NCBI RefSeq assembly: GCF_011038795.1
Contig: NZ_JAAKDU010000003.1
Location: 124,001 to 188,000, forward strand
Source: Streptococcus tangpeifui
Lineage (GTDB): Bacteria > Bacillota > Bacilli > Lactobacillales > Streptococcaceae
Length of the DNA: 64,000 bases
Direction of reading: 5' to 3'
A model generated the notes under the pieces. That model worked only from the letters and a program-made list of their open reading frames with translations, was not told the origin of the DNA and did no database searches. A program made the translations under genes and the position numbers. Shown here one piece after another: positions 1-64,000 of the stretch; the first letter of the stretch is position 1; each line of letters starts with the position of its first letter.

Positions 1-2
1 CC

Positions 3-440
3 TCAACCCAAGAGCGAGCCGGCGATACAGCCCAAATCGTCAGCGGTCGTAATGATATTATCCGTCTCAAGGGACTCAAAGAGATGGATTTCGGCTCTTA
101 TGAGGCACAGCCGGAATACCTCAATCCACCTCTGCATACGGATGGAACAGGCTATCGCGATGCCTTCGTCTTTTTTGGAGGAGAAGATACTATGGCTGTC
201 CGCCGCCGCATGGTTGAAACGCTCACCAATCTCATGGGGGAATTAGCAGAAGGCAGTCAGGTTTTAGCGGTCAGTCACGGGGCTGCCATTGCTCAGTTTT
301 TTCGAGGAGCTTTGGAAGAAGTTCCTGATGTGCGAGGAATGAGTAACTGTGCTATTCTCAAGTTCACCTATGATAAAGGACAGTTTGATATGCACTATAT
401 CTACAATCCGATGCAAAAAGAGTTTATCTATCAAAAATAG
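3..440 (+). CDS. Histidine phosphatase family protein (5' end outside window)
   Basis: The frame is open from the window edge (base 3) to the TAG at 438-440, about 145 residues, so the N-terminal RHG catalytic motif lies upstream of the window. The visible part aligns almost line by line with the next gene: TQERAGDT here against TTERACDT there, the LKGLKEM block, FGSYEAQPEYL against FGSFEGQQEYL, and the second-histidine block VLAVSHGAAIAQFF. This is the phosphoglycerate-mutase-like phosphatase fold, cytoplasmic, substrate unknown. The two genes form a tandem paralogous pair. An ATG exists at base 84 but would discard conserved sequence, so the true start is upstream. Confidence 0.85.
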   Translation, partial: STQERAGDTAQIVSGRNDIIRLKGLKEMDFGSYEAQPEYLNPPLHTDGTGYRDAFVFFGGEDTMAVRRRMVETLTNLMGELAEGSQVLAVSHGAAIAQFFRGALEEVPDVRGMSNCAILKFTYDKGQFDMHYIYNPMQKEFIYQK

Positions 441-610
441 TCGAACCTCTCCTTGGGAACCTCAGCCATTCGTGTTAAATATGGGATCGAGGTTGAGTTT
501 TCCCTTTTTATTAACTGATTGCTTGGTAGTGGCTTAAGCAGCTGTTTCGTTAAGACAAGTAGAGTTGTATAATAGTCTTGTAAATCATTTTCCTAGAAGG
601 AGTAGCTTAG

Positions 611-1213
611 ATGGCAACACATCTTTATTTGATGAGGCATGGTGAAACCCTCTTCAATGTTCAAAAACGGATTCAGGGTTGGTGCGACTCTCCCTTAACT
701 CAAAAAGGAGTTGATCAAGCCAAGCAGGCGGGCCGTTATATGCGAAAGCATGGTATTAAGGCAGACGCTTATTTTGCTTCAACAACTGAGCGGGCTTGTG
801 ATACCTTAGAGCTGGCGACAGGCGTAAGCAAGTACGGCCGTCTCAAGGGTCTCAAAGAAATGAGCTTTGGTAGCTTTGAAGGGCAGCAAGAGTACCTTCA
901 CCCACCGCGGGACTATCGTCGTAAGGTCGGTAATTATTATGAAATCCATGGTGGTGAGTCTGATAGTCAGGTTCAGGAGCGCCTTAAGGCAACCATCACC
1001 CAGCTGGCTCAAGATTATGATGGACAAACAATTTTAGCGGTCAGTCATGCTGGAGCCCTCATGCATTTTGCCCATGCCGTTGGGATTAATTGGGAATCCT
1101 ACCAAATTTTTCCGACCAATTGCTCAATTTTTGAATACAGCTATGACCGAGGTCAATTCAAGCTACTAAGGCTAATTGATCCTATTCAAGAGGTCGTTTA
1201 TAACTTTGATTAA
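611..1213 (+). CDS. Histidine phosphatase family protein
   Basis: 200 residues, cytoplasmic. Residues 7-12 (LMRHGE) hold the phosphate-accepting histidine H10 of the histidine phosphatase (phosphoglycerate mutase-like) superfamily; VSHAGALMHF near residue 145 supplies the second histidine. The start is supported by an AGAAGGAG ribosome binding site 7-8 bases upstream, and a TATAAT box lies at 568-573. It is a diverged duplicate of the gene ending at 440. Family members range from phosphoglycerate mutases to sugar and nucleotide phosphatases; the sequence does not decide the substrate, but the short length argues against a 2,3-bisphosphoglycerate-dependent mutase of about 230-250 residues. Confidence 0.88.
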   Translation: MATHLYLMRHGETLFNVQKRIQGWCDSPLTQKGVDQAKQAGRYMRKHGIKADAYFASTTERACDTLELATGVSKYGRLKGLKEMSFGSFEGQQEYLHPPRDYRRKVGNYYEIHGGESDSQVQERLKATITQLAQDYDGQTILAVSHAGALMHFAHAVGINWESYQIFPTNCSIFEYSYDRGQFKLLRLIDPIQEVVYNFD

Positions 1214-1308
1214 AAGGTCAGATTAGAGCGAAAGCATAGGATAGTATTAGAATTTCTAATGATAGATGAGGTTTGCCAAATTTTATCGGGCTATAATAAG
1301 AATAATGA

Positions 1309-2766
<1,458 letters not shown>

Positions 2767-2823
2767 AAGCCGAGTGTACTACAGGCAAAGTCAAGACCTC
2801 AGACTTCTGTGGCTTTAAAGCTC

Positions 2824-2857
2824 AAAAAGACGCTTTTATACTGAAAGTTGTCTTTTT
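2824..2857 (+). terminator. Rho-independent terminator after bglA
   Basis: Inverted repeat AAAAAGAC (2824-2831) and GTCTTTTT (2850-2857) with an imperfectly paired 18-base interior; the 3' arm is the U-run. It lies 57 bases after the bglA stop. Confidence 0.65.
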
Positions 2858-2876
2858 CTTATGCCGAAAAATTCTG

Positions 2877-2892
2877 TGTTATACTAAATTCA
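2877..2892 (+). promoter_or_regulatory. Extended -10 promoter placing transcription start at or beside the ATG
   Basis: TGTTATACT at 2877-2885 is an extended -10 element (TG, one base, TATACT). The last base of the hexamer is only 6 bases before the ATG at 2892, so initiation at normal spacing would fall on or next to the A of the start codon. No purine-rich ribosome binding site precedes that ATG. Confidence 0.55.
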
Positions 2893-3413
2893 TGAAAACT
2901 TTTGAAGAAATTTATGCCAACCATGCGGAGATGCCCTATATCTCAGCTAAATATGAGGACGAGCTGAGACGCAAGACCATTCCTAAGCGTAACATGGAAC
3001 GAACGAGAGAAGGTTTGCTACCTGGACACATTATCTTGCTTTGGCGGATTAATTTTGGTACCTATACGACCTACAGTCCTCAGCACAAATATTTCTATAC
3101 GACTTATGGTATTGACGTCCAGAAGGAATTGGACTGGTTGATAAAACACGATTACCTTCGTCTGATGTCTGCCCAAGAATCACTCATCTATTTGCGAGCT
3201 GATGAGCTTAAAGACTTCCTAAAAATTAAGACAGTCAAGGGCTTGTCCAAGATGAAGCGGCAGGACTTGGAGCAAAAAACGTTAGAGGTATACAGTGAAG
3301 ACGAATTGGCGCCGCTCTTTGTTCTGCGGGGGTATGCTTTGACAGCCAAGGGTAAAGAGGTCTTAGCTGCTCATTCAGAAATTGTTCGGCGACACCCGCA
3401 AAAGAAATTTTAA
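2892..3413 (+). CDS. Conserved hypothetical protein with SAP-like C-terminal segment
   Basis: 173 residues, charged, no signal peptide or membrane segment. Residues about 1-90 form an aromatic-rich region (LLPGHIILLWRINFGTYTTY, then HKYFYTTYGIDVQKEL). Around residues 108-135 the pattern ADELKDFLKIKTVKGLSKMK followed by RQDLEQKTLEV resembles the helix-extended-helix of a SAP domain, which in other proteins binds nucleic acid; this is only a resemblance. It is a single-gene unit between two operons, with its own extended -10 promoter and no leader. Function unknown. Confidence 0.75.
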   Translation: MKTFEEIYANHAEMPYISAKYEDELRRKTIPKRNMERTREGLLPGHIILLWRINFGTYTTYSPQHKYFYTTYGIDVQKELDWLIKHDYLRLMSAQESLIYLRADELKDFLKIKTVKGLSKMKRQDLEQKTLEVYSEDELAPLFVLRGYALTAKGKEVLAAHSEIVRRHPQKKF

Positions 3414-3528
3414 GTGATTACCGTAACCAAGGCTGAATTTTCAAACTCATTTCCAATCTCCCTTTCTGTCCAGAATTTTCTTTGAGGATTAAGCCCCATA
3501 AATAAATAATACCAGACAGGAAAAGCCC

Positions 3529-3557
3529 TTTGAAGCGAGAGCGAAGTGTGCTATAAT
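3529..3557 (+). promoter_or_regulatory. Promoter of the DUF1149 / DegV operon
   Basis: TTTGAA (3529-3534), 17-base spacer, TATAAT (3552-3557). The DUF1149 ATG follows at 3593 with AGGAGAAG as ribosome binding site. Confidence 0.7.
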
Positions 3558-3592
3558 AAGCTAGTTAAAAGATTCAAATTAGGAGAAGAATA

Positions 3593-3967
3593 ATGGAACT
3601 AACTCGTGATCAAGTATTCGTTAATCAATATCACTATGATGCCCGCAATTTGGAATGGGAAAAGCAAAATGGTGAACCCAAAACCAATGTTGAAGTAACT
3701 TTCCAATTGGTCAGCAAGGATGACAAGAAAAACGAAACTCATTTGGTAGCTGTTTTGCAGTTCCAAATCGTCCGTGATGAATTTGTCATTGCTGGTGTCA
3801 TCTCACAAATGGTGCACGTCCATAATCGTTTAGTTAATGAACCAAAAGAATTTTCTCAAGAAGAGGTTCAAAGTTTGGCAGGACCGCTCTTGGAAACGTT
3901 GCAGCGCCTAACTTACGAAGTGTCTGAAATCGCTCTTGACCGTCCAGGTATTAATCTGGAATTCTAA
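3593..3967 (+). CDS. DUF1149 family protein
   Basis: 124 residues, cytoplasmic, no membrane segment. The opening MELTRDQVFVNQYHYDARN and the beta-rich middle (NVEVTFQLVSKDD, then LVAVLQFQIV) are characteristic of DUF1149, a small conserved family of streptococci and lactobacilli said to have a SecB-like fold; no biochemical role is firmly known. Start supported by AGGAGAAG. Its stop at 3965-3967 is one base from the DegV start, so the two are co-transcribed and probably translationally coupled. Confidence 0.88.
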   Translation: MELTRDQVFVNQYHYDARNLEWEKQNGEPKTNVEVTFQLVSKDDKKNETHLVAVLQFQIVRDEFVIAGVISQMVHVHNRLVNEPKEFSQEEVQSLAGPLLETLQRLTYEVSEIALDRPGINLEF

Positions 3968-3968
3968 A

Positions 3969-4817
3969 ATGAAATTAGCAGTTATAACGGACTCCTCGGT
4001 CTACCTCCCCAAAGATTATTCGGATCACCCCGACCTTTATATCTTGGATATTCCCATTATGATTAGTGGTGAGACCTATGTCGAGGGGAAAAATCTGACC
4101 ATTGAGGAATTTTATCCCAAGATGCAGCAAGCTTTCGATCTGCCGATGACTAGTCAGCCCAGTATCGCAGATTTAGAGGAGACCTTGATCAATTTGGAAA
4201 AGGGCGGTTACACCCATATTCTGGGGATTTTCCTTTCCAGCGGTATCTCAGGCTTCTGGCAAAATATCCAGTATTTGATTGAGGAACACAGCCAGCTGAC
4301 GATCGCCTTTCCAAATAGTAAGATTACTAGCAGTCCCATGGGATATATGGTGACCTCAGCTTTAGAAGGAGCGAAAGCCGGGCTGAGCTTTGAAGAGATT
4401 TTAGGCCAGTTGGAAATCATGATTGCTGGAACTGAAGCCTATATTATGGTAGATGACCTCAATCACTTGGTAAAAGGCGGCCGCCTCTCCAATGGAGCTG
4501 CTCTTTTGGGAAATCTGCTTAATATCAAACCCATTATGTATTTCAATGATGGGGTCATTGAGGTTTTCGAGAAGGTTAGAACCGAGAAAAAAGCCCTCAA
4601 ACGTTTAATTGCGATTTTAGACCAGAGAGCTGAAGAAAGAGCCTACAAGACTTGGATTATTGAGGCCAATGCCCAAGACAAGGCTCAAGCCTTTCGTCAG
4701 CAGCTCTTGGCCAGTGGCTTTAAAGGTGACTTGGATATTGTTCCTTTTTGTGGCGTGATTTCTACCCACCTTGGAGAAGGGGCAGTGGCGGTCGGTTTTA
4801 CACCCAAGGCGGATTAG
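3969..4817 (+). CDS. DegV family fatty-acid-binding protein
   Basis: 282 residues. DegV/FakB proteins bind a fatty acid and, in the fatty-acid kinase system, present it to FakA for phosphorylation and use in membrane lipid synthesis. Landmarks: MKLAVITDSSVYLP at the N-terminus, the TSQPS segment, IFLSSGISGFWQN, and VDDLNHLVKGGRLSNGAA. An in-frame ATG at 3936 lies inside the preceding gene and would add unrelated residues; the ATG at 3969 begins exactly at the family's N-terminus. No clear ribosome binding site of its own is present, which fits coupling to the DUF1149 gene one base upstream. The lipid bound cannot be told from sequence. Confidence 0.9.
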   Translation: MKLAVITDSSVYLPKDYSDHPDLYILDIPIMISGETYVEGKNLTIEEFYPKMQQAFDLPMTSQPSIADLEETLINLEKGGYTHILGIFLSSGISGFWQNIQYLIEEHSQLTIAFPNSKITSSPMGYMVTSALEGAKAGLSFEEILGQLEIMIAGTEAYIMVDDLNHLVKGGRLSNGAALLGNLLNIKPIMYFNDGVIEVFEKVRTEKKALKRLIAILDQRAEERAYKTWIIEANAQDKAQAFRQQLLASGFKGDLDIVPFCGVISTHLGEGAVAVGFTPKAD

Positions 4818-4883
4818 CGGCCGCATTTTTTAATAAGGCTGACTTGGTCAACTGTACTTAGTCAATTATAGGAGGAAACAGGT

Positions 4884-5651
4884 ATGAGTATTAAAGTTAT
4901 TGTGGCAGGATTTAAGGGACGGATGGGCTCAACCGCTGTCGATATGGTCAAGGGAGATGCTGATTTGGAATTGGCGGGACTTCTTGATCCCTTCGCTCCT
5001 GAAAAAGAGATTGATGGCATTCCGGTCTTCAACAAGAAGGAAGACTTAGTTGGCTTCGATGCTCAGGTTTGGGTTGATTTCACCATGCCCAAGGTTGCCT
5101 ATGAAAATACTCGTTTTGCTTTAGAAAACGGCTTTGCTCCTGTTGTTGGGACAACAGGCTTTACACCTGAGCAAATCAGCGAATTGATCGAACTTTCTCG
5201 TCAGCAAAAAGTCGGTGGTCTGATTGCGCCTAACTTTGCTATCGGAGCCATTCTTCTTATGGAGTTTGCTGCTAAGGCAGCCAAGTATTTCCCGGATTTA
5301 GAAATCATCGAACTCCATCATGATAAGAAAAAAGATGCCCCTAGCGGAACGGCCGTTAAGACTGCTGAATTAATTCAGAAGGTCCGTGCTCCTAAGAAAC
5401 AGGGGGCTCCGGATGAGGAGGAGACCCTGACTGGTGCACGTGGAGCTGAGTTTGATGGTTTTCGCATCCATTCAGTCCGCCTTCCGGGTCTGATAGCTCA
5501 CCAAGAGGTCATCTTTGGTGCTGAAGGCCAAGGCTTGACCCTTCGGCACGATTCCTATGACCGCGTTTCCTTCATGAGCGGAGTTAATCTAGGGATCAAA
5601 GAAGTGGTGAAACGAGAGGAACTCGTTTATGGGTTGGAAGAATTACTATGA
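4884..5651 (+). CDS. dapB: 4-hydroxy-tetrahydrodipicolinate reductase
   Basis: 255 residues, full length. DapB reduces 4-hydroxy-tetrahydrodipicolinate with NAD(P)H in the diaminopimelate/lysine pathway. The nucleotide-binding glycine loop GFKGRMG is at residues 9-15, the VGTTG segment follows in the middle, and the catalytic signature [15 protein letters not shown] holds the catalytic His pair and the substrate-binding Lys. An AGGAGG ribosome binding site lies 8 bases before the ATG. Its stop overlaps the cca start (ATGA at 5648-5651), so dapB and cca form one operon, an arrangement common in streptococci. Streptococcal peptidoglycan uses lysine, so the role here is lysine supply. Confidence 0.96.
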
Positions 5652-6856
5652 GATTAAAAAATTTGCCTTCTGAGTTTCAGGAGGCTTTACCAGTCTTAGA
5701 GAAGATAAAATCAGCAGGCTATGAGGCCTATTTTGTCGGAGGATCGGTGCGGGATGCCCTCTTAAATCGGCCCATCCACGATGTCGATATTGCGACCAGC
5801 TCCTATCCTCAGGAAACCAAGAGGATCTTTGAGAGGACGGTAGACATTGGCATTGAACACGGAACAGTCTTGGTCTTGGAAAATGGCGGCGAGTATGAGG
5901 TTACGACCTTTAGAACTGAAGATGTTTATGTTGATTACCGCAGACCCAAGAGCGTCTCTTTCGTCCGCTCCTTGGAAGAAGATCTCAAACGACGAGATTT
6001 TACTGTCAATGCTTTTGCTTTAGCTGAGGATGCCCAAATTGTTGATCTTTTTGATGGCTTCAGCGACTTGGAGAACCAGGTTCTGCGGGCGGTTGGCAGA
6101 GCTGATGAGCGTTTTAGCGAGGATGCCTTGCGAATTATGCGTGGGCTTCGTTTTGCGGCTAGCTTGAATTTTACCATTGAAACTAGTACTTTTGCGGCCA
6201 TGAAGATCTACGCTCCTCTCTTAGAAAAAATTTCGGTTGAGCGGTCCTTTATCGAGTTTGATAAGCTCTTGACTGCTCCTTATTGGAAAAAAGGATTGGA
6301 AGCCTTGATTCAGGCTAAGGCTTGTGACTATCTGCCTGATTTACAAGGGAAGGCTGACAAATTGGCGACCTTGCTGACAGATTATGCAGATGATTTTGTC
6401 TTTGCGACCAGCGAACAAGCCTGGGCTGCTCTCTGCTTAGCCTTGAAAATCAAGAATTGCAAGGCTTTCTTGAAAAAGTGGAAGACCTCCAGTCACTTTC
6501 AAAAGATGGTAACACAATTAGTAGCTATTTACGACCATCGTCTAACGGCTGTCCACGATAAGCAAACCCTTTATCGCTACAGTAAGCCTCTGGCAGAGTT
6601 AGCTGAAAATCTACGACAGGCTCAAGGTTTGACGGTCGATTTTGACTTGATTGCCCAGTTGGATGCTAGTCTCCTCATTCATCATAAGAAAGAGATTGTT
6701 GTCAACGGCGGTGACCTCATGGCTCAATTAGGACTCCAGCCAGGTCCAGCGCTGGGGCAGGTTTTGAACCAGATAGAGGCCGCTATTGTTCAAGGGGAGT
6801 TAGCTAATGAACGAGAAGCTATTTTAGCCTTTGCTGGAGCCAAGACTGATAACTAA
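5648..6856 (+). CDS. cca: CCA tRNA nucleotidyltransferase
   Basis: 402 residues. Adds or repairs the 3'-terminal CCA of tRNAs without a template; class II nucleotidyltransferase. Landmarks: the flexible loop [20 protein letters not shown], which holds the metal-binding D-x-D pair; the basic RRDFTVNA block; and the [14 protein letters not shown] neck helix (ribose and base recognition lies nearby). The start codon overlaps the dapB stop by four bases (ATGA). The C-terminal body and tail are complete. About 66 bases without a gene separate it from the ABC-F gene. Confidence 0.95.
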
Positions 6857-6922
6857 CCATAATTATCTAGCATAAATATATTTATGTAATATAAAAGAAT
6901 TTTCTAGTCCTAAGGAGGAAAA

Positions 6923-8800
6923 ATGAACGATTTTATTGTAGAAGGATTGACCAAATCGGTTGGAGATAAGACCGTTTTTTCAGATATTTCCTTTATTATT
7001 CACGATCTGGATCGCATCGGTTTGATTGGGGTTAATGGGACTGGGAAAACAACACTCCTAGATGTTTTGGCGGATAAGATTGGCTTTGATGGAGATGTTT
7101 CTCCTTTTTTAAAGGCCAAAGATTATAAAATGGCCTACCTGACTCAAGAGCCAGATTTTGATGATAGCCAAACAGTGTTAGATACGGTTCTCTCGTCTGA
7201 TTTGAAAGAAATGGTGCTGATTCGCCAGTACGAGGAACTTATGCTCCACTATGATGAGGCCAATCAAGCCCAGCTGGATCAGATCATGGCTGAAATGGAC
7301 AGTTTAGATGCTTGGACTATTGAGAGCGAGGTTAAAACTGTCCTGTCTAAGTTGGGCATTTCCGAATTGACTCAAAAAGTCAGCCAGCTTTCCGGAGGAT
7401 TAAAACGGAGGGTGCAGCTGGCTCAGGTTTTGTTAGGGAATGCGGACTTGTTACTGATGGACGAGCCAACCAACCACCTCGACATTGACACCATTGCCTG
7501 GCTGACGAATTTTCTCAAAACCTCCAAGAAAACCGTCTTCTTTATCACTCATGATCGCTATTTCTTAGATAGTGTGGCGACACGCATTTTTGAATTGGAG
7601 CAGGCCCGATTGACCGAGTACCAAGGCAACTACCAAGATTATGTCCGTCTCAAGGCCGAAGCAGATGAGCGAGAAGCAGCCAATCTGCATAAGAAGCAGC
7701 AGCTCTACAAGCAGGAATTGGCCTGGATGCGGACCCAACCCCAAGCCAGAGCTACCAAGCAACAGGCCCGAATCAATCGCTTTAAGGAGCTCAAGGGGGA
7801 ATTACAAAAGCCATCCTCGACCGGTGAATTGGCCATTAATTTCCAAACCAGCCGAATTGGCAAGAAGGTACTCAATTTCAAGGGGGTATCTTTTGCCTAT
7901 CCCAACAAGCCAATTTTGCAGGATTTTAATCTTTTGGTGCAGAACAAGGATCGAATCGGCATTGTCGGTGATAATGGCGTTGGCAAATCGACCCTCCTCA
8001 ATCTCATTAATGGAGATTTACGGCCGACTTCTGGCCAGCTTGATATTGGTGAGACAGTGAGAATTGGTTATTTCTCCCAGCAAATTAAGGGGATGGACGA
8101 GAGCAAGCGAGTCATCAATTATTTGCAAGAGGTGGCCGATGAAGTCAGGACAACTGTGGGGACAACCAGTATTACCGAACTTCTGGAACAGTTCCTATTT
8201 CCGCGTTCTAGTCATGGTACACGGATTGCCAAGCTATCTGGCGGTGAGAAAAAGCGGCTGTACCTTCTTAAGATTTTGATTGAGAAACCTAATGTTTTAC
8301 TTCTGGATGAGCCAACCAATGACTTGGATATTGCAACCCTGACTGTTTTGGAGAATTTTCTCCAAGGTTTTGGCGGGGCTGTTATCACTGTTAGTCACGA
8401 CCGCTACTTCCTAGATAAGGTAGCTAATAAAATCTTAGCCTTTGAAAATAACACGGTTCGGGAGTTTTTTGGCAATTATACTGATTATCTGGATGAGCAA
8501 GAATTTCTTCGACATCAAGCCAGCCCTGACAGTCAAAAGGCTGAAAAAGAATCCCAAGATGCTCCAAAAGAAGAGTCTGTCAAGAAACGCATGTCTTGGC
8601 AGGAAAAGCAGGAATGGGCTTCAATTGAAGATGACATTGCCAGTCTGGAAGATAAGATTGCGGCAGTTGAAGCTGATATGGGAAATTATGGCAGTGACTT
8701 CACCAAGTTGGCCGACCTGCAAAAAGAACTAGACCAGCTCAACCAAAACCTGCTGGAAAAATATGAGCGCTATGAATATCTGAGTGAGTTGGAGAGCTAA
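6923..8800 (+). CDS. ABC-F family ATPase
   Basis: 625 residues, soluble: two ABC ATPase domains in one chain and no membrane segments, the ABC-F layout. ABC-F proteins bind the ribosomal E-site region and relieve stalled translation; some give antibiotic resistance. Domain 1: GVNGTGKTT, LSGGLKRR, LLLMDEPTNHLD. Between the domains is a charged linker (residues about 235-300) of the P-site-tip type. Domain 2: GDNGVGKST, LSGGEKKR, LLLDEPTNDLD. Both Walker B glutamates are kept. The last 90 residues form a charged coiled coil, as in Uup. AGGAGG lies just before the ATG. A housekeeping Uup/EttA-like role is more likely than drug resistance, though the sequence does not prove it. Confidence 0.92.
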   Translation: MNDFIVEGLTKSVGDKTVFSDISFIIHDLDRIGLIGVNGTGKTTLLDVLADKIGFDGDVSPFLKAKDYKMAYLTQEPDFDDSQTVLDTVLSSDLKEMVLIRQYEELMLHYDEANQAQLDQIMAEMDSLDAWTIESEVKTVLSKLGISELTQKVSQLSGGLKRRVQLAQVLLGNADLLLMDEPTNHLDIDTIAWLTNFLKTSKKTVFFITHDRYFLDSVATRIFELEQARLTEYQGNYQDYVRLKAEADEREAANLHKKQQLYKQELAWMRTQPQARATKQQARINRFKELKGELQKPSSTGELAINFQTSRIGKKVLNFKGVSFAYPNKPILQDFNLLVQNKDRIGIVGDNGVGKSTLLNLINGDLRPTSGQLDIGETVRIGYFSQQIKGMDESKRVINYLQEVADEVRTTVGTTSITELLEQFLFPRSSHGTRIAKLSGGEKKRLYLLKILIEKPNVLLLDEPTNDLDIATLTVLENFLQGFGGAVITVSHDRYFLDKVANKILAFENNTVREFFGNYTDYLDEQEFLRHQASPDSQKAEKESQDAPKEESVKKRMSWQEKQEWASIEDDIASLEDKIAAVEADMGNYGSDFTKLADLQKELDQLNQNLLEKYERYEYLSELES

Positions 8801-8941
8801 GGACTAGTTTATTTCTTAAGTAGCGAGATCGTTAGAAACTCCGAAAAGAAGTTGCTTGCGTCTGCACTGCCTAAGAAAGCATCAAAATTCTGATTGTGAT
8901 TTTAATCAAGTACGAGTATAAGAAAGGAAACCAAACCCTCT

Positions 8942-10681
8942 ATGAACCTTATCTGGTCTTATTTGAAAAAATATCCTAAGTGGCTGGTTTATGACTTCTG
9001 CGGAGCTTTCTTATTTGTAGTGGTCAATCTGGGCTTACCGACGGTTTTGGCTCGGATGATTGACCAAGCTATTAATCCCAAAGATAAGCAGTCTCTGACC
9101 TTTTGGGCCCTGATTATGCTGGCTGTTGTCATTTCGGGAATTATCGGCCGGGTGACACTGGCCTATGCAACTGGAAAGCTATCGACGAATATGGTCCGAG
9201 ATTTGCGTCGGGACATGTATGCCAAACTGCAGGACTATTCCCACGAAGAGTATGAAAAAATCGGTGTCTCTTCACTGGTGACACGTATGACTAATGATGC
9301 CTTTGTTTTGATGCAGTTTACCGAAATGAGTTTGCGGATGGGGGTGGTGACACCGCTTATGATGACTTTTTCTGTTGTCATGATTTTAGTCACCAGCCCG
9401 TCCTTGGCCTGGGTAGTTGCTGTTTTTATGCCTTTCTTAATAGCAACCATTGCCTATGTGGCGATCAAGACCCGTCCTTTATCTGAGCGGCAGCAGAGGA
9501 CTTTAGATAAAATTAACCAGTATGTTCGGGAAAATCTGAGCGGCCTGCGGGTCATTCGGGCCTTTGCTCGTGAGTCATTCCAAGAAGACCGTTTTGACGA
9601 AAAAAATCAGGATTATGCTGGTATTTCAACGAAACTCTTTACCCTGACCGGCCTGACTGAACCCCTGTTTATCCAGATTATTGTTGCTATGATTGTGGCG
9701 ATTGTCTGGCTTGCTTTGAAACCTCTGCATCAGGGAAGTCTGCAAATCGGAGATTTAGTGGCTTTCATCGAATATAGTTTTCATGCCCTCTTTTCTTTCT
9801 TAATTTTTGCCAACCTCTTTAATATGTACCCTCGGATGGTCGTTTCCAGTCGACGGATCAATGAAGTCATGGATATGCCCCTATCTATTTCGCAAAATCC
9901 TGACGGGGTAACCGAAACAGACAGTCGGGGTTATCTGGAATTTGATCATGTCACCTTTGCCTATCCGGGTGAAACAGAAAGTCCAGTTCTCCACGATATT
10001 TCCTTCAAGGCTGGCCCCGGGCAAACGACGGCCTTTATCGGCTCAACTGGTTCTGGAAAATCCTCTCTGGTCAGTCTGGTCCCGCGTTTTTACGATGTCA
10101 CCTTGGGCAAGATTTTGGTTGATGGTGTCGATGTCCGTGATTACAATCTCAGGGCCCTGCGGCAGAAGGTTGGCTTTGTTCCGCAGAAAGCTTTGCTTTT
10201 TACCGGTTCGATTGAAGAAAATCTCAAATATGGGAAGCGTGATGCTGACATTCAGGAGCTTGATCAGGCAGCCTCAGTAGCCCAAGCCAAGGAATTTATC
10301 GACAGTCGTGAAGAAGGGTACGCCACCCATCTAGCCGAAGGCGGCAGCAATCTTTCTGGTGGTCAAAAGCAGCGCCTAGCCATTGCCCGAGCCGTTGTCA
10401 AAAAGCCTGATATTTATATCTTCGATGATTCTTTCTCAGCCTTGGATTATAAAACTGATGCACAGCTGCGAAAACGGCTCAAGGAAGTCACTCAGGATGC
10501 GACTGTCTTGATTGTAGCTCAGAGGGTGGGAACTATCATGGATGCAGATCAAATCATTGTTCTTAACGAAGGTCAGATCGTCGGTAGAGGTACCCATGAA
10601 GAACTCATGAAAACCAATGATATCTACCGCGAAATCGCTAACTCCCAGCTCAATGCTGGCAAGCTCTTGGAAGAAAACTAG
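8942..10681 (+). CDS. ABC exporter half-transporter, subunit with degenerate Walker B
   Basis: 579 residues: six membrane helices in residues about 15-300, then an ATPase domain. Walker A is GSTGSGKSS, the signature LSGGQKQR, and the Walker B end reads IYIFDDSFSALD, with Asp where the catalytic Glu normally stands. That substitution marks the non-hydrolytic site of heterodimeric type IV exporters (PatAB, LmrCD, TM287/288 type). The partner with the normal Glu starts 13 bases downstream. The pair most likely exports drugs, lipids or peptides; the substrate is unknown. A weak AAAGGAAA-type ribosome binding site precedes the ATG. Confidence 0.92.
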   Translation: MNLIWSYLKKYPKWLVYDFCGAFLFVVVNLGLPTVLARMIDQAINPKDKQSLTFWALIMLAVVISGIIGRVTLAYATGKLSTNMVRDLRRDMYAKLQDYSHEEYEKIGVSSLVTRMTNDAFVLMQFTEMSLRMGVVTPLMMTFSVVMILVTSPSLAWVVAVFMPFLIATIAYVAIKTRPLSERQQRTLDKINQYVRENLSGLRVIRAFARESFQEDRFDEKNQDYAGISTKLFTLTGLTEPLFIQIIVAMIVAIVWLALKPLHQGSLQIGDLVAFIEYSFHALFSFLIFANLFNMYPRMVVSSRRINEVMDMPLSISQNPDGVTETDSRGYLEFDHVTFAYPGETESPVLHDISFKAGPGQTTAFIGSTGSGKSSLVSLVPRFYDVTLGKILVDGVDVRDYNLRALRQKVGFVPQKALLFTGSIEENLKYGKRDADIQELDQAASVAQAKEFIDSREEGYATHLAEGGSNLSGGQKQRLAIARAVVKKPDIYIFDDSFSALDYKTDAQLRKRLKEVTQDATVLIVAQRVGTIMDADQIIVLNEGQIVGRGTHEELMKTNDIYREIANSQLNAGKLLEEN

Positions 10682-10694
10682 AAAGGAGGGGCTT

Positions 10695-12440
10695 ATGTCA
10701 AAAAATGTCTTTTTACGCTTGTGGTCCTATTTAAAACATTATCAGAGCACCCTCTATCTGGCAATCTTTCTTAAAATTGTGGGAGCAGTGGCCAGTGTTG
10801 TTGAACCCTTTGTTTTGGGTCTCATGGTGACAGAACTGACCTCTAGCCTTTTATCCGGTCGAGCTATTGATGGGAAGAAAATTCTCTTTCTCATTATTGT
10901 TTATGCTATTCGTGGTCTTTTATCTGAAATTGGTAGTTATGGTTCTAATTATTTCATGACCAGAACGGTGCAACGCTCTATCCACGATTTGCGTCATGAT
11001 CTCAGTCATAAAATCAATAAGATTCCTGTATCTTATTTTGATAAGCACAAGTTTGGGGATATGCTGGGGCGCTTTACCAGCGATGTTGAAACTGTTTCTA
11101 ACGCCCTGCAGCAATCCTTCTTGCAGATTATCAATGCAGTTCTAACTCTAGCCATGGTCATCGCTATGGTTCTCTACCTCAATATCCAATTAGGCCTTTT
11201 CGTTATTGCAACGATTCCCATCACTTATTTCTCAGCGTCTTATCTTCTGAAAAAATCCCAGCCCTATTTCAAACGTCAGGCTGATGTTTTAGGAGATATG
11301 AATGGTTTTGTTCAAGAAAATCTGACGGGTTTTAATGTTATCAAGCTCTACGGCCGAGAAGAGGCTTCTGCGCAGGAATTCGACGGTATTCTCGACGAGT
11401 TGCAGGAGGTTGGTTTCAAGGCCAGCTTTATTTCAGGTATCATGATGCCTATCCTCAATGCCATCTCAGATACTTCCTATTTGATTATTGCTGTCTGGGG
11501 CGGCCTCAAGGTTATCGCCGGAAAATTGACCATTGGTAATCTTCAAGCTTTTGTCCAATACCTCTGGCAAATTGGGCAGCCCATTCAAACATTGACTCAA
11601 TTAGCTTCTATGCTCCAATCAGCCCGCTCATCTCTAGAACGGATTTTTGCTGTTCTGGATGAAGAGAATGAAGTAGCTGATGTCACCGAGCACCTCTCCC
11701 ATGATTTAACCGGTCAGGTGTCCTTCAGGCATGTAGATTTCCAATACGCAGAAGGAAAGCCATTGATTAAGGACTTTAATTTGGATGTTCAGCCTGGTCA
11801 GATGATTGCTATTGTTGGGCCGACTGGAGCAGGCAAAACAACCCTAATCAACCTGCTTATGCGCTTTTATGATGTGACCAAGGGCGCTATTACAGTAGAT
11901 GGCCACGATATTCGCCATCTATCTCGGCAGGAGTACCGTCAACAGTTCGGTATGGTGCTCCAAGATGCTTGGCTTTATGAAGGAACCATCAAGGAAAACT
12001 TACGCTTTGCTAAGTTAGATGCGACAGATGAGGAAATTATCGCAGCAGCCAAGGCGGCTAATGTTGACCACTTTATTCGAACCCTGCCAGGCGGTTACAA
12101 TATGGAAACGAACCAAGAATCCAGCAATGTTTCTCTGGGGCAGAAGCAGCTCTTAACCATCGCTAGGGCTCTTTTGGCCGATCCAAAGATTCTGATTTTG
12201 GATGAGGCGACTTCCTCGGTTGATACCCGTTTAGAACTCTTGATTCAAAAAGCCATGAGTCGACTTATGGAGGGACGGACAAGCTTCGTCATTGCCCATC
12301 GCTTATCAACCATTCAAGAAGCTGATAAGATTCTGGTTCTCAAGGACGGTCAAATTATTGAGCAGGGCACTCACGACAGGCTCTTGGCTGATAAGGGCTT
12401 CTATCATGATCTTTATATGAGTCAATTCAGCCAGTCTTAA
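10695..12440 (+). CDS. ABC exporter half-transporter, catalytic partner subunit
   Basis: 581 residues: six-helix membrane domain, then an ATPase domain. Walker A is GPTGAGKTT and Walker B ILILDEATSSVD with the catalytic Glu kept, but the signature is VSLGQKQ instead of LSGGQ. This is the usual complement of the preceding subunit, so the heterodimer has one working and one degenerate site. An earlier in-frame ATG at 10617 lies inside the upstream gene; the ATG at 10695 has AAGGAGGGG in front and starts the recognisable N-terminus. The two genes are 13 bases apart and form an operon. Confidence 0.92.
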   Translation: MSKNVFLRLWSYLKHYQSTLYLAIFLKIVGAVASVVEPFVLGLMVTELTSSLLSGRAIDGKKILFLIIVYAIRGLLSEIGSYGSNYFMTRTVQRSIHDLRHDLSHKINKIPVSYFDKHKFGDMLGRFTSDVETVSNALQQSFLQIINAVLTLAMVIAMVLYLNIQLGLFVIATIPITYFSASYLLKKSQPYFKRQADVLGDMNGFVQENLTGFNVIKLYGREEASAQEFDGILDELQEVGFKASFISGIMMPILNAISDTSYLIIAVWGGLKVIAGKLTIGNLQAFVQYLWQIGQPIQTLTQLASMLQSARSSLERIFAVLDEENEVADVTEHLSHDLTGQVSFRHVDFQYAEGKPLIKDFNLDVQPGQMIAIVGPTGAGKTTLINLLMRFYDVTKGAITVDGHDIRHLSRQEYRQQFGMVLQDAWLYEGTIKENLRFAKLDATDEEIIAAAKAANVDHFIRTLPGGYNMETNQESSNVSLGQKQLLTIARALLADPKILILDEATSSVDTRLELLIQKAMSRLMEGRTSFVIAHRLSTIQEADKILVLKDGQIIEQGTHDRLLADKGFYHDLYMSQFSQS

Positions 12441-12567
12441 AACAGTGCTATCAATTCCTTCACTGCAGGCTAACCTCTTTTGCCCTTTTGAATGAAAGTA
12501 TTTATGGGAGAAGCGTATCGAGAATGAAAAAAGCACGGAAAGTCTATTTTAAACAAAGGAGTTAACA

Positions 12568-13140
12568 ATGAATGGATTAGAAGATATGAGCTCAGAAGAA
12601 CTTCGGCAGCTTTTTCCTATCTTTTTGGTAGCCCACAATGATGACTGGACAAATTGGTATGAAGAGGAGAAAAAGAGTATTTTGGACTTACTTGCGGATA
12701 AATTTTCTGTCAGCGTTCATCATATTGGCAGCACCGCTATTCCCAAGATTTGGGCTAAAAACATTGTGGATATTTTACTGGAAGCTGATAACAGACAAAG
12801 TCTTCAAGAGATTAAGACCATCCTGCTGGCTAACGGTTGGCTTTTTATGAGCAAGACTGAAACTCGCATATCGCTTAAGAAAGGTTACACAACAAGTGGT
12901 TTTGCTCCAAGAGTTTTTCATCTGCATCTGCGACTTTTGGGAGATTGTGATGAACTCTATTTTAGAGACTATCTGATTAAACATCCGAAAACGGCTAAAG
13001 CTTATGAAGAGTTGAAACTTTCTCTCTGGAAAAAATTCGAACACGACCGTAATAGTTATACGGAGGCTAAAGCAGACTTTATCAGGAAATATACTGAATT
13101 AGAAAAGCAAAAGGGTGATAAGAATAGGAAAATCCTATAA
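12568..13140 (+). CDS. GrpB family nucleotidyltransferase-fold protein
   Basis: 190 residues, cytoplasmic. The block HHIGSTAIPKIWAKNIVDIL (residues about 51-70) is the GrpB signature: the G-S-T-A-I-P strand followed by K-x-x-V-D-I is the nucleotidyltransferase active-site pattern. Further family blocks are FHLHLR and FRDYLIKHPKTAKAYEELK. GrpB proteins occur alone or fused to CoaE; their reaction is not well established. An AAAGGAG ribosome binding site precedes the ATG. It is monocistronic and ends before a strong terminator at 13201. Confidence 0.88.
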   Translation: MNGLEDMSSEELRQLFPIFLVAHNDDWTNWYEEEKKSILDLLADKFSVSVHHIGSTAIPKIWAKNIVDILLEADNRQSLQEIKTILLANGWLFMSKTETRISLKKGYTTSGFAPRVFHLHLRLLGDCDELYFRDYLIKHPKTAKAYEELKLSLWKKFEHDRNSYTEAKADFIRKYTELEKQKGDKNRKIL

Positions 13141-13200
13141 TACAGCCTACTTTCCTCGGTTTGACAGATAGCCAAACAATTGAAGTGTTAATCATTTGTC

Positions 13201-13232
13201 AATCCTGCATCGGCCATGATGCAGGATTTTTC
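13201..13232 (+). terminator. Strong rho-independent terminator after the GrpB-like gene
   Basis: Perfect 11-bp stem AATCCTGCATC / GATGCAGGATT with a 6-base loop and a following U-run. Confidence 0.9.
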
Positions 13233-13277
13233 ATTATGGCTTGAAGCTAGTTTTTCTCAAAGAGAAAAACAAGAAAA

Positions 13278-13296
13278 CCACCAGCTTAGCTGGTGG
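13278..13296 (-). repeat. Perfect 8-bp hairpin with U-rich run on the minus strand
   Basis: CCACCAGC-TTA-GCTGGTGG. Read leftward, the stem is followed by TTTTCTTGTTTTTCTC, so it would work as a terminator for minus-strand transcription. No minus-strand gene ends here: the next leftward gene starts beyond 13.8 kb and has its own terminator. Confidence 0.6.
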
Positions 13297-13434
13297 CTGA
13301 TAAAGACTTCTAGTTTCCATTTATTATGCGATTGTCAGTTCGCTTTGCGGCTTTGGATGCCAAACAAATAAATCACTCGCAAATGTCTAGAAGAAAATTG
13401 CTATGATAAGAATGTAAGGAGGGGAGAGAAGTGC

Positions 13435-13653
13435 ATGATGATTTTGAAAGATAAAGGTCAAGAAGTTATACACCTTTCTGCTAGACAAAGAGACTTTATG
13501 ACTTCTGAAGCTTTGACACAGGAACTCCAGGCCATTTCATCAGCGGCTTTTTATAGTATGTGTTTCGCACTACCGATCTTTTTTGAATTTTTATATTTTA
13601 CAAGGCTGAGAATACTTTGTAGTTATGAAGCTAATATTTCTTATTATGATTAG
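13435..13653 (+). CDS. Small hypothetical protein, possible
   Basis: 72 codons. In its favour: a TATGAT-like box about 30 bases upstream and the purine-rich AGGAGGGGAGAG before ATG ATG. The first 40 residues are polar (LSARQRDFMTSEALTQELQA); residues about 41-60 are hydrophobic (MCFALPIFFEFLYF), giving one possible membrane segment near the C-terminus. I do not recognise the family. The C-terminal third looks unlike a finished protein and may be read-through into intergenic DNA after a frameshift, so this could be a remnant. It lies between two hairpins. Confidence 0.35.
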   Translation: MMILKDKGQEVIHLSARQRDFMTSEALTQELQAISSAAFYSMCFALPIFFEFLYFTRLRILCSYEANISYYD

Positions 13654-13723
13654 CCAGATTGGATTTGGATATTAAAAGGATGGATTGACCATTGACCAAA
13701 TTTTTGAAAATATTTTATGATTT

Positions 13724-13747
13724 GTCTCGCACCGCAAGGTGCGAGAC
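13724..13747. repeat. Perfect 10-bp hairpin with GCAA tetraloop
   Basis: GTCTCGCACC-GCAA-GGTGCGAGAC: a GC-rich perfect stem closed by a GNRA tetraloop, standing 25 bases from the bidirectional terminator at 13773. No U-run follows directly on either strand, so it is not a simple terminator; it may be part of a structured RNA. Confidence 0.75.
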
Positions 13748-13772
13748 GGACTAAAAGTCACATAATTAAAAA

Positions 13773-13796
13773 GGTCCGAAATTTTTCGGATCTTTT
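13773..13796. terminator. Bidirectional terminator
   Basis: GGTCCGAA (13773-13780) pairs with TTCGGATC (13785-13792, one G-U). U-runs exist on both strands, so it can serve the leftward DUF308 gene ending at 13820 and any rightward transcript from 13.4 kb. Confidence 0.8.
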
Positions 13797-13819
13797 GTTG
13801 TTATTTAATAGTTTACAGT

Positions 13820-14323
13820 TCAGCGAATCCTAAAGTAGAGCGAGAGAAGGGCAATGCCAATCATCAAGAAGAAGGAAGCGACCATAATGCCAATAATACT
13901 GGCCGAAAACAGGGGGCTGCCCAGTAGAATAAGGCCAAATAGGATAGTAAGAACAGCCGAGGAGAGATTGATGGAGTATCTCGGATAGCCAGCCCGACGT
14001 AGCTGAACGCCAGTGACTAGGCGCAGCAGTCCAGATAGCAAGACCCAGTAAGCAATGATGGTCATAAAGGCTTTAGTCAAGGAAAAGACAGAGCTGCTCA
14101 GAAGTACAAAGCCAAAGACGACAGAAAGCAGACTTTGAATGAGCTGCCAAATGCTACGGTATTGGGGACTGTTCAAATATTCCAAAAAACTAGCAATTCC
14201 AGTCACAAAGATAATCAAGGCGATGATCCAGGCAATCGTAGCCACGCTTGTTAGTGGATTAGCAAAGAGAAAGACAGCGTACAGGATTGAAAACACTCCT
14301 CCGATTAAAGGAAACCATTTCAT
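13820..14323 (-). CDS. DUF308 / HdeD-like membrane protein
   Basis: 167 residues, almost entirely membrane helices: about six hydrophobic segments, in pairs, starting MKWFPLIGGVFSILYAVFLF. This fits the DUF308 family (HdeD, named for acid-resistance membrane proteins in E. coli), which has repeated two-helix units. The actual function in streptococci is unknown. The start ATG is followed directly by the family N-terminus and preceded by an AAGTGAGG-type site. It is monocistronic on the minus strand, ending in the shared terminator at 13773. Confidence 0.8.
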   Translation of the reverse strand: MKWFPLIGGVFSILYAVFLFANPLTSVATIAWIIALIIFVTGIASFLEYLNSPQYRSIWQLIQSLLSVVFGFVLLSSSVFSLTKAFMTIIAYWVLLSGLLRLVTGVQLRRAGYPRYSINLSSAVLTILFGLILLGSPLFSASIIGIMVASFFLMIGIALLSLYFRIR

Positions 14324-14542
14324 AAGTAGACCTCACTTCTATGTTTATCCCTATTATAGTTTAGCAATAAAAGAAAAGCAAAGAGAACCCATCATTATTA
14401 ATAAAAATAGGGACATGGCAATAGTTCGAGACCATCGCTATGTCCTTTTCTCAGAAGATCTAGTAGTTTATACTCTTTGAAAGTCAAAATAATAAGCCTT
14501 CGAGTACACAGCCTAATACATTCGTGGCAAGTTTCTATGTTG

Positions 14543-15403
14543 TTACTCATTAGCATGAATGTCATAATTGTTGAGTAGCCAATCACCAACGCCCGGTGCG
14601 TCTGGGTTGTGAGCAGGTTGATTTTTATCAAGAGCGCGCAGTTCTTCCATTTCTTGGCTTGTCAATTCAAATTCGAAAATATCAAGATTCGATTTGATAC
14701 GAGCTGGTTTAGTTGATTTTGGCAAGACAAGGATACCTTCTTGGTTCTCAAAGCGAAGGATAATTTGTCCGACATCTTTACCGTATTTTTCAGCCAGCTT
14801 TTTGATGACTGGATCAGACAGCAGCTCCTTATTCCCCTGACCAAGTGGTCCCCAAGCCTCGATGAGGACATTATCTTTAGCTAGCAGTTCTCGCAATTCT
14901 TTTTGTTGGGCATAGGGGTGCATTTCAACTTGGTTGACAGCAGGCCTAGTTTTAAACTGTGGCACATACTCTTTCCATAGTTTAGGTGTCATATTAGAGA
15001 CACCGATAGATTTGATTTTGCCAGCAGCCTGAAAATTCTCCAAGGCACGCCAGCCATCTAAGACCTCTCCGTAAGGCTGATGAAGCAGGACCAAATCGAT
15101 GTAGTCTAAATTAAGCTTTTCTAACGAAGTATTTAAGCCTTTGACGGCTAAATCATAGGCGTAATCCTGCAGCCAGAGCTTGGTAGTCACGAAGATTTCT
15201 TCGCGCGGAATGCCAGAGTCCGCAATAGCTTGGCCAACTTCTTTTTCATTCATGTAAGCCTGTGCGGTGTCGATGTGGCGATAGCCCACCGCGAGAGCTT
15301 CTTTGACTGCCGTATAAGTCGAGCCGTCCGCAGGGATGCGGAAGACCCCGAAACCAACTGCGGGGATAGTATTGCCGTCGTTAAGTGTAAATGTTTGTAC
15401 CAT
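14543..15403 (-). CDS. Aldo/keto reductase
   Basis: 286 residues, a full-length (beta/alpha)8 NADPH-dependent oxidoreductase of the 2,5-diketo-D-gluconate reductase/YtbE type. The catalytic tetrad is visible: D in GYRHIDTAQAY, Y in the same segment (AYMNE), K in TTKLW, and H in LLHQPYG. The C-terminal NADPH-binding block ILVLPKSTKPARIKSN is present. The start at MVQTFTLNDG, with AAAAAGGAG in front, is preferred over an ATG seven codons upstream. It is leftward, third along from a divergent LysR gene, but a 286-base gap separates it from the SDR genes, so it may have its own promoter. Confidence 0.92.
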   Translation of the reverse strand: MVQTFTLNDGNTIPAVGFGVFRIPADGSTYTAVKEALAVGYRHIDTAQAYMNEKEVGQAIADSGIPREEIFVTTKLWLQDYAYDLAVKGLNTSLEKLNLDYIDLVLLHQPYGEVLDGWRALENFQAAGKIKSIGVSNMTPKLWKEYVPQFKTRPAVNQVEMHPYAQQKELRELLAKDNVLIEAWGPLGQGNKELLSDPVIKKLAEKYGKDVGQIILRFENQEGILVLPKSTKPARIKSNLDIFEFELTSQEMEELRALDKNQPAHNPDAPGVGDWLLNNYDIHANE

Positions 15404-15480
15404 GGTTTTTCTCCTTTTTAACAAGATATAAAGCCGTTAAGCGACTCAAAGAAATTTAGGAAACCTGACGAGGAAACACT

Positions 15481-15533
15481 AAAGATCCTAGGAAAGCGAG
15501 TCTAATTTCACAGAGTCGTAGGCGCGTTCAATT
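15481..15533 (+). repeat. Dispersed intergenic repeat, family B, copy 1
   Basis: AAAGATCCTAGGAAAGCGAG then TTTCACAGAGTCGTAGGCGC. Related, degenerate copies lie at about 20571, 20840 and 43082. It falls in the 286-base gap upstream of the aldo/keto reductase. Confidence 0.5.
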
Positions 15534-15689
15534 AACAAGATACAGCCAGATATCTGTTAGCTAAGTGTTATGCACTTGGTAACAAAGGCTAATGATAAGA
15601 GTGAATTGGCTGCTTCTAGTTTTATTTTTTTCAAAATTTGCCAAAAGCTAACTAAATAATATAAGCTATTACTAAACAAGTAATGTACG

Positions 15690-16274
15690 CTAATCGCGTA
15701 CAATGCCAAAGTTTGTATTGACAAATCTGCTTGGTTCCAGTGCGACTTCCTTTACAAAATCAGCGATAGCCAGCCGCGAAATATTGTTGGCATAAATGAT
15801 ATCACCTTTGGGAATTAAATCATAAGAGCGGTCGCTTGAATTGTCAAGCCAACCTGGTCGTAAAATTGTGATATCAAGGCCTGAGTTTTCCAAAATATCA
15901 GCAGCCTGTCGATAAGGTCTTAGAATTCCTGCAACTTGGCCATTTTGACCAGGTAATTCACCATAAATGCCATAAGATGAAATAAAAATAATGCGCTTGG
16001 TCTGTGTTGCCTGCATGGCATTGATGATGGCTGTTACCATTCTTGGCAGATCGCCTGATAAAGCAACGAAAACGAGATCACTGCCAGTAAGGGCTTGTTC
16101 TAAGGCAGCTTTATCAAAGACACTGGCTGCGATTTTTATCGTACGAGCGCTATCTGGCAGTTTATTGGCCGACCGAGAAAACAAGGTTAGCTCCGCATCT
16201 GTCTCATCTAATAATATTTTTGTTGTGGCACGGCCGAGTGACCCTGTTGCGCCGATGATTGTTACTTGTGTCAT
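15690..16274 (-). CDS. NAD(P)-binding atypical SDR / NmrA-like protein
   Basis: 194 residues. The N-terminus MTQVTIIGATGSLGRAT is the Rossmann glycine motif of atypical short-chain dehydrogenases (G-A-T-G-x-x-G). Later blocks, VFVALSGDLP, IIFISSYGIYGELPG and LDITILRPGWLDN, are typical of the NAD(P)H-binding/NmrA-like group used as redox sensors or reductases. YGIYG stands where the active-site Tyr is usually found, but no clear YxxxK is seen, so catalysis is uncertain. An AGAGGA ribosome binding site precedes it. It starts 15 bases after the next SDR gene and is in the same leftward operon. Confidence 0.85.
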   Translation of the reverse strand: MTQVTIIGATGSLGRATTKILLDETDAELTLFSRSANKLPDSARTIKIAASVFDKAALEQALTGSDLVFVALSGDLPRMVTAIINAMQATQTKRIIFISSYGIYGELPGQNGQVAGILRPYRQAADILENSGLDITILRPGWLDNSSDRSYDLIPKGDIIYANNISRLAIADFVKEVALEPSRFVNTNFGIVRD

Positions 16275-16288
16275 TTGATATCCTCTTT

Positions 16289-17110
16289 CTATCCCATACG
16301 GCCATTCTTCATGGCAGCGATGACCCCACCGTCAATAAGAAGGTCTGTTCCTGTAATGAAGCTAGCCTCCTCGCTAAGTAAATAGGCACTCGCAGTGGCA
16401 ACTTCAGCTGTTGTTCCAACACGTTTAGTGGCCGAATTATCAATCAAAGATTGGTAACCAGTCGGATTTGCTTTCAGTTCGTGACGTGCCAAAGGTGTAA
16501 TGATGATACCAGGGCTGATACTATTGAGTCGAGCTCCGCGCTCTGCCCAATTTAGACTTTCTGCCTGAACCCTCAGAATATTGCCCTGCTTGGAGATACC
16601 ATAGGCACCTCCAGGCATATCTTCTTGAATAAAATCCAATTTGCCTAAATCATCTGCTGGTGCTGTCATCAAGGCTTGACGTTGTTCAACTGTCACAAAG
16701 TCCGTAAACATGTGTCCAGCCATACTTGAAATGACAAGACCAGAACCACCAGGTGCTATGATTTTTCCGAAAATTTCTAGAGCGATAGCTGTCCCAACCA
16801 GATCCACCCGAAGGACATCCGCAAAAGTAGCTTGATTTGGTGAAAGTCCCGCTGTATGGACGTAGTAGTTGATATCGCCTAGTTGTTTGGCCTTATCGGC
16901 AAAGGCTTGGATAGAGGCGCGTTCACCTGCGTCAACAATGACTGTTTCGACGGTGAAGCCAGCATTCTCCAAATCTTCCTTGGCATTCTCAAGATTTGTT
17001 TGATTGATATCTCCTAAAATAAGTGTTTTGCTGGTTGCGATGCGGCGCACAATTTCAAGTCCAATAGCTCCTGTACCTAGCAGGACTACAATATCCTTTG
17101 ATTTTTTCAT
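16289..17110 (-). CDS. Short-chain dehydrogenase/reductase
   Basis: 273 residues. Classical SDR layout: cofactor loop LLGTGAIGLEIVRRI near residues 10-24, a D-A-G strand (VDAGERAS), catalytic Ser in VISSMAG, catalytic Tyr and Lys in YGISKQG, the SPGIIITP segment, and the C-terminal ITGTDLLIDGG block. It is NAD(P)-dependent; the substrate is unknown. The first loop reads GTGAIG where most SDRs have TGxxxGxG, a mild departure. It heads a two-gene block with the NmrA-like gene and lies 494 bases downstream of the promoter next to lysR, with the NTF2-like gene between. Confidence 0.88.
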   Translation of the reverse strand: MKKSKDIVVLLGTGAIGLEIVRRIATSKTLILGDINQTNLENAKEDLENAGFTVETVIVDAGERASIQAFADKAKQLGDINYYVHTAGLSPNQATFADVLRVDLVGTAIALEIFGKIIAPGGSGLVISSMAGHMFTDFVTVEQRQALMTAPADDLGKLDFIQEDMPGGAYGISKQGNILRVQAESLNWAERGARLNSISPGIIITPLARHELKANPTGYQSLIDNSATKRVGTTAEVATASAYLLSEEASFITGTDLLIDGGVIAAMKNGRMG

Positions 17111-17234
17111 ATTTATAATTCATTCCTTCCTTATCCTATAGTTTTAATCAATTTTACACGCCCAGCCGGTAAATTTCTGCTCCAGTCATTATAATACTTA
17201 GTAACTTAAGAGTGCTAGAGTAAAAAATCCTTTC

Positions 17235-17606
17235 TCAATAGGTGCTAGCCACTTGCTTGGTAATTTTCCACTGACCGTTCACTTTTTCAAAATACATTTT
17301 GGTTTGCAAACGCCAGATTGAAGGCCCTATGCCCCAAACCCGCGCTTTGATACGGCTTTGCCCGATGAGACTGGCGCTGTTTTCCCCGACAGTCACCCCC
17401 TTAATGGCCTCCTCCTGCCAGGAGTAGTAGGTCATCTCCCCTGAAGCGATCTGGTCCAGCCACTCGCTCACCGGCTGACGATAACCTGTCATGTGAATCA
17501 GTAAGGTACCTGGTTCCAACAGCTTTTCAAGCATATTAATATCCTTGGTCACCATAGCTTGATTGATTTGGCGGTAAAGATTTTTCAAGATTTCATCATC
17601 TGTCAC
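17235..17606 (-). CDS. NTF2-like (SnoaL-type) small protein
   Basis: About 123 residues. DEILKNLYRQINQAMVTKDI, then LEKLLEPGTLLIHMTGY and a beta-rich second half ending VNGQWKITKQ give the cone-shaped NTF2/DUF4440 fold, a ligand-binding or isomerase-like shell. Start choice: the ATG at 17610-17612 is only 2 bases from AGGAGG, while the GTG at 17604-17606 sits 8 bases away, so GTG (V-T-D-D-E-I) is the likelier start; a further in-frame ATG at 17666 lies inside the promoter. It is the first gene of the leftward redox cluster, divergent from lysR. Function unknown. Confidence 0.78.
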   Translation of the reverse strand: MTDDEILKNLYRQINQAMVTKDINMLEKLLEPGTLLIHMTGYRQPVSEWLDQIASGEMTYYSWQEEAIKGVTVGENSASLIGQSRIKARVWGIGPSIWRLQTKMYFEKVNGQWKITKQVASTY

Positions 17607-17636
17607 AAGCATTACCTCCTTTTGGTTGATGAATTC

Positions 17637-17666
17637 AGTATAAACCCTTATAATCAAATTATCCAA
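17637..17666 (-). promoter_or_regulatory. Promoter of the leftward NTF2/SDR cluster
   Basis: On the minus strand TTGGAT (17666-17661), 18-base spacer, TATACT (17642-17637). The adjoining AT-rich 160-base gap to lysR holds several ATAATCA/TGATTAT inverted repeats of the kind LysR regulators bind, but no single site can be named. Confidence 0.6.
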
Positions 17667-17827
17667 TACTTATTTTTGATTATTAATAAAATTATTTTAT
17701 AAGGAAAAGAAAGGAGCTAAACACAGGCTGTGTGTGAAGTGAGTTAAAAGTTATTTATCACTGAGATGCAAGTATCTTCGGTTAGTTTTCTATCTTAGCC
17801 ACGTTCGCTTAATAGCCTATTTTAATT

Positions 17828-18715
17828 ATGAATACCAAACAAATGACTTACCTGATTGAAACGGCTAAAACCCTGAATTTGAGCCGTGCTGCTGAAAATC
17901 TCTACATTTCTCAGCCATCCTTATCCTACCAAATCAAGGTTATTGAAGAAGAAGTCGGCTTTGCAATTTTTGATCGTATTGGAAAAAGCATTCGTCTGAC
18001 GCCTGCTGGAGAAGAATTGGTTGTGTCGCTGCAGCGCATTTCGAGGGAGCTGCAGTTTGCCATTGAGCAGGCACAAAATATGGGGGAACGCTACAAGGAT
18101 TCGATTAAAATTGGATTTTCAACCCGAACATCCCTCTATTATCTGCCTGAGGCTATCAAAATCTTTGAGAAAAAACAACCATCGGTGCAGATTGTGCCAA
18201 AGATTCAGTCACCCGATGATTTCGTCAGTTCCTTCATGCGCAGAGAGCTGGACATGATTTTGCTGCCAAGGGAAGAGGCTGAAAAGTTAGCTGGCGTCAG
18301 CCTTCATCCACTTTTTATAAGTCACATCTATCTCTTGTGCCAAAATTCAGATCTGCTCGCTCAGAAAGAAATCATCACAGCTGATGACTTGGCCCACCGT
18401 ACTTTGCTGGTAAACGGAGGTTCATCGTCAAAACTTCGCCAAGTCCAGCAGCGCGTCTTATCAAGTGTTCCTATTCATTACTATAACAGTCCGACGCATG
18501 ATTTTACTCTGATCCAAGTCGCAAGTGGCAAAGCCATTTGCCTCTCGCCAGGTTTCCTCAATGATTACTCGGGACAGTTTGCTTGGGTACCATTTGATTG
18601 TCCAGAGCAGTTTGACTTTGTCTTAGTGACACATGAGGATAATCGTATCACTAGTGTCAAGGTGCTGATTGACATCTTACAAGATTTATATGATGGGGCG
18701 AGAGATCGTTTTTAA
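17828..18715 (+). CDS. LysR family transcriptional regulator
   Basis: 295 residues, standard LTTR size. The N-terminal winged helix-turn-helix is at residues 1-60 (LNLSRAAENLYISQPSLSYQ as recognition region, then EEEVGFAIFDR); residues about 90-290 form the periplasmic-binding-like effector domain. It is divergent from the NTF2/SDR cluster, the usual LysR layout, so it probably controls that cluster and itself. No ribosome binding site is evident before the ATG. The inducer is unknown; an oxidised or carbonyl compound would suit the neighbouring reductases, but that is inference. Confidence 0.92.
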   Translation: MNTKQMTYLIETAKTLNLSRAAENLYISQPSLSYQIKVIEEEVGFAIFDRIGKSIRLTPAGEELVVSLQRISRELQFAIEQAQNMGERYKDSIKIGFSTRTSLYYLPEAIKIFEKKQPSVQIVPKIQSPDDFVSSFMRRELDMILLPREEAEKLAGVSLHPLFISHIYLLCQNSDLLAQKEIITADDLAHRTLLVNGGSSSKLRQVQQRVLSSVPIHYYNSPTHDFTLIQVASGKAICLSPGFLNDYSGQFAWVPFDCPEQFDFVLVTHEDNRITSVKVLIDILQDLYDGARDRF

Positions 18716-18937
18716 GTATTTTAAAGTATCAAAACTTTGCATCGTTTTGAATGCTCCTCTATAATTCATCAGATATAAAAAGGATTTCCTTGAAATTTAG
18801 CTAGAAGTCACTTAGAGATAGTGATCATCCCTTTTGAGATTTAATTTTCCACCAGATAAGAAGGGGAGCAGCCTGAGAGTCGTGTTATAAAATCTAACAT
18901 AAAAATCGAAAAAAATTAAAAAAATTGCACAAAGGCC

Positions 18938-18967
18938 TTGACAAAATATTCTGAAAATTTGTATAAT
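18938..18967 (+). promoter_or_regulatory. Strong gdhA promoter
   Basis: TTGACA (18938-18943), 18-base spacer, TATAAT (18962-18967), both consensus hexamers, in very AT-rich DNA. The leader to the ATG is about 45 bases. The 303-base gap from lysR holds nothing else recognisable. Confidence 0.88.
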
Positions 18968-18982
18968 AGCACACGTAAATAG

Positions 18983-20371
<1,389 letters not shown>

Positions 20372-20435
20372 TCCAACACGTATGGCAAAGATCTCACTGT
20401 GATCTAATGCACGATCGATATTTTTCAATAGATTA

Positions 20436-20465
20436 GGCTCGGAATATCTTTTTCCGAGCCTTTTT
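20436..20465 (+). terminator. Rho-independent terminator after gdhA
   Basis: Perfect 9-bp stem GGCTCGGAA / TTCCGAGCC, 7-base loop, five Us. Confidence 0.92.
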
Positions 20466-20980
20466 CTTGCTCAAGTTCATGTATTGTATTTTAAAGGGAA
20501 GCTAAAATTCGGGTACAAAGGATACTAAGAAAACGAGCAGAAAATTAGGCCATTTGGCGAGGGATAGCAAGTCCTGAGAAAGCTTATCAATTTTCACAGA
20601 AACATAGACAGGTGCAAACTAGGCCATTGAGTGATCCAAAGGTTGAGGAAATCTTTAGAGGTCTGTGTGTTATTTAAGGAACTTAACGTAATAGAGTTAC
20701 TAAAGACTCAGGAAAAGTGAGTTACAGTGGTCAATTGGCAGTACCTATCACTTTGTGATAGCGTCCAACCTTAATCAACTTTGCAGAGGGGCTACTACGA
20801 AATTGGCTTTTCGAGCATCAATTTTTCTGTACTTCCCTTTAAATTTACAGCATCGTAGGCGAATTGCATGACAGCGTCTATCGTTTCGATGTTCAAAGAC
20901 TATTATTATCTTAATGTGTCCTGATAGTTACTCTAAAACATGATGGTTAGGAACTCTGATTTTTGTAATAACCATCAGGC
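20466..20980. repeat. Long intergenic stretch with degenerate repeats
   Basis: No credible gene in this 515-base stretch. It contains several degenerate repeat copies: about 20571-20620 (CCTGAGAAAGC ... TTTTCACAGA), 20701-20740 (AAAGACTCAGGAAAAGTGAG) and 20840-20870 (TTTACAGCATCGTAGGCG), all related to the repeats at 15481 and 43082. TAGGCCATT also occurs twice within 80 bases. It looks like a nest of decayed repeat units between gdhA and the next gene. Confidence 0.5.
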
Positions 20981-20985
20981 GTTTA

Positions 20986-20994
20986 TGGTATAAT
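20986..20994 (+). promoter_or_regulatory. Extended -10 promoter of the YdcF-like gene
   Basis: TGGTATAAT, an extended -10; no good -35 at the right spacing. The ATG follows at 21050 with AAGGGGAAA in front. Confidence 0.6.
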
Positions 20995-21049
20995 TCTTTT
21001 AGTAGTTATACATATTCAATTTTATGCAAGAAAAAGATAAGGGGAAACT

Positions 21050-22075
21050 ATGACCTTGTATGCGCTGACTGCAGTTGTTGTCATTTGGTTTATCATTTCG
21101 TTTAAAATAGATCGGCGAAAGTTATCAAATGCCTTCTTGTTTTTATTTTCATTAGGCTTGTTATTTCTCAGTTTTGCTTATTTTGCCTACGAACGCCAGT
21201 GGGAAACGATTCATGGCCTTTTTATCTTGTTTGTATATGGCTTTATCCCAGTCAGTTTGATGATATTTGCGACTTACATGATTATCAATGGTATCCTTAT
21301 TTTGAGAAAAGAGCGCAAAAGCCTAGCCAATAGTTTGTCTATTTTCTTTGGAATAGGGATTTTATTTTATTTAGCGATGACGATCTTATATGTGCGCTAT
21401 TGGTTTAGGCTCTATGTTCAAAATAGTATGCAGGGCTATATTGCTCAATATAGTTATATTATCCTTAGTTTCTTCTTTATTGTTTTTCTCTTTATCTTTT
21501 TTGCTTTCTTGGCTTACTCTATTTTGTATTTGACTTTACCTAAGAATAAAGATTACGATTATATCATTATTCATGGGTCGGGCTTGATAGAGGGGGATAA
21601 GGTTCCTCCATTATTGGCTTCAAGGATAGATAAAGCAATAGGGGCTTATCGTGCAGCGACCAAGGACGATGTTCGCATCATTGCCAGCGGGGGACAAGGA
21701 CGTGATGAAATAATTTCTGAGGCGAGAGCAATTGCTGATTATCTAATAGCGAAAGGGATTAAAGAAGACCGTATCATATTAGAAGAGCAATCGACTTCAA
21801 CTTATGAAAATTTAAAATTTTCGCAAGAACTTACAAGAGGGCAAAAGGAAAATCCTAAATACCTCTTTGTCAGTAATAACTACCATGTCTTTCGTGCGAC
21901 CCTGTACGCTAGACGGCTCCACATGGATGGTGAGGGGGTTGGAGCTAAAACGGCCGGTTACTATATTCCCAGCGCCTTTTTGCGAGAATACCTTGCCATT
22001 TTGAATAAGATAAAGGGAATATTGATTGTGATTTCGGTAGTTTTTCTCCTGTTAGTCTACTTTTCATTAAAATAA
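21050..22075 (+). CDS. YdcF / DUF218 family membrane protein
   Basis: 341 residues. Four or five hydrophobic helices in residues about 1-165, then a globular DUF218 domain (DYIIIHGSGLIEGDKVPPLL, IIASGGQGRDE, EQSTSTYENL, FVSNNYHVFRA), then a final hydrophobic helix at about 320-340. DUF218 (YdcF, SanA, ElyC) proteins affect cell-envelope integrity; YdcF binds S-adenosylmethionine in vitro, but the physiological reaction is not settled. It is monocistronic, driven from the extended -10 box at 20986. The stop is followed directly by a decayed response-regulator gene. Confidence 0.87.
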   Translation: MTLYALTAVVVIWFIISFKIDRRKLSNAFLFLFSLGLLFLSFAYFAYERQWETIHGLFILFVYGFIPVSLMIFATYMIINGILILRKERKSLANSLSIFFGIGILFYLAMTILYVRYWFRLYVQNSMQGYIAQYSYIILSFFFIVFLFIFFAFLAYSILYLTLPKNKDYDYIIIHGSGLIEGDKVPPLLASRIDKAIGAYRAATKDDVRIIASGGQGRDEIISEARAIADYLIAKGIKEDRIILEEQSTSTYENLKFSQELTRGQKENPKYLFVSNNYHVFRATLYARRLHMDGEGVGAKTAGYYIPSAFLREYLAILNKIKGILIVISVVFLLLVYFSLK

Positions 22076-22084
22076 GAGTTTGTG

Positions 22085-22425
22085 ATGACCATTACAATAG
22101 GTATCGTTGAAGATGTTTAGATTTGGTCAATTTTGTCCAAGGCCACTTAATAAGATATGACTTTGAAATAGTTCTCTATGAGGTTTTTAGGTCTATTGAC
22201 CAATTTATTGATGCTCAGCAGCCGGACCTTATTTTGCTGGATATTATATTCCTTATTATGATGGTTTTTACTGGTGCTCTGAAATTAGGAACAATACTAC
22301 AGTCCCAACTATCTTTATATCTGCCGGAACAAAAGAATACGACCAGATAAGAGCGTTATAAATGGTAGTGATGACTATATTACCAATCCATTTTCCTAGA
22401 GCTTACTGTTGACAAAGGTCAATTC
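22085..22425 (+). pseudogene. Decayed response-regulator receiver domain
   Basis: Reading across frames recovers a receiver domain. It starts MTITIGIVEDV and hits TAG at once. In the next frame come LVNFVQGHLIRYDFEIVLYE and QQPDLILLDI (the phospho-acceptor Asp region). After a shift comes YYDGFYWCSEIRNNT, TVPTIFISAGTKEYDQIRAL (the Thr/Ser and Lys region), and finally DDYITNPFS where DDYITKPFS is expected. At least three frameshifts and a stop are needed, and no DNA-binding domain or kinase follows, so it is a dead remnant of a two-component system. The longest residual frame, 22123-22350, is not a gene. Confidence 0.75.
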
Positions 22426-22481
22426 GAATCTGAGAAAGAGCCTACGGTAATATGCTAATAAAGAAACTGGAGAGATCTTAA

Positions 22482-22541
22482 AAAATAGATTGAAGAGAAA
22501 AGTCCGTTTTGGACACAATTCTTCGATCTATTTTCTTTTTT
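22482..22541 (+). terminator. Long terminator hairpin after the response-regulator remnant
   Basis: AAAATAGATTGAAGA (22482-22496) pairs with TCTTCGATCTATTTT (22520-22534) except one G-U; an inner GTCC/GGAC stem extends it; seven Us follow. Probably the terminator of the former two-component operon. Confidence 0.85.
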
Positions 22542-22558
22542 AAGACTGCTCGATAAAA

Positions 22559-22597
22559 ACTCCTATGAGCATTGGTAATATCAATACTTATAGGAGT
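22559..22597. repeat. 16-bp near-perfect inverted repeat
   Basis: ACTCCTATGAGCATTG pairs with CAATACTTATAGGAGT around a 7-base loop, with one mismatch and one G-U. No U-run on the plus strand. It stands 20 bases from the preceding terminator. It could be a mobile-element end, a protein-binding site or a structured RNA; no transposase is nearby. Confidence 0.6.
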
Positions 22598-22763
22598 GCA
22601 AGCTGTCCAGAGATTTTTGCGATAAATAAGAGACTAAGGAAGGATGATCACTGCGGCATTAGAAATTCCGTCTGGCTTTTCAAAATGCTGTCTCTATACC
22701 ATCTGTGATATGGTCAATAAGGAAAGAGAGAGAATCATTAACGAAATGGGACAAAGGCCTTCA

Positions 22764-23753
22764 TTATTTTTGGCTTTGCTTTTCCCTTTCTTCTTGTTTG
22801 GTAATACCGTGGTGACTCGGTTCGTTTTTTCTCATATAGTCTAATTTAAAAGTATGAGCTTGGGCGATAGACTTTTCTATAGCATTTTCAAATTTATCCT
22901 TATCTTTTGCAGGATAGTAGACATTAGCAGTGACAATATTGTAGCCTACTTTAAAGAGATAGATAGCCTCAATAACATCACCGTCAGCATAAGACATCGT
23001 TTGCTGGTAGATATAGACAGTTCGGCCACGAAGTGTCAGAGAATCATAAGTAATAGTTCCATGCGTCAGATTAAGGGCATTCCCAACATTGTCTAAATTT
23101 CTGTTAAATTGTATGTCCTCTTGTCTCTCTAGTTCATGGGCAAAATCGTACTGGGACTTATCTATTTTCGCAAACCGCTTAGCCTCCTTTGAAGCAGCAT
23201 AATCTCCTGCAGTCTTATATTGTCCGCCAAAAGCCGCAATTTCAAAAAAGATGAAAGCGCCCGAATTGTCTTTGCTATTGAGAATCAGACCGTATTTACC
23301 GCCAAAATCAATAGGGGCCTGTCGATCTTTATAAGTTTGTTGCCATTGCTTAGGAATCGGGACAGCAACATCAGTGCCTGGGAGCCAAGACTCATTGGCC
23401 TTTAGCTCTTGCGGTTTGGTTTTCTGATAGGTATCAGCCCAGTCAATCAGGGAGCTTTGTTGCTGCTCCTTAGTTGAGGTTCCTGTGGAAGAATTCATGG
23501 CCTTGCGATAACTATTTTCTTTAAAAATAAAGAAGAGAGGATCTTGATATTTTCGGACGGCAGCCATATAGTCAATTTCTGCTTCAGTATAAGGCGCGTG
23601 CTTATTAATAAGAGCCCTGTAGTAGTCTGACGTATTGTCTTCACGCCAGGAGACTAAGACAGCATAGCCCACCGTAGATAGCAGAGCTATCAGTGATATC
23701 CCTAAAATCCCTAGAATAAAACGACCAATTTTAGATTTAAAAAATTTTTTCAT
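22764..23753 (-). CDS. Membrane-anchored extracytoplasmic hypothetical protein
   Basis: 329 residues. After MKKFFKSKIGR a single hydrophobic helix (residues about 12-33) follows, with no lipobox, then a hydrophilic extracellular part of about 295 residues. I do not recognise a family. The exported part has mixed charge and ends in a basic tail (RKNEPSHHGITKQEEREKQ). An in-frame ATG at 23915 would add 54 residues without hydrophobic pattern; the MKK start has GAGGAAG at proper spacing and is preferred. Transcription probably starts about 190 bases upstream, beside a cre-like site. Confidence 0.75.
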   Translation of the reverse strand: MKKFFKSKIGRFILGILGISLIALLSTVGYAVLVSWREDNTSDYYRALINKHAPYTEAEIDYMAAVRKYQDPLFFIFKENSYRKAMNSSTGTSTKEQQQSSLIDWADTYQKTKPQELKANESWLPGTDVAVPIPKQWQQTYKDRQAPIDFGGKYGLILNSKDNSGAFIFFEIAAFGGQYKTAGDYAASKEAKRFAKIDKSQYDFAHELERQEDIQFNRNLDNVGNALNLTHGTITYDSLTLRGRTVYIYQQTMSYADGDVIEAIYLFKVGYNIVTANVYYPAKDKDKFENAIEKSIAQAHTFKLDYMRKNEPSHHGITKQEEREKQSQK

Positions 23754-23927
23754 AATAGCTTCCTCGCTAAATGTCATTAGAGTAATAGTTGGGGGAGCAT
23801 CATTAATATGACAGGAGTGGTTATTAAGCAAGAGGGCAGCTATCCAGGTCTCTGACGGACTAAAATGATTCAATAATTTTTTAATGACAGAAATGGAAAG
23901 AATTCTCCAGCTCATTTATTTTTATAG

Positions 23928-23957
23928 GGAAAGCGCTTACCTACCTTAATTATACCA
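23928..23957 (-). promoter_or_regulatory. Extended -10 promoter with adjacent cre-like site
   Basis: On the minus strand TGGTATAAT (23957-23949) is an extended -10; initiation would fall near 23942. Directly downstream, 23928-23941 reads GGAAAGCGCTTACC, close to the CcpA cre consensus (TGWAARCGYTWNCW). A site at about +1 to +14 would block transcription when CcpA-HPr(Ser-P) is bound, so the gene ending at 22764 is probably repressed by good sugars. The palindromic AATACTTTAAAGTA lies just upstream at 23961-23974. Confidence 0.55.
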
Positions 23958-23974
23958 TAAAATACTTTAAAGTA

Positions 23975-24220
23975 GTGATTAAATTTGGTCCTTACAATCT
24001 ATCCAAACCTTTTGTGCTGCCTGCACTTCATCGCCTTGGCTGTTCCTTGCTTTTCTGTGAGTATTAGTGGCTAGCAGTTGTAGAACAAATAAGTAGGAGT
24101 GATTTTTTCTAGCTAGTTTTAAATGAGCGGGCTCCTGTTTCTGGCTGTCATTACGGTAAAAACAGCGGCAAAAGAAGAACGATTGCATCTTGAATGAGAT
24201 TTTTGCACCTTAATTAAAAG
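23975..24220. other. Intergenic stretch without a supported gene
   Basis: A 69-codon minus-strand frame (23979-24188) lacks a ribosome binding site and any recognisable family. Nothing else is seen before the LytTR operator at 24222. Confidence 0.5.
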
Positions 24221-24221
24221 A

Positions 24222-24252
24222 GGGAGTTGCACTCCCAAATTTCTGTTATAAT
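24222..24252 (+). promoter_or_regulatory. LytTR operon promoter with palindromic operator
   Basis: TGTTATAAT at 24244-24252 is an extended -10. The perfect palindrome GGGAGT-TGC-ACTCCC at 24222-24236 covers the -35 region, a suitable place for an operator. LytTR proteins usually bind imperfect direct repeats, so the binder may be another regulator. Confidence 0.6.
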
Positions 24253-24272
24253 GACCGCAAAGGAGAAAAGCA

Positions 24273-24725
24273 GTGAAGTTACGATTAGAACACATTTCCG
24301 ATGGCCAAGAAGAAGTTATCGTACGTTATCGAACAATGACTCCGACTATTCAGGCTATCAGTAACTTAGTCACCCAAGGGCAGGAGAAAATCCTTGGCAG
24401 AAATGAGCAAGGTGAGCGCTATCTCGCCTTGGATGATATCCTGTATTTTGAGAGTATTGACGGTAAGACTTTTGCCTACACGCAAAAAAAAGTCTACCAA
24501 GTCGCCTGCACTCTCAAAGACTTAGTCAGCAATTATGCTTTTAAGGGCTTCTTTCGCTGTACCAAGGCTATGGTGGTCAATATCTACCAGATTCAGTCCT
24601 TCAAAAGTCAGGCTTATGGCCGAATCGAAGCCACTCTGGACAATGGTGAACGTGTCCTTATCTCACGTAAATACGCCAATAAACTCAGACAGGTCTTGCA
24701 GGAGGGAATTAAAGATGAAGACTAA
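24273..24725 (+). CDS. LytTR DNA-binding domain regulator
   Basis: 150 residues, no receiver domain. Residues about 50-148 form the LytTR domain (GERYLALDDILYFESIDGKT, then GFFRCTKAMVVNIYQIQSF, ISRKYANKLRQVL). The start is GTG at 24273, 9 bases after AAAGGAG. The next gene, a DUF3021 membrane protein, overlaps it by 11 bases. This two-gene unit is the layout of the streptococcal LytTR regulatory systems HdrRM and BrsRM, in which the membrane partner holds the regulator inactive; BrsR and HdrR drive bacteriocin and competence genes in S. mutans. Whether this copy is orthologous to either cannot be told here. Confidence 0.88.
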   Translation: MKLRLEHISDGQEEVIVRYRTMTPTIQAISNLVTQGQEKILGRNEQGERYLALDDILYFESIDGKTFAYTQKKVYQVACTLKDLVSNYAFKGFFRCTKAMVVNIYQIQSFKSQAYGRIEATLDNGERVLISRKYANKLRQVLQEGIKDED

Positions 24726-25161
24726 GTGGTGGGAACGTTTCTTAAGTCAGGAAATTGCCAATGAATATAAGACAGCCATCTATTGCTTTTGTGTTTATTT
24801 TTTCTATGCTGTCTACCAGCTTTTGCAAGGAAGAACAACAGCCAATATCTATTATTTAATCGAAATGGTTATTGCGGCTTATGTTATCACTCAGATTCAG
24901 GTTTTCCTGTTTAAAAATTTTGATGAAGCCGATAGATTAGCGAGAAGAGAGTTATTAGGCTTAATTGTTTGTTCCTGCCTCTATGGCCTTGTTGGGCAAT
25001 GGCTGAGCTGGTTTGATGGCAATCTTCTAGCAGCTGCTTGTTTTGTCATCTATGTGATGCTGGAATACTTGACTATTTTTATTGCCAACAAAATCAAGCG
25101 TAACATTGACAGCAAGAAGCTAAATAAATTGTTGGATGATTATAAGAATCAAAGAAAGTGA
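24715..25161 (+). CDS. DUF3021 membrane protein, likely LytTR antagonist
   Basis: 148 residues with four membrane helices (about 20-38, 46-64, 80-98, 106-125) and a basic cytoplasmic tail (NKIKRNIDSKKLNKLL). It matches DUF3021, which is nearly always encoded directly after a LytTR regulator. The ATG at 24715 overlaps the regulator's last 11 bases, implying translational coupling. A longer in-frame start at 24535 is buried in the regulator. By analogy with HdrM/BrsM it should sequester the LytTR protein at the membrane; inferred from context. Confidence 0.82.
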   Translation: MKTKWWERFLSQEIANEYKTAIYCFCVYFFYAVYQLLQGRTTANIYYLIEMVIAAYVITQIQVFLFKNFDEADRLARRELLGLIVCSCLYGLVGQWLSWFDGNLLAAACFVIYVMLEYLTIFIANKIKRNIDSKKLNKLLDDYKNQRK

Positions 25162-25174
25162 CAAGTGGAATATT

Positions 25175-25969
25175 ATGTCAGAGATAAAATTAATGAAATT
25201 AAATAATGACGAGATGTATTACAGTGATACTGGGGAAGGTATCGCCCTAGTTTTTTTACATGGTCTTGGCTGCGATGGACGAATGTTTTTACAGCAAATT
25301 CTAGCTTTTCAGCATCAATATAGAGTAATTTGCCCTGATTTATTGGGAAACGGAAAATCCTCTATTTTAAAAGTCCCTGTTAAGCAAGTGATTGAAAAGC
25401 AGGCTGCTGCTGTGATCGCTTTACTGGATGAACTTAACATTAAAGAGGCAGTATTTTGTGGAACGTCATATGGTGGGATTGTCTGTCAGCATATTGCAGT
25501 CAACTATCCAAATTATGTTAAAGGATTGGTTTTAACTGATACATTTTCTGATACGACTATTCATAACATCAAGGAATTTCTTAATAAAATGGCTATAAGT
25601 GCTAGTTTATGGCTCTATTATTGTCGCGGTCTTCTTAAATGGTCGGTAAAATCACAGTATAAGGGATTTCCAGAAGCACAAAGTTATATGGAGACCATTA
25701 TGGGAAACCTACGCAGTCGGGAAGTGGTTTTACAGCGCAGGGCTATTAACCAAATTAATTATACTGAGAAGATTGGTCAGTTAAAAATACCTATCTTGTT
25801 GTTGGTGGGGGGCCGTTATAATCTTTTGATCGACTATATGAAGAGAATTCATCAAGTTATGCCATCCAGCCAAATTAAAGTTATTGAAGATTCCTTTGAT
25901 CCGTCTAATATGCTCAAGCCTGATAAGTATAATCAACTATTATTGGAATTCTTGAACACTTCTATTTAA
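25175..25969 (+). CDS. Alpha/beta hydrolase fold protein lacking acid and His of the triad
   Basis: 264 residues. The fold is clear: LVFLHGLGCDGRMF (oxyanion loop), ICPDLLGNGKS, and the nucleophile elbow FCGTSYGGI with its Ser. The other triad positions are changed. The acid turn, usually V-G-x-x-D, reads VGGRYN. The C-terminal G-H-x-x-N-x-E-x-P block reads SFDPSNMLKPDKYN, with Asp in place of His. It is therefore probably not a working hydrolase, though it could still bind a ligand or be decaying. The start follows DUF3021 by 13 bases and the ribosome binding site is weak. Confidence 0.8.
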   Translation: MSEIKLMKLNNDEMYYSDTGEGIALVFLHGLGCDGRMFLQQILAFQHQYRVICPDLLGNGKSSILKVPVKQVIEKQAAAVIALLDELNIKEAVFCGTSYGGIVCQHIAVNYPNYVKGLVLTDTFSDTTIHNIKEFLNKMAISASLWLYYCRGLLKWSVKSQYKGFPEAQSYMETIMGNLRSREVVLQRRAINQINYTEKIGQLKIPILLLVGGRYNLLIDYMKRIHQVMPSSQIKVIEDSFDPSNMLKPDKYNQLLLEFLNTSI

Positions 25970-25986
25970 GGAAAGGAAGTAATCAT

Positions 25987-26410
25987 ATAGAAGCTGTTAT
26001 TGATATCAAGCATTTGCGCAAATACTATAGCAGACGCATGGGTGCAGAAGATGTTTAGCTGTCTGTTGAGAAGAGGGAAATCTTTGGTTTTCTGGGTTCC
26101 AATGGTGCCGGCAAGTCAACGACTATTCGCTGTTTGCTGGGACTGATTAAGCCAAGCGGCGGCGAGATGACGCTCTTTGGCGGTAAATATGGGACTTTGT
26201 AAAAAATCTCAAACATATCGGTTATATGCCGTCAGAAGCCATGTTTTATCCTAATATGAAAGTCAAAGATGTCATTGCTTTTGCGGTTAAATCTAGAAAA
26301 AAAGACTGTTCGCAAGAAGCGGACAAGCTTTGTCGGCTTTTAGAGGTACCACTGGAGAAGAAAATTGAAGATCTCTCGCTGGGCAATCGTAAAAAAGAAG
26401 GAAATAGAAA
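25987..26410 (+). pseudogene. Broken ABC transporter ATPase
   Basis: An AAAGGAAGT ribosome binding site stands before ATA where ATG is expected (25987), followed by EAVIDIKHLRKYY. An in-frame TAG sits at 26056-26058, then [20 protein letters not shown] with an intact Walker A. TAA at 26200-26202 marks a frameshift, after which the next frame continues KNLKHIGYMPSEAMFYPNMK. The gene stops at the signature region (EDLSLGNRKK), where the DNA abruptly turns AT-rich; Walker B is absent. At least four lesions make it dead. It was probably the ATPase of an ABC exporter run by the LytTR/DUF3021 pair. Confidence 0.85.
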
Positions 26411-26467
26411 AACATATAATGATCAAATAGAAATAACTAATAAATTTGAATTTGTAAGGAGGTAATG

Positions 26468-27289
26468 ATGCTTAGAAAAAAATATGAAACTTCATCAGGA
26501 ACAATTCATTATTGGATAAATGATTTTGATAAAACTAAAAAAACGGCCCTTATATTTTTACCCGGACTGACTGCTGACCATAGATTATTTGAGAAGCAGA
26601 TAAATTATTTTAAGGATAAGTTCAGACTATTGGTTTGGGATGCTCCGGGTCATGCTTCATCCTATCCTTTTAAACTCGATTTTGACTTGTTTGATAAGGC
26701 AAAATGGTTAGATGAAATATTGATAAAAGAGGGGATTGAAAAACCTGTTTTAATCGGTCAGTCAATGGGAGGCTATTTAGGTCAGGTTTATGCGGAGCTG
26801 TTCCCGGATAAGCTTAAGGGACTTGTTATGATTGATACCCCGCCTCTTCAAAGAAAATACTATACAGCTATAGAATTATGGCTATTAAAAATAGTGGAGC
26901 CGATTTATAAAATATATCCTTGGAAAGCTCTTTTAAAAGCAGGACCAAAAGGCGCTTCGACAACTGAATATGGAAGAAAATTGATGCTTGACATGATGAT
27001 GGTTTACGATGGAGATCAGAAAAGATATTCTCATCTTTCAGGACATGGCTATAAAATGATAGCAAAAGCAGTAGAAAAAGATTTGCCCTATGAAATAAAA
27101 TGTCCGCATATGATAATATGCGGGAAAGAGGATCGGGCAGGCTCTTGTATACGATGTTTAAAGAAATATGAGAAATGTACTAATAAACCTGTTGAATGGA
27201 TTGATCATGCCGGGCATAATTCCAATACCGATCAAGCGGAAATTGTAAATAAGTTGATCGGTGAGTTTATAGATAAATATGTTATATAA
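26468..27289 (+). CDS. Alpha/beta hydrolase, AT-rich, probably acquired
   Basis: 273 residues with an intact triad: nucleophile in VLIGQSMGGYLGQ, acid in IICGKEDRAG, histidine in WIDHAGHNSN. The oxyanion loop is FLPGLTADHRLF. Two adjacent ATGs exist; the second (26468) is 5 bases from GGAGG against 2 for the first (26465) and is preferred. Base composition is clearly lower in GC than the neighbours and AGA and ATA codons are frequent, suggesting transfer from a more AT-rich Firmicute. It begins about 70 bases after the point where the ABC ATPase gene is cut. Substrate unknown. Confidence 0.85.
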   Translation: MLRKKYETSSGTIHYWINDFDKTKKTALIFLPGLTADHRLFEKQINYFKDKFRLLVWDAPGHASSYPFKLDFDLFDKAKWLDEILIKEGIEKPVLIGQSMGGYLGQVYAELFPDKLKGLVMIDTPPLQRKYYTAIELWLLKIVEPIYKIYPWKALLKAGPKGASTTEYGRKLMLDMMMVYDGDQKRYSHLSGHGYKMIAKAVEKDLPYEIKCPHMIICGKEDRAGSCIRCLKKYEKCTNKPVEWIDHAGHNSNTDQAEIVNKLIGEFIDKYVI

Positions 27290-27570
27290 GGCCTTGTTTG
27301 TTCATTTCAAATTGGTATGTCTTCGAAAACTTGTCCTATTTGTAGAACATGCCTTTTAAAGACTACACCACGCCAAGTGCTGTTCTTGTCGCAGATAAGA
27401 GCTGACAGGTTTTAATAAGACCACTACAATAGAAAAGGGGCTTTTCAATTTTTAAAGCGAACTTACGATGCGCGTTGGCGTGTTGATGGAGCAATTCTTT
27501 TAATTAAGCAAATTTCTCTATAAATCATTAGTGACAGCTGTTTTATTGCTTTGCATTTTGGTATAAAATG
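27290..27570. other. Intergenic stretch, no gene recognised
   Basis: Composition returns to the local norm by about 27350. A short reading (SSKTCPICRTC) has paired cysteines reminiscent of a transposase zinc ribbon, but it is too short and broken to name. Nothing else seen before the PurBox. Confidence 0.4.
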
Positions 27571-27584
27571 GATTGTAAAGTGTA

Positions 27585-27597
27585 AAAACCGAACATT
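27585..27597 (+). promoter_or_regulatory. PurBox (PurR binding site) upstream of guaC
   Basis: AAAACCGAACATT fits the PurBox consensus AWWWCCGAACWWT at every position. It lies about 60-70 bases upstream of the expected start of transcription, the position known for PurR-dependent promoters in lactococci and streptococci. Confidence 0.78.
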
Positions 27598-27619
27598 ATA
27601 TTTTAATATAGTTATCTTT

Positions 27620-27647
27620 TTGGACAAAATCAATATATTATTATAAT
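27620..27647 (+). promoter_or_regulatory. guaC promoter
   Basis: TTGGAC (27620-27625), 16-base spacer, TATAAT (27642-27647). A second TATAAT overlaps at 27647-27652. The transcript would begin near 27654, leaving a leader of about 155 bases. Confidence 0.7.
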
Positions 27648-27651
27648 ATAA

Positions 27652-27808
27652 TCGCGGAAAGGTAAGAATTTACCTAGCGATGCTCTGATAACAGTGCTAG
27701 TTTTCAGAGTTATAGGAAGGTCATCATATTAATGCCAGAGGCTGAAGATGACTTTTCTGATACACAGAAAATCCTCTATCAGTGTTCATGGCTGAAAGAG
27801 GATTTTTT
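27652..27808 (+). promoter_or_regulatory. Structured guaC leader ending in a terminator/RBS-sequestering hairpin
   Basis: Hairpin 1: TCGC and GGTAA (27652-27665) pair with TTACC and GCGA (27670-27680). Hairpin 2: CTCTGA (27683-27688) with TCAGAG (27704-27709), inner AAC/GTT. Hairpin 3: TTTTCTG (27753-27759) with CAGAAAA (27765-27771). Hairpin 4: AAAATCCTCT (27768-27777) with AGAGGATTTT (27797-27806), extended inward by TCAG/CTGA across one A-A mismatch. Hairpins 3 and 4 share four bases, so they exclude each other. The 3' arm of hairpin 4 contains the guaC ribosome binding site AGAGGA and runs into six Us just before the ATG. No match to the purine riboswitch core was found. Confidence 0.6.
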
Positions 27809-28792
27809 ATGCTTAATGATTTCCCAGTTTTTGATTATGAAGACATTCAGCTGATTCCCAATAAGTGTACTATTGATAGCCGGTCGGAGGTTGATACAGC
27901 AGTAACTTTAGGTCGTTATAGTTTTAAATTACCGGTCGTTCCCGCGAATATGCAAACAATTATTGATGCAGACGTTGCTGAATTGCTAGCTAAAGAAGGG
28001 TATTTCTATATTATGCATCGTTTTGATGAAGCGTCACGTAAACCTTTTATCGCACGCATGCATGAGCAAGGCCTCATCGCCTCAATATCAATTGGGGTTA
28101 AGGATTCTGAATATGATTTCGTGACAAGCTTAAAAGATAATGTCCCTGAGTTCATTACTATTGATATTGCCCACGGTCATGCTGACAGTGTGATTAGGAT
28201 GATTCGGCACATCAAGACTGAATTACCGGATACGTTTGTTATCGCAGGGAATGTTGGTACTCCTGAAGCTGTGCGTGAATTGGAAAATGCTGGTGCCGAT
28301 GCTACTAAAGTTGGTATTGGTCCTGGAAAGGTCTGTATTACAAAAGTTAAAACGGGATTTGGAACAGGTGGCTGGCAGTTGGCCGCCCTTCGTTGGTGCG
28401 CAAAAGCTGCTCGTAAGCCTATTATAGCTGATGGCGGAATCCGCACGCATGGTGATATCGCTAAGTCAATTCGCTTCGGAGCAACAATGGTTATGATCGG
28501 ATCGCTGTTTGCCGGTCATATCGAAAGTCCCGGGAAATTGGTAGAAGTGGACGGAGAAACGTTCAAAGAATATTATGGGTCGGCTTCGGAATACCAAAAG
28601 GGTGAGCGCAAAAACATTGAGGGTAAGAAAATTCTCCTTCCAACTAAGGGCTATCTCAAAGATACCTTAGCCGAAATGGAACAAGATTTGCAGAGTTCAA
28701 TTTCTTATGCTGGCGGACGTGATCTTAAAAGTTTGACACGTGTTAATTATGTCGTGGTAAAAAATTCTATTTGGAACGGAGACAGAATATAA
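27809..28792 (+). CDS. guaC: GMP reductase
   Basis: 327 residues, the length of Gram-positive GuaC. Reduces GMP to IMP with NADPH and so links guanine to adenine nucleotides. It is an IMPDH-type TIM barrel: [12 protein letters not shown] at the N-terminus, VPANMQT, the glycine-rich phosphate loop, and the catalytic-cysteine segment [12 protein letters not shown] followed by [24 protein letters not shown] and [13 protein letters not shown] complete the phosphate site. No CBS domains, unlike IMPDH. The ATG at 27809 is preferred over those at 27782 and 27788 because it starts the family N-terminus and has AGAGGA 6 bases upstream. Confidence 0.95.
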
Positions 28793-28863
28793 GAACACCC
28801 AAAATGATAACTAAATGTCACTGATGTTCTTCCATCAGAAAATGAGCAAATACTTTAAAATGA

Positions 28864-28877
28864 TATACTTTGAAGTA
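28864..28877. promoter_or_regulatory. 14-bp palindrome of unknown function
   Basis: ATACTTTGAAGTAT, palindromic arms ATACTT/AAGTAT, 200 bases upstream of the adhesin gene; close relatives occur near 18715 and at 23961. Confidence 0.35.
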
Positions 28878-28988
28878 TAAAACAATTTAAGCCAAAAGTA
28901 AGATATAAGAGAAAAACAGGGAGAGAAGTGCATTTTTGACCTTATATCTTAATCGCAGATTAAAAAATTAAGAAAAATTAGAAAATTA

Positions 28989-29017
28989 TTGAAATATAAA
29001 ATGGTTTATATTACAAT
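28989..29017 (+). promoter_or_regulatory. Promoter of the large adhesin gene
   Basis: TTGAAA (28989-28994), 17-base spacer, TACAAT (29012-29017). Confidence 0.65.
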
Positions 29018-29079
29018 GAAAATCCCAACATGGCCATAAATAAATGAAATACGCCTTTGGGGAGAGAGAGGTATCTAAT

Positions 29080-32000
29080 ATGAAAATTTCTAAAGCCAGA
29101 CGCTCTAGAAGGAGTTTTACTTGGTATGGACTCTATCAGCGTTTTTCAATTCGTAAATACCATTTTGGTGCAGCATCGGTTTTACTTGGTACTGCATTAA
29201 TGTTTGGTGTTCAGGCTGACCAAGTGTATGCGGATGGGGCAGTGTCTCCGGCATCAGAGCCGCCTGCTTCAATAGCGGCAATTACTCAGCAGGCAGATAC
29301 ACAAGTATCGCCAACTTTAGATAATACTGTAGCAGCAACTTCGGCAGAAACTGCGAATTCTACCGAAGCAGCTGCACCTAAAACAGAAGTTGCTCGAGCA
29401 ACTGGGACTCCTGTGACTAATCAGAACGAGGCTACTCCTGTAAGTCCGGCAACAAGTACTGTGGATCTTACACCAACTGCGGCTTCACAAATTAGCACTC
29501 CATCAGATGTACAAACTTCTGAATCCTCAACTAGTGCAGTTTCAGCATCTGGTGCTAATTCAGAACTTGGAGGTAATGAAAGATCGGCAGCTAGCCAAAT
29601 TAATAATCAAACTGTTTCAGCGATGCCATTAGTCTCATCTAACATTATCTCTGAACGGCAATCGCAATCTCCAGAGATGCCATCAGCATTTGCTGCAGCG
29701 CTTGAAGATATGAAGCGGCAAGGTTTAGCAACAGATACTCAGGTTAGTGATCTTCGCTCAGCGTATCGTGCAGGCTTGTTAAACGATAAAGAAGTTAACC
29801 AAGTGAGCGGCAAACTTGGCAGTACTCCAGTGACATCAGCAAGCCCAGTTACAGTATTTATGGCAGAAGGAACTGGTGAAACCCCGCCAATTTATGCACC
29901 GCACCTGCATACAAAAGATATTGCACTTCAAGTTACAAATTCAAATACAGCTAACAAACTAATTCGTGCGGTTTACCTTCATAACTATAACCGAAATCCT
30001 GATGGAAGCTATACCATTGAGTATCAAATTTACTTGCGTGGGAACATGATTACGGATCCGTATGCAGCTGTTATGGTAAGTACAGATGATAATACAACTG
30101 TTGGTTCCTACTATTCCTGGACTGATACAGGTTCTACAGGTTTACATTATCCAAGTGGCACAGATGCTTATACAAGTACTGATGGTGATCGCAAGTATAC
30201 GAATTCCCCAGTATTAGTTTCTGATGTGATTTCATCCACAACCAACCCAAATGCTTCGATTACTAACCCAACTGGTGTTGGTTTCCGGGTTCTTGTCAAT
30301 ACAACATCGCTTACTGGAACAGGGTTAACCATCAATGTGGCACAAGGTAAAACTGAACAAGCGGCACGCGATATGGCAGCAGGGGGAGTAGCAGACGATG
30401 CGGCGGCTAAGGACTCTGTAAACCTTTGGTTGCAAGATTATGCAATGGATCAAGGGCCAACTATCCAACCGGCCATCTATTTCTTACCGATAGGTTTGAC
30501 CTTGACTAAAGATTCAAATGTTCGTGCAATCGTCGATGGAAATCCCAAGGCAACGGGCGGCGTAACAATTGACCAAATATATAGCCGGGCGGTTGCGTTT
30601 GGTGGAAATAACATTGTTAACCAAGTCAATGGAACGTTGCAATCTCAATTAGGCGGAAGTGCTGATGTTACCTTCGATCCTGCAACTGGTATTATAACTG
30701 GTACTATTGGCGGATTACTAGCTGGTGGACGTGAAGGTGCAATGGTTAATGGGGTAACTGTTGTCGCTACCGACAGTACGGGTACAGCGATGTCAGACGA
30801 TAACAATGCGGTTAACTTTGCTCACGTAGTGGTTAAAGGCTTGTCTGGTGTGAAGAATGAAGGCGAAACCTTCACAGAAGATGAATTAAAGAAGCTGATT
30901 CGCTTCCGTACGTGGATGGGAACTAGTTATGGTGAAGAACCGCTTGATTACTTGATGAAGAATGGGAATGTATTCTCTAACCGCAATTTCTATAAAGCTG
31001 AAAATAGTACTCTTGTTGCGATCAAACCATTCCACGACTTTGTTCAGAAGATGGAAATCTTAACACCGATTGCTAGCACAGGAACAAATAACACTGCAAC
31101 TATCCGAGTGACTTACGGAAATACTATGACCGGTTATGTTCTTGGTAGCATGGACTATACTGTTAATTACGGATATTCTGTAGCTCCGAGTGTTACACCA
31201 ATTAATCCAGTTGTAGCGGTTAACCCAGGTGTTACTTATAGTCCAGCTGCAAACGTGACAATTGCTGATCAGGATAATTCTGGTTATCGCTCACAAACAG
31301 TTGAAGTTACTGATGCTAGTGGATCCGTAGTTTACGCTGGGGCACTCGGTGACTTTACCGCACCGACGACAGAAGGTACTTATACGGTTAAAGTTTCAGT
31401 AACTGATAATTCGGCAACTCAATATAATGGTAAAACCGAAGACATAGGTTATGATGAAGCAACGCCTAAAACAGTTAAACTTCTTGATAAAGATATTCAT
31501 GACTTGTCAGCATCTGGTACTTACCAACTTATCGTCGCTAAACAAAAAGCGAACATTAAGTTTGTGAATGATACGGAGCCAACAGTTGCTATGACTACTG
31601 TTTCAGAGTCTGGTAATAACGGAGATGCGATTCCAACGGTCGATTATAAGACAACATTGAATGATTACCTCAAAGCTGGTTACTCTGTTAAGAGTGATAA
31701 CTTTACAGGTGGTAAAACGTTTGATACTGACTTCGATACTGATCAAGAATTTACAGTTGTTCTCAAGGAACGTATTGAACCATTCGATCCAGCAAATCCA
31801 CCAGTTCCAGAACAACCAGTTGATCCAAATGATCCTAACAGCCCAAGATGGCCAGATAATGTTAAGGACCAAAAAGGTACTGAAACAGTTACACGTATCA
31901 TCCGTTACGTCTACGCAGCAGATGGGTCACAAGCATCTGCCCCAGTGTCAGAAACCTTGACCTTCACACGTCAAGCTAAGGTTAACTTAGTAACTGGTGA

Positions 32001-35000
32001 AGTGGCATTTGGCGAATGGACAGCAACCGATACAACCTTTGATGTTGTTGTCTCCCCAGTTATAAATAGCTACATCACAGACCGTAAAGAAGTTCCAGCT
32101 AAGACAGGTGTTCAGGCTACGGATGCCGATTCTGAAGAAATTGTTAAGTACACGAAACTTGGTCGCTACGTCCCAAATATTCCAGTGCTAAATTTCCCAG
32201 ACAATCCTTATCCGAATGATCCGACAGATTCAACTAAACCAAAACAGCCAGGTGATCCAGATTACCCAGTCATTCCAGACGTACCAGGAATGACCCCAAA
32301 AGATCCAAATGGAACCCCATTGACTCCGGTGGACCCTAACGATCCAAGTAAGGGCTATATTCCACCAATCCCAGAGGATCCAACGGAAGATACCCCGATC
32401 AATTACGAAAAAGATGATCAAAAAGCTATTATCAACTTCGTAACCGAAACGGGCCGTCAACTATCACAATTAACGGAAGCTGGCAAGTCAGAAGAAGCTA
32501 TTCCATCAGCGAACTATACTGCCGCACTTGTGGGCTACCTCAAAGCAGGCTACGCTCTTGTTAGCGATGACTTCAGAGGCTATCAAGTATTTGATAAAAA
32601 TCAGCTGGTAGACCAAACCTTTACAGTTGTTCTTAAGGAACGTATCGAACCATTCGATCCAGCAAATCCACCAGTTCCAGGGCAACCAGTTGATCCAAAT
32701 GATCCTAACAGTCCAAGATGGCCAGATAATGTTAAGGACCAAAAAGGTACTGAAACAGTTACACGTATCATCCGTTACGTCTACGCAGCAGATGGGTCAC
32801 AAGCATCTGCCCCAGTGTCAGAAACCTTGACCTTCACACGTCAAGCTAAGGTTAACTTAGTAACTGGTGAAGTGGCATTTGGCGAATGGACGGCAACTGA
32901 TACAACCTTTGACGCTAAGACCTCTCCAGCTGTAAATGGCTACATTGCAGATCGTAAAGAAGTTCCAGCTAAGACAGGTGTTCGAGCGATAGATCCGGAT
33001 TCTGAAGAAAATGTTAAGTACACGAAACTTGGTCGCTACGTCCCAAATATTCCAGTGCCAAACTTCCCAGACAATCCTTATCCGAATGATCCGACAGATC
33101 CAACTAAGCCAAAGCAGCCAGGTGATCCAGATTACCCAGTGATTCCGCATAATCCTGGTTACACACCAATTGATCCAAACACCAACACGCCCTTGACTCC
33201 GGTGGACCCTAACGAGCCAAGTAAGGGTTATATTCCACCAATCCCAGAGGATCCAACGGAAGATACCCCGATCAATTACGAAGCAGATACTCAAAAAGCC
33301 ATTATCAACTTCGTAACCGAGACTAATCGTCAACTATCACAATTAACGGAAGCTGGTAAGTCAGAAGAAGCAATTCCGTCAACAGACTATACCGTCACAC
33401 TTGCGGGCTACCTCAAAACAGGTTACGCTCTTGTTAGCGATGACTTCGGTGGCCATCAAGTATTTGACAAAAATCAGCTGGTAGACCAAACCTTTACAGT
33501 TGTTCTTCGTGAACGTATCGAACCATTCGATCCAGCAAATCCACCAGTACCAGATCAGCCCGTAAATCCAAACGATCCTAACAGTCCAAAGTGGCCAAGT
33601 ACGGTTGAAAATCAACAAGGTACTGAAGCAGTTACACGTACCATCCGTTACGTCTATGCAGCAGATGGTTCACAAGCATCTGCTGCAGTATCAGAAACGT
33701 TGGTATTCACACGTCAAGCTAAGGTCAACTTAGTAACTGGTGAAGTGACATTTGATAAATGGATGGCAACCGATACAACCTTTGATGCGAAGACCTCCCC
33801 AGTTATAAATGGTTACATCACAGATCGTAAAGAAGTTCCAGCTAAGACAGGCGTTCAGGCTACGGATACCGATTCTGAAGAAATTGTTAAGTACACGAAA
33901 CTTGGTCACTACGTACCAAACGTACCAGTGCCAAACTTCCCAGACAATCCTTATCCGAATGATCCTGACGATCCAACCCAACCAGAACAACCTGGTAATC
34001 CCAACTATCCTGTGATTCCAATCAAGCCAGGATACACACCTTACGATCCAGAAGGCAATCCATTGCAACCGGTAGTTCCAGGTAATCCTACTCAGGGCTA
34101 TATCCCGCCGGCACCAATAGATCCGACTAAAGATACCCCTGTAAACTATCTTGCGGATATTCAAAAAGCAGTGATTGATTTTGTACAGGAAAATCAAGAT
34201 AGTACTACACGCACTCCGATGACATCAATTGATGAAACAGGTGAAACAGGCTTAACTATTCCTGCGACTGGTTATCAAAGAGTATTAGATGGCTATCTTA
34301 ATGCTGGTTATGCTGTTGTGAGCGATGATTTCAAAGGCACTAAGACATTCGATACCGATTCAAATCGCGATCAGACCTTCACTGTAGTTCTTAAAGAGCG
34401 TCTCGAACCAATCGGACCAAACATTCCATTTAATCCTGGTCAACCGGTAGATCAGCCAGAGCCAAACAAGCCAAATCCAAATTGGCCGGAATCTGTACGC
34501 GATTTCCAAACAACTAAGGACATTCATCGTATCATCAGGTATAGATTCGAAGATGGTTCTCAAGCCAGTGTGGATGTGACTGATGCAGTAAGATTTGAAC
34601 ATACAGCTAAAGTTAATTTGGTGACAGGTGTTATTATTGATGAAGCATGGACAGCAGTAGATGGTGATACAACCTTTGATGCCGTTACCTCACCGGTTAT
34701 TGCTGGTTACATCGCAGATAAGGCAGCAATCGCTGAAAAAACGGGTTTGACACAAAACTCTGCAGATGACAGTCATGTGGTTATCTATAAAGTTCTTGGT
34801 CACTACATACCAAACATGCCAGTACCAAACTTCCCGGATAATCCATATCCAAACGATCCGACAGATTCAACTAAGCCAAAGCAGCCAAGCGATCCAGATT
34901 ATCCGGTGATTCCGCATAATCCCGGCTATACACCAGTTGATCCAAACACCAACACACCCTTGACTCCGGTAGATCCTAACGATCCATCTAAAGGCTATAT

Positions 35001-36159
35001 ACCACCAACGCCAGAAGATCCAACACAGGATACCCCGATCAATTACGAAGCAGATAATCAAAAAGCGGTTATCAACTTCCTAACCGAGACTGATCGTCAA
35101 TTATCACAATTAACGGAAACTGGCAAGTCAGAAGAAGCTATTCCATCAGCAGACTATACCTCCGCACTTGTGGACTACTTCAAGGCTGGTTACGCTCTTG
35201 TTAGCGATGACTTTGGTGGCCATCAAGTATTTGATAAAGATAAACTTGCAGACCAAATCTTTACCATCATTCTCAGAGAACGCATCGAACCATTCGATCC
35301 ATCTAACCCGCCAGTACCAGGTCAGCCAGTAGAACCGAACGATCCTAGCAGCCCAGTATGGCCAGATAATGTTAAAGATCAATCGGGAACTGAGACAGTT
35401 ACTCGGACCGTTAAGTATGTCTACGCTAAAGACGGGTCACAAGCGTCTGCTCCAGTATCAGAAACATTGACCTTCACTCGCCAAGCTAAGGTTAACTTAG
35501 TAACTGGTGAAGTGACATTTGATGAATGGACGGCAACTGATACAATATTCGATGCCGTTACCTCGCCGGTGATTGCTGGCTTTATCGCAGATAAAGCAAA
35601 AGTTGCGGAAGTGACAGGTGTTCAAGTGAAAGATCCGGATTCTGAAGAAGTTGTTAAGTACACGAAACTTGGCCGCTACGTACCAAACATGCCAGTGCCA
35701 AACTTCCCAGCTAATGCTTATCCGAATGATCCGACAGATCCAACTAAACCAAAGCAGCCAGAAGAACCAGATTATCCGGTGATTCCGTATACTCCTGGCT
35801 ACACACCAATTAACCCAAACACCAACATGCCATTGACACCAGTGGACCCTAACGATCCAAGTAAGGGTTATATTCCACCAATCCCAGAGGATCCAACTAA
35901 AGATACACCAATCAACTATGTTCCAAACCTACCAGAAAAAGAAGTTCCGAATGAACCAGCTATTTCGGAAAAAGCAGAAATGCTTGCTCAATCAGCTAAG
36001 GCTGAAGCTGAAACTCCGATTGCTGAAGGACCAGCCGTGACTGCTAAAGAACTTCCTAAAACTGGTGATAAGGGGGCTCAGCCTTCACTAGTAGGCCTAC
36101 TGGCACTATTTGTAGGAAGCATACTGGCATTTGGTAAAAAACGCAAAGATGAAAAATAA
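29080..36159 (+). CDS. Giant LPXTG cell-wall adhesin with five MucBP/Mub-B2-type repeats
   Basis: 2359 residues. N-terminus: basic KARRSRR, then FSIRKYHFGAASVLLG, an SIRK-type signal for septal secretion, cleaved after about residue 50. Next is an Ala/Ser/Thr-rich stretch to about residue 200, a short helical segment, and a non-repetitive globular region (about 270-700). After an Ig-like part come five repeats of about 290 residues from about residue 821. Each repeat has a MucBP_2-like unit (AIINFVTET ... GYALVSDDF ... DQTFTVVL), a Mub_B2-like unit (TVTRIIRYVYADGS-type, ... KVNLVTGEV) and a Pro/Asp-rich linker (PNDPTDPTKPKQP). The C-terminus has LPKTG at residue 2325, a hydrophobic helix and a KKRK tail for sortase A anchoring. 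The family binds mucin or glycans; the ligand here is unknown. The start at 29080 fits the signal; one at 29044 does not. Confidence 0.92.
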   Translation: MKISKARRSRRSFTWYGLYQRFSIRKYHFGAASVLLGTALMFGVQADQVYADGAVSPASEPPASIAAITQQADTQVSPTLDNTVAATSAETANSTEAAAPKTEVARATGTPVTNQNEATPVSPATSTVDLTPTAASQISTPSDVQTSESSTSAVSASGANSELGGNERSAASQINNQTVSAMPLVSSNIISERQSQSPEMPSAFAAALEDMKRQGLATDTQVSDLRSAYRAGLLNDKEVNQVSGKLGSTPVTSASPVTVFMAEGTGETPPIYAPHLHTKDIALQVTNSNTANKLIRAVYLHNYNRNPDGSYTIEYQIYLRGNMITDPYAAVMVSTDDNTTVGSYYSWTDTGSTGLHYPSGTDAYTSTDGDRKYTNSPVLVSDVISSTTNPNASITNPTGVGFRVLVNTTSLTGTGLTINVAQGKTEQAARDMAAGGVADDAAAKDSVNLWLQDYAMDQGPTIQPAIYFLPIGLTLTKDSNVRAIVDGNPKATGGVTIDQIYSRAVAFGGNNIVNQVNGTLQSQLGGSADVTFDPATGIITGTIGGLLAGGREGAMVNGVTVVATDSTGTAMSDDNNAVNFAHVVVKGLSGVKNEGETFTEDELKKLIRFRTWMGTSYGEEPLDYLMKNGNVFSNRNFYKAENSTLVAIKPFHDFVQKMEILTPIASTGTNNTATIRVTYGNTMTGYVLGSMDYTVNYGYSVAPSVTPINPVVAVNPGVTYSPAANVTIADQDNSGYRSQTVEVTDASGSVVYAGALGDFTAPTTEGTYTVKVSVTDNSATQYNGKTEDIGYDEATPKTVKLLDKDIHDLSASGTYQLIVAKQKANIKFVNDTEPTVAMTTVSESGNNGDAIPTVDYKTTLNDYLKAGYSVKSDNFTGGKTFDTDFDTDQEFTVVLKERIEPFDPANPPVPEQPVDPNDPNSPRWPDNVKDQKGTETVTRIIRYVYAADGSQASAPVSETLTFTRQAKVNLVTGEVAFGEWTATDTTFDVVVSPVINSYITDRKEVPAKTGVQATDADSEEIVKYTKLGRYVPNIPVLNFPDNPYPNDPTDSTKPKQPGDPDYPVIPDVPGMTPKDPNGTPLTPVDPNDPSKGYIPPIPEDPTEDTPINYEKDDQKAIINFVTETGRQLSQLTEAGKSEEAIPSANYTAALVGYLKAGYALVSDDFRGYQVFDKNQLVDQTFTVVLKERIEPFDPANPPVPGQPVDPNDPNSPRWPDNVKDQKGTETVTRIIRYVYAADGSQASAPVSETLTFTRQAKVNLVTGEVAFGEWTATDTTFDAKTSPAVNGYIADRKEVPAKTGVRAIDPDSEENVKYTKLGRYVPNIPVPNFPDNPYPNDPTDPTKPKQPGDPDYPVIPHNPGYTPIDPNTNTPLTPVDPNEPSKGYIPPIPEDPTEDTPINYEADTQKAIINFVTETNRQLSQLTEAGKSEEAIPSTDYTVTLAGYLKTGYALVSDDFGGHQVFDKNQLVDQTFTVVLRERIEPFDPANPPVPDQPVNPNDPNSPKWPSTVENQQGTEAVTRTIRYVYAADGSQASAAVSETLVFTRQAKVNLVTGEVTFDKWMATDTTFDAKTSPVINGYITDRKEVPAKTGVQATDTDSEEIVKYTKLGHYVPNVPVPNFPDNPYPNDPDDPTQPEQPGNPNYPVIPIKPGYTPYDPEGNPLQPVVPGNPTQGYIPPAPIDPTKDTPVNYLADIQKAVIDFVQENQDSTTRTPMTSIDETGETGLTIPATGYQRVLDGYLNAGYAVVSDDFKGTKTFDTDSNRDQTFTVVLKERLEPIGPNIPFNPGQPVDQPEPNKPNPNWPESVRDFQTTKDIHRIIRYRFEDGSQASVDVTDAVRFEHTAKVNLVTGVIIDEAWTAVDGDTTFDAVTSPVIAGYIADKAAIAEKTGLTQNSADDSHVVIYKVLGHYIPNMPVPNFPDNPYPNDPTDSTKPKQPSDPDYPVIPHNPGYTPVDPNTNTPLTPVDPNDPSKGYIPPTPEDPTQDTPINYEADNQKAVINFLTETDRQLSQLTETGKSEEAIPSADYTSALVDYFKAGYALVSDDFGGHQVFDKDKLADQIFTIILRERIEPFDPSNPPVPGQPVEPNDPSSPVWPDNVKDQSGTETVTRTVKYVYAKDGSQASAPVSETLTFTRQAKVNLVTGEVTFDEWTATDTIFDAVTSPVIAGFIADKAKVAEVTGVQVKDPDSEEVVKYTKLGRYVPNMPVPNFPANAYPNDPTDPTKPKQPEEPDYPVIPYTPGYTPINPNTNMPLTPVDPNDPSKGYIPPIPEDPTKDTPINYVPNLPEKEVPNEPAISEKAEMLAQSAKAEAETPIAEGPAVTAKELPKTGDKGAQPSLVGLLALFVGSILAFGKKRKDEK
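31541..35920 (+). repeat. Five tandem repeats of about 870-900 bases inside the adhesin gene
   Basis: Equivalent points of the units lie near 31541, 32411, 33281, 34151 and 35051, i.e. spacings of 870, 870, 870 and 900 bases. Units 1 and 2 are almost identical at the DNA level over about 270 bases (31755-32030 against 32625-32900), with only a few silent or conservative changes. Unit 4 is the most diverged (KAVIDFVQENQD, KERLEPIGPN). High identity between units means copy number can change by recombination. Confidence 0.88.
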
Positions 36160-36252
36160 AGAGAAACTTTAATAAGCTTACGAAGTCATCTATAGTTTTC
36201 AACTACCAATGGTAATCCTAAGGGAACCTTTATCAACTGCAGTTGGCAGACA

Positions 36253-36288
36253 AAAAGGGCTGAGATAAAATAATTTCTCAGCCCTTTT
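36253..36288. terminator. Bidirectional terminator after the adhesin gene
   Basis: AAAAGGGCTGAGA / TCTCAGCCCTTTT, 13-bp perfect stem with a 10-base loop; A-run and U-run on either side make it work in both directions. Confidence 0.92.
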
Positions 36289-36306
36289 CGAGATCAAAGA
36301 GAGAAT

Positions 36307-36440
36307 GGGCAGAAGTCGATTTATATAAAAAATGGACTTCTATCCCACCTCCGCACAGTTCATTAGATATTTTAGCACCAATGAACCCCTGCTGGCTGTT
36401 TTTCCTTTTGCCGCAAGGCTAAAGCGAAAAAACTAGTCAA
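36307..36440 (-). repeat. Dispersed intergenic repeat, family A, copy 1
   Basis: In minus orientation it reads GCCTTGCGGCAAAAGGAAAA ... TAATGAACTGTGCGGAGGTG then a hairpin (GGGCAGAAGTC at 36307-36317 with GACTTCTATCCC at 36335-36346). The same blocks occur at 49150-49260 and 59140-59220. No gene in this 300-base stretch. Confidence 0.7.
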
Positions 36441-36587
36441 CGGTTCTGATGCCATCACCTACAGTAAAGCTAGAATCTAATTTTTTCTTAGTATCGATTG
36501 ACATAATGCCTTTGGCTCATTCTCGGTTTTCTTATGCTATAAGAAGGATCTGATTTATCCGCTTGAAAATCTAGTTTTACCTATCAC

Positions 36588-36641
36588 AAAAAAAGCATGA
36601 CATCTCATTCCTCAAACGAAGGGAAAATGTCATGCTTTTTT
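36588..36641 (-). terminator. Terminator of the 5'-nucleotidase gene
   Basis: AAAAAAGCATGACAT (36588-36603) pairs with ATGTCATGCTTTTTT (36627-36641); 30 bases beyond the leftward gene's stop, with U-runs in both directions. Confidence 0.88.
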
Positions 36642-36670
36642 CATTTCATAGAAAAATTCTTAAGCTAGGG

Positions 36671-38764
36671 CTAGTTTTCTTCCTTTTTCTTTCCTGTAAA
36701 GAAGACTGTAAATGTCATGATCAGACCGACTAGGCTGAGGGCGGTTGCTGATTTCTCCTCGGTCCCCGTTTCCGGCAAGGACTTAGCCTCAGTTCGCTTA
36801 ACTTGTTTAGCTTGAGCAGCGGTTGACTGATTTCCTGTCTTGTCAGCGAGAGGTGTGAGGTTAAAGCTAGCACTTGGTAGAGCTTGAGTTTCTCGTTGAG
36901 CTCTTGCTTCAGACTGATTTTCTTTAATCAATTGGTCGCTGATAATAGCTTGACCGACTGGCTGACCTTGACGATTGACATAGGTCTCTATAGTCAGCAG
37001 ATGACGACCATCAGGTCGGTCTTGATAGGTATGGGCCGTTTGAACGGTGACATAGGTCTTGTGGTTCATCTCCGGTATATCAACCGTTTTACCGGCAGCC
37101 TCTTGATCTTTGATGTATTGGACAAAGGTTTCGGTATCAGGATCAATCGCACCGATCAGGGGAGCATTGCGCAACACAGAGAAACCATCACCACCACCAT
37201 AGAGGAAGTCGTTGATGACCACCTTGTAGGTCTGACTCGGATCAATTTCGCTGCCGTCATCCTTATAAGCTTTGACCACTTTATAAGGTGTTTCCTTGCC
37301 CCCAGCAGGATTATCGGTATAGAGATAGTGAAGCCCAGCCATTTGAAAGAAATAGCGTTGTTGCTCGTCATATTGTTGGTTAAGGGCGTCATAAATCTGT
37401 TGGCCTGTCAGCTGAACAACTTGTAAGACATTACCAAATGGCTGAACGGCTTGGGCAGCTCCCCAAGTGATAGATTTGTCAGGATTAACAATCAAATCTG
37501 AACGAACACCACCATTATTTGTTAAAGCGAAATCAACATCAGGATAGGTTTTACGAGCAATGGTCAATTGTCCTTGAGTAACCAAATCACCAACAGCTGT
37601 TTCCTTATCTTGGTTGGTCTCCCGAGTGATAGCTTGAGGAAATGTAGCAGTTCCGATTTTAGCCTGCGTGACAGTTTTCACTCGCCTGCTGGCATCGTCA
37701 ACAATAGCTTGAAGGTCAGGACTACCTGCCTTACCTGGTGCTACAGGAATAATTTGAGCGCTTGGGATATCAGTAAAATCACCTGTATCGGTATCTAAGA
37801 CGCCGCGAACATCTTCAAAAGCCTTACCTTGGGAAGTGGCCTGAACGACGCGTGTTCTGCCAACCACCCCATTAGCGTACTTGTGACTGTGACCGGCAAA
37901 GAAAATATCGACACTGTTGTCTGGATAAATTTGGTTGAGCTTATTAAGGATCGGCACAGCATCACCTTCGAGTTCACCCGCATCATTGTCAGCAGCGACG
38001 TGAGCCAGAACACCGATAGCATGGACGCCTTGGTCATTCAATTCCTTGGCATATTTGGCAATGGTTTCGGCCTCATCTAGGAAAGTGTAGCCTTCGAGAT
38101 TTTTCCTCAAGACAAGATTGGGAATTTCAGTCGTGACAATACCAATATAGCCCATCTTGACTTCTTTACCATTAATAGGAATAGTTTTGATAGCATAGGG
38201 CTGCCAGCCAAAGGGAATCTGATTCGTCTTTTGGTCAATGATATTGGCGGCTAGGATCTGCTGTTTAGCAGCTTCTTGCTGGCCATCAGCTGAATATTGG
38301 TCGACAATAGGATCGAATTTACCCGGTTCCGGTGCTTGTCCCTGAACGATTCGGTTGTACTCAGCTAAACCTTCATCAAATTCGTGATTACCAATAGTTC
38401 CGAATTGGACATCCATTTGATTAAAGGCTTTAACAGTTGGTTCATCCTGCAGAAGACCTGAATTGGCAGGACTGGCTCCAACCATATCACCGGCTTGTAC
38501 TCGAGTCGTGTCACCCTGTGGATGCTCAGCTTGGAATTGCGTCTGAGCATCATCCATATAAGCATCAAGCTGGGCAACACCGCCGGCATCCCTGACAGGT
38601 CCATCTGGCATAGAAGCCGTCCCCGTCGTATCCAAGGCTCCGTGAAAGTCATTAACGCCAAGAACTTGGACATCTACTTGATCTGCCGCTACCTGAATGG
38701 ATAAGAAACTGGCTCCAGCTACCAAAGCAAGCAGTGAACTTTTTAAAAATATGTGTTTTTTCAT
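36671..38764 (-). CDS. Cell-wall 5'-nucleotidase / 2',3'-cyclic phosphodiesterase family protein
   Basis: 697 residues. Signal peptide MKKHIFLKSSLLALVAGASF up to about residue 28. Metallophosphatase domain: QVLGVNDFHGALD (first metal ligands), GTIGNHEFDEG, AGHSHKYANG. The C-terminal nucleotidase domain has TNNGGVRSDL and YGGGDGFSV, the nucleoside-binding loop. LPETG near residue 665, a hydrophobic helix and KKKEEN anchor it to the wall. Such enzymes dephosphorylate extracellular AMP/ATP to adenosine, which dampens immune cells in related pathogens, or scavenge phosphate and nucleosides. The ATG at 38764 has GGAGG 5 bases upstream; one four codons earlier does not. Confidence 0.93.
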   Translation of the reverse strand: MKKHIFLKSSLLALVAGASFLSIQVAADQVDVQVLGVNDFHGALDTTGTASMPDGPVRDAGGVAQLDAYMDDAQTQFQAEHPQGDTTRVQAGDMVGASPANSGLLQDEPTVKAFNQMDVQFGTIGNHEFDEGLAEYNRIVQGQAPEPGKFDPIVDQYSADGQQEAAKQQILAANIIDQKTNQIPFGWQPYAIKTIPINGKEVKMGYIGIVTTEIPNLVLRKNLEGYTFLDEAETIAKYAKELNDQGVHAIGVLAHVAADNDAGELEGDAVPILNKLNQIYPDNSVDIFFAGHSHKYANGVVGRTRVVQATSQGKAFEDVRGVLDTDTGDFTDIPSAQIIPVAPGKAGSPDLQAIVDDASRRVKTVTQAKIGTATFPQAITRETNQDKETAVGDLVTQGQLTIARKTYPDVDFALTNNGGVRSDLIVNPDKSITWGAAQAVQPFGNVLQVVQLTGQQIYDALNQQYDEQQRYFFQMAGLHYLYTDNPAGGKETPYKVVKAYKDDGSEIDPSQTYKVVINDFLYGGGDGFSVLRNAPLIGAIDPDTETFVQYIKDQEAAGKTVDIPEMNHKTYVTVQTAHTYQDRPDGRHLLTIETYVNRQGQPVGQAIISDQLIKENQSEARAQRETQALPSASFNLTPLADKTGNQSTAAQAKQVKRTEAKSLPETGTEEKSATALSLVGLIMTFTVFFTGKKKEEN

Positions 38765-38917
38765 AAACACCTCCATAATTTTTTCTAACCAGCATAAGTT
38801 TACAATGAAAAGCCGAATATTTCAAGAGTATTTTGTTTTATCATTCAAATTAAAGCGAACAAACCAAAAAAATAAACAGTCATGGTTTGCTGAATAGTTT
38901 TCATAGAAACTTATTGC

Positions 38918-38960
38918 TTGACTTTGCTAACCCAAGAGACTATAATAATTCTCACGAGAA
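38918..38960 (+). promoter_or_regulatory. rcrR promoter with operator palindrome at the start site
   Basis: TTGACT (38918-38923), 17-base spacer, TATAAT (38941-38946). TTCTC-AC-GAGAA (38949-38960) is a 12-base palindrome covering the expected transcription start, a typical site for autorepression by a MarR-type protein. Confidence 0.75.
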
Positions 38961-38992
38961 CTAGTTGTTTTCAAGAAAAGCGAGGTATTTTC

Positions 38993-39421
38993 ATGAAAGA
39001 TCCTTTTGATACTTTCAGAAACTTTATCAATTCTATGGAAACTAGCGTTCAGGAATTAGCAAAAGCTCACGGGGTAGAGCACTTAGCTGGCCCTCAGGGA
39101 TTCACTGTCTCTTACCTTTTCGAAAATCGGGGCAAGGAAATTTTCATTAAGGACATAGAGGAAAAGCTGGAGATTTCCAAGTCTGTCGCTAGTAATCTCA
39201 TTAAACGGATGGAAAAGAATGGGTTCATCCAAGTCAAACCTTCTCAAAAGGACAAACGTTACAAGCAAATCGTTCTGACTGATTTAGGTTTGGACAAGGC
39301 AGAGAAGTTAAAGGTTTTTCGAATCAAAATTCATGAGAAAGTTCTGAATGGTATTGATAAGCAAGACATGGAAGTTGCCCGTCGGGTTTTTACGCAACTG
39401 AAATCAAATTTAGAAAAGTAG
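38993..39421 (+). CDS. rcrR: MarR family regulator RcrR
   Basis: 142 residues. Winged helix of the MarR type: KDIEEKLEISKSVASNLIKR as recognition region, then FIQVKPSQKDKRYKQIVLTD as the wing. It is followed 7 bases later by two ABC exporter genes, exactly as rcrR-rcrP-rcrQ in S. mutans, where RcrR represses the operon and affects competence, stress tolerance and (p)ppGpp metabolism. The longer in-frame start at 38918 overlaps the promoter; the ATG at 38993 has GCGAGG upstream. The symbol rests on gene order and family, not on measured identity. Confidence 0.85.
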   Translation: MKDPFDTFRNFINSMETSVQELAKAHGVEHLAGPQGFTVSYLFENRGKEIFIKDIEEKLEISKSVASNLIKRMEKNGFIQVKPSQKDKRYKQIVLTDLGLDKAEKLKVFRIKIHEKVLNGIDKQDMEVARRVFTQLKSNLEK

Positions 39422-39428
39422 GAAGAAT

Positions 39429-41258
39429 ATGTTCAAAATATTTAAACGCTTAAGCGCTAAAGAATGGGGCATGATTGTTCTGTCGACTATCTTTATCTGT
39501 TTAGCAGTTTGGATGGATTTGAAGACACCTGAGTATATGTCTAAAATCACAACCTTACTGCAAAATAAAGGGACGACAACCTCAGACATCATGGACCCTG
39601 GTTCAAAGATGCTGATGTTCTCCTTCGGCAGCTTTTTGATGGCTGTCTGTGTTGGCTTTTTAGCAGCCAGAACCGCTGCTAGTTTTACCACTCGCCTGCG
39701 CTCAGATATTTTCAATCAAGTAGCTGATTATTCGCAAGCTGAAATCAAGCAGTTTTCTGTTCCGAGTCTCTTAACACGGACAACCAATGACTTGACCCAG
39801 CTGCAGATCATGATTACCATGGCTATGCAAGTGGTCACACGGGGACCAATTATGGCAGTCTGGGCTCTGACAAAAATTTGGGGGAAGAGCGGTGATTGGA
39901 CCAAGGCTGTCGGTGTGGCTGTTTTAATTGTTTTCATTCTCTTGTCTGTTCTCTTATTTGTAGCTTTCCCCCGCCAACGTAAGGTTCAGGGATTAACCGA
40001 TGACCTTAATGCGACGACCCGTGAATCTTTGACAGGTGTTCGAGTTGTTCGTGCTTACAATGCCGAGGCTTACCAAGATAAAAAATTCCGTGAGGAAAAT
40101 GAAAATTTGACCAAGCTCAATCTCTTTGTTTATCGGCTGATGTCCTTGATGAACCCTGTGATGACTATGGTTTCCAGCGGTTTGACGTTAGCGATTTATT
40201 GGATTGGGGCGCATTTGCTTTCGGATGTTTCCATTCCCAAGGTTGACAAGACTAGCCCTATGGTCATGAAAATGGTAGCAGAAGCTACTAAGGCTGTTAA
40301 AGACCGTATTTCCATTTTTAGTGACATGGTAGTTTTCTCTTCTTATGCCATGCAGGTTGTTATCGGCTTTATGATGATGGTGGCTATTTTTATCATTCTG
40401 CCAAGAGCCTTGGTTTCTGCTAAGCGGATTAATGAAGTATTAGCTTTGAAATCATCTGTTACATTCAAGAAAGAGTCCAAATCTGATAACGGGCATAAAG
40501 GAGAAGTGGAAGTTCACGATGTTTCTTTCCGCTACAGCAAGAATTCGGCAGCCGTTATTGAGCACGTCTCTTTCAAGGCAGAAAAAGGACAGACGATTGC
40601 CTTTATCGGTTCGACCGGTTCTGGTAAATCAACCTTGGTCAATCTCATTCCACGTTTCTATGATGCCACCGAGGGTTGGATCAAGATCGATGGTGTCAAG
40701 GTGCAAGACTACAGCCACGATGACCTCAACAATAAGGTGGGCTATATTCCTCAAACGGCTGTCCTCTTTAGCGGCACCATCCGTTCCAATATGGAATTCG
40801 GTGAAAGCGCTCAAGGGCGCTTGAGTGATGACGCTATTTGGGAAGCTCTTGAGTTGGCTCAAGCTAAAGACTTTGTCCAAAGCAAGGACAAGGGTCTGGA
40901 TACCGAAGTGGCCCAAGGAGGAACCAACTTCTCAGGCGGGCAAAAACAAAGATTGGCTATTGCCCGCGCTCTTGCCCGTAAGCCTGAAATTCTCATCTTT
41001 GATGATTCCTTCTCAGCTCTGGACTATAAGACCGACAGAATTTTGCGTGAGGAACTCAATAAGAAAACTGGTGATTTAACTAAACTGATTGTTGCCCAAC
41101 GGATTTCAACTATCATGGATGCTGATCAAATCATTGTGCTTGATCAAGGTAAGGTCGTCGGTCAAGGGACTCACAAGGAACTGCTGGCCGGCAACCCTGT
41201 CTATCAAGAAATTGCTTACTCACAACTTTCAAAGGAGGAATTGGAAAATGAAGACTAA
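39429..41258 (+). CDS. rcrP: ABC exporter subunit RcrP
   Basis: 609 residues: six membrane helices (with an inserted hydrophilic loop DVSIPKVDKTSPMVMKMVAE near residues 270-300), then an ATPase domain. Walker A GSTGSGKST, signature FSGGQKQR, Walker B ILIFDDSFSALD with Asp for the catalytic Glu, so this is the degenerate-site partner of the heterodimer. It starts 7 bases after rcrR and overlaps rcrQ by 11 bases. In S. mutans RcrPQ influence competence and stress tolerance; the exported substrate is not established. Confidence 0.9.
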   Translation: MFKIFKRLSAKEWGMIVLSTIFICLAVWMDLKTPEYMSKITTLLQNKGTTTSDIMDPGSKMLMFSFGSFLMAVCVGFLAARTAASFTTRLRSDIFNQVADYSQAEIKQFSVPSLLTRTTNDLTQLQIMITMAMQVVTRGPIMAVWALTKIWGKSGDWTKAVGVAVLIVFILLSVLLFVAFPRQRKVQGLTDDLNATTRESLTGVRVVRAYNAEAYQDKKFREENENLTKLNLFVYRLMSLMNPVMTMVSSGLTLAIYWIGAHLLSDVSIPKVDKTSPMVMKMVAEATKAVKDRISIFSDMVVFSSYAMQVVIGFMMMVAIFIILPRALVSAKRINEVLALKSSVTFKKESKSDNGHKGEVEVHDVSFRYSKNSAAVIEHVSFKAEKGQTIAFIGSTGSGKSTLVNLIPRFYDATEGWIKIDGVKVQDYSHDDLNNKVGYIPQTAVLFSGTIRSNMEFGESAQGRLSDDAIWEALELAQAKDFVQSKDKGLDTEVAQGGTNFSGGQKQRLAIARALARKPEILIFDDSFSALDYKTDRILREELNKKTGDLTKLIVAQRISTIMDADQIIVLDQGKVVGQGTHKELLAGNPVYQEIAYSQLSKEELENED

Positions 41259-42996
41259 AAAGACCTCTCTAATCAGCCAAATGACTCCTTATTTGAAAGG
41301 ATACAAGGCTCTCTTTGGTCTAGCTGTTATCTTTTCTATTGTTTCCAGTACCATTACCGTGATTGGACCAGATAAGCTGAAAGAGATGACCGATACCATG
41401 ACCAAGGGACTGGCTGGTAAGATTGACTTGGATAAAATCGGTTCCATTGCCATGACCCTTGCTCTTTTGTATATTGGCGGAGCAATTGTCTCTTATATGG
41501 CAAGCTTTATCGTTTCAACCCTAATTCAACGTTTTTCACAACGTTTGCGGGATGCAATTGCTGACAAGATTAACAAGATTCCCCTCAAATACTTTGATAG
41601 TCACGCCCAAGGGGATACCTTATCGCGGGTAACCAATGATGTTGACTTGATGACCCAATCCTTTAACCAAAGTCTGGTCACCATGGTTTCGGCTATTGTA
41701 CTTTTAATTGGATCCATCTTGATGATGATAAAAACCAACGGTGCTTTAGCAGGAACGGCTATTGGCTCAGTCTTGGCAGGCTTTGTACTGACTGGCTTTA
41801 TCATGGCTCGCAGTCAACCGCTCTTTAAAAAACAACAGGCTAACCTAGCTGAAGTCTCTGGCTATGTTGAAGAAATTTACACTGGCCACAATATTGTGAC
41901 TAGCTATAATGCCCGCCAAGAAACCAAAGAAGTCTTTGAAAAACTTAATAAGAATCTCTACACTAGCATGTGGAAGTCCCAATTTTTCTCGGGTATTATG
42001 ATGCCCATGATGCAGTTCATCGGAAACTTTGGTTATGTCATGGTCTGTATCGTTGGGGCCCGCATGGCCATCAATGGCGATATTACTATGGGAACTATTG
42101 TTGCCTTCATGACCTATGTTCGCATCTTTACCCAGCCGATTTCTCAAATTGCTCAAGGCATTACCCAACTCCAAGCGGCTAGGGCTGCCATGGGACGCGT
42201 CTTTGAATTCCTTGGTGAAGAAGAAATGGAAGTTGAAGACGCTAAAACTAAGCAACTGGACAAGGTTAAGGGAGATGTCGCCTTTGAAGATGTTTTCTTT
42301 GGCTACAACCCTGACAAAACTATTATTCATGACTTCTCAGCACAAGCCAAGGCTGGTCAAAAAATTGCCATTGTCGGCCCAACAGGTGCTGGTAAAACGA
42401 CCATTGTTAATTTACTCATGCGATTTTATGAAATCAACAAAGGTAAAATTTCTATCGATGGTGTTAATATCCACGACATGAAACGATCAGAAGTCCATGA
42501 TGCCTTCTCCATGGTCTTGCAAGATACCTGGCTCTTTGAAGGAACCGTTAAAGAAAATCTGATTTTCAACCAAGACCATATCACAGATGAACAGGTGCTG
42601 GCGGCGACCAAGGCTGTCGGTGTCCACCACTACATTAAGACCCTGCCTAAAGGCTATGATACTGTTCTGGATGACTCGGTTACCCTATCTGTCGGACAAA
42701 AGCAGCTCATGACTATCGCTCGGGCCTTGCTCAAGGACTCACCGCTCCTGATTTTGGACGAAGCAACCTCATCGGTTGATACTCGGACAGAGGAGTTGAT
42801 TCAAAAGGCTATGGACAAACTGATGGAAGGACGGACATCCTTCGTCATCGCCCACCGCCTGTCTACTATCCGCAATGCCGATTTGATTTTGGTCATGAAA
42901 GATGGTAATATCATCGAACAAGGTAACCACAATGAGCTAATGACTCAGAATGGCTTCTATGCGGATCTCTATAATTCACAATTTGTTTCTGCCTAA
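41248..42996 (+). CDS. rcrQ: ABC exporter subunit RcrQ
   Basis: 582 residues. Membrane domain then ATPase domain with Walker A GPTGAGKTT, a degenerate signature LSVGQKQL and Walker B LLILDEATSSVD with the catalytic Glu. The ATG at 41248 sits within the last 11 bases of rcrP (ATGAAGACTAA), preceded by AAAGGAGG about 10 bases upstream; the longer frame from 41089 is inside rcrP. In S. mutans small peptides encoded in the 3' end of rcrQ have been reported to act on competence; I did not try to place them here. A terminator follows at 43008. Confidence 0.9.
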   Translation: MKTKKTSLISQMTPYLKGYKALFGLAVIFSIVSSTITVIGPDKLKEMTDTMTKGLAGKIDLDKIGSIAMTLALLYIGGAIVSYMASFIVSTLIQRFSQRLRDAIADKINKIPLKYFDSHAQGDTLSRVTNDVDLMTQSFNQSLVTMVSAIVLLIGSILMMIKTNGALAGTAIGSVLAGFVLTGFIMARSQPLFKKQQANLAEVSGYVEEIYTGHNIVTSYNARQETKEVFEKLNKNLYTSMWKSQFFSGIMMPMMQFIGNFGYVMVCIVGARMAINGDITMGTIVAFMTYVRIFTQPISQIAQGITQLQAARAAMGRVFEFLGEEEMEVEDAKTKQLDKVKGDVAFEDVFFGYNPDKTIIHDFSAQAKAGQKIAIVGPTGAGKTTIVNLLMRFYEINKGKISIDGVNIHDMKRSEVHDAFSMVLQDTWLFEGTVKENLIFNQDHITDEQVLAATKAVGVHHYIKTLPKGYDTVLDDSVTLSVGQKQLMTIARALLKDSPLLILDEATSSVDTRTEELIQKAMDKLMEGRTSFVIAHRLSTIRNADLILVMKDGNIIEQGNHNELMTQNGFYADLYNSQFVSA

Positions 42997-43007
42997 TGCT
43001 GGCAGCA

Positions 43008-43037
43008 AATCCCGAGCCCAAAAGGCCGGGATTTTTT
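43008..43037 (+). terminator. Terminator of rcrRPQ
   Basis: AATCCCG (43008-43014) pairs with CGGGATT (43027-43033), with an inner GCC/GGC extension, followed by Us. Confidence 0.88.
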
Positions 43038-43081
43038 GTACACGCAGAGAAAATCAGAAAGTTTGACACAGAGTCATTAAT

Positions 43082-43140
43082 TTAAAGATTCAAGGAAAGC
43101 TGATCTTTTCGCACAGCCTTGTAGGCGGGTTTAGTTTGCG
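43082..43140 (+). repeat. Dispersed intergenic repeat, family B, copy near rcrQ
   Basis: AAAGATTCAAGGAAAGCTGA then TTTTCGCACAGCCTTGTAGG and GGTTTAGTT. It matches the 15481-15533 copy in block order. Confidence 0.5.
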
Positions 43141-43401
43141 ACTACGATTACTGTGATTTTAAAAAAGTATCAACAGAACAGTTAGGAGAGCAGCGCGATG
43201 CAAATAATAGTATAAGAAAGACTAGAAAATTCAGCTATCAACGATGAGGAGAAGAAGGGAGTTTTTCTACTTTAAGCTGTATTTTCAAATCATTTCAGAA
43301 AATAAGTATTTTTTCAAAAAAAGACTTACGAAAAAATCTTTATTTTGCTAAGATAAATAGTGACTCAATGAGTTCGATAGCTTAATTAATAGTCTGTAAA
43401 A

Positions 43402-43484
43402 ATGAGCTTTTTCGAGGAGAAACAGACCCTTCTAGGGTTTTGATGTTCTCGCTTTTTGAAAGACTCTTTTTTATTGGCTTGTAA
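43402..43484 (+). promoter_or_regulatory. Two tiny overlapping upstream ORFs in the MFS leader
   Basis: 43402-43443 encodes MSFFEEKQTLLGF and its TGA overlaps the ATG of 43443-43484, which encodes MFSLFERLFFIGL. AGGG lies before the second ATG. Two 13-codon frames joined as TGATG just before a drug-exporter gene could be leader peptides; this may also be chance in AT-rich DNA. Confidence 0.3.
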
Positions 43485-43515
43485 ATCGCTTTTACCGATT
43501 GAAAGGAGAATTTTT

Positions 43516-44943
43516 TTGAAAGAACATACGCAAATGACTACTGGCAAGGCAGCTGTCCCTGTCAAACATCCTTGGCTAGCTATGGCGGGGTTGCTCATTG
43601 GTGCCTTCGTTGGGATGTTGTCCGAAACATCACTCAATATTGCCCTGCCTAAATTAGAAACAGCACTGGGCGTAGGGACCTCATCCCTGCAATGGCTGGT
43701 AACCGGTTATATGCTGGTTATCGGAATTGTCCTGCCCTTGTCTAGTCTGATTTCTAAGTGGTTCACGACCCGCCAAACGGTAATCTTCGCCTTAATCGCT
43801 TTTATTGGTGGTTCAATTATTTCAGCCTTGGGAACAGACTTCGGTATGGTACTGGCTGGTCGAATGATTCAGGGTATCGGAACTGGCTTGATTATCCCCT
43901 TGCTTTTTACCGTAGCCATGAAAATATTCCCTATGCAAAAATTGGGAGCTGCTATGGGGGTCAATGCCCTAGTTATCATGTTTGCACCAGCAGTGGGCCC
44001 TACCTTGACAGGACTGCTCTTGGCCAAACTGTCTTGGCGTTATATTTTCTGGGCTTTTGCCCTTATCTTGATTATCGCTTTGCTCCTATCTCTTGCCTTT
44101 TTGAGAAATATTGCAGAGCTGACCAAACCCAAGGTTGACTTCCTGTCTGTTTTGTCAAGTGTTCTTGGCTTTGGTGCCCTAGTTGTCGGTGTCAGCTTCG
44201 CCAGCGAAAACGGCTGGGGGTCTTCGATTGTCCTAGGTTCACTTGTTATTGGTATTCTAATTTTAGCTTTCTATACCTATCGCCAGCTGCAACTGAAACA
44301 CCCTATCCTCAATTTGAGAATCTTTTCTAAACTGGACTTTAGTACGGCAGCCATTCTGGTAATGTTAGACTTTGCAATTATCCTGTCAGCTATGTATCTC
44401 TTCCCGCAATTCATTCAAAATGGGATGAGCCTGCCAGTTGCGATGACCGGGATTATCATGTTACCTGGCGGTATTGTCAATGCCATTGTCTCAGCAGTAT
44501 CCGGCCGTCTGTATGATACGCTAGGGGCACCAATTCTTGCTAGACTGGGATTTGCTATTGCGGTAATCGGGGCTATCATGCTGCTTTTGGTAAAACCGAG
44601 CTCATCTGTCGCCTACATTATTACAGCTCACATCGTCTTAATGATTGGTTGTCCTTTGGCTATGTCACCTGCCCAAACCCATGCTCTCAATAGTTTAAGG
44701 GGGGCAGAATCTGCTGATGGTTCAACCATCATGAACACCATGCAACAAATCATTGGTGCTATTGCCACAGCGTTGGCAACCAGTTTCTTGGTCCTCGGTC
44801 AAAAGCATTACCAAGGTGAAAGCAAGGCTCTTGCCTTTACCAATGGTGTTCACTATGGATTTTATTTCACCTTAGGTTTGGCAGTGATCGCCTTTGTGCT
44901 AAGCTTGACCTTGAGAAGACACAAGAATAGACTAAGAAAGTGA
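43516..44943 (+). CDS. MFS drug exporter, DHA2 (EmrB/QacA) type
   Basis: 475 residues with 14 hydrophobic helices. Motifs: LNIALPKLETALG after helix 1 (the D/N-x-x-x-x-A-L-P region of DHA2 proteins), AGRMIQGIGTGLIIPLLF (motif C-like region), and MFAPAVGPTLTGLL in helix 5. Drug/proton antiporter; substrate unknown. Start: TTG at 43516 with AAAGGAGA 7-8 bases upstream gives MKEHTQMTTG; ATG at 43534 is the alternative; the ATG at 43456 lies before the ribosome binding site. It stands between rcrQ and a betaine-type ABC operon, in the segment separating rcrRPQ from relPRS. A terminator follows. Confidence 0.88.
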   Translation: MKEHTQMTTGKAAVPVKHPWLAMAGLLIGAFVGMLSETSLNIALPKLETALGVGTSSLQWLVTGYMLVIGIVLPLSSLISKWFTTRQTVIFALIAFIGGSIISALGTDFGMVLAGRMIQGIGTGLIIPLLFTVAMKIFPMQKLGAAMGVNALVIMFAPAVGPTLTGLLLAKLSWRYIFWAFALILIIALLLSLAFLRNIAELTKPKVDFLSVLSSVLGFGALVVGVSFASENGWGSSIVLGSLVIGILILAFYTYRQLQLKHPILNLRIFSKLDFSTAAILVMLDFAIILSAMYLFPQFIQNGMSLPVAMTGIIMLPGGIVNAIVSAVSGRLYDTLGAPILARLGFAIAVIGAIMLLLVKPSSSVAYIITAHIVLMIGCPLAMSPAQTHALNSLRGAESADGSTIMNTMQQIIGAIATALATSFLVLGQKHYQGESKALAFTNGVHYGFYFTLGLAVIAFVLSLTLRRHKNRLRK

Positions 44944-44980
44944 TTCTCAAAGAATCAGCTTAAACGTATACCGAAATAGC

Positions 44981-45011
44981 AAACAGTTGGGAGAAATCCC
45001 AGCTGTTTTAC
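44981..45011 (+). terminator. Terminator after the MFS gene
   Basis: AAACAGTTGGGA - GAAA - TCCCAGCTGTTTT, 12-bp stem with one G-U and a GAAA tetraloop. Confidence 0.88.
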
Positions 45012-45400
45012 TTTATCTATATCAAATTTTTAACCATTTTAGCAATTTATGGTATCCTAGGAGAAATTCATGATCATAGCGGTGATTTAGAGATAGGCTT
45101 CCTTTCTTAGGCCGAGTTTCATCTAATCATACTAAAGACTTACGGGAATGGTCCGAAGGTCTCGCTGATTTCTGCTTTTTTAACAGCCAGCTACCAATAA
45201 TTAGAAGTAAAAGGTGACTGATCTTATTGAGCAGCTATAATCATCTATTCAAATATTGGTTTCAATAGCTATTAGAGTCTGGTTAGGCTAATTGCTAAAG
45301 GAGAAGCATGCGGGTAGTAAATCGTTGCAGCTTTGTTCTGAGTGTGTTAGAGTGATATAGTAAAACTTTTTTACCATATTAAATTCTAAGAGGGAGGAGA
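45012..45400. other. Intergenic stretch before the MarR/ABC operon
   Basis: No gene seen in about 390 bases. 45360-45374 reads GTAAAACTTTTTTAC, an imperfect palindrome about 33-47 bases before the MarR start, a possible autoregulatory operator. GGGAGGAG before the ATG is a strong ribosome binding site. Confidence 0.4.
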
Positions 45401-45406
45401 GAAATT

Positions 45407-45853
45407 ATGAAACTTACTAGGGCTCAGTCTTATGCACGACTGCGGGATGAACAGTTTTCATTATATGAAGATTATGCCAGAAAACATGGCATGAACAGCA
45501 AATCTCTATTTGTCTTGATGTGGGTTTATCATTTCCCCTCAGGCATGACACAAAGACAGCTAGCTGAGAGGACCTTTTCGACCAAACAGGTCATGCAGGC
45601 TATTATCAAAAATTATTTAAAAAAGGGCTGGGTTTACTTGGAAGCCAGCCAGTTAGACAGGCGCCAAAAAATTGTGAAATTGACAGAAAACGGAAATGAG
45701 CAGGTTAAAGAACTGATCGGCCCACTGCAGCGTTATGAAGCCGAAGCTATGGCCAGTTTATCTGAGGAGCAGCAGGAGCAGCTTTTAGCGGCGACTCAGG
45801 CCTATTCACAAAAGTTTAAAGAGCTGATAGAAAATACGGGAGACGACCTATGA
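45407..45853 (+). CDS. MarR family regulator of the betaine-type ABC operon
   Basis: 148 residues. MarR winged helix: MTQRQLAERTFSTKQVMQAI as recognition region, then WVYLEASQLDRRQKIVKLTE as wing. It heads a five-gene operon, its stop overlapping the first permease by four bases (ATGA at 45850), so it very probably controls transport. In other Firmicutes, GbsR-type MarR-like proteins sense choline and repress betaine uptake genes; by context this one could do the same, but the ligand is not shown. Confidence 0.88.
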   Translation: MKLTRAQSYARLRDEQFSLYEDYARKHGMNSKSLFVLMWVYHFPSGMTQRQLAERTFSTKQVMQAIIKNYLKKGWVYLEASQLDRRQKIVKLTENGNEQVKELIGPLQRYEAEAMASLSEEQQEQLLAATQAYSQKFKELIENTGDDL

Positions 45854-46479
45854 TTAATAAAATCATTCACTATTTTTCAGCCAACGGCTCTACCTACTGG
45901 AGTTATGTTTGGCAACATATCAGCCTTAGCTTAGCTGCCTTACTGGTTTCTTTAGTACTCGGACTTTCTCTGGGTTACTGGGCTTACAGAAGTCCGCGCC
46001 TCAGGCAGTGGATAACAGGAACCAGTCAGGCCCTGAGGGTCATTCCCAGTCTCGGCGTTCTCTTCATTCTTATCCCTTTCATTGGTGTTGGGGTCCTGCC
46101 GGCTCTGATTGCTCTGATTTTTCTTGGTTTGCCGCCTATCCTTGTTAATACAGTAGTGGGATTTGAACAGGTGCCGGATACTCTGTTGGAAACAGGGCGA
46201 GGGTTAGGGATGACCCAGCGCCAGCTGATGGTCAAGGTCAGTTTTTCTTTGGCTTTGCCCTATATTTTAAATGGCATCAAGCTATCTTTGGTTGAAATTA
46301 TTGCCAGTGCCACATTAGCAACTTATATTGGTGCAGGGGGGCTGGGCAATCTCATCTTCACAGGTTTGCAGCTGTTTCGGTATGATTTGCTGATTATCGG
46401 CGGTGGATCGGTAGCGCTCTTGTCCTTTCTTAGTATGCTGATTTTAGATTTAGGAATTAAATGGAGTAGTATCAAATGA
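45850..46479 (+). CDS. Betaine/choline-type ABC permease (OpuCB/ProW-like)
   Basis: 209 residues, about six membrane helices. The binding-protein-dependent permease EAA loop is visible: LLETGRGLGMTQRQLMVKVS followed by FSLALPYILNGIKL. Ends ILDLGIKW. Overlaps both neighbours by four bases (ATGA). With the second permease, ATPase and binding protein downstream it makes a complete QAT-family (quaternary amine) importer. Order here is permease, binding protein, ATPase, permease. Confidence 0.9.
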   Translation: MINKIIHYFSANGSTYWSYVWQHISLSLAALLVSLVLGLSLGYWAYRSPRLRQWITGTSQALRVIPSLGVLFILIPFIGVGVLPALIALIFLGLPPILVNTVVGFEQVPDTLLETGRGLGMTQRQLMVKVSFSLALPYILNGIKLSLVEIIASATLATYIGAGGLGNLIFTGLQLFRYDLLIIGGGSVALLSFLSMLILDLGIKWSSIK

Positions 46480-47384
46480 ACAAAAAATTATTATTAGGTC
46501 TTATTTTAGTTGTTCTATTGGTTGCTGTGGGGGGATTCTTTTTCCTGGGCAAACAAACGGCTGATAAGGCAGGAAATAAAGGAACCATCCGCTTTGGTTC
46601 CAAAGATTTCACAGAAAATCTAGTTGTCGCCGAAGTCTATTCTCTGGCCTTGGAAGATCACGGTTACAAGGTTGAACGCAAGGCCAATATCGGAAGCTCG
46701 CTCATCCACAATTCACTGAAAAATGATGAGATTGATGTTTACCCAGAATATACCGGAACGGGTCTTTTATCGGTTCTCGGAGAAGACTTGCAGACTGATT
46801 CCAAAGCAGTCTATAAGACGGTTAAAACGGATTACGAGAAAAAGTTTAACTTGACCTGGTTGGATTATGCGCAGGCTAATGACAGCCAAGGTTTAGTAAT
46901 TCGGACAGAGGTTGCTAAAAAATTGGGAATCAAGACAATTTCTGATTTGCAAAAACATGCACAAGAATTACGATTTGCTTCCCAAGGGGAATTTGATCAG
47001 CGAGAGGATGGGTTGCCAGGCCTTAAAAAGACTTACGGAGATTTTGCATGGAAGTCCTCGAAAGTTTATGACAACAGCCTAAAATATAAAATTCTCGATA
47101 ATAACAAGGCTGATGTCACACCTGCTTATACCACAGAAGGTCAATTAGTCAACACAGACAAGTATACCCTGCTGAAAGATGATAAAAACTTTTGGCCGCC
47201 GTATAATTTAGCGCCTGTTATCCGCGATGAAACACTTAAAAAATATCCAGAAGTAAAGGAGATTCTGAATCAGGTGACTAAAACCTTATCAACCAAGACA
47301 GTTACCAAGCTCAATGCTCAAGTTGATGTAGATGGCAAAGACTACAAAGAGGTTGCAAAGGATTACTATAACAGCATAAAATAA
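46476..47384 (+). CDS. Betaine/choline-type substrate-binding protein without lipobox
   Basis: 302 residues. The N-terminus MNKKLLLGLILVVLLVAVGG continues hydrophobic to about residue 26 but contains no cysteine, so it cannot be a lipoprotein like normal OpuCC/OpuBC; it would be held by an uncleaved anchor or released. Binding domain: IRFGSKDFTENLVVAEVYSL, IGSSLIHNSLKNDEIDVYPE and YTGTGLLSVLG, hallmarks of the OpuAC/ProX family that cage trimethylammonium groups. The ligand could be glycine betaine, carnitine or choline. The start overlaps the upstream permease by four bases. Confidence 0.9.
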   Translation: MNKKLLLGLILVVLLVAVGGFFFLGKQTADKAGNKGTIRFGSKDFTENLVVAEVYSLALEDHGYKVERKANIGSSLIHNSLKNDEIDVYPEYTGTGLLSVLGEDLQTDSKAVYKTVKTDYEKKFNLTWLDYAQANDSQGLVIRTEVAKKLGIKTISDLQKHAQELRFASQGEFDQREDGLPGLKKTYGDFAWKSSKVYDNSLKYKILDNNKADVTPAYTTEGQLVNTDKYTLLKDDKNFWPPYNLAPVIRDETLKKYPEVKEILNQVTKTLSTKTVTKLNAQVDVDGKDYKEVAKDYYNSIK

Positions 47385-47428
47385 TAACTATAGACAAGAA
47401 AACGCCATGAATTATAAAAGGAGAGAGT

Positions 47429-48196
47429 ATGGCCGCAATCATTCACTTTGATCATGTCAGTAAACTTTATAATGGCAAAGCAGTCGTTGATGATATCAGC
47501 TTTACCATTGAAAAGGGAGAGTTCATTACCATTTTGGGGAGTTCTGGTTCTGGTAAAACCACAACCTTAAAAATGATCAACCGTCTCATCGAGCCTAGTA
47601 AGGGAAAGATTGATTTTAATGGACAGGATTTGCTGGCGCTAGACCCCATAGCCCATCGACGCCATATAGGGTATGTTGTGCAGCAGATTGGTCTTTTTCC
47701 GCACATGACAGTAGCAGACAATATTGCCACTGTTCCCAAATTATTAAAATGGGATAAGGAGCGTATTCGCCAAGAGACAAACCGACTCTTAGAATTGGTA
47801 CAGCTGCCGGCTCAAGAGTATGCTGATCGCTATCCGCACGAACTCTCAGGCGGTCAGCAGCAGCGAGTCGGTGTGGCCCGTGCTCTGGCCTGCGATCCTA
47901 ATGTCATTCTTTTTGATGAGCCCTTTGGTGCTATTGATGCGATTACACGAACCGATCTACAGAATCAGCTGCTGAGTATTCATCAGCAGTTAGCTGATAA
48001 AACTTTTATTTTTATCACCCATGACATTACAGAGGCTTTTAAATTAGGAAATCGCATCCTTATAATGGATCAGGGGCGAATTTGCCAGTTTGATAGTCCC
48101 CAGACGATTATTAAAAATCCGCAGAACGACTTTGTCAGCAAACTGATTGAAACCGCTCGTGCACAGGAATCTTTGTGGAGTCTTGCCCATGATTGA
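47429..48196 (+). CDS. Betaine/choline-type ABC ATPase without CBS domains
   Basis: 255 residues. Walker A GSSGSGKTT, Q-loop VVQQIGLFPHMT, signature LSGGQQQRVGVARALA, Walker B VILFDEPFGAID, H-loop IFITHDITEAF. OpuCA/ProV ATPases are usually 380-420 residues because two C-terminal CBS domains sense ionic strength; here the protein ends straight after the ATPase domain. Uptake is therefore probably not gated by CBS-type osmosensing. GGAGAG precedes the ATG. Overlaps the second permease by 8 bases. Confidence 0.9.
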   Translation: MAAIIHFDHVSKLYNGKAVVDDISFTIEKGEFITILGSSGSGKTTTLKMINRLIEPSKGKIDFNGQDLLALDPIAHRRHIGYVVQQIGLFPHMTVADNIATVPKLLKWDKERIRQETNRLLELVQLPAQEYADRYPHELSGGQQQRVGVARALACDPNVILFDEPFGAIDAITRTDLQNQLLSIHQQLADKTFIFITHDITEAFKLGNRILIMDQGRICQFDSPQTIIKNPQNDFVSKLIETARAQESLWSLAHD

Positions 48197-48818
48197 TTAT
48201 TTTAAAACGGCTTCCGACCAGCTGATGTCGGCAACAATTGAACATATTATTCTTGCAGGAACGGCTCTGCTGATCGCCTTATTGGTTGCTAGTGTCATCA
48301 CTTTCATTTTGCTCTTTGTACCCAAGCTGCGTCAGCCCTCTGTTTACACACTATCGCTTTTATATGCTGTTCCCAGCTTTGCTCTTTTTGCGCTCCTGAT
48401 TCCTTGGACAGGGCTTGGGACAACAACAGCAGTCATTACCCTCGTTGTTTACGCACAGTATACGATGGTCAGAACCTTTCTCGAAGGGCTGCTGCAGGTG
48501 GATCAAAATGTAATGGAAGCAGCTGCAGGTATGGGAATGACCCCGCTACAAATTTTATATAAAATCCAGCTGCCTCTAGCGGCTCCGGCTATTATAGCCG
48601 GTATCCGTTTGGCAGCGACTGCAATCATTGCCATCGCTACCATTGCTTCAACAGTCAATGCCGGCGGACTTGGTACTATTCTTTTCGATGGCCTGCGTAC
48701 AATGAGTTTTCCTAAAATGGCCTGGGGTATTCTATTAACAGTGACTCTCAGCCTGATCGTTAACGTTATCCTCTATCTTATTGAAGAGATTTTAAAAGAA
48801 AGTCAGACAGCTGCCTGA
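48189..48818 (+). CDS. Betaine/choline-type ABC permease (OpuCD-like)
   Basis: 209 residues, about six helices, EAA loop VMEAAAGMGMTPLQILYKIQ followed by PLAAPAIIAGIRL. Same size and fold as the first permease of the operon; the two form the membrane channel. The ATG at 48189 lies 8 bases inside the ATPase gene; the longer frame from 48147 is inside it. The terminator hairpin at 48807 overlaps the stop codon. Confidence 0.9.
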   Translation: MIDYFKTASDQLMSATIEHIILAGTALLIALLVASVITFILLFVPKLRQPSVYTLSLLYAVPSFALFALLIPWTGLGTTTAVITLVVYAQYTMVRTFLEGLLQVDQNVMEAAAGMGMTPLQILYKIQLPLAAPAIIAGIRLAATAIIAIATIASTVNAGGLGTILFDGLRTMSFPKMAWGILLTVTLSLIVNVILYLIEEILKESQTAA

Positions 48819-48834
48819 AGGCGGCTGTTTTTCT
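48807..48834 (+). terminator. Terminator of the betaine-type operon
   Basis: ACAGCTGCC - TGAA - GGCGGCTGT with following Us; the stop codon of the last gene forms part of the loop. Confidence 0.88.
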
Positions 48835-49078
48835 TTACGACGACGAGTATGTGCCTGCCGTACGCCATAAATAGAGGACTGATCAGTTAGCTGTTGGAAC
48901 AAATACTATGTAGAATGAGGGACGAGTTGAACGGCTATATGCTGAACGTCCTATACGGTTGTCTGAGGAGGATAGGAGAAAAATCCAGCTCTCTATTAAC
49001 TAGTTTGGATAGAGCAGTGACTGGAAATGAAAAGAACCTAACATTGACAATTCGAGTTCGCATTCTTACCCCGCACAG

Positions 49079-49106
49079 CTCTAAAGGTCTAGGAGACCTT
49101 TAAGAG
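49079..49106. repeat. Hairpin in the intergenic stretch before relP
   Basis: CTCTAAAGGTCT - AGG - AGACCTTTAAGAG, 12-bp stem with one bulged A. No U-run; 45 bases before the family A repeat copy. The 48840-49075 stretch itself shows no gene. Confidence 0.6.
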
Positions 49107-49149
49107 GCTGGAAATAGTTGGAATAAGATGAAAGCTGTTCATCACATTC

Positions 49150-49260
49150 GTTTTAGGTTTTCTGCTTTGGCCTTACGGCAAAAGCAAAAACAAATTTATG
49201 CTAAAGCGACTAATGAACTGTGCAGCGGTAAGACTTCTTGGCCTAGCCAACAAGTCTGGT
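49150..49260 (+). repeat. Dispersed intergenic repeat, family A, copy 2
   Basis: GGCCTTACGGCAAAAGCAAA ... GCTAAAGCGACTAATGAACT then GTGCAGCGGT, followed by the hairpin AGACTTCTTGGC - CTA - GCCAACAAGTCT (49231-49257, one C-C mismatch). Same block order as the copy at 36307-36440 read leftward. Confidence 0.72.
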
Positions 49261-49411
49261 TTCCCAATCACTGCGCCAAGAATTTATATTTCAAAATTAG
49301 GTTTTTAGACATACTCTTCAGATATTACAAGACTGTGTGGGTGAGAGTTAAACCATCATAGCCGTTATCTCGCTCCCGCTCGAATATCGGGAATTATGTA
49401 AGTGATTGTGC

Positions 49412-49417
49412 TATAAT
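49412..49417 (+). promoter_or_regulatory. -10 box of relPRS
   Basis: TATAAT, 30 bases before the relP ATG; no good -35 element at 16-18 bases, so initiation may need an activator or be weak. Confidence 0.5.
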
Positions 49418-49447
49418 AAATCCATTATTATTTTAGAGGAAGATTTT

Positions 49448-50065
49448 ATGACAGGTATCTATGGCGACTATGCAGATTATCTGCCGCAGATTCTGAAAAC
49501 ATTAACCGATGCTATCAAGACAGCTAACCAAGATCAAAAGGCAGCAACCGGTTTCAAGCTCTACGAACATTTACTGGCTCGCATCAAATCAGAAGACAGT
49601 ATGATTGAAAAATGCGGTCGCAAGGACCTGCCAGCAACTCCTAGATCAGCCCTTAAGGAAATTCATGATAGCATCGGTATTCGTGTCGTCTGTGGCTTCG
49701 TTGATGATATCTACAAAACTGTTGACATTCTCAAGGATATGTCCGGGGTTGAGGTCATAACCGAAAAAGACTATATCGCTCAAGCTAAACCTAACGGCTA
49801 TCGGTCCTACCACCTTATCTTGCAGTTAGAGACAGATTTCCCTGATATTGATGGTAATGCCAGAGGCAAATATTTTGCTGAGGTCCAGCTCCGCACGATT
49901 GCTCAGGATTCTTGGGCCAGTCTGGAACATCAGATGAAGTACAAACATGATATCAAGAACCCTGAATTGATAACCCGTGAACTCAAACGCTGTGCGGATG
50001 AGTTAGCGTCTTGTGATCTGAGTATGCAGACCATTCGCGATTTAATTGAGGAAGGCGGTGATTAA
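49448..50065 (+). CDS. relP: Small alarmone synthetase RelP
   Basis: 205 residues, synthetase domain only, no hydrolase, TGS or ACT domain. It makes ppGpp/pppGpp from GDP/GTP and ATP. Landmarks: SALKEIHDSIGIRVVCGFVD (Mg and nucleotide site), AKPNGYRSYHLIL (G-loop), and FAEVQLRTIAQDSWASLEHQ. The ATG at 49448 has AGAGGA upstream; the frame from 49406 lacks one. It is directly followed by a response regulator and kinase, as in relPRS of S. mutans, where the two-component system controls relP in response to oxidative or competence-related stress. Confidence 0.93.
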   Translation: MTGIYGDYADYLPQILKTLTDAIKTANQDQKAATGFKLYEHLLARIKSEDSMIEKCGRKDLPATPRSALKEIHDSIGIRVVCGFVDDIYKTVDILKDMSGVEVITEKDYIAQAKPNGYRSYHLILQLETDFPDIDGNARGKYFAEVQLRTIAQDSWASLEHQMKYKHDIKNPELITRELKRCADELASCDLSMQTIRDLIEEGGD

Positions 50066-50761
50066 ATGACCTTGCGTATTTTATTGGCAGAAGATGAGGA
50101 ACAACTAGCCCGCGTTTATCAGGCAGCCTTGGAGCATCAAGGTTATCAAGTTGATCACGCCCCAAATGGGCAAGAAGCTGTTGATTTAAGCCGTGAAAAT
50201 CCTTATGATGTTATTATTCTCGACATTATGATGCCGATTAAAACAGGGTTGGAAGCATTGAGTGAGATTCGCGCCTTGGGGGACCGCACCCATATCATCA
50301 TGCTGACGGCTATGTCTGAAATCAATGACCGAGTAACTGGCTTGGATGCTGGAGCTGATGAGTATCTGACCAAACCTATTTCCTTGAAAGAACTTCTAGC
50401 CCGCCTGCGCTCGATGGAGCGCAGACTTGAGGGGAGTTTTACAGCCAAGATTTTAGAATATGGCTCTGTCAAACTTAATGTAGCTGAACAGGAAATGACA
50501 GCCAGCAACACCATCCGTCTGTCCGGCAAAGAAAACAAGCTGATGGAATTCTTTATGCTCAATCCTGCTAAAATGCTGTCTACCTCAGAAATTTTTCAGC
50601 AAATCTGGAGCAAGGATGAGGACGGAGTCACTGAGGATTACGTTTACGTTTATGTTTCCTACCTGCGCCAAAAGCTCAAGTCCATCCAAGCCGATTTGGA
50701 AATTGTTGGCGAGAAAGGCAGGAGTTTCAAATTAATAGAAGCAGGTGACCGTCATGTTTAG
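50066..50761 (+). CDS. relR: OmpR-type response regulator RelR
   Basis: 231 residues. Receiver domain residues 1-118 with acidic pair E9/D10, phospho-acceptor D53 (VIILDIMMP) and KPIS lysine near 104; winged-helix DNA-binding domain from about 130 to the end (RLSGKENKLMEFFMLNPAKM, then DYVYVYVSYLRQKLK). The start codon follows the relP stop with no gap, and its last 8 bases overlap relS. Orthology to RelR is inferred from order and families. Confidence 0.92.
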   Translation: MTLRILLAEDEEQLARVYQAALEHQGYQVDHAPNGQEAVDLSRENPYDVIILDIMMPIKTGLEALSEIRALGDRTHIIMLTAMSEINDRVTGLDAGADEYLTKPISLKELLARLRSMERRLEGSFTAKILEYGSVKLNVAEQEMTASNTIRLSGKENKLMEFFMLNPAKMLSTSEIFQQIWSKDEDGVTEDYVYVYVSYLRQKLKSIQADLEIVGEKGRSFKLIEAGDRHV

Positions 50762-51995
50762 GCACTTACGGATTCGTATTATTATGATCGCCGCCGCAGC
50801 ACTCTTGGCTGCTCTTTTTCTCTTTGCCAGTGTCCTTAATTCTGCTTATTATCTCACGACAAATCGACAAATTGACAGTGCGCTTCAGCTTTTATCGACC
50901 AATAAGGGGGAATTAGCCTATAATAGCCAAACGTCAGAGCGTCTGGGTATTACGTCGCCGGATGCCCTTTATAAATACCGCTATTTCAGCATCCTTTTAG
51001 ATAAGGATAATCATCTGGTTTCTGCCTCTATAGAAAATATCCGCTCTGTTAAGGACGGTGACATTGATACTATTATGCAGAAACTTTCGCGTTCCGATGA
51101 ACCGGATGGGAAATTTATCCTGAGAGGAATTACCTTTTCTTATCGGAAAACCCTTTTAGATAACCATCGAACGCTCATCGTTGTCTTAGATAGCAGCGAG
51201 TTTTATGAGTCCAGCAATCGCCTCAGTCGCCTGACTTATTTTATGTCTGTCATCAGTTTTATAGTCTTTCTTGTGATTTTTACGGTTTTCTCCGGTCGCA
51301 TCATCCGTCCTTTTGTTAGAAATATGGACAAGCAAAGGCGTTTTATCACTAATGCCGGCCATGAACTGAAAACCCCTTTAGCCATCATTCAAGCCAATAC
51401 AGAGCTTCAGGAATTGATGACCGGAGAAACGGAGTGGTCAACCTCCACTAAGGATCAAGTAACCCGCCTGACCAATCTGATTAATTCAATGGTAGCTCTG
51501 GCACGTTTGGAAGAACAGCCTGATTTAGTTTTAGCGGATGTCAATCTATCAGAAGTGACACAAGATGCTGCCGAAGACTTTAAGGGACCCGTTGTCCGTG
51601 ATGGCAAGAGCTTTGTCATGGAAATTATTCCAGACATTCATATTCAGGCCGAAGAAAAATCAATCTTTGAACTAGTCACTATCCTAGTCGATAATGCGAA
51701 TAAATACTGTGATCCGGGCGGTCAAGTCAGCGTTCATCTCAGTCAGGTTGGCCGCACCCGAAAACGGGCCCGTCTGCAAATTTCCAATACCTATAAAGAA
51801 GGCCAGGGTATTGATTACAGTAAGTTTTTCGAGCGTTTTTACCGAGAAGAAGAGTCCCATAACAACAAGAAAAAGTCTGGTTTTGGTATTGGTCTCTCGA
51901 TGGCTCAAAGTGTTGCGAAGCTCTTTCGAGGCCGTATTTTTGCTACTTACAAGGACGATACAATCACCTTTACGGTTGTTTTTCCAAAGTCATAA
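50754..51995 (+). CDS. relS: Sensor histidine kinase RelS
   Basis: 413 residues. Helix 1 at about 7-29, a sensor loop of about 130 residues outside the cell, helix 2 at about 160-185, then H-box NAGHELKTPLAIIQAN with H203, N-box VTILVDNANKYCDPGG and G-box KKSGFGIGLSMAQS. A GTG at 50745 is in frame, but the ATG at 50754 has AGGTGA 5 bases upstream and is preferred; it overlaps relR by 8 bases. Likely partner of RelR in controlling alarmone synthesis. Confidence 0.9.
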   Translation: MFRHLRIRIIMIAAAALLAALFLFASVLNSAYYLTTNRQIDSALQLLSTNKGELAYNSQTSERLGITSPDALYKYRYFSILLDKDNHLVSASIENIRSVKDGDIDTIMQKLSRSDEPDGKFILRGITFSYRKTLLDNHRTLIVVLDSSEFYESSNRLSRLTYFMSVISFIVFLVIFTVFSGRIIRPFVRNMDKQRRFITNAGHELKTPLAIIQANTELQELMTGETEWSTSTKDQVTRLTNLINSMVALARLEEQPDLVLADVNLSEVTQDAAEDFKGPVVRDGKSFVMEIIPDIHIQAEEKSIFELVTILVDNANKYCDPGGQVSVHLSQVGRTRKRARLQISNTYKEGQGIDYSKFFERFYREEESHNNKKKSGFGIGLSMAQSVAKLFRGRIFATYKDDTITFTVVFPKS

Positions 51996-52029
51996 AAAGG
52001 CTAGAGCTGAAAAATGTCTAGCTTTTTTT
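51996..52029 (+). terminator. Terminator of relPRS
   Basis: GGCTAGA / TCTAGC stem flanked by A-run and seven Us, directly after the relS stop. Confidence 0.85.
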
Positions 52030-52077
52030 AATCTGGCTATGCTATAATAATCAAGACTAGTTTAAGCGAGGTAATCC

Positions 52078-53088
52078 ATGGATAAAGAAGATTGGATAAC
52101 ATTATTTAAAGAGGTTAATGGACGGGATCCAGAAGCGCAGGAAATTGAAGCAGCTATCAGAAATGGTGTTATCGACCAAGTTCCAGAAGAAGCTAAACCT
52201 GCCCCCGAACCAACTCCACAGATCTCAAATAATCACAGCTTCCAAAAGGAAACTACAGCTGGACAGCGTCCAGCTCCTCAGTCCTCAGCAACTCCAGTTA
52301 AATCAGCGGCTGAGGAAAAATCAGCAGAAGTGGGTCAGGAGCAACAGAACCTGATACAGACGAGTCCAACCAAGTCTCAGCAGACCCAGCCACGGTTTGC
52401 CAAACAGAAGATTTTGAAGGTCGGCTTAATCAGTTTAGCCTGCCTGTTTCTTGCGTTAATCTTGGCCCTAGCCGGCTATGGAACTTGGCGCTACCAATCT
52501 GGCAATATCTCTGGAACTTGGAAATTGGAGAAAAAGGTTGTCTATAGCTCTGGTGATAAAATTAAACTGGTTCAAGGCAATGCCAACTCTACCACTCAGG
52601 CTAATGTTGCTTATAAGGAATATCTGACAGTCGATAGAGCTAGGAATCTCTATACTTTTGCCTATCTCCAAGATAAGCAGGATAAGGATTCCGTCGGCCT
52701 TCCTATCACCAATTACTTCCAAAACTCTCTCAAAGCAAATTACTGGAAAAAAACAATCAGGACGACCTACTCTAAAAAGGAGGCCAAAAAGATGGTTGTC
52801 AAATCCTACAATCGTTTCTTCAGTCGCATCGGTGTTAAAGAAACGCTCAAGATAAGGGATCTTAGCTACTTTGACACTGACCGAGATTTGCAAGAGAGAT
52901 TTGCTTATACCTACAGCTATCAGGTCAAAGGAGATACCTTGACCTTGGTAGCTCGGGACAAAAAGGGCAAAAAAGTAGAAACGCTAACCTATAGAAAATT
53001 ATCTAAAAAAGGGACTGAGGATTTTCATAAGCAACTCAAGTCGGTTAGGCTCAAATTTGAAAAAAACATGAAGAAACAATATAACTAG
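52078..53088 (+). CDS. Bitopic membrane protein, paralogue 1
   Basis: 336 residues. Residues 1-32 form a compact motif (DKEDWITLFKEVNGRDPEAQ ... EAAIRNGVI). Residues about 33-107 are Pro/Gln/Ser-rich and probably disordered. One membrane helix at 113-134 follows basic FAKQKILK, putting the N-terminus inside. The outer domain starts GYGTWRYQSGNISGTWKLEK and is lysine-rich. I do not recognise a named family. The next gene has the same plan with equivalent positions nearly unshifted. A TATAAT box lies about 40 bases upstream, between the relS terminator and the ATG. Confidence 0.82.
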   Translation: MDKEDWITLFKEVNGRDPEAQEIEAAIRNGVIDQVPEEAKPAPEPTPQISNNHSFQKETTAGQRPAPQSSATPVKSAAEEKSAEVGQEQQNLIQTSPTKSQQTQPRFAKQKILKVGLISLACLFLALILALAGYGTWRYQSGNISGTWKLEKKVVYSSGDKIKLVQGNANSTTQANVAYKEYLTVDRARNLYTFAYLQDKQDKDSVGLPITNYFQNSLKANYWKKTIRTTYSKKEAKKMVVKSYNRFFSRIGVKETLKIRDLSYFDTDRDLQERFAYTYSYQVKGDTLTLVARDKKGKKVETLTYRKLSKKGTEDFHKQLKSVRLKFEKNMKKQYN

Positions 53089-53107
53089 AAAATAAAGTGA
53101 GGCAAAT

Positions 53108-54067
53108 ATGACAAAAGAAGAATGGATTGAATTTTATAAGTCTGTCAATGGCAGAGAACCGAGTCAGGAAGAAATTGATGCGGCTCAGGCATCTGGCGTC
53201 TTTAGTCCAGATGAGCAGCAAGCAAACTCCAATCAACAGGCCCAAGCAAGCCAGACGGAAGTGAATCCCAATGCCGTTCAAGCTGACCCAAGGTCAGAGA
53301 ATATGGCTCACCCCCAAGCACAGGTTCAAGCAGCTGACTTAACCAGCAGTCAAGCTTTTGCAGGGCAGATGCAGGCTGGCATCTCTGGTATGCAAACGCC
53401 AGTCAATCAGCTCCCCAAGAAAAAGACAAAATTAGTTTGGAAAATTCTGGCTCTCGTTGTTATCGTAGTCTTGATCCTCGGTGCAGGTGGCGGCGGCTTT
53501 ACCTGGTGGCACTATAAATCCGGTGACATTCGAGGAACTTGGGAGATGACAGAGTCCCTCTACTACAATAAAAAGAAGAAAAAGTGGGAAAGTCGTCTTA
53601 AGGATTACACCAAACTTAACGAAGTTTATACTGAAGTCATGACCATTGATAAAGACAATCAGATCAAAAATACTTCCTTTACAGTGATGACCAGCGAGTA
53701 CGACTACACCTTTGTTCCGTTTTCTAATAAATACAGGAGCTTCCGCCGTGTCGATCAATGGAATCGGAAAATTGAAACCAGCATGTCTAAGTCTGATTAT
53801 AGGAAAATGGTTAGCAAGACCGCTTACAAAGAGTTATCCCACACATCAAAATCAGATATTGAAGATTTGATCAAGAGCGATGTTAATAGTGTTTATGATT
53901 ATCAAGAATCCTATCAGATTAAAGAAAATAAATTAACAATTAGCCGTAAGGATAAAAAAGGCAAGGTAGTATCTAAGATAACCTATAAGAAGCTTTCGAA
54001 ATCTCAAGCTAATCAGAGAAAAGAAGACTTTAAAAAGGCCGAATACGATTCAGAGCATAATTATTAA
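53108..54067 (+). CDS. Bitopic membrane protein, paralogue 2
   Basis: 319 residues, tandem duplicate of the preceding gene, 19 bases downstream. N-terminal motif TKEEWIEFYKSVNGREPSQE ... DAAQASGVF, Gln/Ala-rich linker, basic PKKKTK, one helix at about 108-132, then WWHYKSGDIRGTWEMTES and a lysine-rich outer domain ending KKLSKSQANQRKEDFKKAEY. The first 32 and the membrane-proximal 20 residues are most conserved between the two; the linkers share only composition. Function unknown. Ends before a terminator. Confidence 0.82.
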   Translation: MTKEEWIEFYKSVNGREPSQEEIDAAQASGVFSPDEQQANSNQQAQASQTEVNPNAVQADPRSENMAHPQAQVQAADLTSSQAFAGQMQAGISGMQTPVNQLPKKKTKLVWKILALVVIVVLILGAGGGGFTWWHYKSGDIRGTWEMTESLYYNKKKKKWESRLKDYTKLNEVYTEVMTIDKDNQIKNTSFTVMTSEYDYTFVPFSNKYRSFRRVDQWNRKIETSMSKSDYRKMVSKTAYKELSHTSKSDIEDLIKSDVNSVYDYQESYQIKENKLTISRKDKKGKVVSKITYKKLSKSQANQRKEDFKKAEYDSEHNY

Positions 54068-54082
54068 AATTGAAGGCAAACA

Positions 54083-54124
54083 AAAAGACTGAGTTCTGTA
54101 CTAGACAGGATTCAGTCTTTTTTA
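54083..54124 (+). terminator. Terminator after the paired membrane proteins
   Basis: AAAAGACTGA / TCAGTCTTTT, 10-bp stem, 18-base loop; can also serve the leftward DUF1304 gene. Confidence 0.85.
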
Positions 54125-54179
54125 TAAGATCGTCCGATTCTTAGGGAATGAAAATCCCATTTTCTGTTATGAAGATCGT

Positions 54180-54536
54180 TTAGCCTAAAAATAAGTCAGC
54201 GGCAATGGTCAGGATTGCCAGACCTCCTTGAGTCAAGAGAATCTTAGGGTTAGAAGTTGCAGCGCCATAGGCGGCGACAGCTACGATATAAACCATAATC
54301 GGTAAAATCATGCTGGGATTGTAGACCAAGGCGTAGAGAATACCGACCCCAATCAGGCCGTTATAGATACCCTGATTTTTAAAGAGGGTATTAAGATTTT
54401 TCGTTTTAAGCTCCTCTTGAGACATCCCAAAAACTCGGGCAGTGGAAGCAGAAGCGGTGGCGAAGGTTTCCAGATACATGATATAGAAAAATTCTAGGGC
54501 GACTAGAATGGACAAAACAGTCGTGTAAATTGACAA
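54180..54536 (-). CDS. DUF1304 family membrane protein
   Basis: 118 residues, four membrane helices. MSIYTTVLSILVALEFFYIM, then YLETFATASASTARVFGM and the KNQGIYNGLIG segment are the DUF1304 signature. Function unknown in all members. GTGAGGA precedes the ATG. Monocistronic on the minus strand. Confidence 0.88.
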   Translation of the reverse strand: MSIYTTVLSILVALEFFYIMYLETFATASASTARVFGMSQEELKTKNLNTLFKNQGIYNGLIGVGILYALVYNPSMILPIMVYIVAVAAYGAATSNPKILLTQGGLAILTIAADLFLG

Positions 54537-54559
54537 TTAAAATTCCTCACTTCTTAATA

Positions 54560-54840
54560 ATTCTCATCCATTATAGGTTGCTCCCCACCTATTTGCAAGG
54601 GATATGACTTGTCCAGTGCTCGCTCTTTTTGGTTTAACGTTTTACGTAGAATATCAAGGAATTGTGAAAGCACCAGTCCTTTACCAATCTGCGGCATCAA
54701 TTCCGACTACGACTGGCAGAGTGGCTACTTGGCTAGATTTTCTCATTTAGTTTCATTTGAAAGAATTTTTGCGCTAAAGTTAATCGTGTATTTCTTCTTT
54801 GACGGAACGATTGTTTTCCCCTAACATCAGGCGTTTGGGG
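54560..54840. other. Intergenic stretch, no gene recognised
   Basis: A 71-codon plus-strand frame (54609-54824) has no ribosome binding site or family. The sequence is of normal composition and may be remnant. 54815-54842 holds CCCC and GGGG arms around a 15-base spacer just before the bacteriocin promoter, a possible regulator site. Confidence 0.4.
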
Positions 54841-54841
54841 G

Positions 54842-54870
54842 TTCACAAACTATTTAAAAAATTTTATACT
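54842..54870 (+). promoter_or_regulatory. Promoter of the bacteriocin precursor gene
   Basis: TTCACA (54842-54847), 17-base spacer, TATACT (54865-54870). No clear ComE/BlpR-type direct repeat was identified. Confidence 0.6.
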
Positions 54871-54922
54871 GGCTTTGTCAGATAAAAAGTCTGACAGAAT
54901 AAGAAGAAAAGGAGTTAATCCT

Positions 54923-55111
54923 ATGACTACAAAAACTTTAGAACAATTTGACGTGATGGATGAACAAGCACTGGCTACTGTAGAAGGCGGGGGTTATTGG
55001 GACGACTACGATGCTGTAGGTGCTGGGGCTGCTGCTATTAGCGGAACTGCTGCTCCTTGGTATCTCTTGCAAACTTGTGCACCTGTTGTTGACTTCTTGC
55101 CCAGATACTGA
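54923..55111 (+). CDS. Double-glycine class II bacteriocin-like precursor
   Basis: 62 residues. Leader of 23 residues, LEQFDVMDEQALATVEGG, is a textbook ComC/Blp-type double-glycine leader (L at -15/-12 type hydrophobics, acidic pair, GG). The predicted mature peptide is 39 residues, from GYWDDYDAVG through a Gly/Ala-rich AGAAAISGTAAPWYLL to VVDFLPRY, with one Cys. AAAAGGAG lies 8 bases before the ATG; the longer frame from 54875 lacks a site. No immunity protein, C39-peptidase transporter or second peptide lies nearby, so export must rely on a transporter elsewhere. Single-peptide or half of a two-peptide bacteriocin cannot be decided. Confidence 0.85.
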   Translation: MTTKTLEQFDVMDEQALATVEGGGYWDDYDAVGAGAAAISGTAAPWYLLQTCAPVVDFLPRY

Positions 55112-55150
55112 AAGGGCTATCGGCTGAGTTAAGTCTGATAATTACATTAT

Positions 55151-55185
55151 AAAAGCGTTTGGAACAAGATTTCCAAGCGCTTTTT
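55151..55185 (+). terminator. Terminator after the bacteriocin gene
   Basis: AAAAGCGTTTGGAA pairs with TTCCAAGCGCTTTT (one mismatch), followed by Us. Confidence 0.85.
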
Positions 55186-55223
55186 GGTTTTCATGTTTGG
55201 TAATTAAAATAAGCCCGCTGAAT

Positions 55224-55406
55224 TTATTTCTTCTTCATCTCACCATGCGGGAAGTAACTGCCTTCTGGCAGGTCTTTGATGATGACATGGATGTTTTCTT
55301 TGGGCGCATTGGCAACACGGGAGACAACTTCGGTCACTTCGCGGGCTAATTCGATTTTTTGATCTTGCGTACGACCTTCAAAGAGATCAATTTTTACAAA
55401 TGGCAT
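55224..55406 (-). CDS. 4-oxalocrotonate tautomerase family protein
   Basis: 60 residues, the normal subunit size. After Met removal, Pro1 (PFVKIDLFEGRT) is the catalytic base; basic residues in GRTQDQK and in the IKDLPEGSYF segment complete the site. Hexamers of such subunits isomerise enol/keto acids; the real substrate in streptococci is unknown, and the gene is often found upstream of tdk in reverse orientation in streptococci. GGAGG lies 6 bases before the ATG. Confidence 0.92.
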   Translation of the reverse strand: MPFVKIDLFEGRTQDQKIELAREVTEVVSRVANAPKENIHVIIKDLPEGSYFPHGEMKKK

Positions 55407-55429
55407 AGAGATTCCTCCTAAATTTTTTA

Positions 55430-55739
55430 ATGAACATCACCATTCTAACATGAATCAGTCAATAGCGCTTGAGAAAAAAGTGAATAAACCGCTGTCGGTT
55501 AATCAATTTTCGGGAGGATAGGAGATTTGTCATCAAGTTCCCTAAAGTTCTTAGCATTGCTTAAGGGCTTAGCAACACAGTGTTTGCCTAGCCTTGTTTA
55601 CTATCACGTGCGAAACACCTAGATAATAAGCCTTTGCCGTATCCTTAGAAAGGGCTAAAAATATTAAGTTTTAAAAGCATCGGCTCTAAAAATTAACAGG
55701 AATTTCCCCCTGCCAGTGAAGGGTAATTTATGGTAAAAT
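55430..55739. promoter_or_regulatory. Divergent intergenic region with tdk promoter
   Basis: TGGTAAAAT at 55731-55739 is an extended -10 for the tdk operon. The rest of this 310-base stretch shows no gene, though short hairpin-like segments occur around 55550-55600. Confidence 0.5.
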
Positions 55740-55772
55740 AGAACCATTAATGTTTTAGACAGGATGGATATT

Positions 55773-56363
55773 TTGGCACAGTTATATTATCGCTATGGGA
55801 CTATGAATTCAGGCAAATCTATTGAAATCTTGAAGGTGGCCTACAACTACGAAGAGCAAGGAAAGCCGGTTGTGCTCTTGACTTCGGCTCTGGATACACG
55901 TGGTGGAATTGGTTGGGTTTCCAGTCGAATTGGTCTCAAGCGTCAGGCTAAGCCGATTTCGGGTGATACAGATATCTTTGGTTATATCGAAAGTCTGCCT
56001 GAAAAGCCTTACTGTGTCTTAGTTGATGAATGTCAATTTCTGACCAAAGGAAATGTTTTTGACTTGGCCCGAGTAGTGGACGAACTGGATGTTCCGGTCA
56101 TGGCTTTTGGCCTAAAAAATGATTTCCGTAACCATCTTTTTGAAGGATCGAGGGAACTCTTGCTCTTAGCGGATAAAATCGAAGAAATTAAAACCATCTG
56201 TCAATACTGCAGCAAGAAAGCCACCATGGTCCTTCGGATGAAGGGTGGCCAGCCGGTTTATGAAGGCCAGCAGGTGCAAATCGGCGGCAATGAAACCTAT
56301 GTCTCGGTTTGTCGCAAGCACTATTACCATCCACAACTAGAAAGTGAGAAAAAGCAAGGCTAA
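55773..56363 (+). CDS. tdk: Thymidine kinase
   Basis: 196 residues, type II thymidine kinase; phosphorylates thymidine and deoxyuridine with ATP. P-loop GTMNSGKS at residues 9-16, catalytic Glu in LVDECQFL, the zinc pair CQYC plus C-x-x-H at CRKHYY, and the lasso loop before it. Start: an ATG at 55764 has its AGG directly abutting; TTG at 55773 is 8 bases after AGGA and gives [15 protein letters not shown], the family N-terminus, so TTG is chosen. The stop overlaps prfA by one base (TAATG). First gene of the tdk-prfA-prmC-sua5 operon. Confidence 0.93.
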
Positions 56364-57442
56364 TGAATATCTACGATCAATTGCAGGCGGTGGAAGACCG
56401 CTATGAAGAATTGGGGGAGCTGCTCAGTGACCCTGATGTTGTTTCTGACACCAAACGCTTTATGAAGCTGTCACGCGAAGAGGCCAATACGCGTGAAACC
56501 GTGACGGTTTACCGAGAATACAAACAGGTTTTACAAACTATCGACGACGCCGAAGAGATGATTAAGGATGCTGGAGGTGACCCTGAGCTCGAAGAGATGG
56601 CCAAGGAAGAACTCAAGGACGCCAAGGCTTCCAAGGAAGAATACGAAGAACGTCTGAAAATCTTGCTGCTGCCTAAAGATCCTAATGATGATAAGAATAT
56701 TATCTTGGAAATCCGCGGAGCAGCAGGCGGTGATGAAGCCGCCCTATTTGCCGGAGACCTGCTCAACATGTATCAAAAGTATGCTGAAAGTCAAGGCTGG
56801 CGTTTTGAAGTCATGGAAGCGTCTTATAATGGTGTAGGCGGTATCAAAGAAGTCGTGGCCATGGTTTCTGGGGATTCGGTCTATTCCAAACTCAAATACG
56901 AGTCCGGTGCTCACCGTGTGCAGCGTGTCCCAGTGACTGAAAGTCAAGGCCGCGTCCATACATCGACAGCAACCGTTTTGGTCATGCCTGAAGTGGAAGA
57001 AGTGGAGTACGATATCGATCCTAAAGACCTGCGGGTAGATATCTATCACGCTTCCGGTGCCGGCGGACAAAACGTTAATAAGGTAGCGACAGCGGTCCGC
57101 ATGGTTCACATCCCAACCGGTATCAAGGTTGAGATGCAAGAAGAGCGAACCCAGCAAAAGAACCGCGACAAGGCTATGAAAATTATCCGTGCGCGTGTGG
57201 CTGATCACTTTGCTCAGATTGCTCAGGATGAGCAGGATGCCGAACGTAAATCTACTATTGGGACAGGCGACCGTTCTGAGCGGATCCGCACCTATAACTT
57301 CCCGCAAAATCGTGTGACTGACCACCGAATCGACCTCACCCTGCAAAAGTTGGACTCTATTCTCTCTGGTAAAATGGATGAAGTCATCGATGCTTTGGTT
57401 CTTTACGATCAAACCCAAAAACTGGAAGAATTAACTCAATGA
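56363..57442 (+). CDS. prfA: Peptide chain release factor 1
   Basis: 359 residues. Reads UAA and UAG stop codons and triggers peptide release. GGQ at residues 234-236 ([11 protein letters not shown]) is the catalytic motif; PVT in [13 protein letters not shown] is the P-x-T codon-recognition motif of RF1 (RF2 has S-P-F). Overlaps tdk by one base and prmC by four. The product of the next gene methylates the GGQ glutamine, so the pairing is functional. Confidence 0.97.
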
Positions 57443-58269
57443 CCTATGCCCAACTATTCCTGCAGTATGAGCTTGAACTGGAAAAAAACCAAGAAGAACC
57501 CGAGAGCTTAACCTTTACGTTTAGACATCTCAAAGGGCTTGATATGACTGAGTTTGTCCTGCTTTTACGCCAAAAAGTAAGTGAGGGTGATCGGGCTCTG
57601 ATCGACCAGATTGCCAAGCGTCTGCTTGCCCATGAGCCTGCCCAATACATTATTGGCTACGAAACTTTTCATGACCTCAGCTTCAAGGTAGATAAGCGGG
57701 TGCTGATTCCTCGTCCTGAAACAGCTGAATTGGTTGATTTGGTTTTAGAGGAGAATGCAGATAGTAGGCTGAGCTTGCTTGATCTTGGGACCGGAAGCGG
57801 TGCTATTGCTGTATCATTGGCACACAGCCGCCTTGACTGGCAGGTAATGGCTTCTGATATTTCTCAAGATGCTTTGGACTTAGCTGGTGAAAATGCCCTA
57901 GCTAACAAGGTGCAGGTAGATTTTCGTCAATCCGATGTTTTTGATCAGATTGAGGAAGTTTTCGATATTATCGTCAGCAACCCGCCTTATATTGCTCAAG
58001 CTGATATAGATGAAGTGGGCCTAAATGTTCAGATTTCTGAGCCTCATCTAGCTCTTTTTGCCAAGGAGCAAGGATTGGCTGTTTACCGCAGAATCGCTGA
58101 AGAAGCCAAAGCCCACCTCAATCCTGATGGCAAAATTTATCTAGAAATCGGCTATAAGCAAGGACAGGCAGTCTCACAGATGTTTAAAGTTGCCTTTCCA
58201 GATAAGCGGGTGAGAGTTTTACCTGACCAATTTGGTCAAGACAGAATGGTGGTGGTTGATAATGGCTGA
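57439..58269 (+). CDS. prmC: Release factor glutamine methyltransferase
   Basis: 276 residues. Class I SAM-dependent methyltransferase: helical N-terminal domain that holds the release factor, SAM loop [15 protein letters not shown], and active-site NPPY at residues 181-184. Methylates Gln of the GGQ motif in RF1 and RF2. Start overlaps the prfA stop (ATGA); end overlaps sua5 by 8 bases. Confidence 0.96.
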
Positions 58270-58861
58270 TCTACAAGCTATCAAAACAATCTTAGCTGAG
58301 GGTGGTGCTGTTATCCTGCCAACTGAAACGGTTTATGGCCTTTTTGCTAAGGCATTAGACCAGCAAGCCGTTGAGCGTATCTATGAGTTAAAGCAGCGTC
58401 CGCTCGACAAGGCTATGAACCTCAATGTTGCTAGCTTGGAAGATATTTTGGCCTACAGTAAGGATCAGCCAGCCTATCTAGCTAAGCTCTATCGAGCTTT
58501 CCTGCCTGGTCCGCTAACCATTATCCTCAAGGCTAATGACAAGGTTCCAAGCTGGGTCAATTCCGGTCTGTCAACGGTCGGTTTTCGCCTTCCTAATCAT
58601 CCCGTAACGCAGCAGCTCATTAGGAAATACGGCCCCTTGATCGGTCCATCGGCCAACCTATCCGGTCGAGCGTCTGGTACGGTCTTCGAGGACATTGTCG
58701 AGCAGTTGGGTCGTCAGGTGATAGGAGTAGCAGATGACTCAGCCATTCAAGGTTTGGATTCTACGATCTTAGACTTATCTGGAGATAGAGCCGATATTCT
58801 TCGCCAAGGCACCATCAGCAAGGAAGCCTTGCTGGAGGCGGTGCCTGAATTAAATTTCTAA
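58262..58861 (+). CDS. L-threonylcarbamoyladenylate synthase (Sua5/YwlC/YrdC)
   Basis: 199 residues. Makes threonylcarbamoyl-AMP for the universal t6A modification of ANN-decoding tRNAs. AVILPTETVYGLFAKA near the N-terminus, KQRPLDKAMNLN (K-x-R signature), and SANLSGRASGT are diagnostic. A short YrdC/TsaC-like form without the C-terminal Sua5 domain. ATG at 58262, 8 bases inside prmC; a longer frame from 58232 would lie within prmC. Confidence 0.93.
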   Translation: MADLQAIKTILAEGGAVILPTETVYGLFAKALDQQAVERIYELKQRPLDKAMNLNVASLEDILAYSKDQPAYLAKLYRAFLPGPLTIILKANDKVPSWVNSGLSTVGFRLPNHPVTQQLIRKYGPLIGPSANLSGRASGTVFEDIVEQLGRQVIGVADDSAIQGLDSTILDLSGDRADILRQGTISKEALLEAVPELNF

Positions 58862-58879
58862 AGGAACAGTGACTGATGT

Positions 58880-59139
58880 TGAGATTTTTAGTTTTATCAG
58901 GCACACCAGCTGTTCAGTCCATCAACCATTATATCCCTTAACTCAGGAAAGAACGGAGCAGCAGCTAGAAAACGGCATTATGCCTTTATTCGGCTCGATT
59001 CAGATGACAAACGCAAAGGTGCCCATACTTTTTATGACACTATAGATAGTTTGGCCAACTATTATCAGACTTACATTCAATGGAAATGGCCAACCCATTT
59101 AGCGCAGTGGCTGGCTGTCCTTATCCCTTTCTAGGCAGT
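58880..59139 (+). other. Possible gene remnant between sua5 and glyA
   Basis: Other streptococci often carry a small gene between sua5 and glyA. Here only broken readings exist, such as an open stretch with no start codon running to the TAG near 59132 (DSDDKRKGAHTFYDTIDSLA, then NYYQTYIQWKWP). I cannot assign a family. It runs into a family A repeat. Confidence 0.35.
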
Positions 59140-59220
59140 GATAGCGACCAGCCTAGCCAACTGTGCGGGGGTTGGGAAAGAAGTCAAAATTCTACATTTC
59201 GTGACTTCTTTCCCACTCCC
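59140..59220 (+). repeat. Dispersed intergenic repeat, family A, copy 3, with strong hairpin
   Basis: AACTGTGCGGGGGTTGGGAA then a perfect 12-bp stem GGGAAAGAAGTC (59174-59185) / GACTTCTTTCCC (59203-59214). It matches the copies at 36307 and 49150. It sits 34 bases before the glyA ATG and may affect read-through into glyA. Confidence 0.75.
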
Positions 59221-59253
59221 AGAAGTGCTTTATTAAATCTATGAGGTGATTTT

Positions 59254-60504
59254 ATGATTTTTGACAAAAATGATTACAAGGCTTACGACCCAGAACTTTG
59301 GCAGGCTATTCAAGCAGAAGAAGTTCGACAGCAAAACAATATCGAATTGATCGCATCTGAAAATGTGGTTTCAAAAGCGGTTATGGCTGCCCAAGGTTCC
59401 GTTTTGACGAATAAGTATGCCGAAGGCTACCCCGGAAAGCGTTACTATGGTGGTACCGACTGCGTTGATGTGGCTGAAAATCTTGCCATTGAGCGGGCCA
59501 AGGAGCTCTTTGGAGCCAAGTTTGCTAATGTTCAGCCTCACTCAGGCAGCCAAGCTAATGCCGCAGCCTATATGGCCTTGATCCAACCCGGAGATACTGT
59601 CATGGGAATGGATCTCTCAGCTGGCGGCCATCTTACCCACGGCTCACCCGTCAGTTTTTCAGGTAAGACCTATAATTTTGTTCCTTACAATGTTAATAAG
59701 GATACGGAAGCTTTGGATTATGACGAGATCCAGCAGCTGGCTGTGCAACACCAGCCTAAACTGATTGTAGCGGGGGCTTCAGCTTATTCACGGATTATTG
59801 ATTTTGCCAAATTCCGAGCTATTGCTGACAGTGTCGGTGCCTATCTCATGGTCGACATGGCACATATTGCTGGTCTGGTTGCTTCGGGCCACCATCCTAG
59901 CCCAGTGCCTTATGCTCACGTAACGACGACAACCACTCATAAGACCTTGCGCGGACCGCGCGGCGGCTTGATTTTGACCAATGATGAAAATCTGGCTAAG
60001 AAAATCAATTCCGCTGTCTTCCCAGGTTTGCAGGGCGGTCCTTTGGAGCATGTAATTGCGGCTAAAGCGGTTGCCCTCAAGGAAGCCTTGGACCCAGCTT
60101 TTAAAGAGTACGGTCAAAACGTCATCAAAAATGCCCAGGCCATGGCTGATGTTTTTGATGCCCACCCTGATTTTCATGTCGTGTCTGGCGGAACTGATAA
60201 TCATGTCTTTCTCGTTGATGTGACTAAGGTCGTTGAAAATGGTAAATTGGCCCAGAATATCCTTGAAGAGGTTAATATTACCCTCAATAAAAACAGCATC
60301 CCATTTGAAACGCTGTCACCATTTAAAACGTCGGGTATCCGTATCGGCAGTCCAGCTATTACCAGCCGTGGTATGGGTATTGCTGAGAGTACCAAGATTG
60401 CTGAATTGATGATTCAAGCCTTAGAAAATCATGATGATGAGGCTGTACTGGAACTCATTCGCCAAGATGTCAAGTTATTGACAGACACTTTCCCACTTTA
60501 CTAA
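59254..60504 (+). CDS. glyA: Serine hydroxymethyltransferase
   Basis: 416 residues. PLP enzyme interconverting serine and glycine with tetrahydrofolate; main source of one-carbon units. [21 protein letters not shown], and [14 protein letters not shown] with the PLP lysine K230 are diagnostic. GAGGTGAT precedes the ATG. The nucleoid-protein gene follows one base after the stop, so they share a transcript. Confidence 0.97.
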
Positions 60505-60505
60505 C

Positions 60506-61483
60506 ATGCTAGATTTATATTTAAAAAAGATTATTATCCACCAATTCAGCCCCGACGACACCGAGCTTCGCTTTGCGGATAGGCCGCTGACTTTAACACC
60601 AAGTTTAGATGAGTATTTCCGCAAAAAGCTAGCTAAGGTTTTTACCGCCGACGCTAAGCGAGGAACATTTGAGCCTGAAAATGACTTTATCGCCAACCTC
60701 GGTGATGATTTTATGGAATCTGCCCGCAAAATAGCCCAGCTCTGGAAGGAAGAGTTTGTCATCAGTGAGGATCAAAAAACCAATGATCTGATCTTTATCC
60801 AATTTGATAAGGATGGTGTTGAACATTTCGCCTTCTTACGGCTGGTGCTTAAGGATAGTTTGGCGCATATTCTGGGAGATGATGAGCAGCCGCTCAAAGT
60901 CACCCAGAATAATCTGCCTTCCGCTGCCCAAACGCCAGATGAGGCTTTGGTGATTGACCGCCAAACCTACCGTTATTATTTGATCGAAAAACGCATTAAG
61001 CACAATGGTAGTTTCGCTAACTATTTCTCTGAAAACCTGCTCAAGGTTCAGCCTGAGCCATCAATCAATAAGTCCATCAAACAGTTGGAGAAGACAGCTC
61101 AGAAGGTAGCCGATGATTTCAACAAGGATGATTTCAATTTCCAATCCAAGATGAAATCAGCTATTTTCAAGAACTTGGAGGAAGATCAAGAACTGTCCCC
61201 AGAGAAATTGGCCAACCAGCTTTTTGATGATAATCTCACCGCTCGTTTAACCTTTGTAGATCAGCTTAAAGAAGCTATTCCGGAGCCAATCCCAGTGGCT
61301 GATGTGGATTATTCCCGTCAGTCCAAGAAGTTGGAGAGTCAGAAACTTTCTCTCTCAAATGGAATTGAACTCATTGTTCCTAATGGCGTTTATCAGGATG
61401 CAGAGTCGGTAGAATTTATCCAAAATAATGATGGTACCTATTCCATCCTAATCAAAAATATTGAGGATATCCAAAACAAATAA
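60506..61483 (+). CDS. Nucleoid-associated protein (NdpA/YejK family)
   Basis: 325 residues, cytoplasmic. MLDLYLKKIIIHQF at the start, RKIAQLWKEEF, and DGVEHFAFLRLVLK match the NdpA/YejK family (PF04245), proteins found on the nucleoid in E. coli; exact role unclear. The region about residues 180-260 is charged and helical. Directly downstream of glyA and 1 base upstream of the lysozyme-like gene, an order conserved in streptococci. Confidence 0.85.
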   Translation: MLDLYLKKIIIHQFSPDDTELRFADRPLTLTPSLDEYFRKKLAKVFTADAKRGTFEPENDFIANLGDDFMESARKIAQLWKEEFVISEDQKTNDLIFIQFDKDGVEHFAFLRLVLKDSLAHILGDDEQPLKVTQNNLPSAAQTPDEALVIDRQTYRYYLIEKRIKHNGSFANYFSENLLKVQPEPSINKSIKQLEKTAQKVADDFNKDDFNFQSKMKSAIFKNLEEDQELSPEKLANQLFDDNLTARLTFVDQLKEAIPEPIPVADVDYSRQSKKLESQKLSLSNGIELIVPNGVYQDAESVEFIQNNDGTYSILIKNIEDIQNK

Positions 61484-61484
61484 T

Positions 61485-62090
61485 ATGTTTAAAAAAATTA
61501 GACGAATCATCTATGTGATTATTGCCTTGCTCCTAGTTTACCAAGGGGTCAAGGTTTATCAATCAGCCAAACGAGTGTTGGCCTATCGACCGTTGGTGGA
61601 GCAAGTTTTGGCCGAGGATGATAATAGCACTAATGAAGATTTAGTATTAGCAGTAATATACACAGAGACCAAGGGGCGTGATGACGATGTTATGCAGGCC
61701 AGTGAGAGCTCAACGGGGACCACTAAATCCATCAACGATAATAAAGAAAGTATCAAACAGGGAACCAAGGTCTTAGATGAGAACTTAAAAAAAGCCCAAG
61801 CCGCTAAAACGGATTCTTGGACAGCTATTCAAGCCTATAACTTTGGCTCTAACTACATCGACTATGTGGCTGACCACGGTAGGAAGAATACCATCCAGCT
61901 AGCCAAGGCCTACTCCAAAGATGTTGTTGCACCGAGCTTGGGAAATAAGACTGGCAAGACCTATTATCATATCAACACCATATCCATTCTTTATGGCGGC
62001 GGTAAGCTTTATGTCAATGGTGGCAACCACTATTATGCCAAGCAAGTGCAATTCAACCTTTTCTTGATTCGATTGGTTGACAGGTTATAG
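61485..62090 (+). CDS. Membrane-anchored lysozyme-like protein
   Basis: 201 residues. FKKIRR then one helix (residues about 7-25), then an outer domain. VLAVIYTETKGRDDDVMQAS has the Glu of the phage-lysozyme-like fold (Lysozyme_like, PF13702; same group as pneumococcal Pmp23); QAYNFGSNYIDYV is the second family block. Proposed muramidase acting in cell-wall remodelling. The ATG at 61485 follows the NdpA stop closely without a clear ribosome binding site; the frame from 61461 overlaps the upstream gene. Confidence 0.87.
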   Translation: MFKKIRRIIYVIIALLLVYQGVKVYQSAKRVLAYRPLVEQVLAEDDNSTNEDLVLAVIYTETKGRDDDVMQASESSTGTTKSINDNKESIKQGTKVLDENLKKAQAAKTDSWTAIQAYNFGSNYIDYVADHGRKNTIQLAKAYSKDVVAPSLGNKTGKTYYHINTISILYGGGKLYVNGGNHYYAKQVQFNLFLIRLVDRL

Positions 62091-62092
62091 AA

Positions 62093-63814
62093 ATGAAAGA
62101 CTTATTGAAATATTTCCGAGGTTACATTAAGGAAACTATCCTCGGTCCCCTTTTTAAACTTTTGGAAGCAAGCTTTGAGTTGCTAGTCCCCATCATCATA
62201 GCTAGGATAGTCGACAGGACCATTCCTCATAAAGATACCACTCACCTCTTTATGATGATTGGTCTTTTGGTCTGTCTGGCAGTCTTCGGCGTTTTGGTAG
62301 CTATCACTGCTCAGTATTATTCCTCAAAAGCCGCAGTAGGCTATACTAGGCAGTTGACCAAGGATCTCTATAAAAAAATAATGAGGTTGCCAAAGGAAAG
62401 CAGGGACCAATTGACAACGTCCAGTTTGGTCACCAGACTATCCAGTGATACTTACCAAATTCAGACAGGCATCAACCAATTTTTGCGCCTCTTTTTGCGG
62501 GCACCGATTATTGTTTTTGGGTCAGTTATCATGGCTTTCCTCATCAGTCCTAAAATCACCTTCTGGTTCGTTCTCATGGTTGTTCTCCTGTTTCTCTTGA
62601 TTTACATCATGTCGCGTCTGGTTAATCCTCTCTATTTGGCAATCAGAAAATTGACTGACAGTCTGGTCAGCCGAACACGTGAACAGCTGGAAGGTATGCA
62701 GGTTATCCGTGCTTTCGGCCAGATCAAAAGGGTCAAGCAGGAGTTTGCCAGCCTCAATCAGTCTTATACCAAGGCACAGCTAAAAGCGGGGTTACTTTCT
62801 AGTCTGGTTAGCCCCTTGACTTATTGGATTGTCAATGCCACTTTAGTTATCGTTATCTGGCAAGGTAACCTAGCTATTGGTGATAATCTCTTGACTCAAG
62901 GGTCATTGATTGCCCTTGTCAACTATCTGTTAAATATTCTGGCTGAGTTGCTCAAATTAGCTATGATGGTAACCAACCTCAATCAGAGTTTCATTAGTGC
63001 TGGACGGATTACAGAGGTCTTCGGTCAAGAAGAAGAGAATCTCTATGATAGTATTGAACAACTAAATACTGACAAAGGAGAAATCCTGTCGATCTCTGAT
63101 ATGACATTTACCTACCCAACAGCCGCCCGTCCTTCTTTGACAGAACTTTCCTTAAGTTTGGAGCAAGGCCAAACCTTAGGGGTTATCGGCGGTACTGGAT
63201 CTGGTAAATCGACCCTTGTCCAGCTTATCATGGGACTTTACCAAGCTCAGAAAGGGCAGCTGAGAATTTTTAATGATGGGCAAAGTCCAGCTAATTTGGC
63301 TCAATGGCGCAACTGGGTCGGCTTAGTTCCGCAGAAAGCTGAACTTTTCTTGGGAACTATTCGTTCCAATTTGACCCTTGGTATGGATACTGGTAACGTA
63401 TCGGATGAACGGCTCTGGTGGGCCTTAGATATCGCTCAAGCCAGTGATTTTGTTAAGGAGAAGGAGGAAGGGCTAGATTCTGAGGTTAAAGAATTCGGCC
63501 GTAACTTCTCGGGCGGCCAGCGCCAACGTTTGACCATTGCCCGTGCCCTTCTTAAGCAGTCTCCTATCTTAATCTTGGACGATTCCACTTCGGCTCTCGA
63601 TTATCTGACCGAAAGTAGACTCCTCAAAGCTATTAAGACTGAACTCAAAACAAGTCTAATAATAATCTCCCAGCGAACCAATAGCCTTAAGTCAGCCGAT
63701 AAAATTCTCGTTTTAGATAAGGGCAGCCAAGTCGGCTTAGGCAGCCACGAAAGCTTGCTGGCTAACTGTCCGACTTACCAAGCCATTCATTATTCGCAGC
63801 ACAAGGAGGAGTAA
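62093..63814 (+). CDS. ABC exporter half-transporter with degenerate Walker B
   Basis: 573 residues: six helices, then an ATPase domain with Walker A GGTGSGKST, signature FSGGQRQR and Walker B ILILDDSTSALD, Asp in place of Glu. Its partner follows 2 bases downstream. Starts 2 bases after the lysozyme-like gene, so the operon may run from glyA through the exporter. Third such heterodimer in the window. Substrate unknown. Confidence 0.92.
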   Translation: MKDLLKYFRGYIKETILGPLFKLLEASFELLVPIIIARIVDRTIPHKDTTHLFMMIGLLVCLAVFGVLVAITAQYYSSKAAVGYTRQLTKDLYKKIMRLPKESRDQLTTSSLVTRLSSDTYQIQTGINQFLRLFLRAPIIVFGSVIMAFLISPKITFWFVLMVVLLFLLIYIMSRLVNPLYLAIRKLTDSLVSRTREQLEGMQVIRAFGQIKRVKQEFASLNQSYTKAQLKAGLLSSLVSPLTYWIVNATLVIVIWQGNLAIGDNLLTQGSLIALVNYLLNILAELLKLAMMVTNLNQSFISAGRITEVFGQEEENLYDSIEQLNTDKGEILSISDMTFTYPTAARPSLTELSLSLEQGQTLGVIGGTGSGKSTLVQLIMGLYQAQKGQLRIFNDGQSPANLAQWRNWVGLVPQKAELFLGTIRSNLTLGMDTGNVSDERLWWALDIAQASDFVKEKEEGLDSEVKEFGRNFSGGQRQRLTIARALLKQSPILILDDSTSALDYLTESRLLKAIKTELKTSLIIISQRTNSLKSADKILVLDKGSQVGLGSHESLLANCPTYQAIHYSQHKEE

Positions 63815-63816
63815 AC

Positions 63817-64000
63817 ATGAGACCATCACCCTTAAAACGTTTGGTCCGTGATTTTGCCAAACAAAAAGTTTTGTTAGGGCTAGCTTTGGTGGGAATTTGT
63901 CTGCAAGTGGCTTTGACTATTTATCTGCCAATTTTAATTGGGAATGCTGTTGATGCCGTCTTGGTTCCAGATAATCATCTGCTAATTGGGGGAATCATCG
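63817..64000 (+). CDS. ABC exporter half-transporter, partner (3' end outside window)
   Basis: Only the first 61 residues are inside: MRPSPLKRLVRDFAKQKVLL, then helix 1 and LPILIGNAVDAVLVP, the N-terminus of an ABC exporter membrane domain. AGGAGG lies 7-8 bases before the ATG. By analogy with the other two pairs it should carry the catalytic Walker B Glu. Confidence 0.85.
   Translation, partial: MRPSPLKRLVRDFAKQKVLLGLALVGICLQVALTIYLPILIGNAVDAVLVPDNHLLIGGII

What the first reader, a model, noticed from the sequence alone, without database searches (positions are those of the whole stretch)
52078..54067. Tandem paralogous bitopic proteins with conserved inside and membrane-proximal motifs, next to relPRS
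Both have a 32-residue cytoplasmic motif (K-E-x-W-I-x-x-x-K-x-V-N-G-R-x-P), a disordered linker, one helix at the same place, and S-G-x-I-x-G-T-W directly outside. Such a plan suits signal transfer or scaffold proteins across the membrane. I do not know a characterised family.
Basis: partly seen in the sequence, partly recalled or inferred. Interest (0 to 1): 0.5.

Follow-up and report, generated by a model that had tools for sequence, protein, structure and literature searches.

The report
Streptococcal stand-in for membrane zinc ribbons
Two neighbouring streptococcal membrane proteins share a short inner "plug" that, in some families of cell-envelope proteins, sits where other bacteria carry a zinc-binding finger, which suggests that this unnamed piece does the finger's unknown docking job.

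Summary
Window 52078-53088 (P1, 336 aa) and 53108-54067 (P2, 319 aa) are tandem paralogues: N-terminal module (17 of 34 identical), unconserved Q/P/A-rich linker, one TM helix, then SGxIxGTW. The linker scores like shuffled sequence, both ends far above it.

The module is not confined to this pair. It heads 10 predicted membrane proteins of this genome (12 copies), occurs in 98 of 247 genomes of the genus, and has no convincing Pfam or NCBIfam match. Its placement is telling: of 30 TcaA-type proteins read across the order, 16 have the module, 13 a zinc ribbon, 1 neither, none both. A homologous polytopic neighbour shows the same exchange.

The outer part is predicted as a lipocalin-like barrel, whose first strand probably explains SGxIxGTW; the fold match is moderate (Z up to 7.5).

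The relPRS link is weak: found in 3 of 15 genomes examined, against 10 near metG, with a terminator-like hairpin after relS.

Best reading: a cytoplasmic docking module on envelope proteins, here with a lipid-binding-type outer domain. Partner and ligand are inferred, not shown.

The parts
52078..53088 (+). P1, bitopic membrane protein, 336 aa
   Evidence: ORF; paralogue of P2
53108..54067 (+). P2, bitopic membrane protein, 319 aa, 19 bases after P1
   Evidence: ORF; paralogue of P1
52078..52179 (+). P1 N-terminal module (34 residues, two predicted helices), W...F....GR.P...E
   Evidence: alignments A1/A4; helices 3-14 and 20-28, block pLDDT 78-81
53108..53209 (+). P2 N-terminal module
52180..52401 (+). 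P1 linker, 74 residues, Q/P/A-rich, predicted disordered, not conserved
   Evidence: pLDDT under 50 at residues 36-109
53210..53422 (+). P2 linker, 71 residues, Q/A-rich, predicted disordered, not conserved
   Evidence: pLDDT under 50 at residues 36-112
52408..52503 (+). P1 transmembrane helix (predicted helix 111-142)
53432..53518 (+). P2 transmembrane helix region (residues about 109-137; modelled helix 109-126, rest under pLDDT 50)
52498..53085 (+). P1 outer domain, predicted lipocalin-like barrel; begins with SGNISGTW
53519..54064 (+). P2 outer domain, predicted lipocalin-like barrel; begins with SGDIRGTW
51994..52028 (+). hairpin with a T run between relS and P1, terminator-like
   Evidence: fold -12.6 kcal/mol, z -3.4, 1 of 200 shuffles as good; the consensus scanner did not list it
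54082..54122 (+). hairpin with a T run after P2, terminator-like
   Evidence: fold -23 kcal/mol, z -6.3, 0 of 200 shuffles; not listed
49451..51995 (+). relP, relR, relS upstream (context, not part of the thing)

Best explanation
P1 and P2 are envelope proteins built of four parts. A 34-residue cytoplasmic helical module docks to a shared cytoplasmic partner. A flexible linker of about 70 residues gives reach. One helix crosses the membrane. A lipocalin-like barrel sits at the outer face, where it would bind a lipid or another hydrophobic envelope molecule and so recruit or signal to the inner partner. The module is the functional substitute, in many streptococci and rarely in other Lactobacillales, for the zinc ribbon that stands at the N-terminus of TcaA-type proteins and of their polytopic (DUF6574-like) neighbour elsewhere. 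Shown here: the anatomy, the modular spread, and the exchange with the zinc ribbon in those two families. Predicted: the outer fold. Inferred: that the module docks to a partner, that this partner is shared, the ligand, and any signalling.
For: Ends conserved while the linker is not. 10 own-genome genes with 12 copies, all with at least one predicted TM helix and no cysteine in the first 60 residues, on different outer or membrane parts. TcaA-type N-termini: 16 module, 13 zinc ribbon, 1 neither, 0 both, of the 30 loci read, out of 61 genomes with a match. Outside the order, two TcaA proteins (G654, G681) carry an N-terminal ribbon and a third (G558) an internal one just before the last TM helix. 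DUF6574: 6 module, 2 zinc ribbon, 2 neither, 1 poor match, of 11 genomes with a match; the membrane parts of module-bearing and ribbon-bearing polytopic proteins are homologous (hhalign probability 99.2, E 3.2e-19), the aligned columns lying after module and ribbon. Next to zinc-ribbon TcaA an adjacent polytopic ORF has a zinc ribbon in 8 of 13 loci; no mixed pair was seen. Modules and ribbons both occur in runs of one to three. Outer domain: P2's best PDB matches are FABP/BABP proteins and lipocalins (Foldseek best E 8.6e-4, probability up to 1.00); 4qrl lipocalin-like Z 7.2, 3.3 A, 105 of 110; P1 agrees.
Against: No partner or ligand is known. The exchange may be only one or two evolutionary events, as nearly all module carriers are one genus; no tree was built. 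In three Streptococcus proteins module and zinc ribbon stand in one chain (L061, L033, L067), so they may do different jobs. Two streptococci have a DUF6574 with neither, and one Streptococcus TcaA has neither (L157), so the N-terminal piece is dispensable or replaced again in some lineages. This genome's own 442-aa polytopic protein and that of G382 do not match DUF6574, so their membership of that family rests on position and plan. All fold matches are Z under 8, a level the tool warns may be only a common arrangement, and Pfam Lipocalin_4 is below its cut-off. No zinc-ribbon homologue of the P1/P2 outer domain itself was found, so for P1/P2 the exchange is by analogy.
Confidence: 0.5

Rival explanations
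1. The N-terminal module is a targeting or turnover tag (placing these proteins at the septum or marking them for a protease), not a docking site for a signalling partner.
For: In the instances read it lies at or near the N-terminus (residue 6 to 19 in the 10 own genes; further copies follow it in some), is short, and is shared by proteins with unrelated outer parts. A PrsW-type membrane protein carries it too.
Against: Tandem copies separated by linkers, as in TcaA-type proteins, are more usual for binding modules than for tags (inference).
Confidence: 0.25
2. P1/P2 work like the VtrA/VtrC or ToxR/ToxS co-component sensors: two neighbouring bitopic proteins whose outer lipocalin-like domains bind a lipid together and control transcription.
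For: Adjacent gene pair, one TM each, lipocalin-like outer domains; P1 model matches a ToxR/ToxS sensory-domain chain, 8alo_B, at Z 5.9, 3.4 A, 109 of 148; co-component passages in PMC9214523.
Against: No DNA-binding domain: only two short helices, no HTH family over a cut-off. Both outer domains look alike, whereas in the VtrA/VtrC passages the lipocalin-like fold is that of VtrC. Homologues also stand as single genes (L090, L091, L092).
Confidence: 0.1
3. They are accessory to RelS, transmitting envelope stress to (p)ppGpp synthesis by RelP.
For: Directly downstream of relPRS in this genome, S. sobrinus and G036.
Against: Terminator-like hairpin between; homologues in 10 of the 15 genomes checked are near metG; the module is on many other proteins.
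Confidence: 0.06
4. The outer domains are surface lipid or small-molecule scavengers with a purely structural anchor; the inner module is a passive leftover of domain shuffling.
For: Fold resembles SP_0198 (3ge2, Z 6.5, 3.5 A, 89 of 89 residues), deposited as a streptococcal lipoprotein, hence presumably without a cytoplasmic part. Related C19 proteins lack the module.
Against: The module is more constrained than the linker in all six pairs compared.
Confidence: 0.09

Closest known systems
TcaA (teicoplanin-associated envelope protein; not the Tc toxin of similar name), with YvbJ of B. subtilis (name recalled; the Pfam control search rang in B. subtilis)
   Same: Cytoplasmic N-terminal small domain, one TM helix, large outer part; streptococcal TcaA-type proteins carry this very module. 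For S. aureus TcaA the passages I saw in PMC10328498 report an AlphaFold model with one membrane span and an intracellular zinc finger, and an effect on wall teichoic acid.
   Different: P1/P2 have no TcaA outer domains and no zinc ribbon.
DUF6574 (PF20214) polytopic proteins
   Same: Same N-terminal module in several streptococci, zinc ribbon in other Lactobacillales.
   Different: Several TM helices; P1/P2 have one and an outer barrel.
Lipocalin/FABP (calycin) fold; streptococcal lipocalin lipoprotein SP_0198 (3ge2, 5cyb)
   Same: Predicted outer barrel and first-strand GxW (GxW signature recalled).
   Different: Membrane-anchored by a TM helix with an inner module; fold scores below Z 8; helical insertions and a C-terminal helix.
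VtrA/VtrC and ToxR/ToxS co-component sensors
   Same: Neighbouring membrane-tethered proteins with a lipocalin-like outer domain (passages of PMC9214523).
   Different: No DNA-binding domain here; both members have the predicted barrel.

Membership tests
TcaA family | TcaA outer domains (PF22813, PF22820) | tested here: not met
   No such hit in P1 or P2 at E up to 1; L159 and L165 hit both
TcaA family | N-terminal zinc ribbon (CxxC...CxxC) | tested here: not met
   No cysteine in the first 60 residues of P1 or P2
Lipocalin/calycin superfamily | Up-and-down beta barrel | tested here: inconclusive
   Two models agree and top matches are mostly calycins, but Z is at most 7.5
Lipocalin/calycin superfamily | GxW on first strand (signature recalled) | tested here: met
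   GTW in P1 and P2 opens the first predicted outer strand; its G is invariant and its W nearly so in 13 homologues
Lipocalin/calycin superfamily | Pfam lipocalin profile above cut-off | tested here: not met
   Lipocalin_4 17.2 and 11.9 bits, cut-off 22.4
Lipocalin/calycin superfamily | Binding of a hydrophobic ligand | not testable with these tools
   needs protein
Co-component sensors (VtrA/VtrC type) | Cytoplasmic DNA-binding HTH in one partner | tested here: not met
   Two short helices; no HTH family over a cut-off; sub-threshold single-member hits of E 0.05 or worse to RecX_HTH1 and Myb-like models among 52 modules
Co-component sensors (VtrA/VtrC type) | Adjacent gene pair, both membrane-tethered | tested here: met
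   19-base gap, one predicted TM each
Drc1-Sld2 / RecQ4 N-terminal domain | Profile match | tested here: not met
   Pfam: 1 of 52 members, E 0.028; 2kmu E 0.054 with 9 rows but 0.58 with 52 rows

The most novel reading that the evidence does not exclude
The module is a new docking domain that binds one conserved cytoplasmic hub in streptococci, so that up to about ten different envelope proteins per cell report to, or are gathered by, the same partner. It replaced the zinc ribbon in partner genes together, which would mean that the zinc ribbons of TcaA, DUF6574 and similar Firmicutes membrane proteins are also hub-binding modules, a role unknown at present.
Probability: 0.3. Interest if true: 0.75.

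Novelty: new variant of a known kind. Interest (0 to 1): 0.55.

Why it matters
Small zinc ribbons at the cytoplasmic end of membrane proteins are common in Firmicutes, and what they do is unclear to my knowledge (recalled, not searched exhaustively). A metal-free module of no visible kinship in the same place, in two partner genes at once, is a natural swap experiment. It suggests that the function is not metal chemistry as such, and makes it testable by domain exchange and by pulling down the module's partner. It also points out a domain, without a Pfam or NCBIfam model that I could match, that heads many streptococcal envelope proteins.

Tried and rejected
Families: P1 and P2 give nothing over a curated cut-off in Pfam or NCBIfam. 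The 13 outer domains: best E 0.0038, in one member only. The 52 modules: best E 0.016 in Pfam and 0.068 in NCBIfam, each in one to three members. PDB by sequence: outer domain best E 0.068; module with 9 rows best E 0.0013 to a fused double streptavidin, made of two copies of a 15-residue stretch each at E 6.6 alone, and RecQ4 2kmu E 0.054; with 52 rows these became 0.13 and 0.58, so both were dropped as chance or convergence. DUF5640 (a recalled lipocalin-like guess): 0 of 91 genomes over cut-off. Class-wide search for the outer domain: 7 of 398 genomes at E 0.01, four of the genus (own included); the other three (G783, G822, G959) read as unrelated proteins that match mainly in a hydrophobic segment. 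TcaA family in the phylum: 8 of 199 genomes at E 0.001, 5 over cut-off: own, G558, G654, G681 and G568, which reads as a glycoside hydrolase without ribbon and was dropped as chance; the three under the cut-off read as other proteins without ribbon. Phylum-wide module search: two weak partial hits outside the own genome (6.1e-4, 7.0e-4), both in small proteins without this plan, taken as chance. An 'EWFES' N-terminus in two DUF6574 proteins was tested for spread: one copy in each of two genomes. Promoter/terminator scanner: more sites than shuffles only within the noise, and it missed both hairpins that folding shows. Papers on the module: none found (search listings; DUF6574 gave 0 papers). 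YvbJ in PMC7299342 is an integration site in the passages seen. PMC12419801 mentions a two-gene system with a single-TM zinc-ribbon protein (passages). relPRS, TcaA, lipocalin and bile-sensor papers: listings, with passages only of PMC10328498 and PMC9214523. No fold search of the N-terminal module alone was made, so its fold is not classed as new or known.

Full report
OBSERVATION. P1 and P2 are paralogues (29% over 326 columns, E 3e-34). Cut into regions, the N-terminal 34 residues share 17 identities and score 95 against 19.2 +- 4.2 in shuffles (0 of 1000); the linkers score like shuffles (36 against 36.7; 501 of 1000); the outer parts score 224 against 47.6 (0 of 1000). All six pairs among P1, P2 and the two S. 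sobrinus homologues show the same: both ends above all 1000 shuffles, linker not (the lowest linker count was 65 of 1000).

SURROUNDINGS. Upstream are relP, relR and relS. A hairpin with a T run lies between relS and P1 (51994-52028, z -3.4) and another after P2 (54082-54122, z -6.3); the consensus scanner listed neither. P1 and P2 are 19 bases apart, so they read like a two-gene unit of their own (inference). G036 has the locus too, with three module ORFs, the first cut to 101 residues. I gave a script loci from 15 genomes of the genus: relS lies by the family in 3 (G000, by the window itself, G036, G097), metG in 10 (G000, G042, G043, G097, G113, G126, G129, G142, G175, G190), in some with a gene or gap between; neither was seen in the stretches held from the other four (G082, G180, G246, G278). 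These genomes were picked by hits, so they are not frequencies. G000 and G097 have both sites. The relPRS site therefore looks like a clade-restricted extra copy.

THE MODULE. In this genome a 52-row profile finds 12 copies in 10 genes: P1, P2, a second pair by metG, a 520-aa protein with two copies, a polytopic 442-aa protein followed by a TcaA-type 593-aa protein with two copies (Pfam TcaA_3rd_4th E 8.5e-10), a 251-aa frame with DUF4767, and two more on contigs 1 and 18. In all 10 the conserved W of the first copy lies by residue 19, at least one TM helix is predicted (1, 3 or 5), and the first 60 residues hold no cysteine. In the genus 98 of 247 genomes have it at E 0.001, of which 7 only at 1e-4 or so. 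In the order, with the 9-row profile at E 0.01, 27 of 295 genomes: 24 of the genus (own included; G061 only weakly, in a 56-residue frame), G382 and G479 of another family, and one weak hit in a 34-residue frame (G372). In the phylum 3 of 199, of which the two not own are weak, partial and probably chance. R is invariant in 52 sequences, W, F, P and E nearly so.

THE EXCHANGE. A TcaA profile made from streptococcal outer parts matched 61 of 246 genomes of the order; I read the 30 loci returned, the best-scoring ones. By pattern their N-termini hold: module 16 (15 Streptococcus and G382), zinc ribbon 13 (all outside Streptococcus), neither 1 (G061, Streptococcus), both 0. The classing is by regular expression and was looked over by eye; Pfam confirms Zn_Ribbon_1 together with both TcaA domains in the two such proteins scanned (L159, L165). 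Outside the order, of the five genomes over the Pfam cut-off in the phylum search, G654 and G681 have an N-terminal ribbon, G558 has one internally after six hydrophobic segments and before the last, G568 is a false hit, and the fifth is the own genome. The neighbouring polytopic gene follows suit: an adjacent polytopic ORF has a zinc ribbon in 8 of the 13 zinc-ribbon TcaA loci, and none such is visible for the other five within the flank held. In streptococcal and G382 loci whose flank reaches it, that neighbour has the module (L151, L153, L162; L178, L181-L184). No mixed pair was seen. The membrane parts of the two kinds of neighbour are homologous (hhalign 99.2, E 3.2e-19, columns 141-328 on 71-257), beyond module and ribbon (7 and 6 sequences, own and G382 not among them). 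Pfam calls the streptococcal kind DUF6574 in the three scanned (L047, L029, L094) and the ribbon kind in one of six scanned (L158), the other five not reaching E 0.01 for it; the own 442-aa protein and that of G382 do not match. DUF6574 searched by itself matched 11 of 74 genomes: module 6, zinc ribbon 2, neither 2 (G001, G270, with a shared EWFES start), and one poor match with stops in frame. Both kinds of N-terminal piece occur as one to three copies joined by linkers. Against a simple 'either/or' rule: three proteins of the genus have the module and a zinc ribbon in one chain (L061 with PrsW, L033, L067). As nearly all carriers are one genus, the number of independent exchanges may be one or two; I did not build a tree.

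THE OUTER DOMAIN. AlphaFold2 with four sequences gives mean pLDDT 70.8 (P2) and 68.5 (P1); the P2 outer part is mostly around 90. Foldseek ranks FABP/BABP proteins and lipocalins at the top for P2 (best E 8.6e-4) and for P1 (best 3.8e-3). The second aligner gives for P2 designed barrels at Z 7.5, 4qrl lipocalin-like at Z 7.2 (3.3 A, 105 of 110), and SP_0198 at Z 6.5 (3.5 A, 89 of 89); for P1, 4qrl at Z 7.1 (3.2 A, 104 of 110). Every Z is under 8, so the fold is likely, not proven. The two models are not independent, as they share one set of four sequences. SGxIxGTW opens the first outer strand; in lipocalins a GxW stands at that place (recalled). With this profile the outer family was seen only in the genus: 7 of 398 genomes of the class at E 0.01, four of the genus, the other three reading as unrelated proteins.

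HOW IT PROBABLY WORKS. A short inner module, a floppy tether, a single helix and an outer binding barrel suggest that the barrel meets an envelope molecule and the module holds, or calls in, an inner partner. The substitution for the zinc ribbon says the inner piece's job can be done by two seemingly unrelated folds, which favours binding over metal chemistry (inference). TcaA, which carries the ribbon, affects wall teichoic acid in S. aureus (passages of PMC10328498); P1/P2 are not TcaA.

VERDICT. The surprising part is the module and its exchange with zinc ribbons, not the pair itself.

Noticed in passing
L085:6609-6914 (G036, - strand): Third module ORF between relS and the pair, cut to 101 residues: probably a decayed P1-like gene.
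   Followed up: no
L012:943-1689 and 2268-3074 (own genome, contig 19): TM proteins with SG(N/D)IDGxY outside but no N-terminal module; similar module-less ones in G106, G120, G205 (L101, L098, L096): the outer kind seems to exist without it.
   Followed up: partly
L179 and L180 (G001, G270): DUF6574 proteins of two streptococci lack the module and start with a different shared N-terminus, EWFESxDF; one copy per genome.
   Followed up: partly
L061, L033, L067: Module and zinc ribbon in one chain, one with a PrsW-type intramembrane protease domain.
   Followed up: partly
window 54875-55111: Small ORF with a double-glycine leader, like a class II bacteriocin precursor (by eye).
   Followed up: no
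L160:3179-3712 (- strand): Zinc ribbon, TM and a short outer part with GYW: possibly a zinc-ribbon counterpart of the P1/P2 plan; the frame is short.
   Followed up: no
2kmu (human RecQ4 N-terminus): Resembles the module in a helical stretch but is not significant with the larger profile.
   Followed up: yes
L022, L026 (G126, G142): metG-linked homologues in broken frames: the gene seems to be decaying in some streptococci.
   Followed up: no
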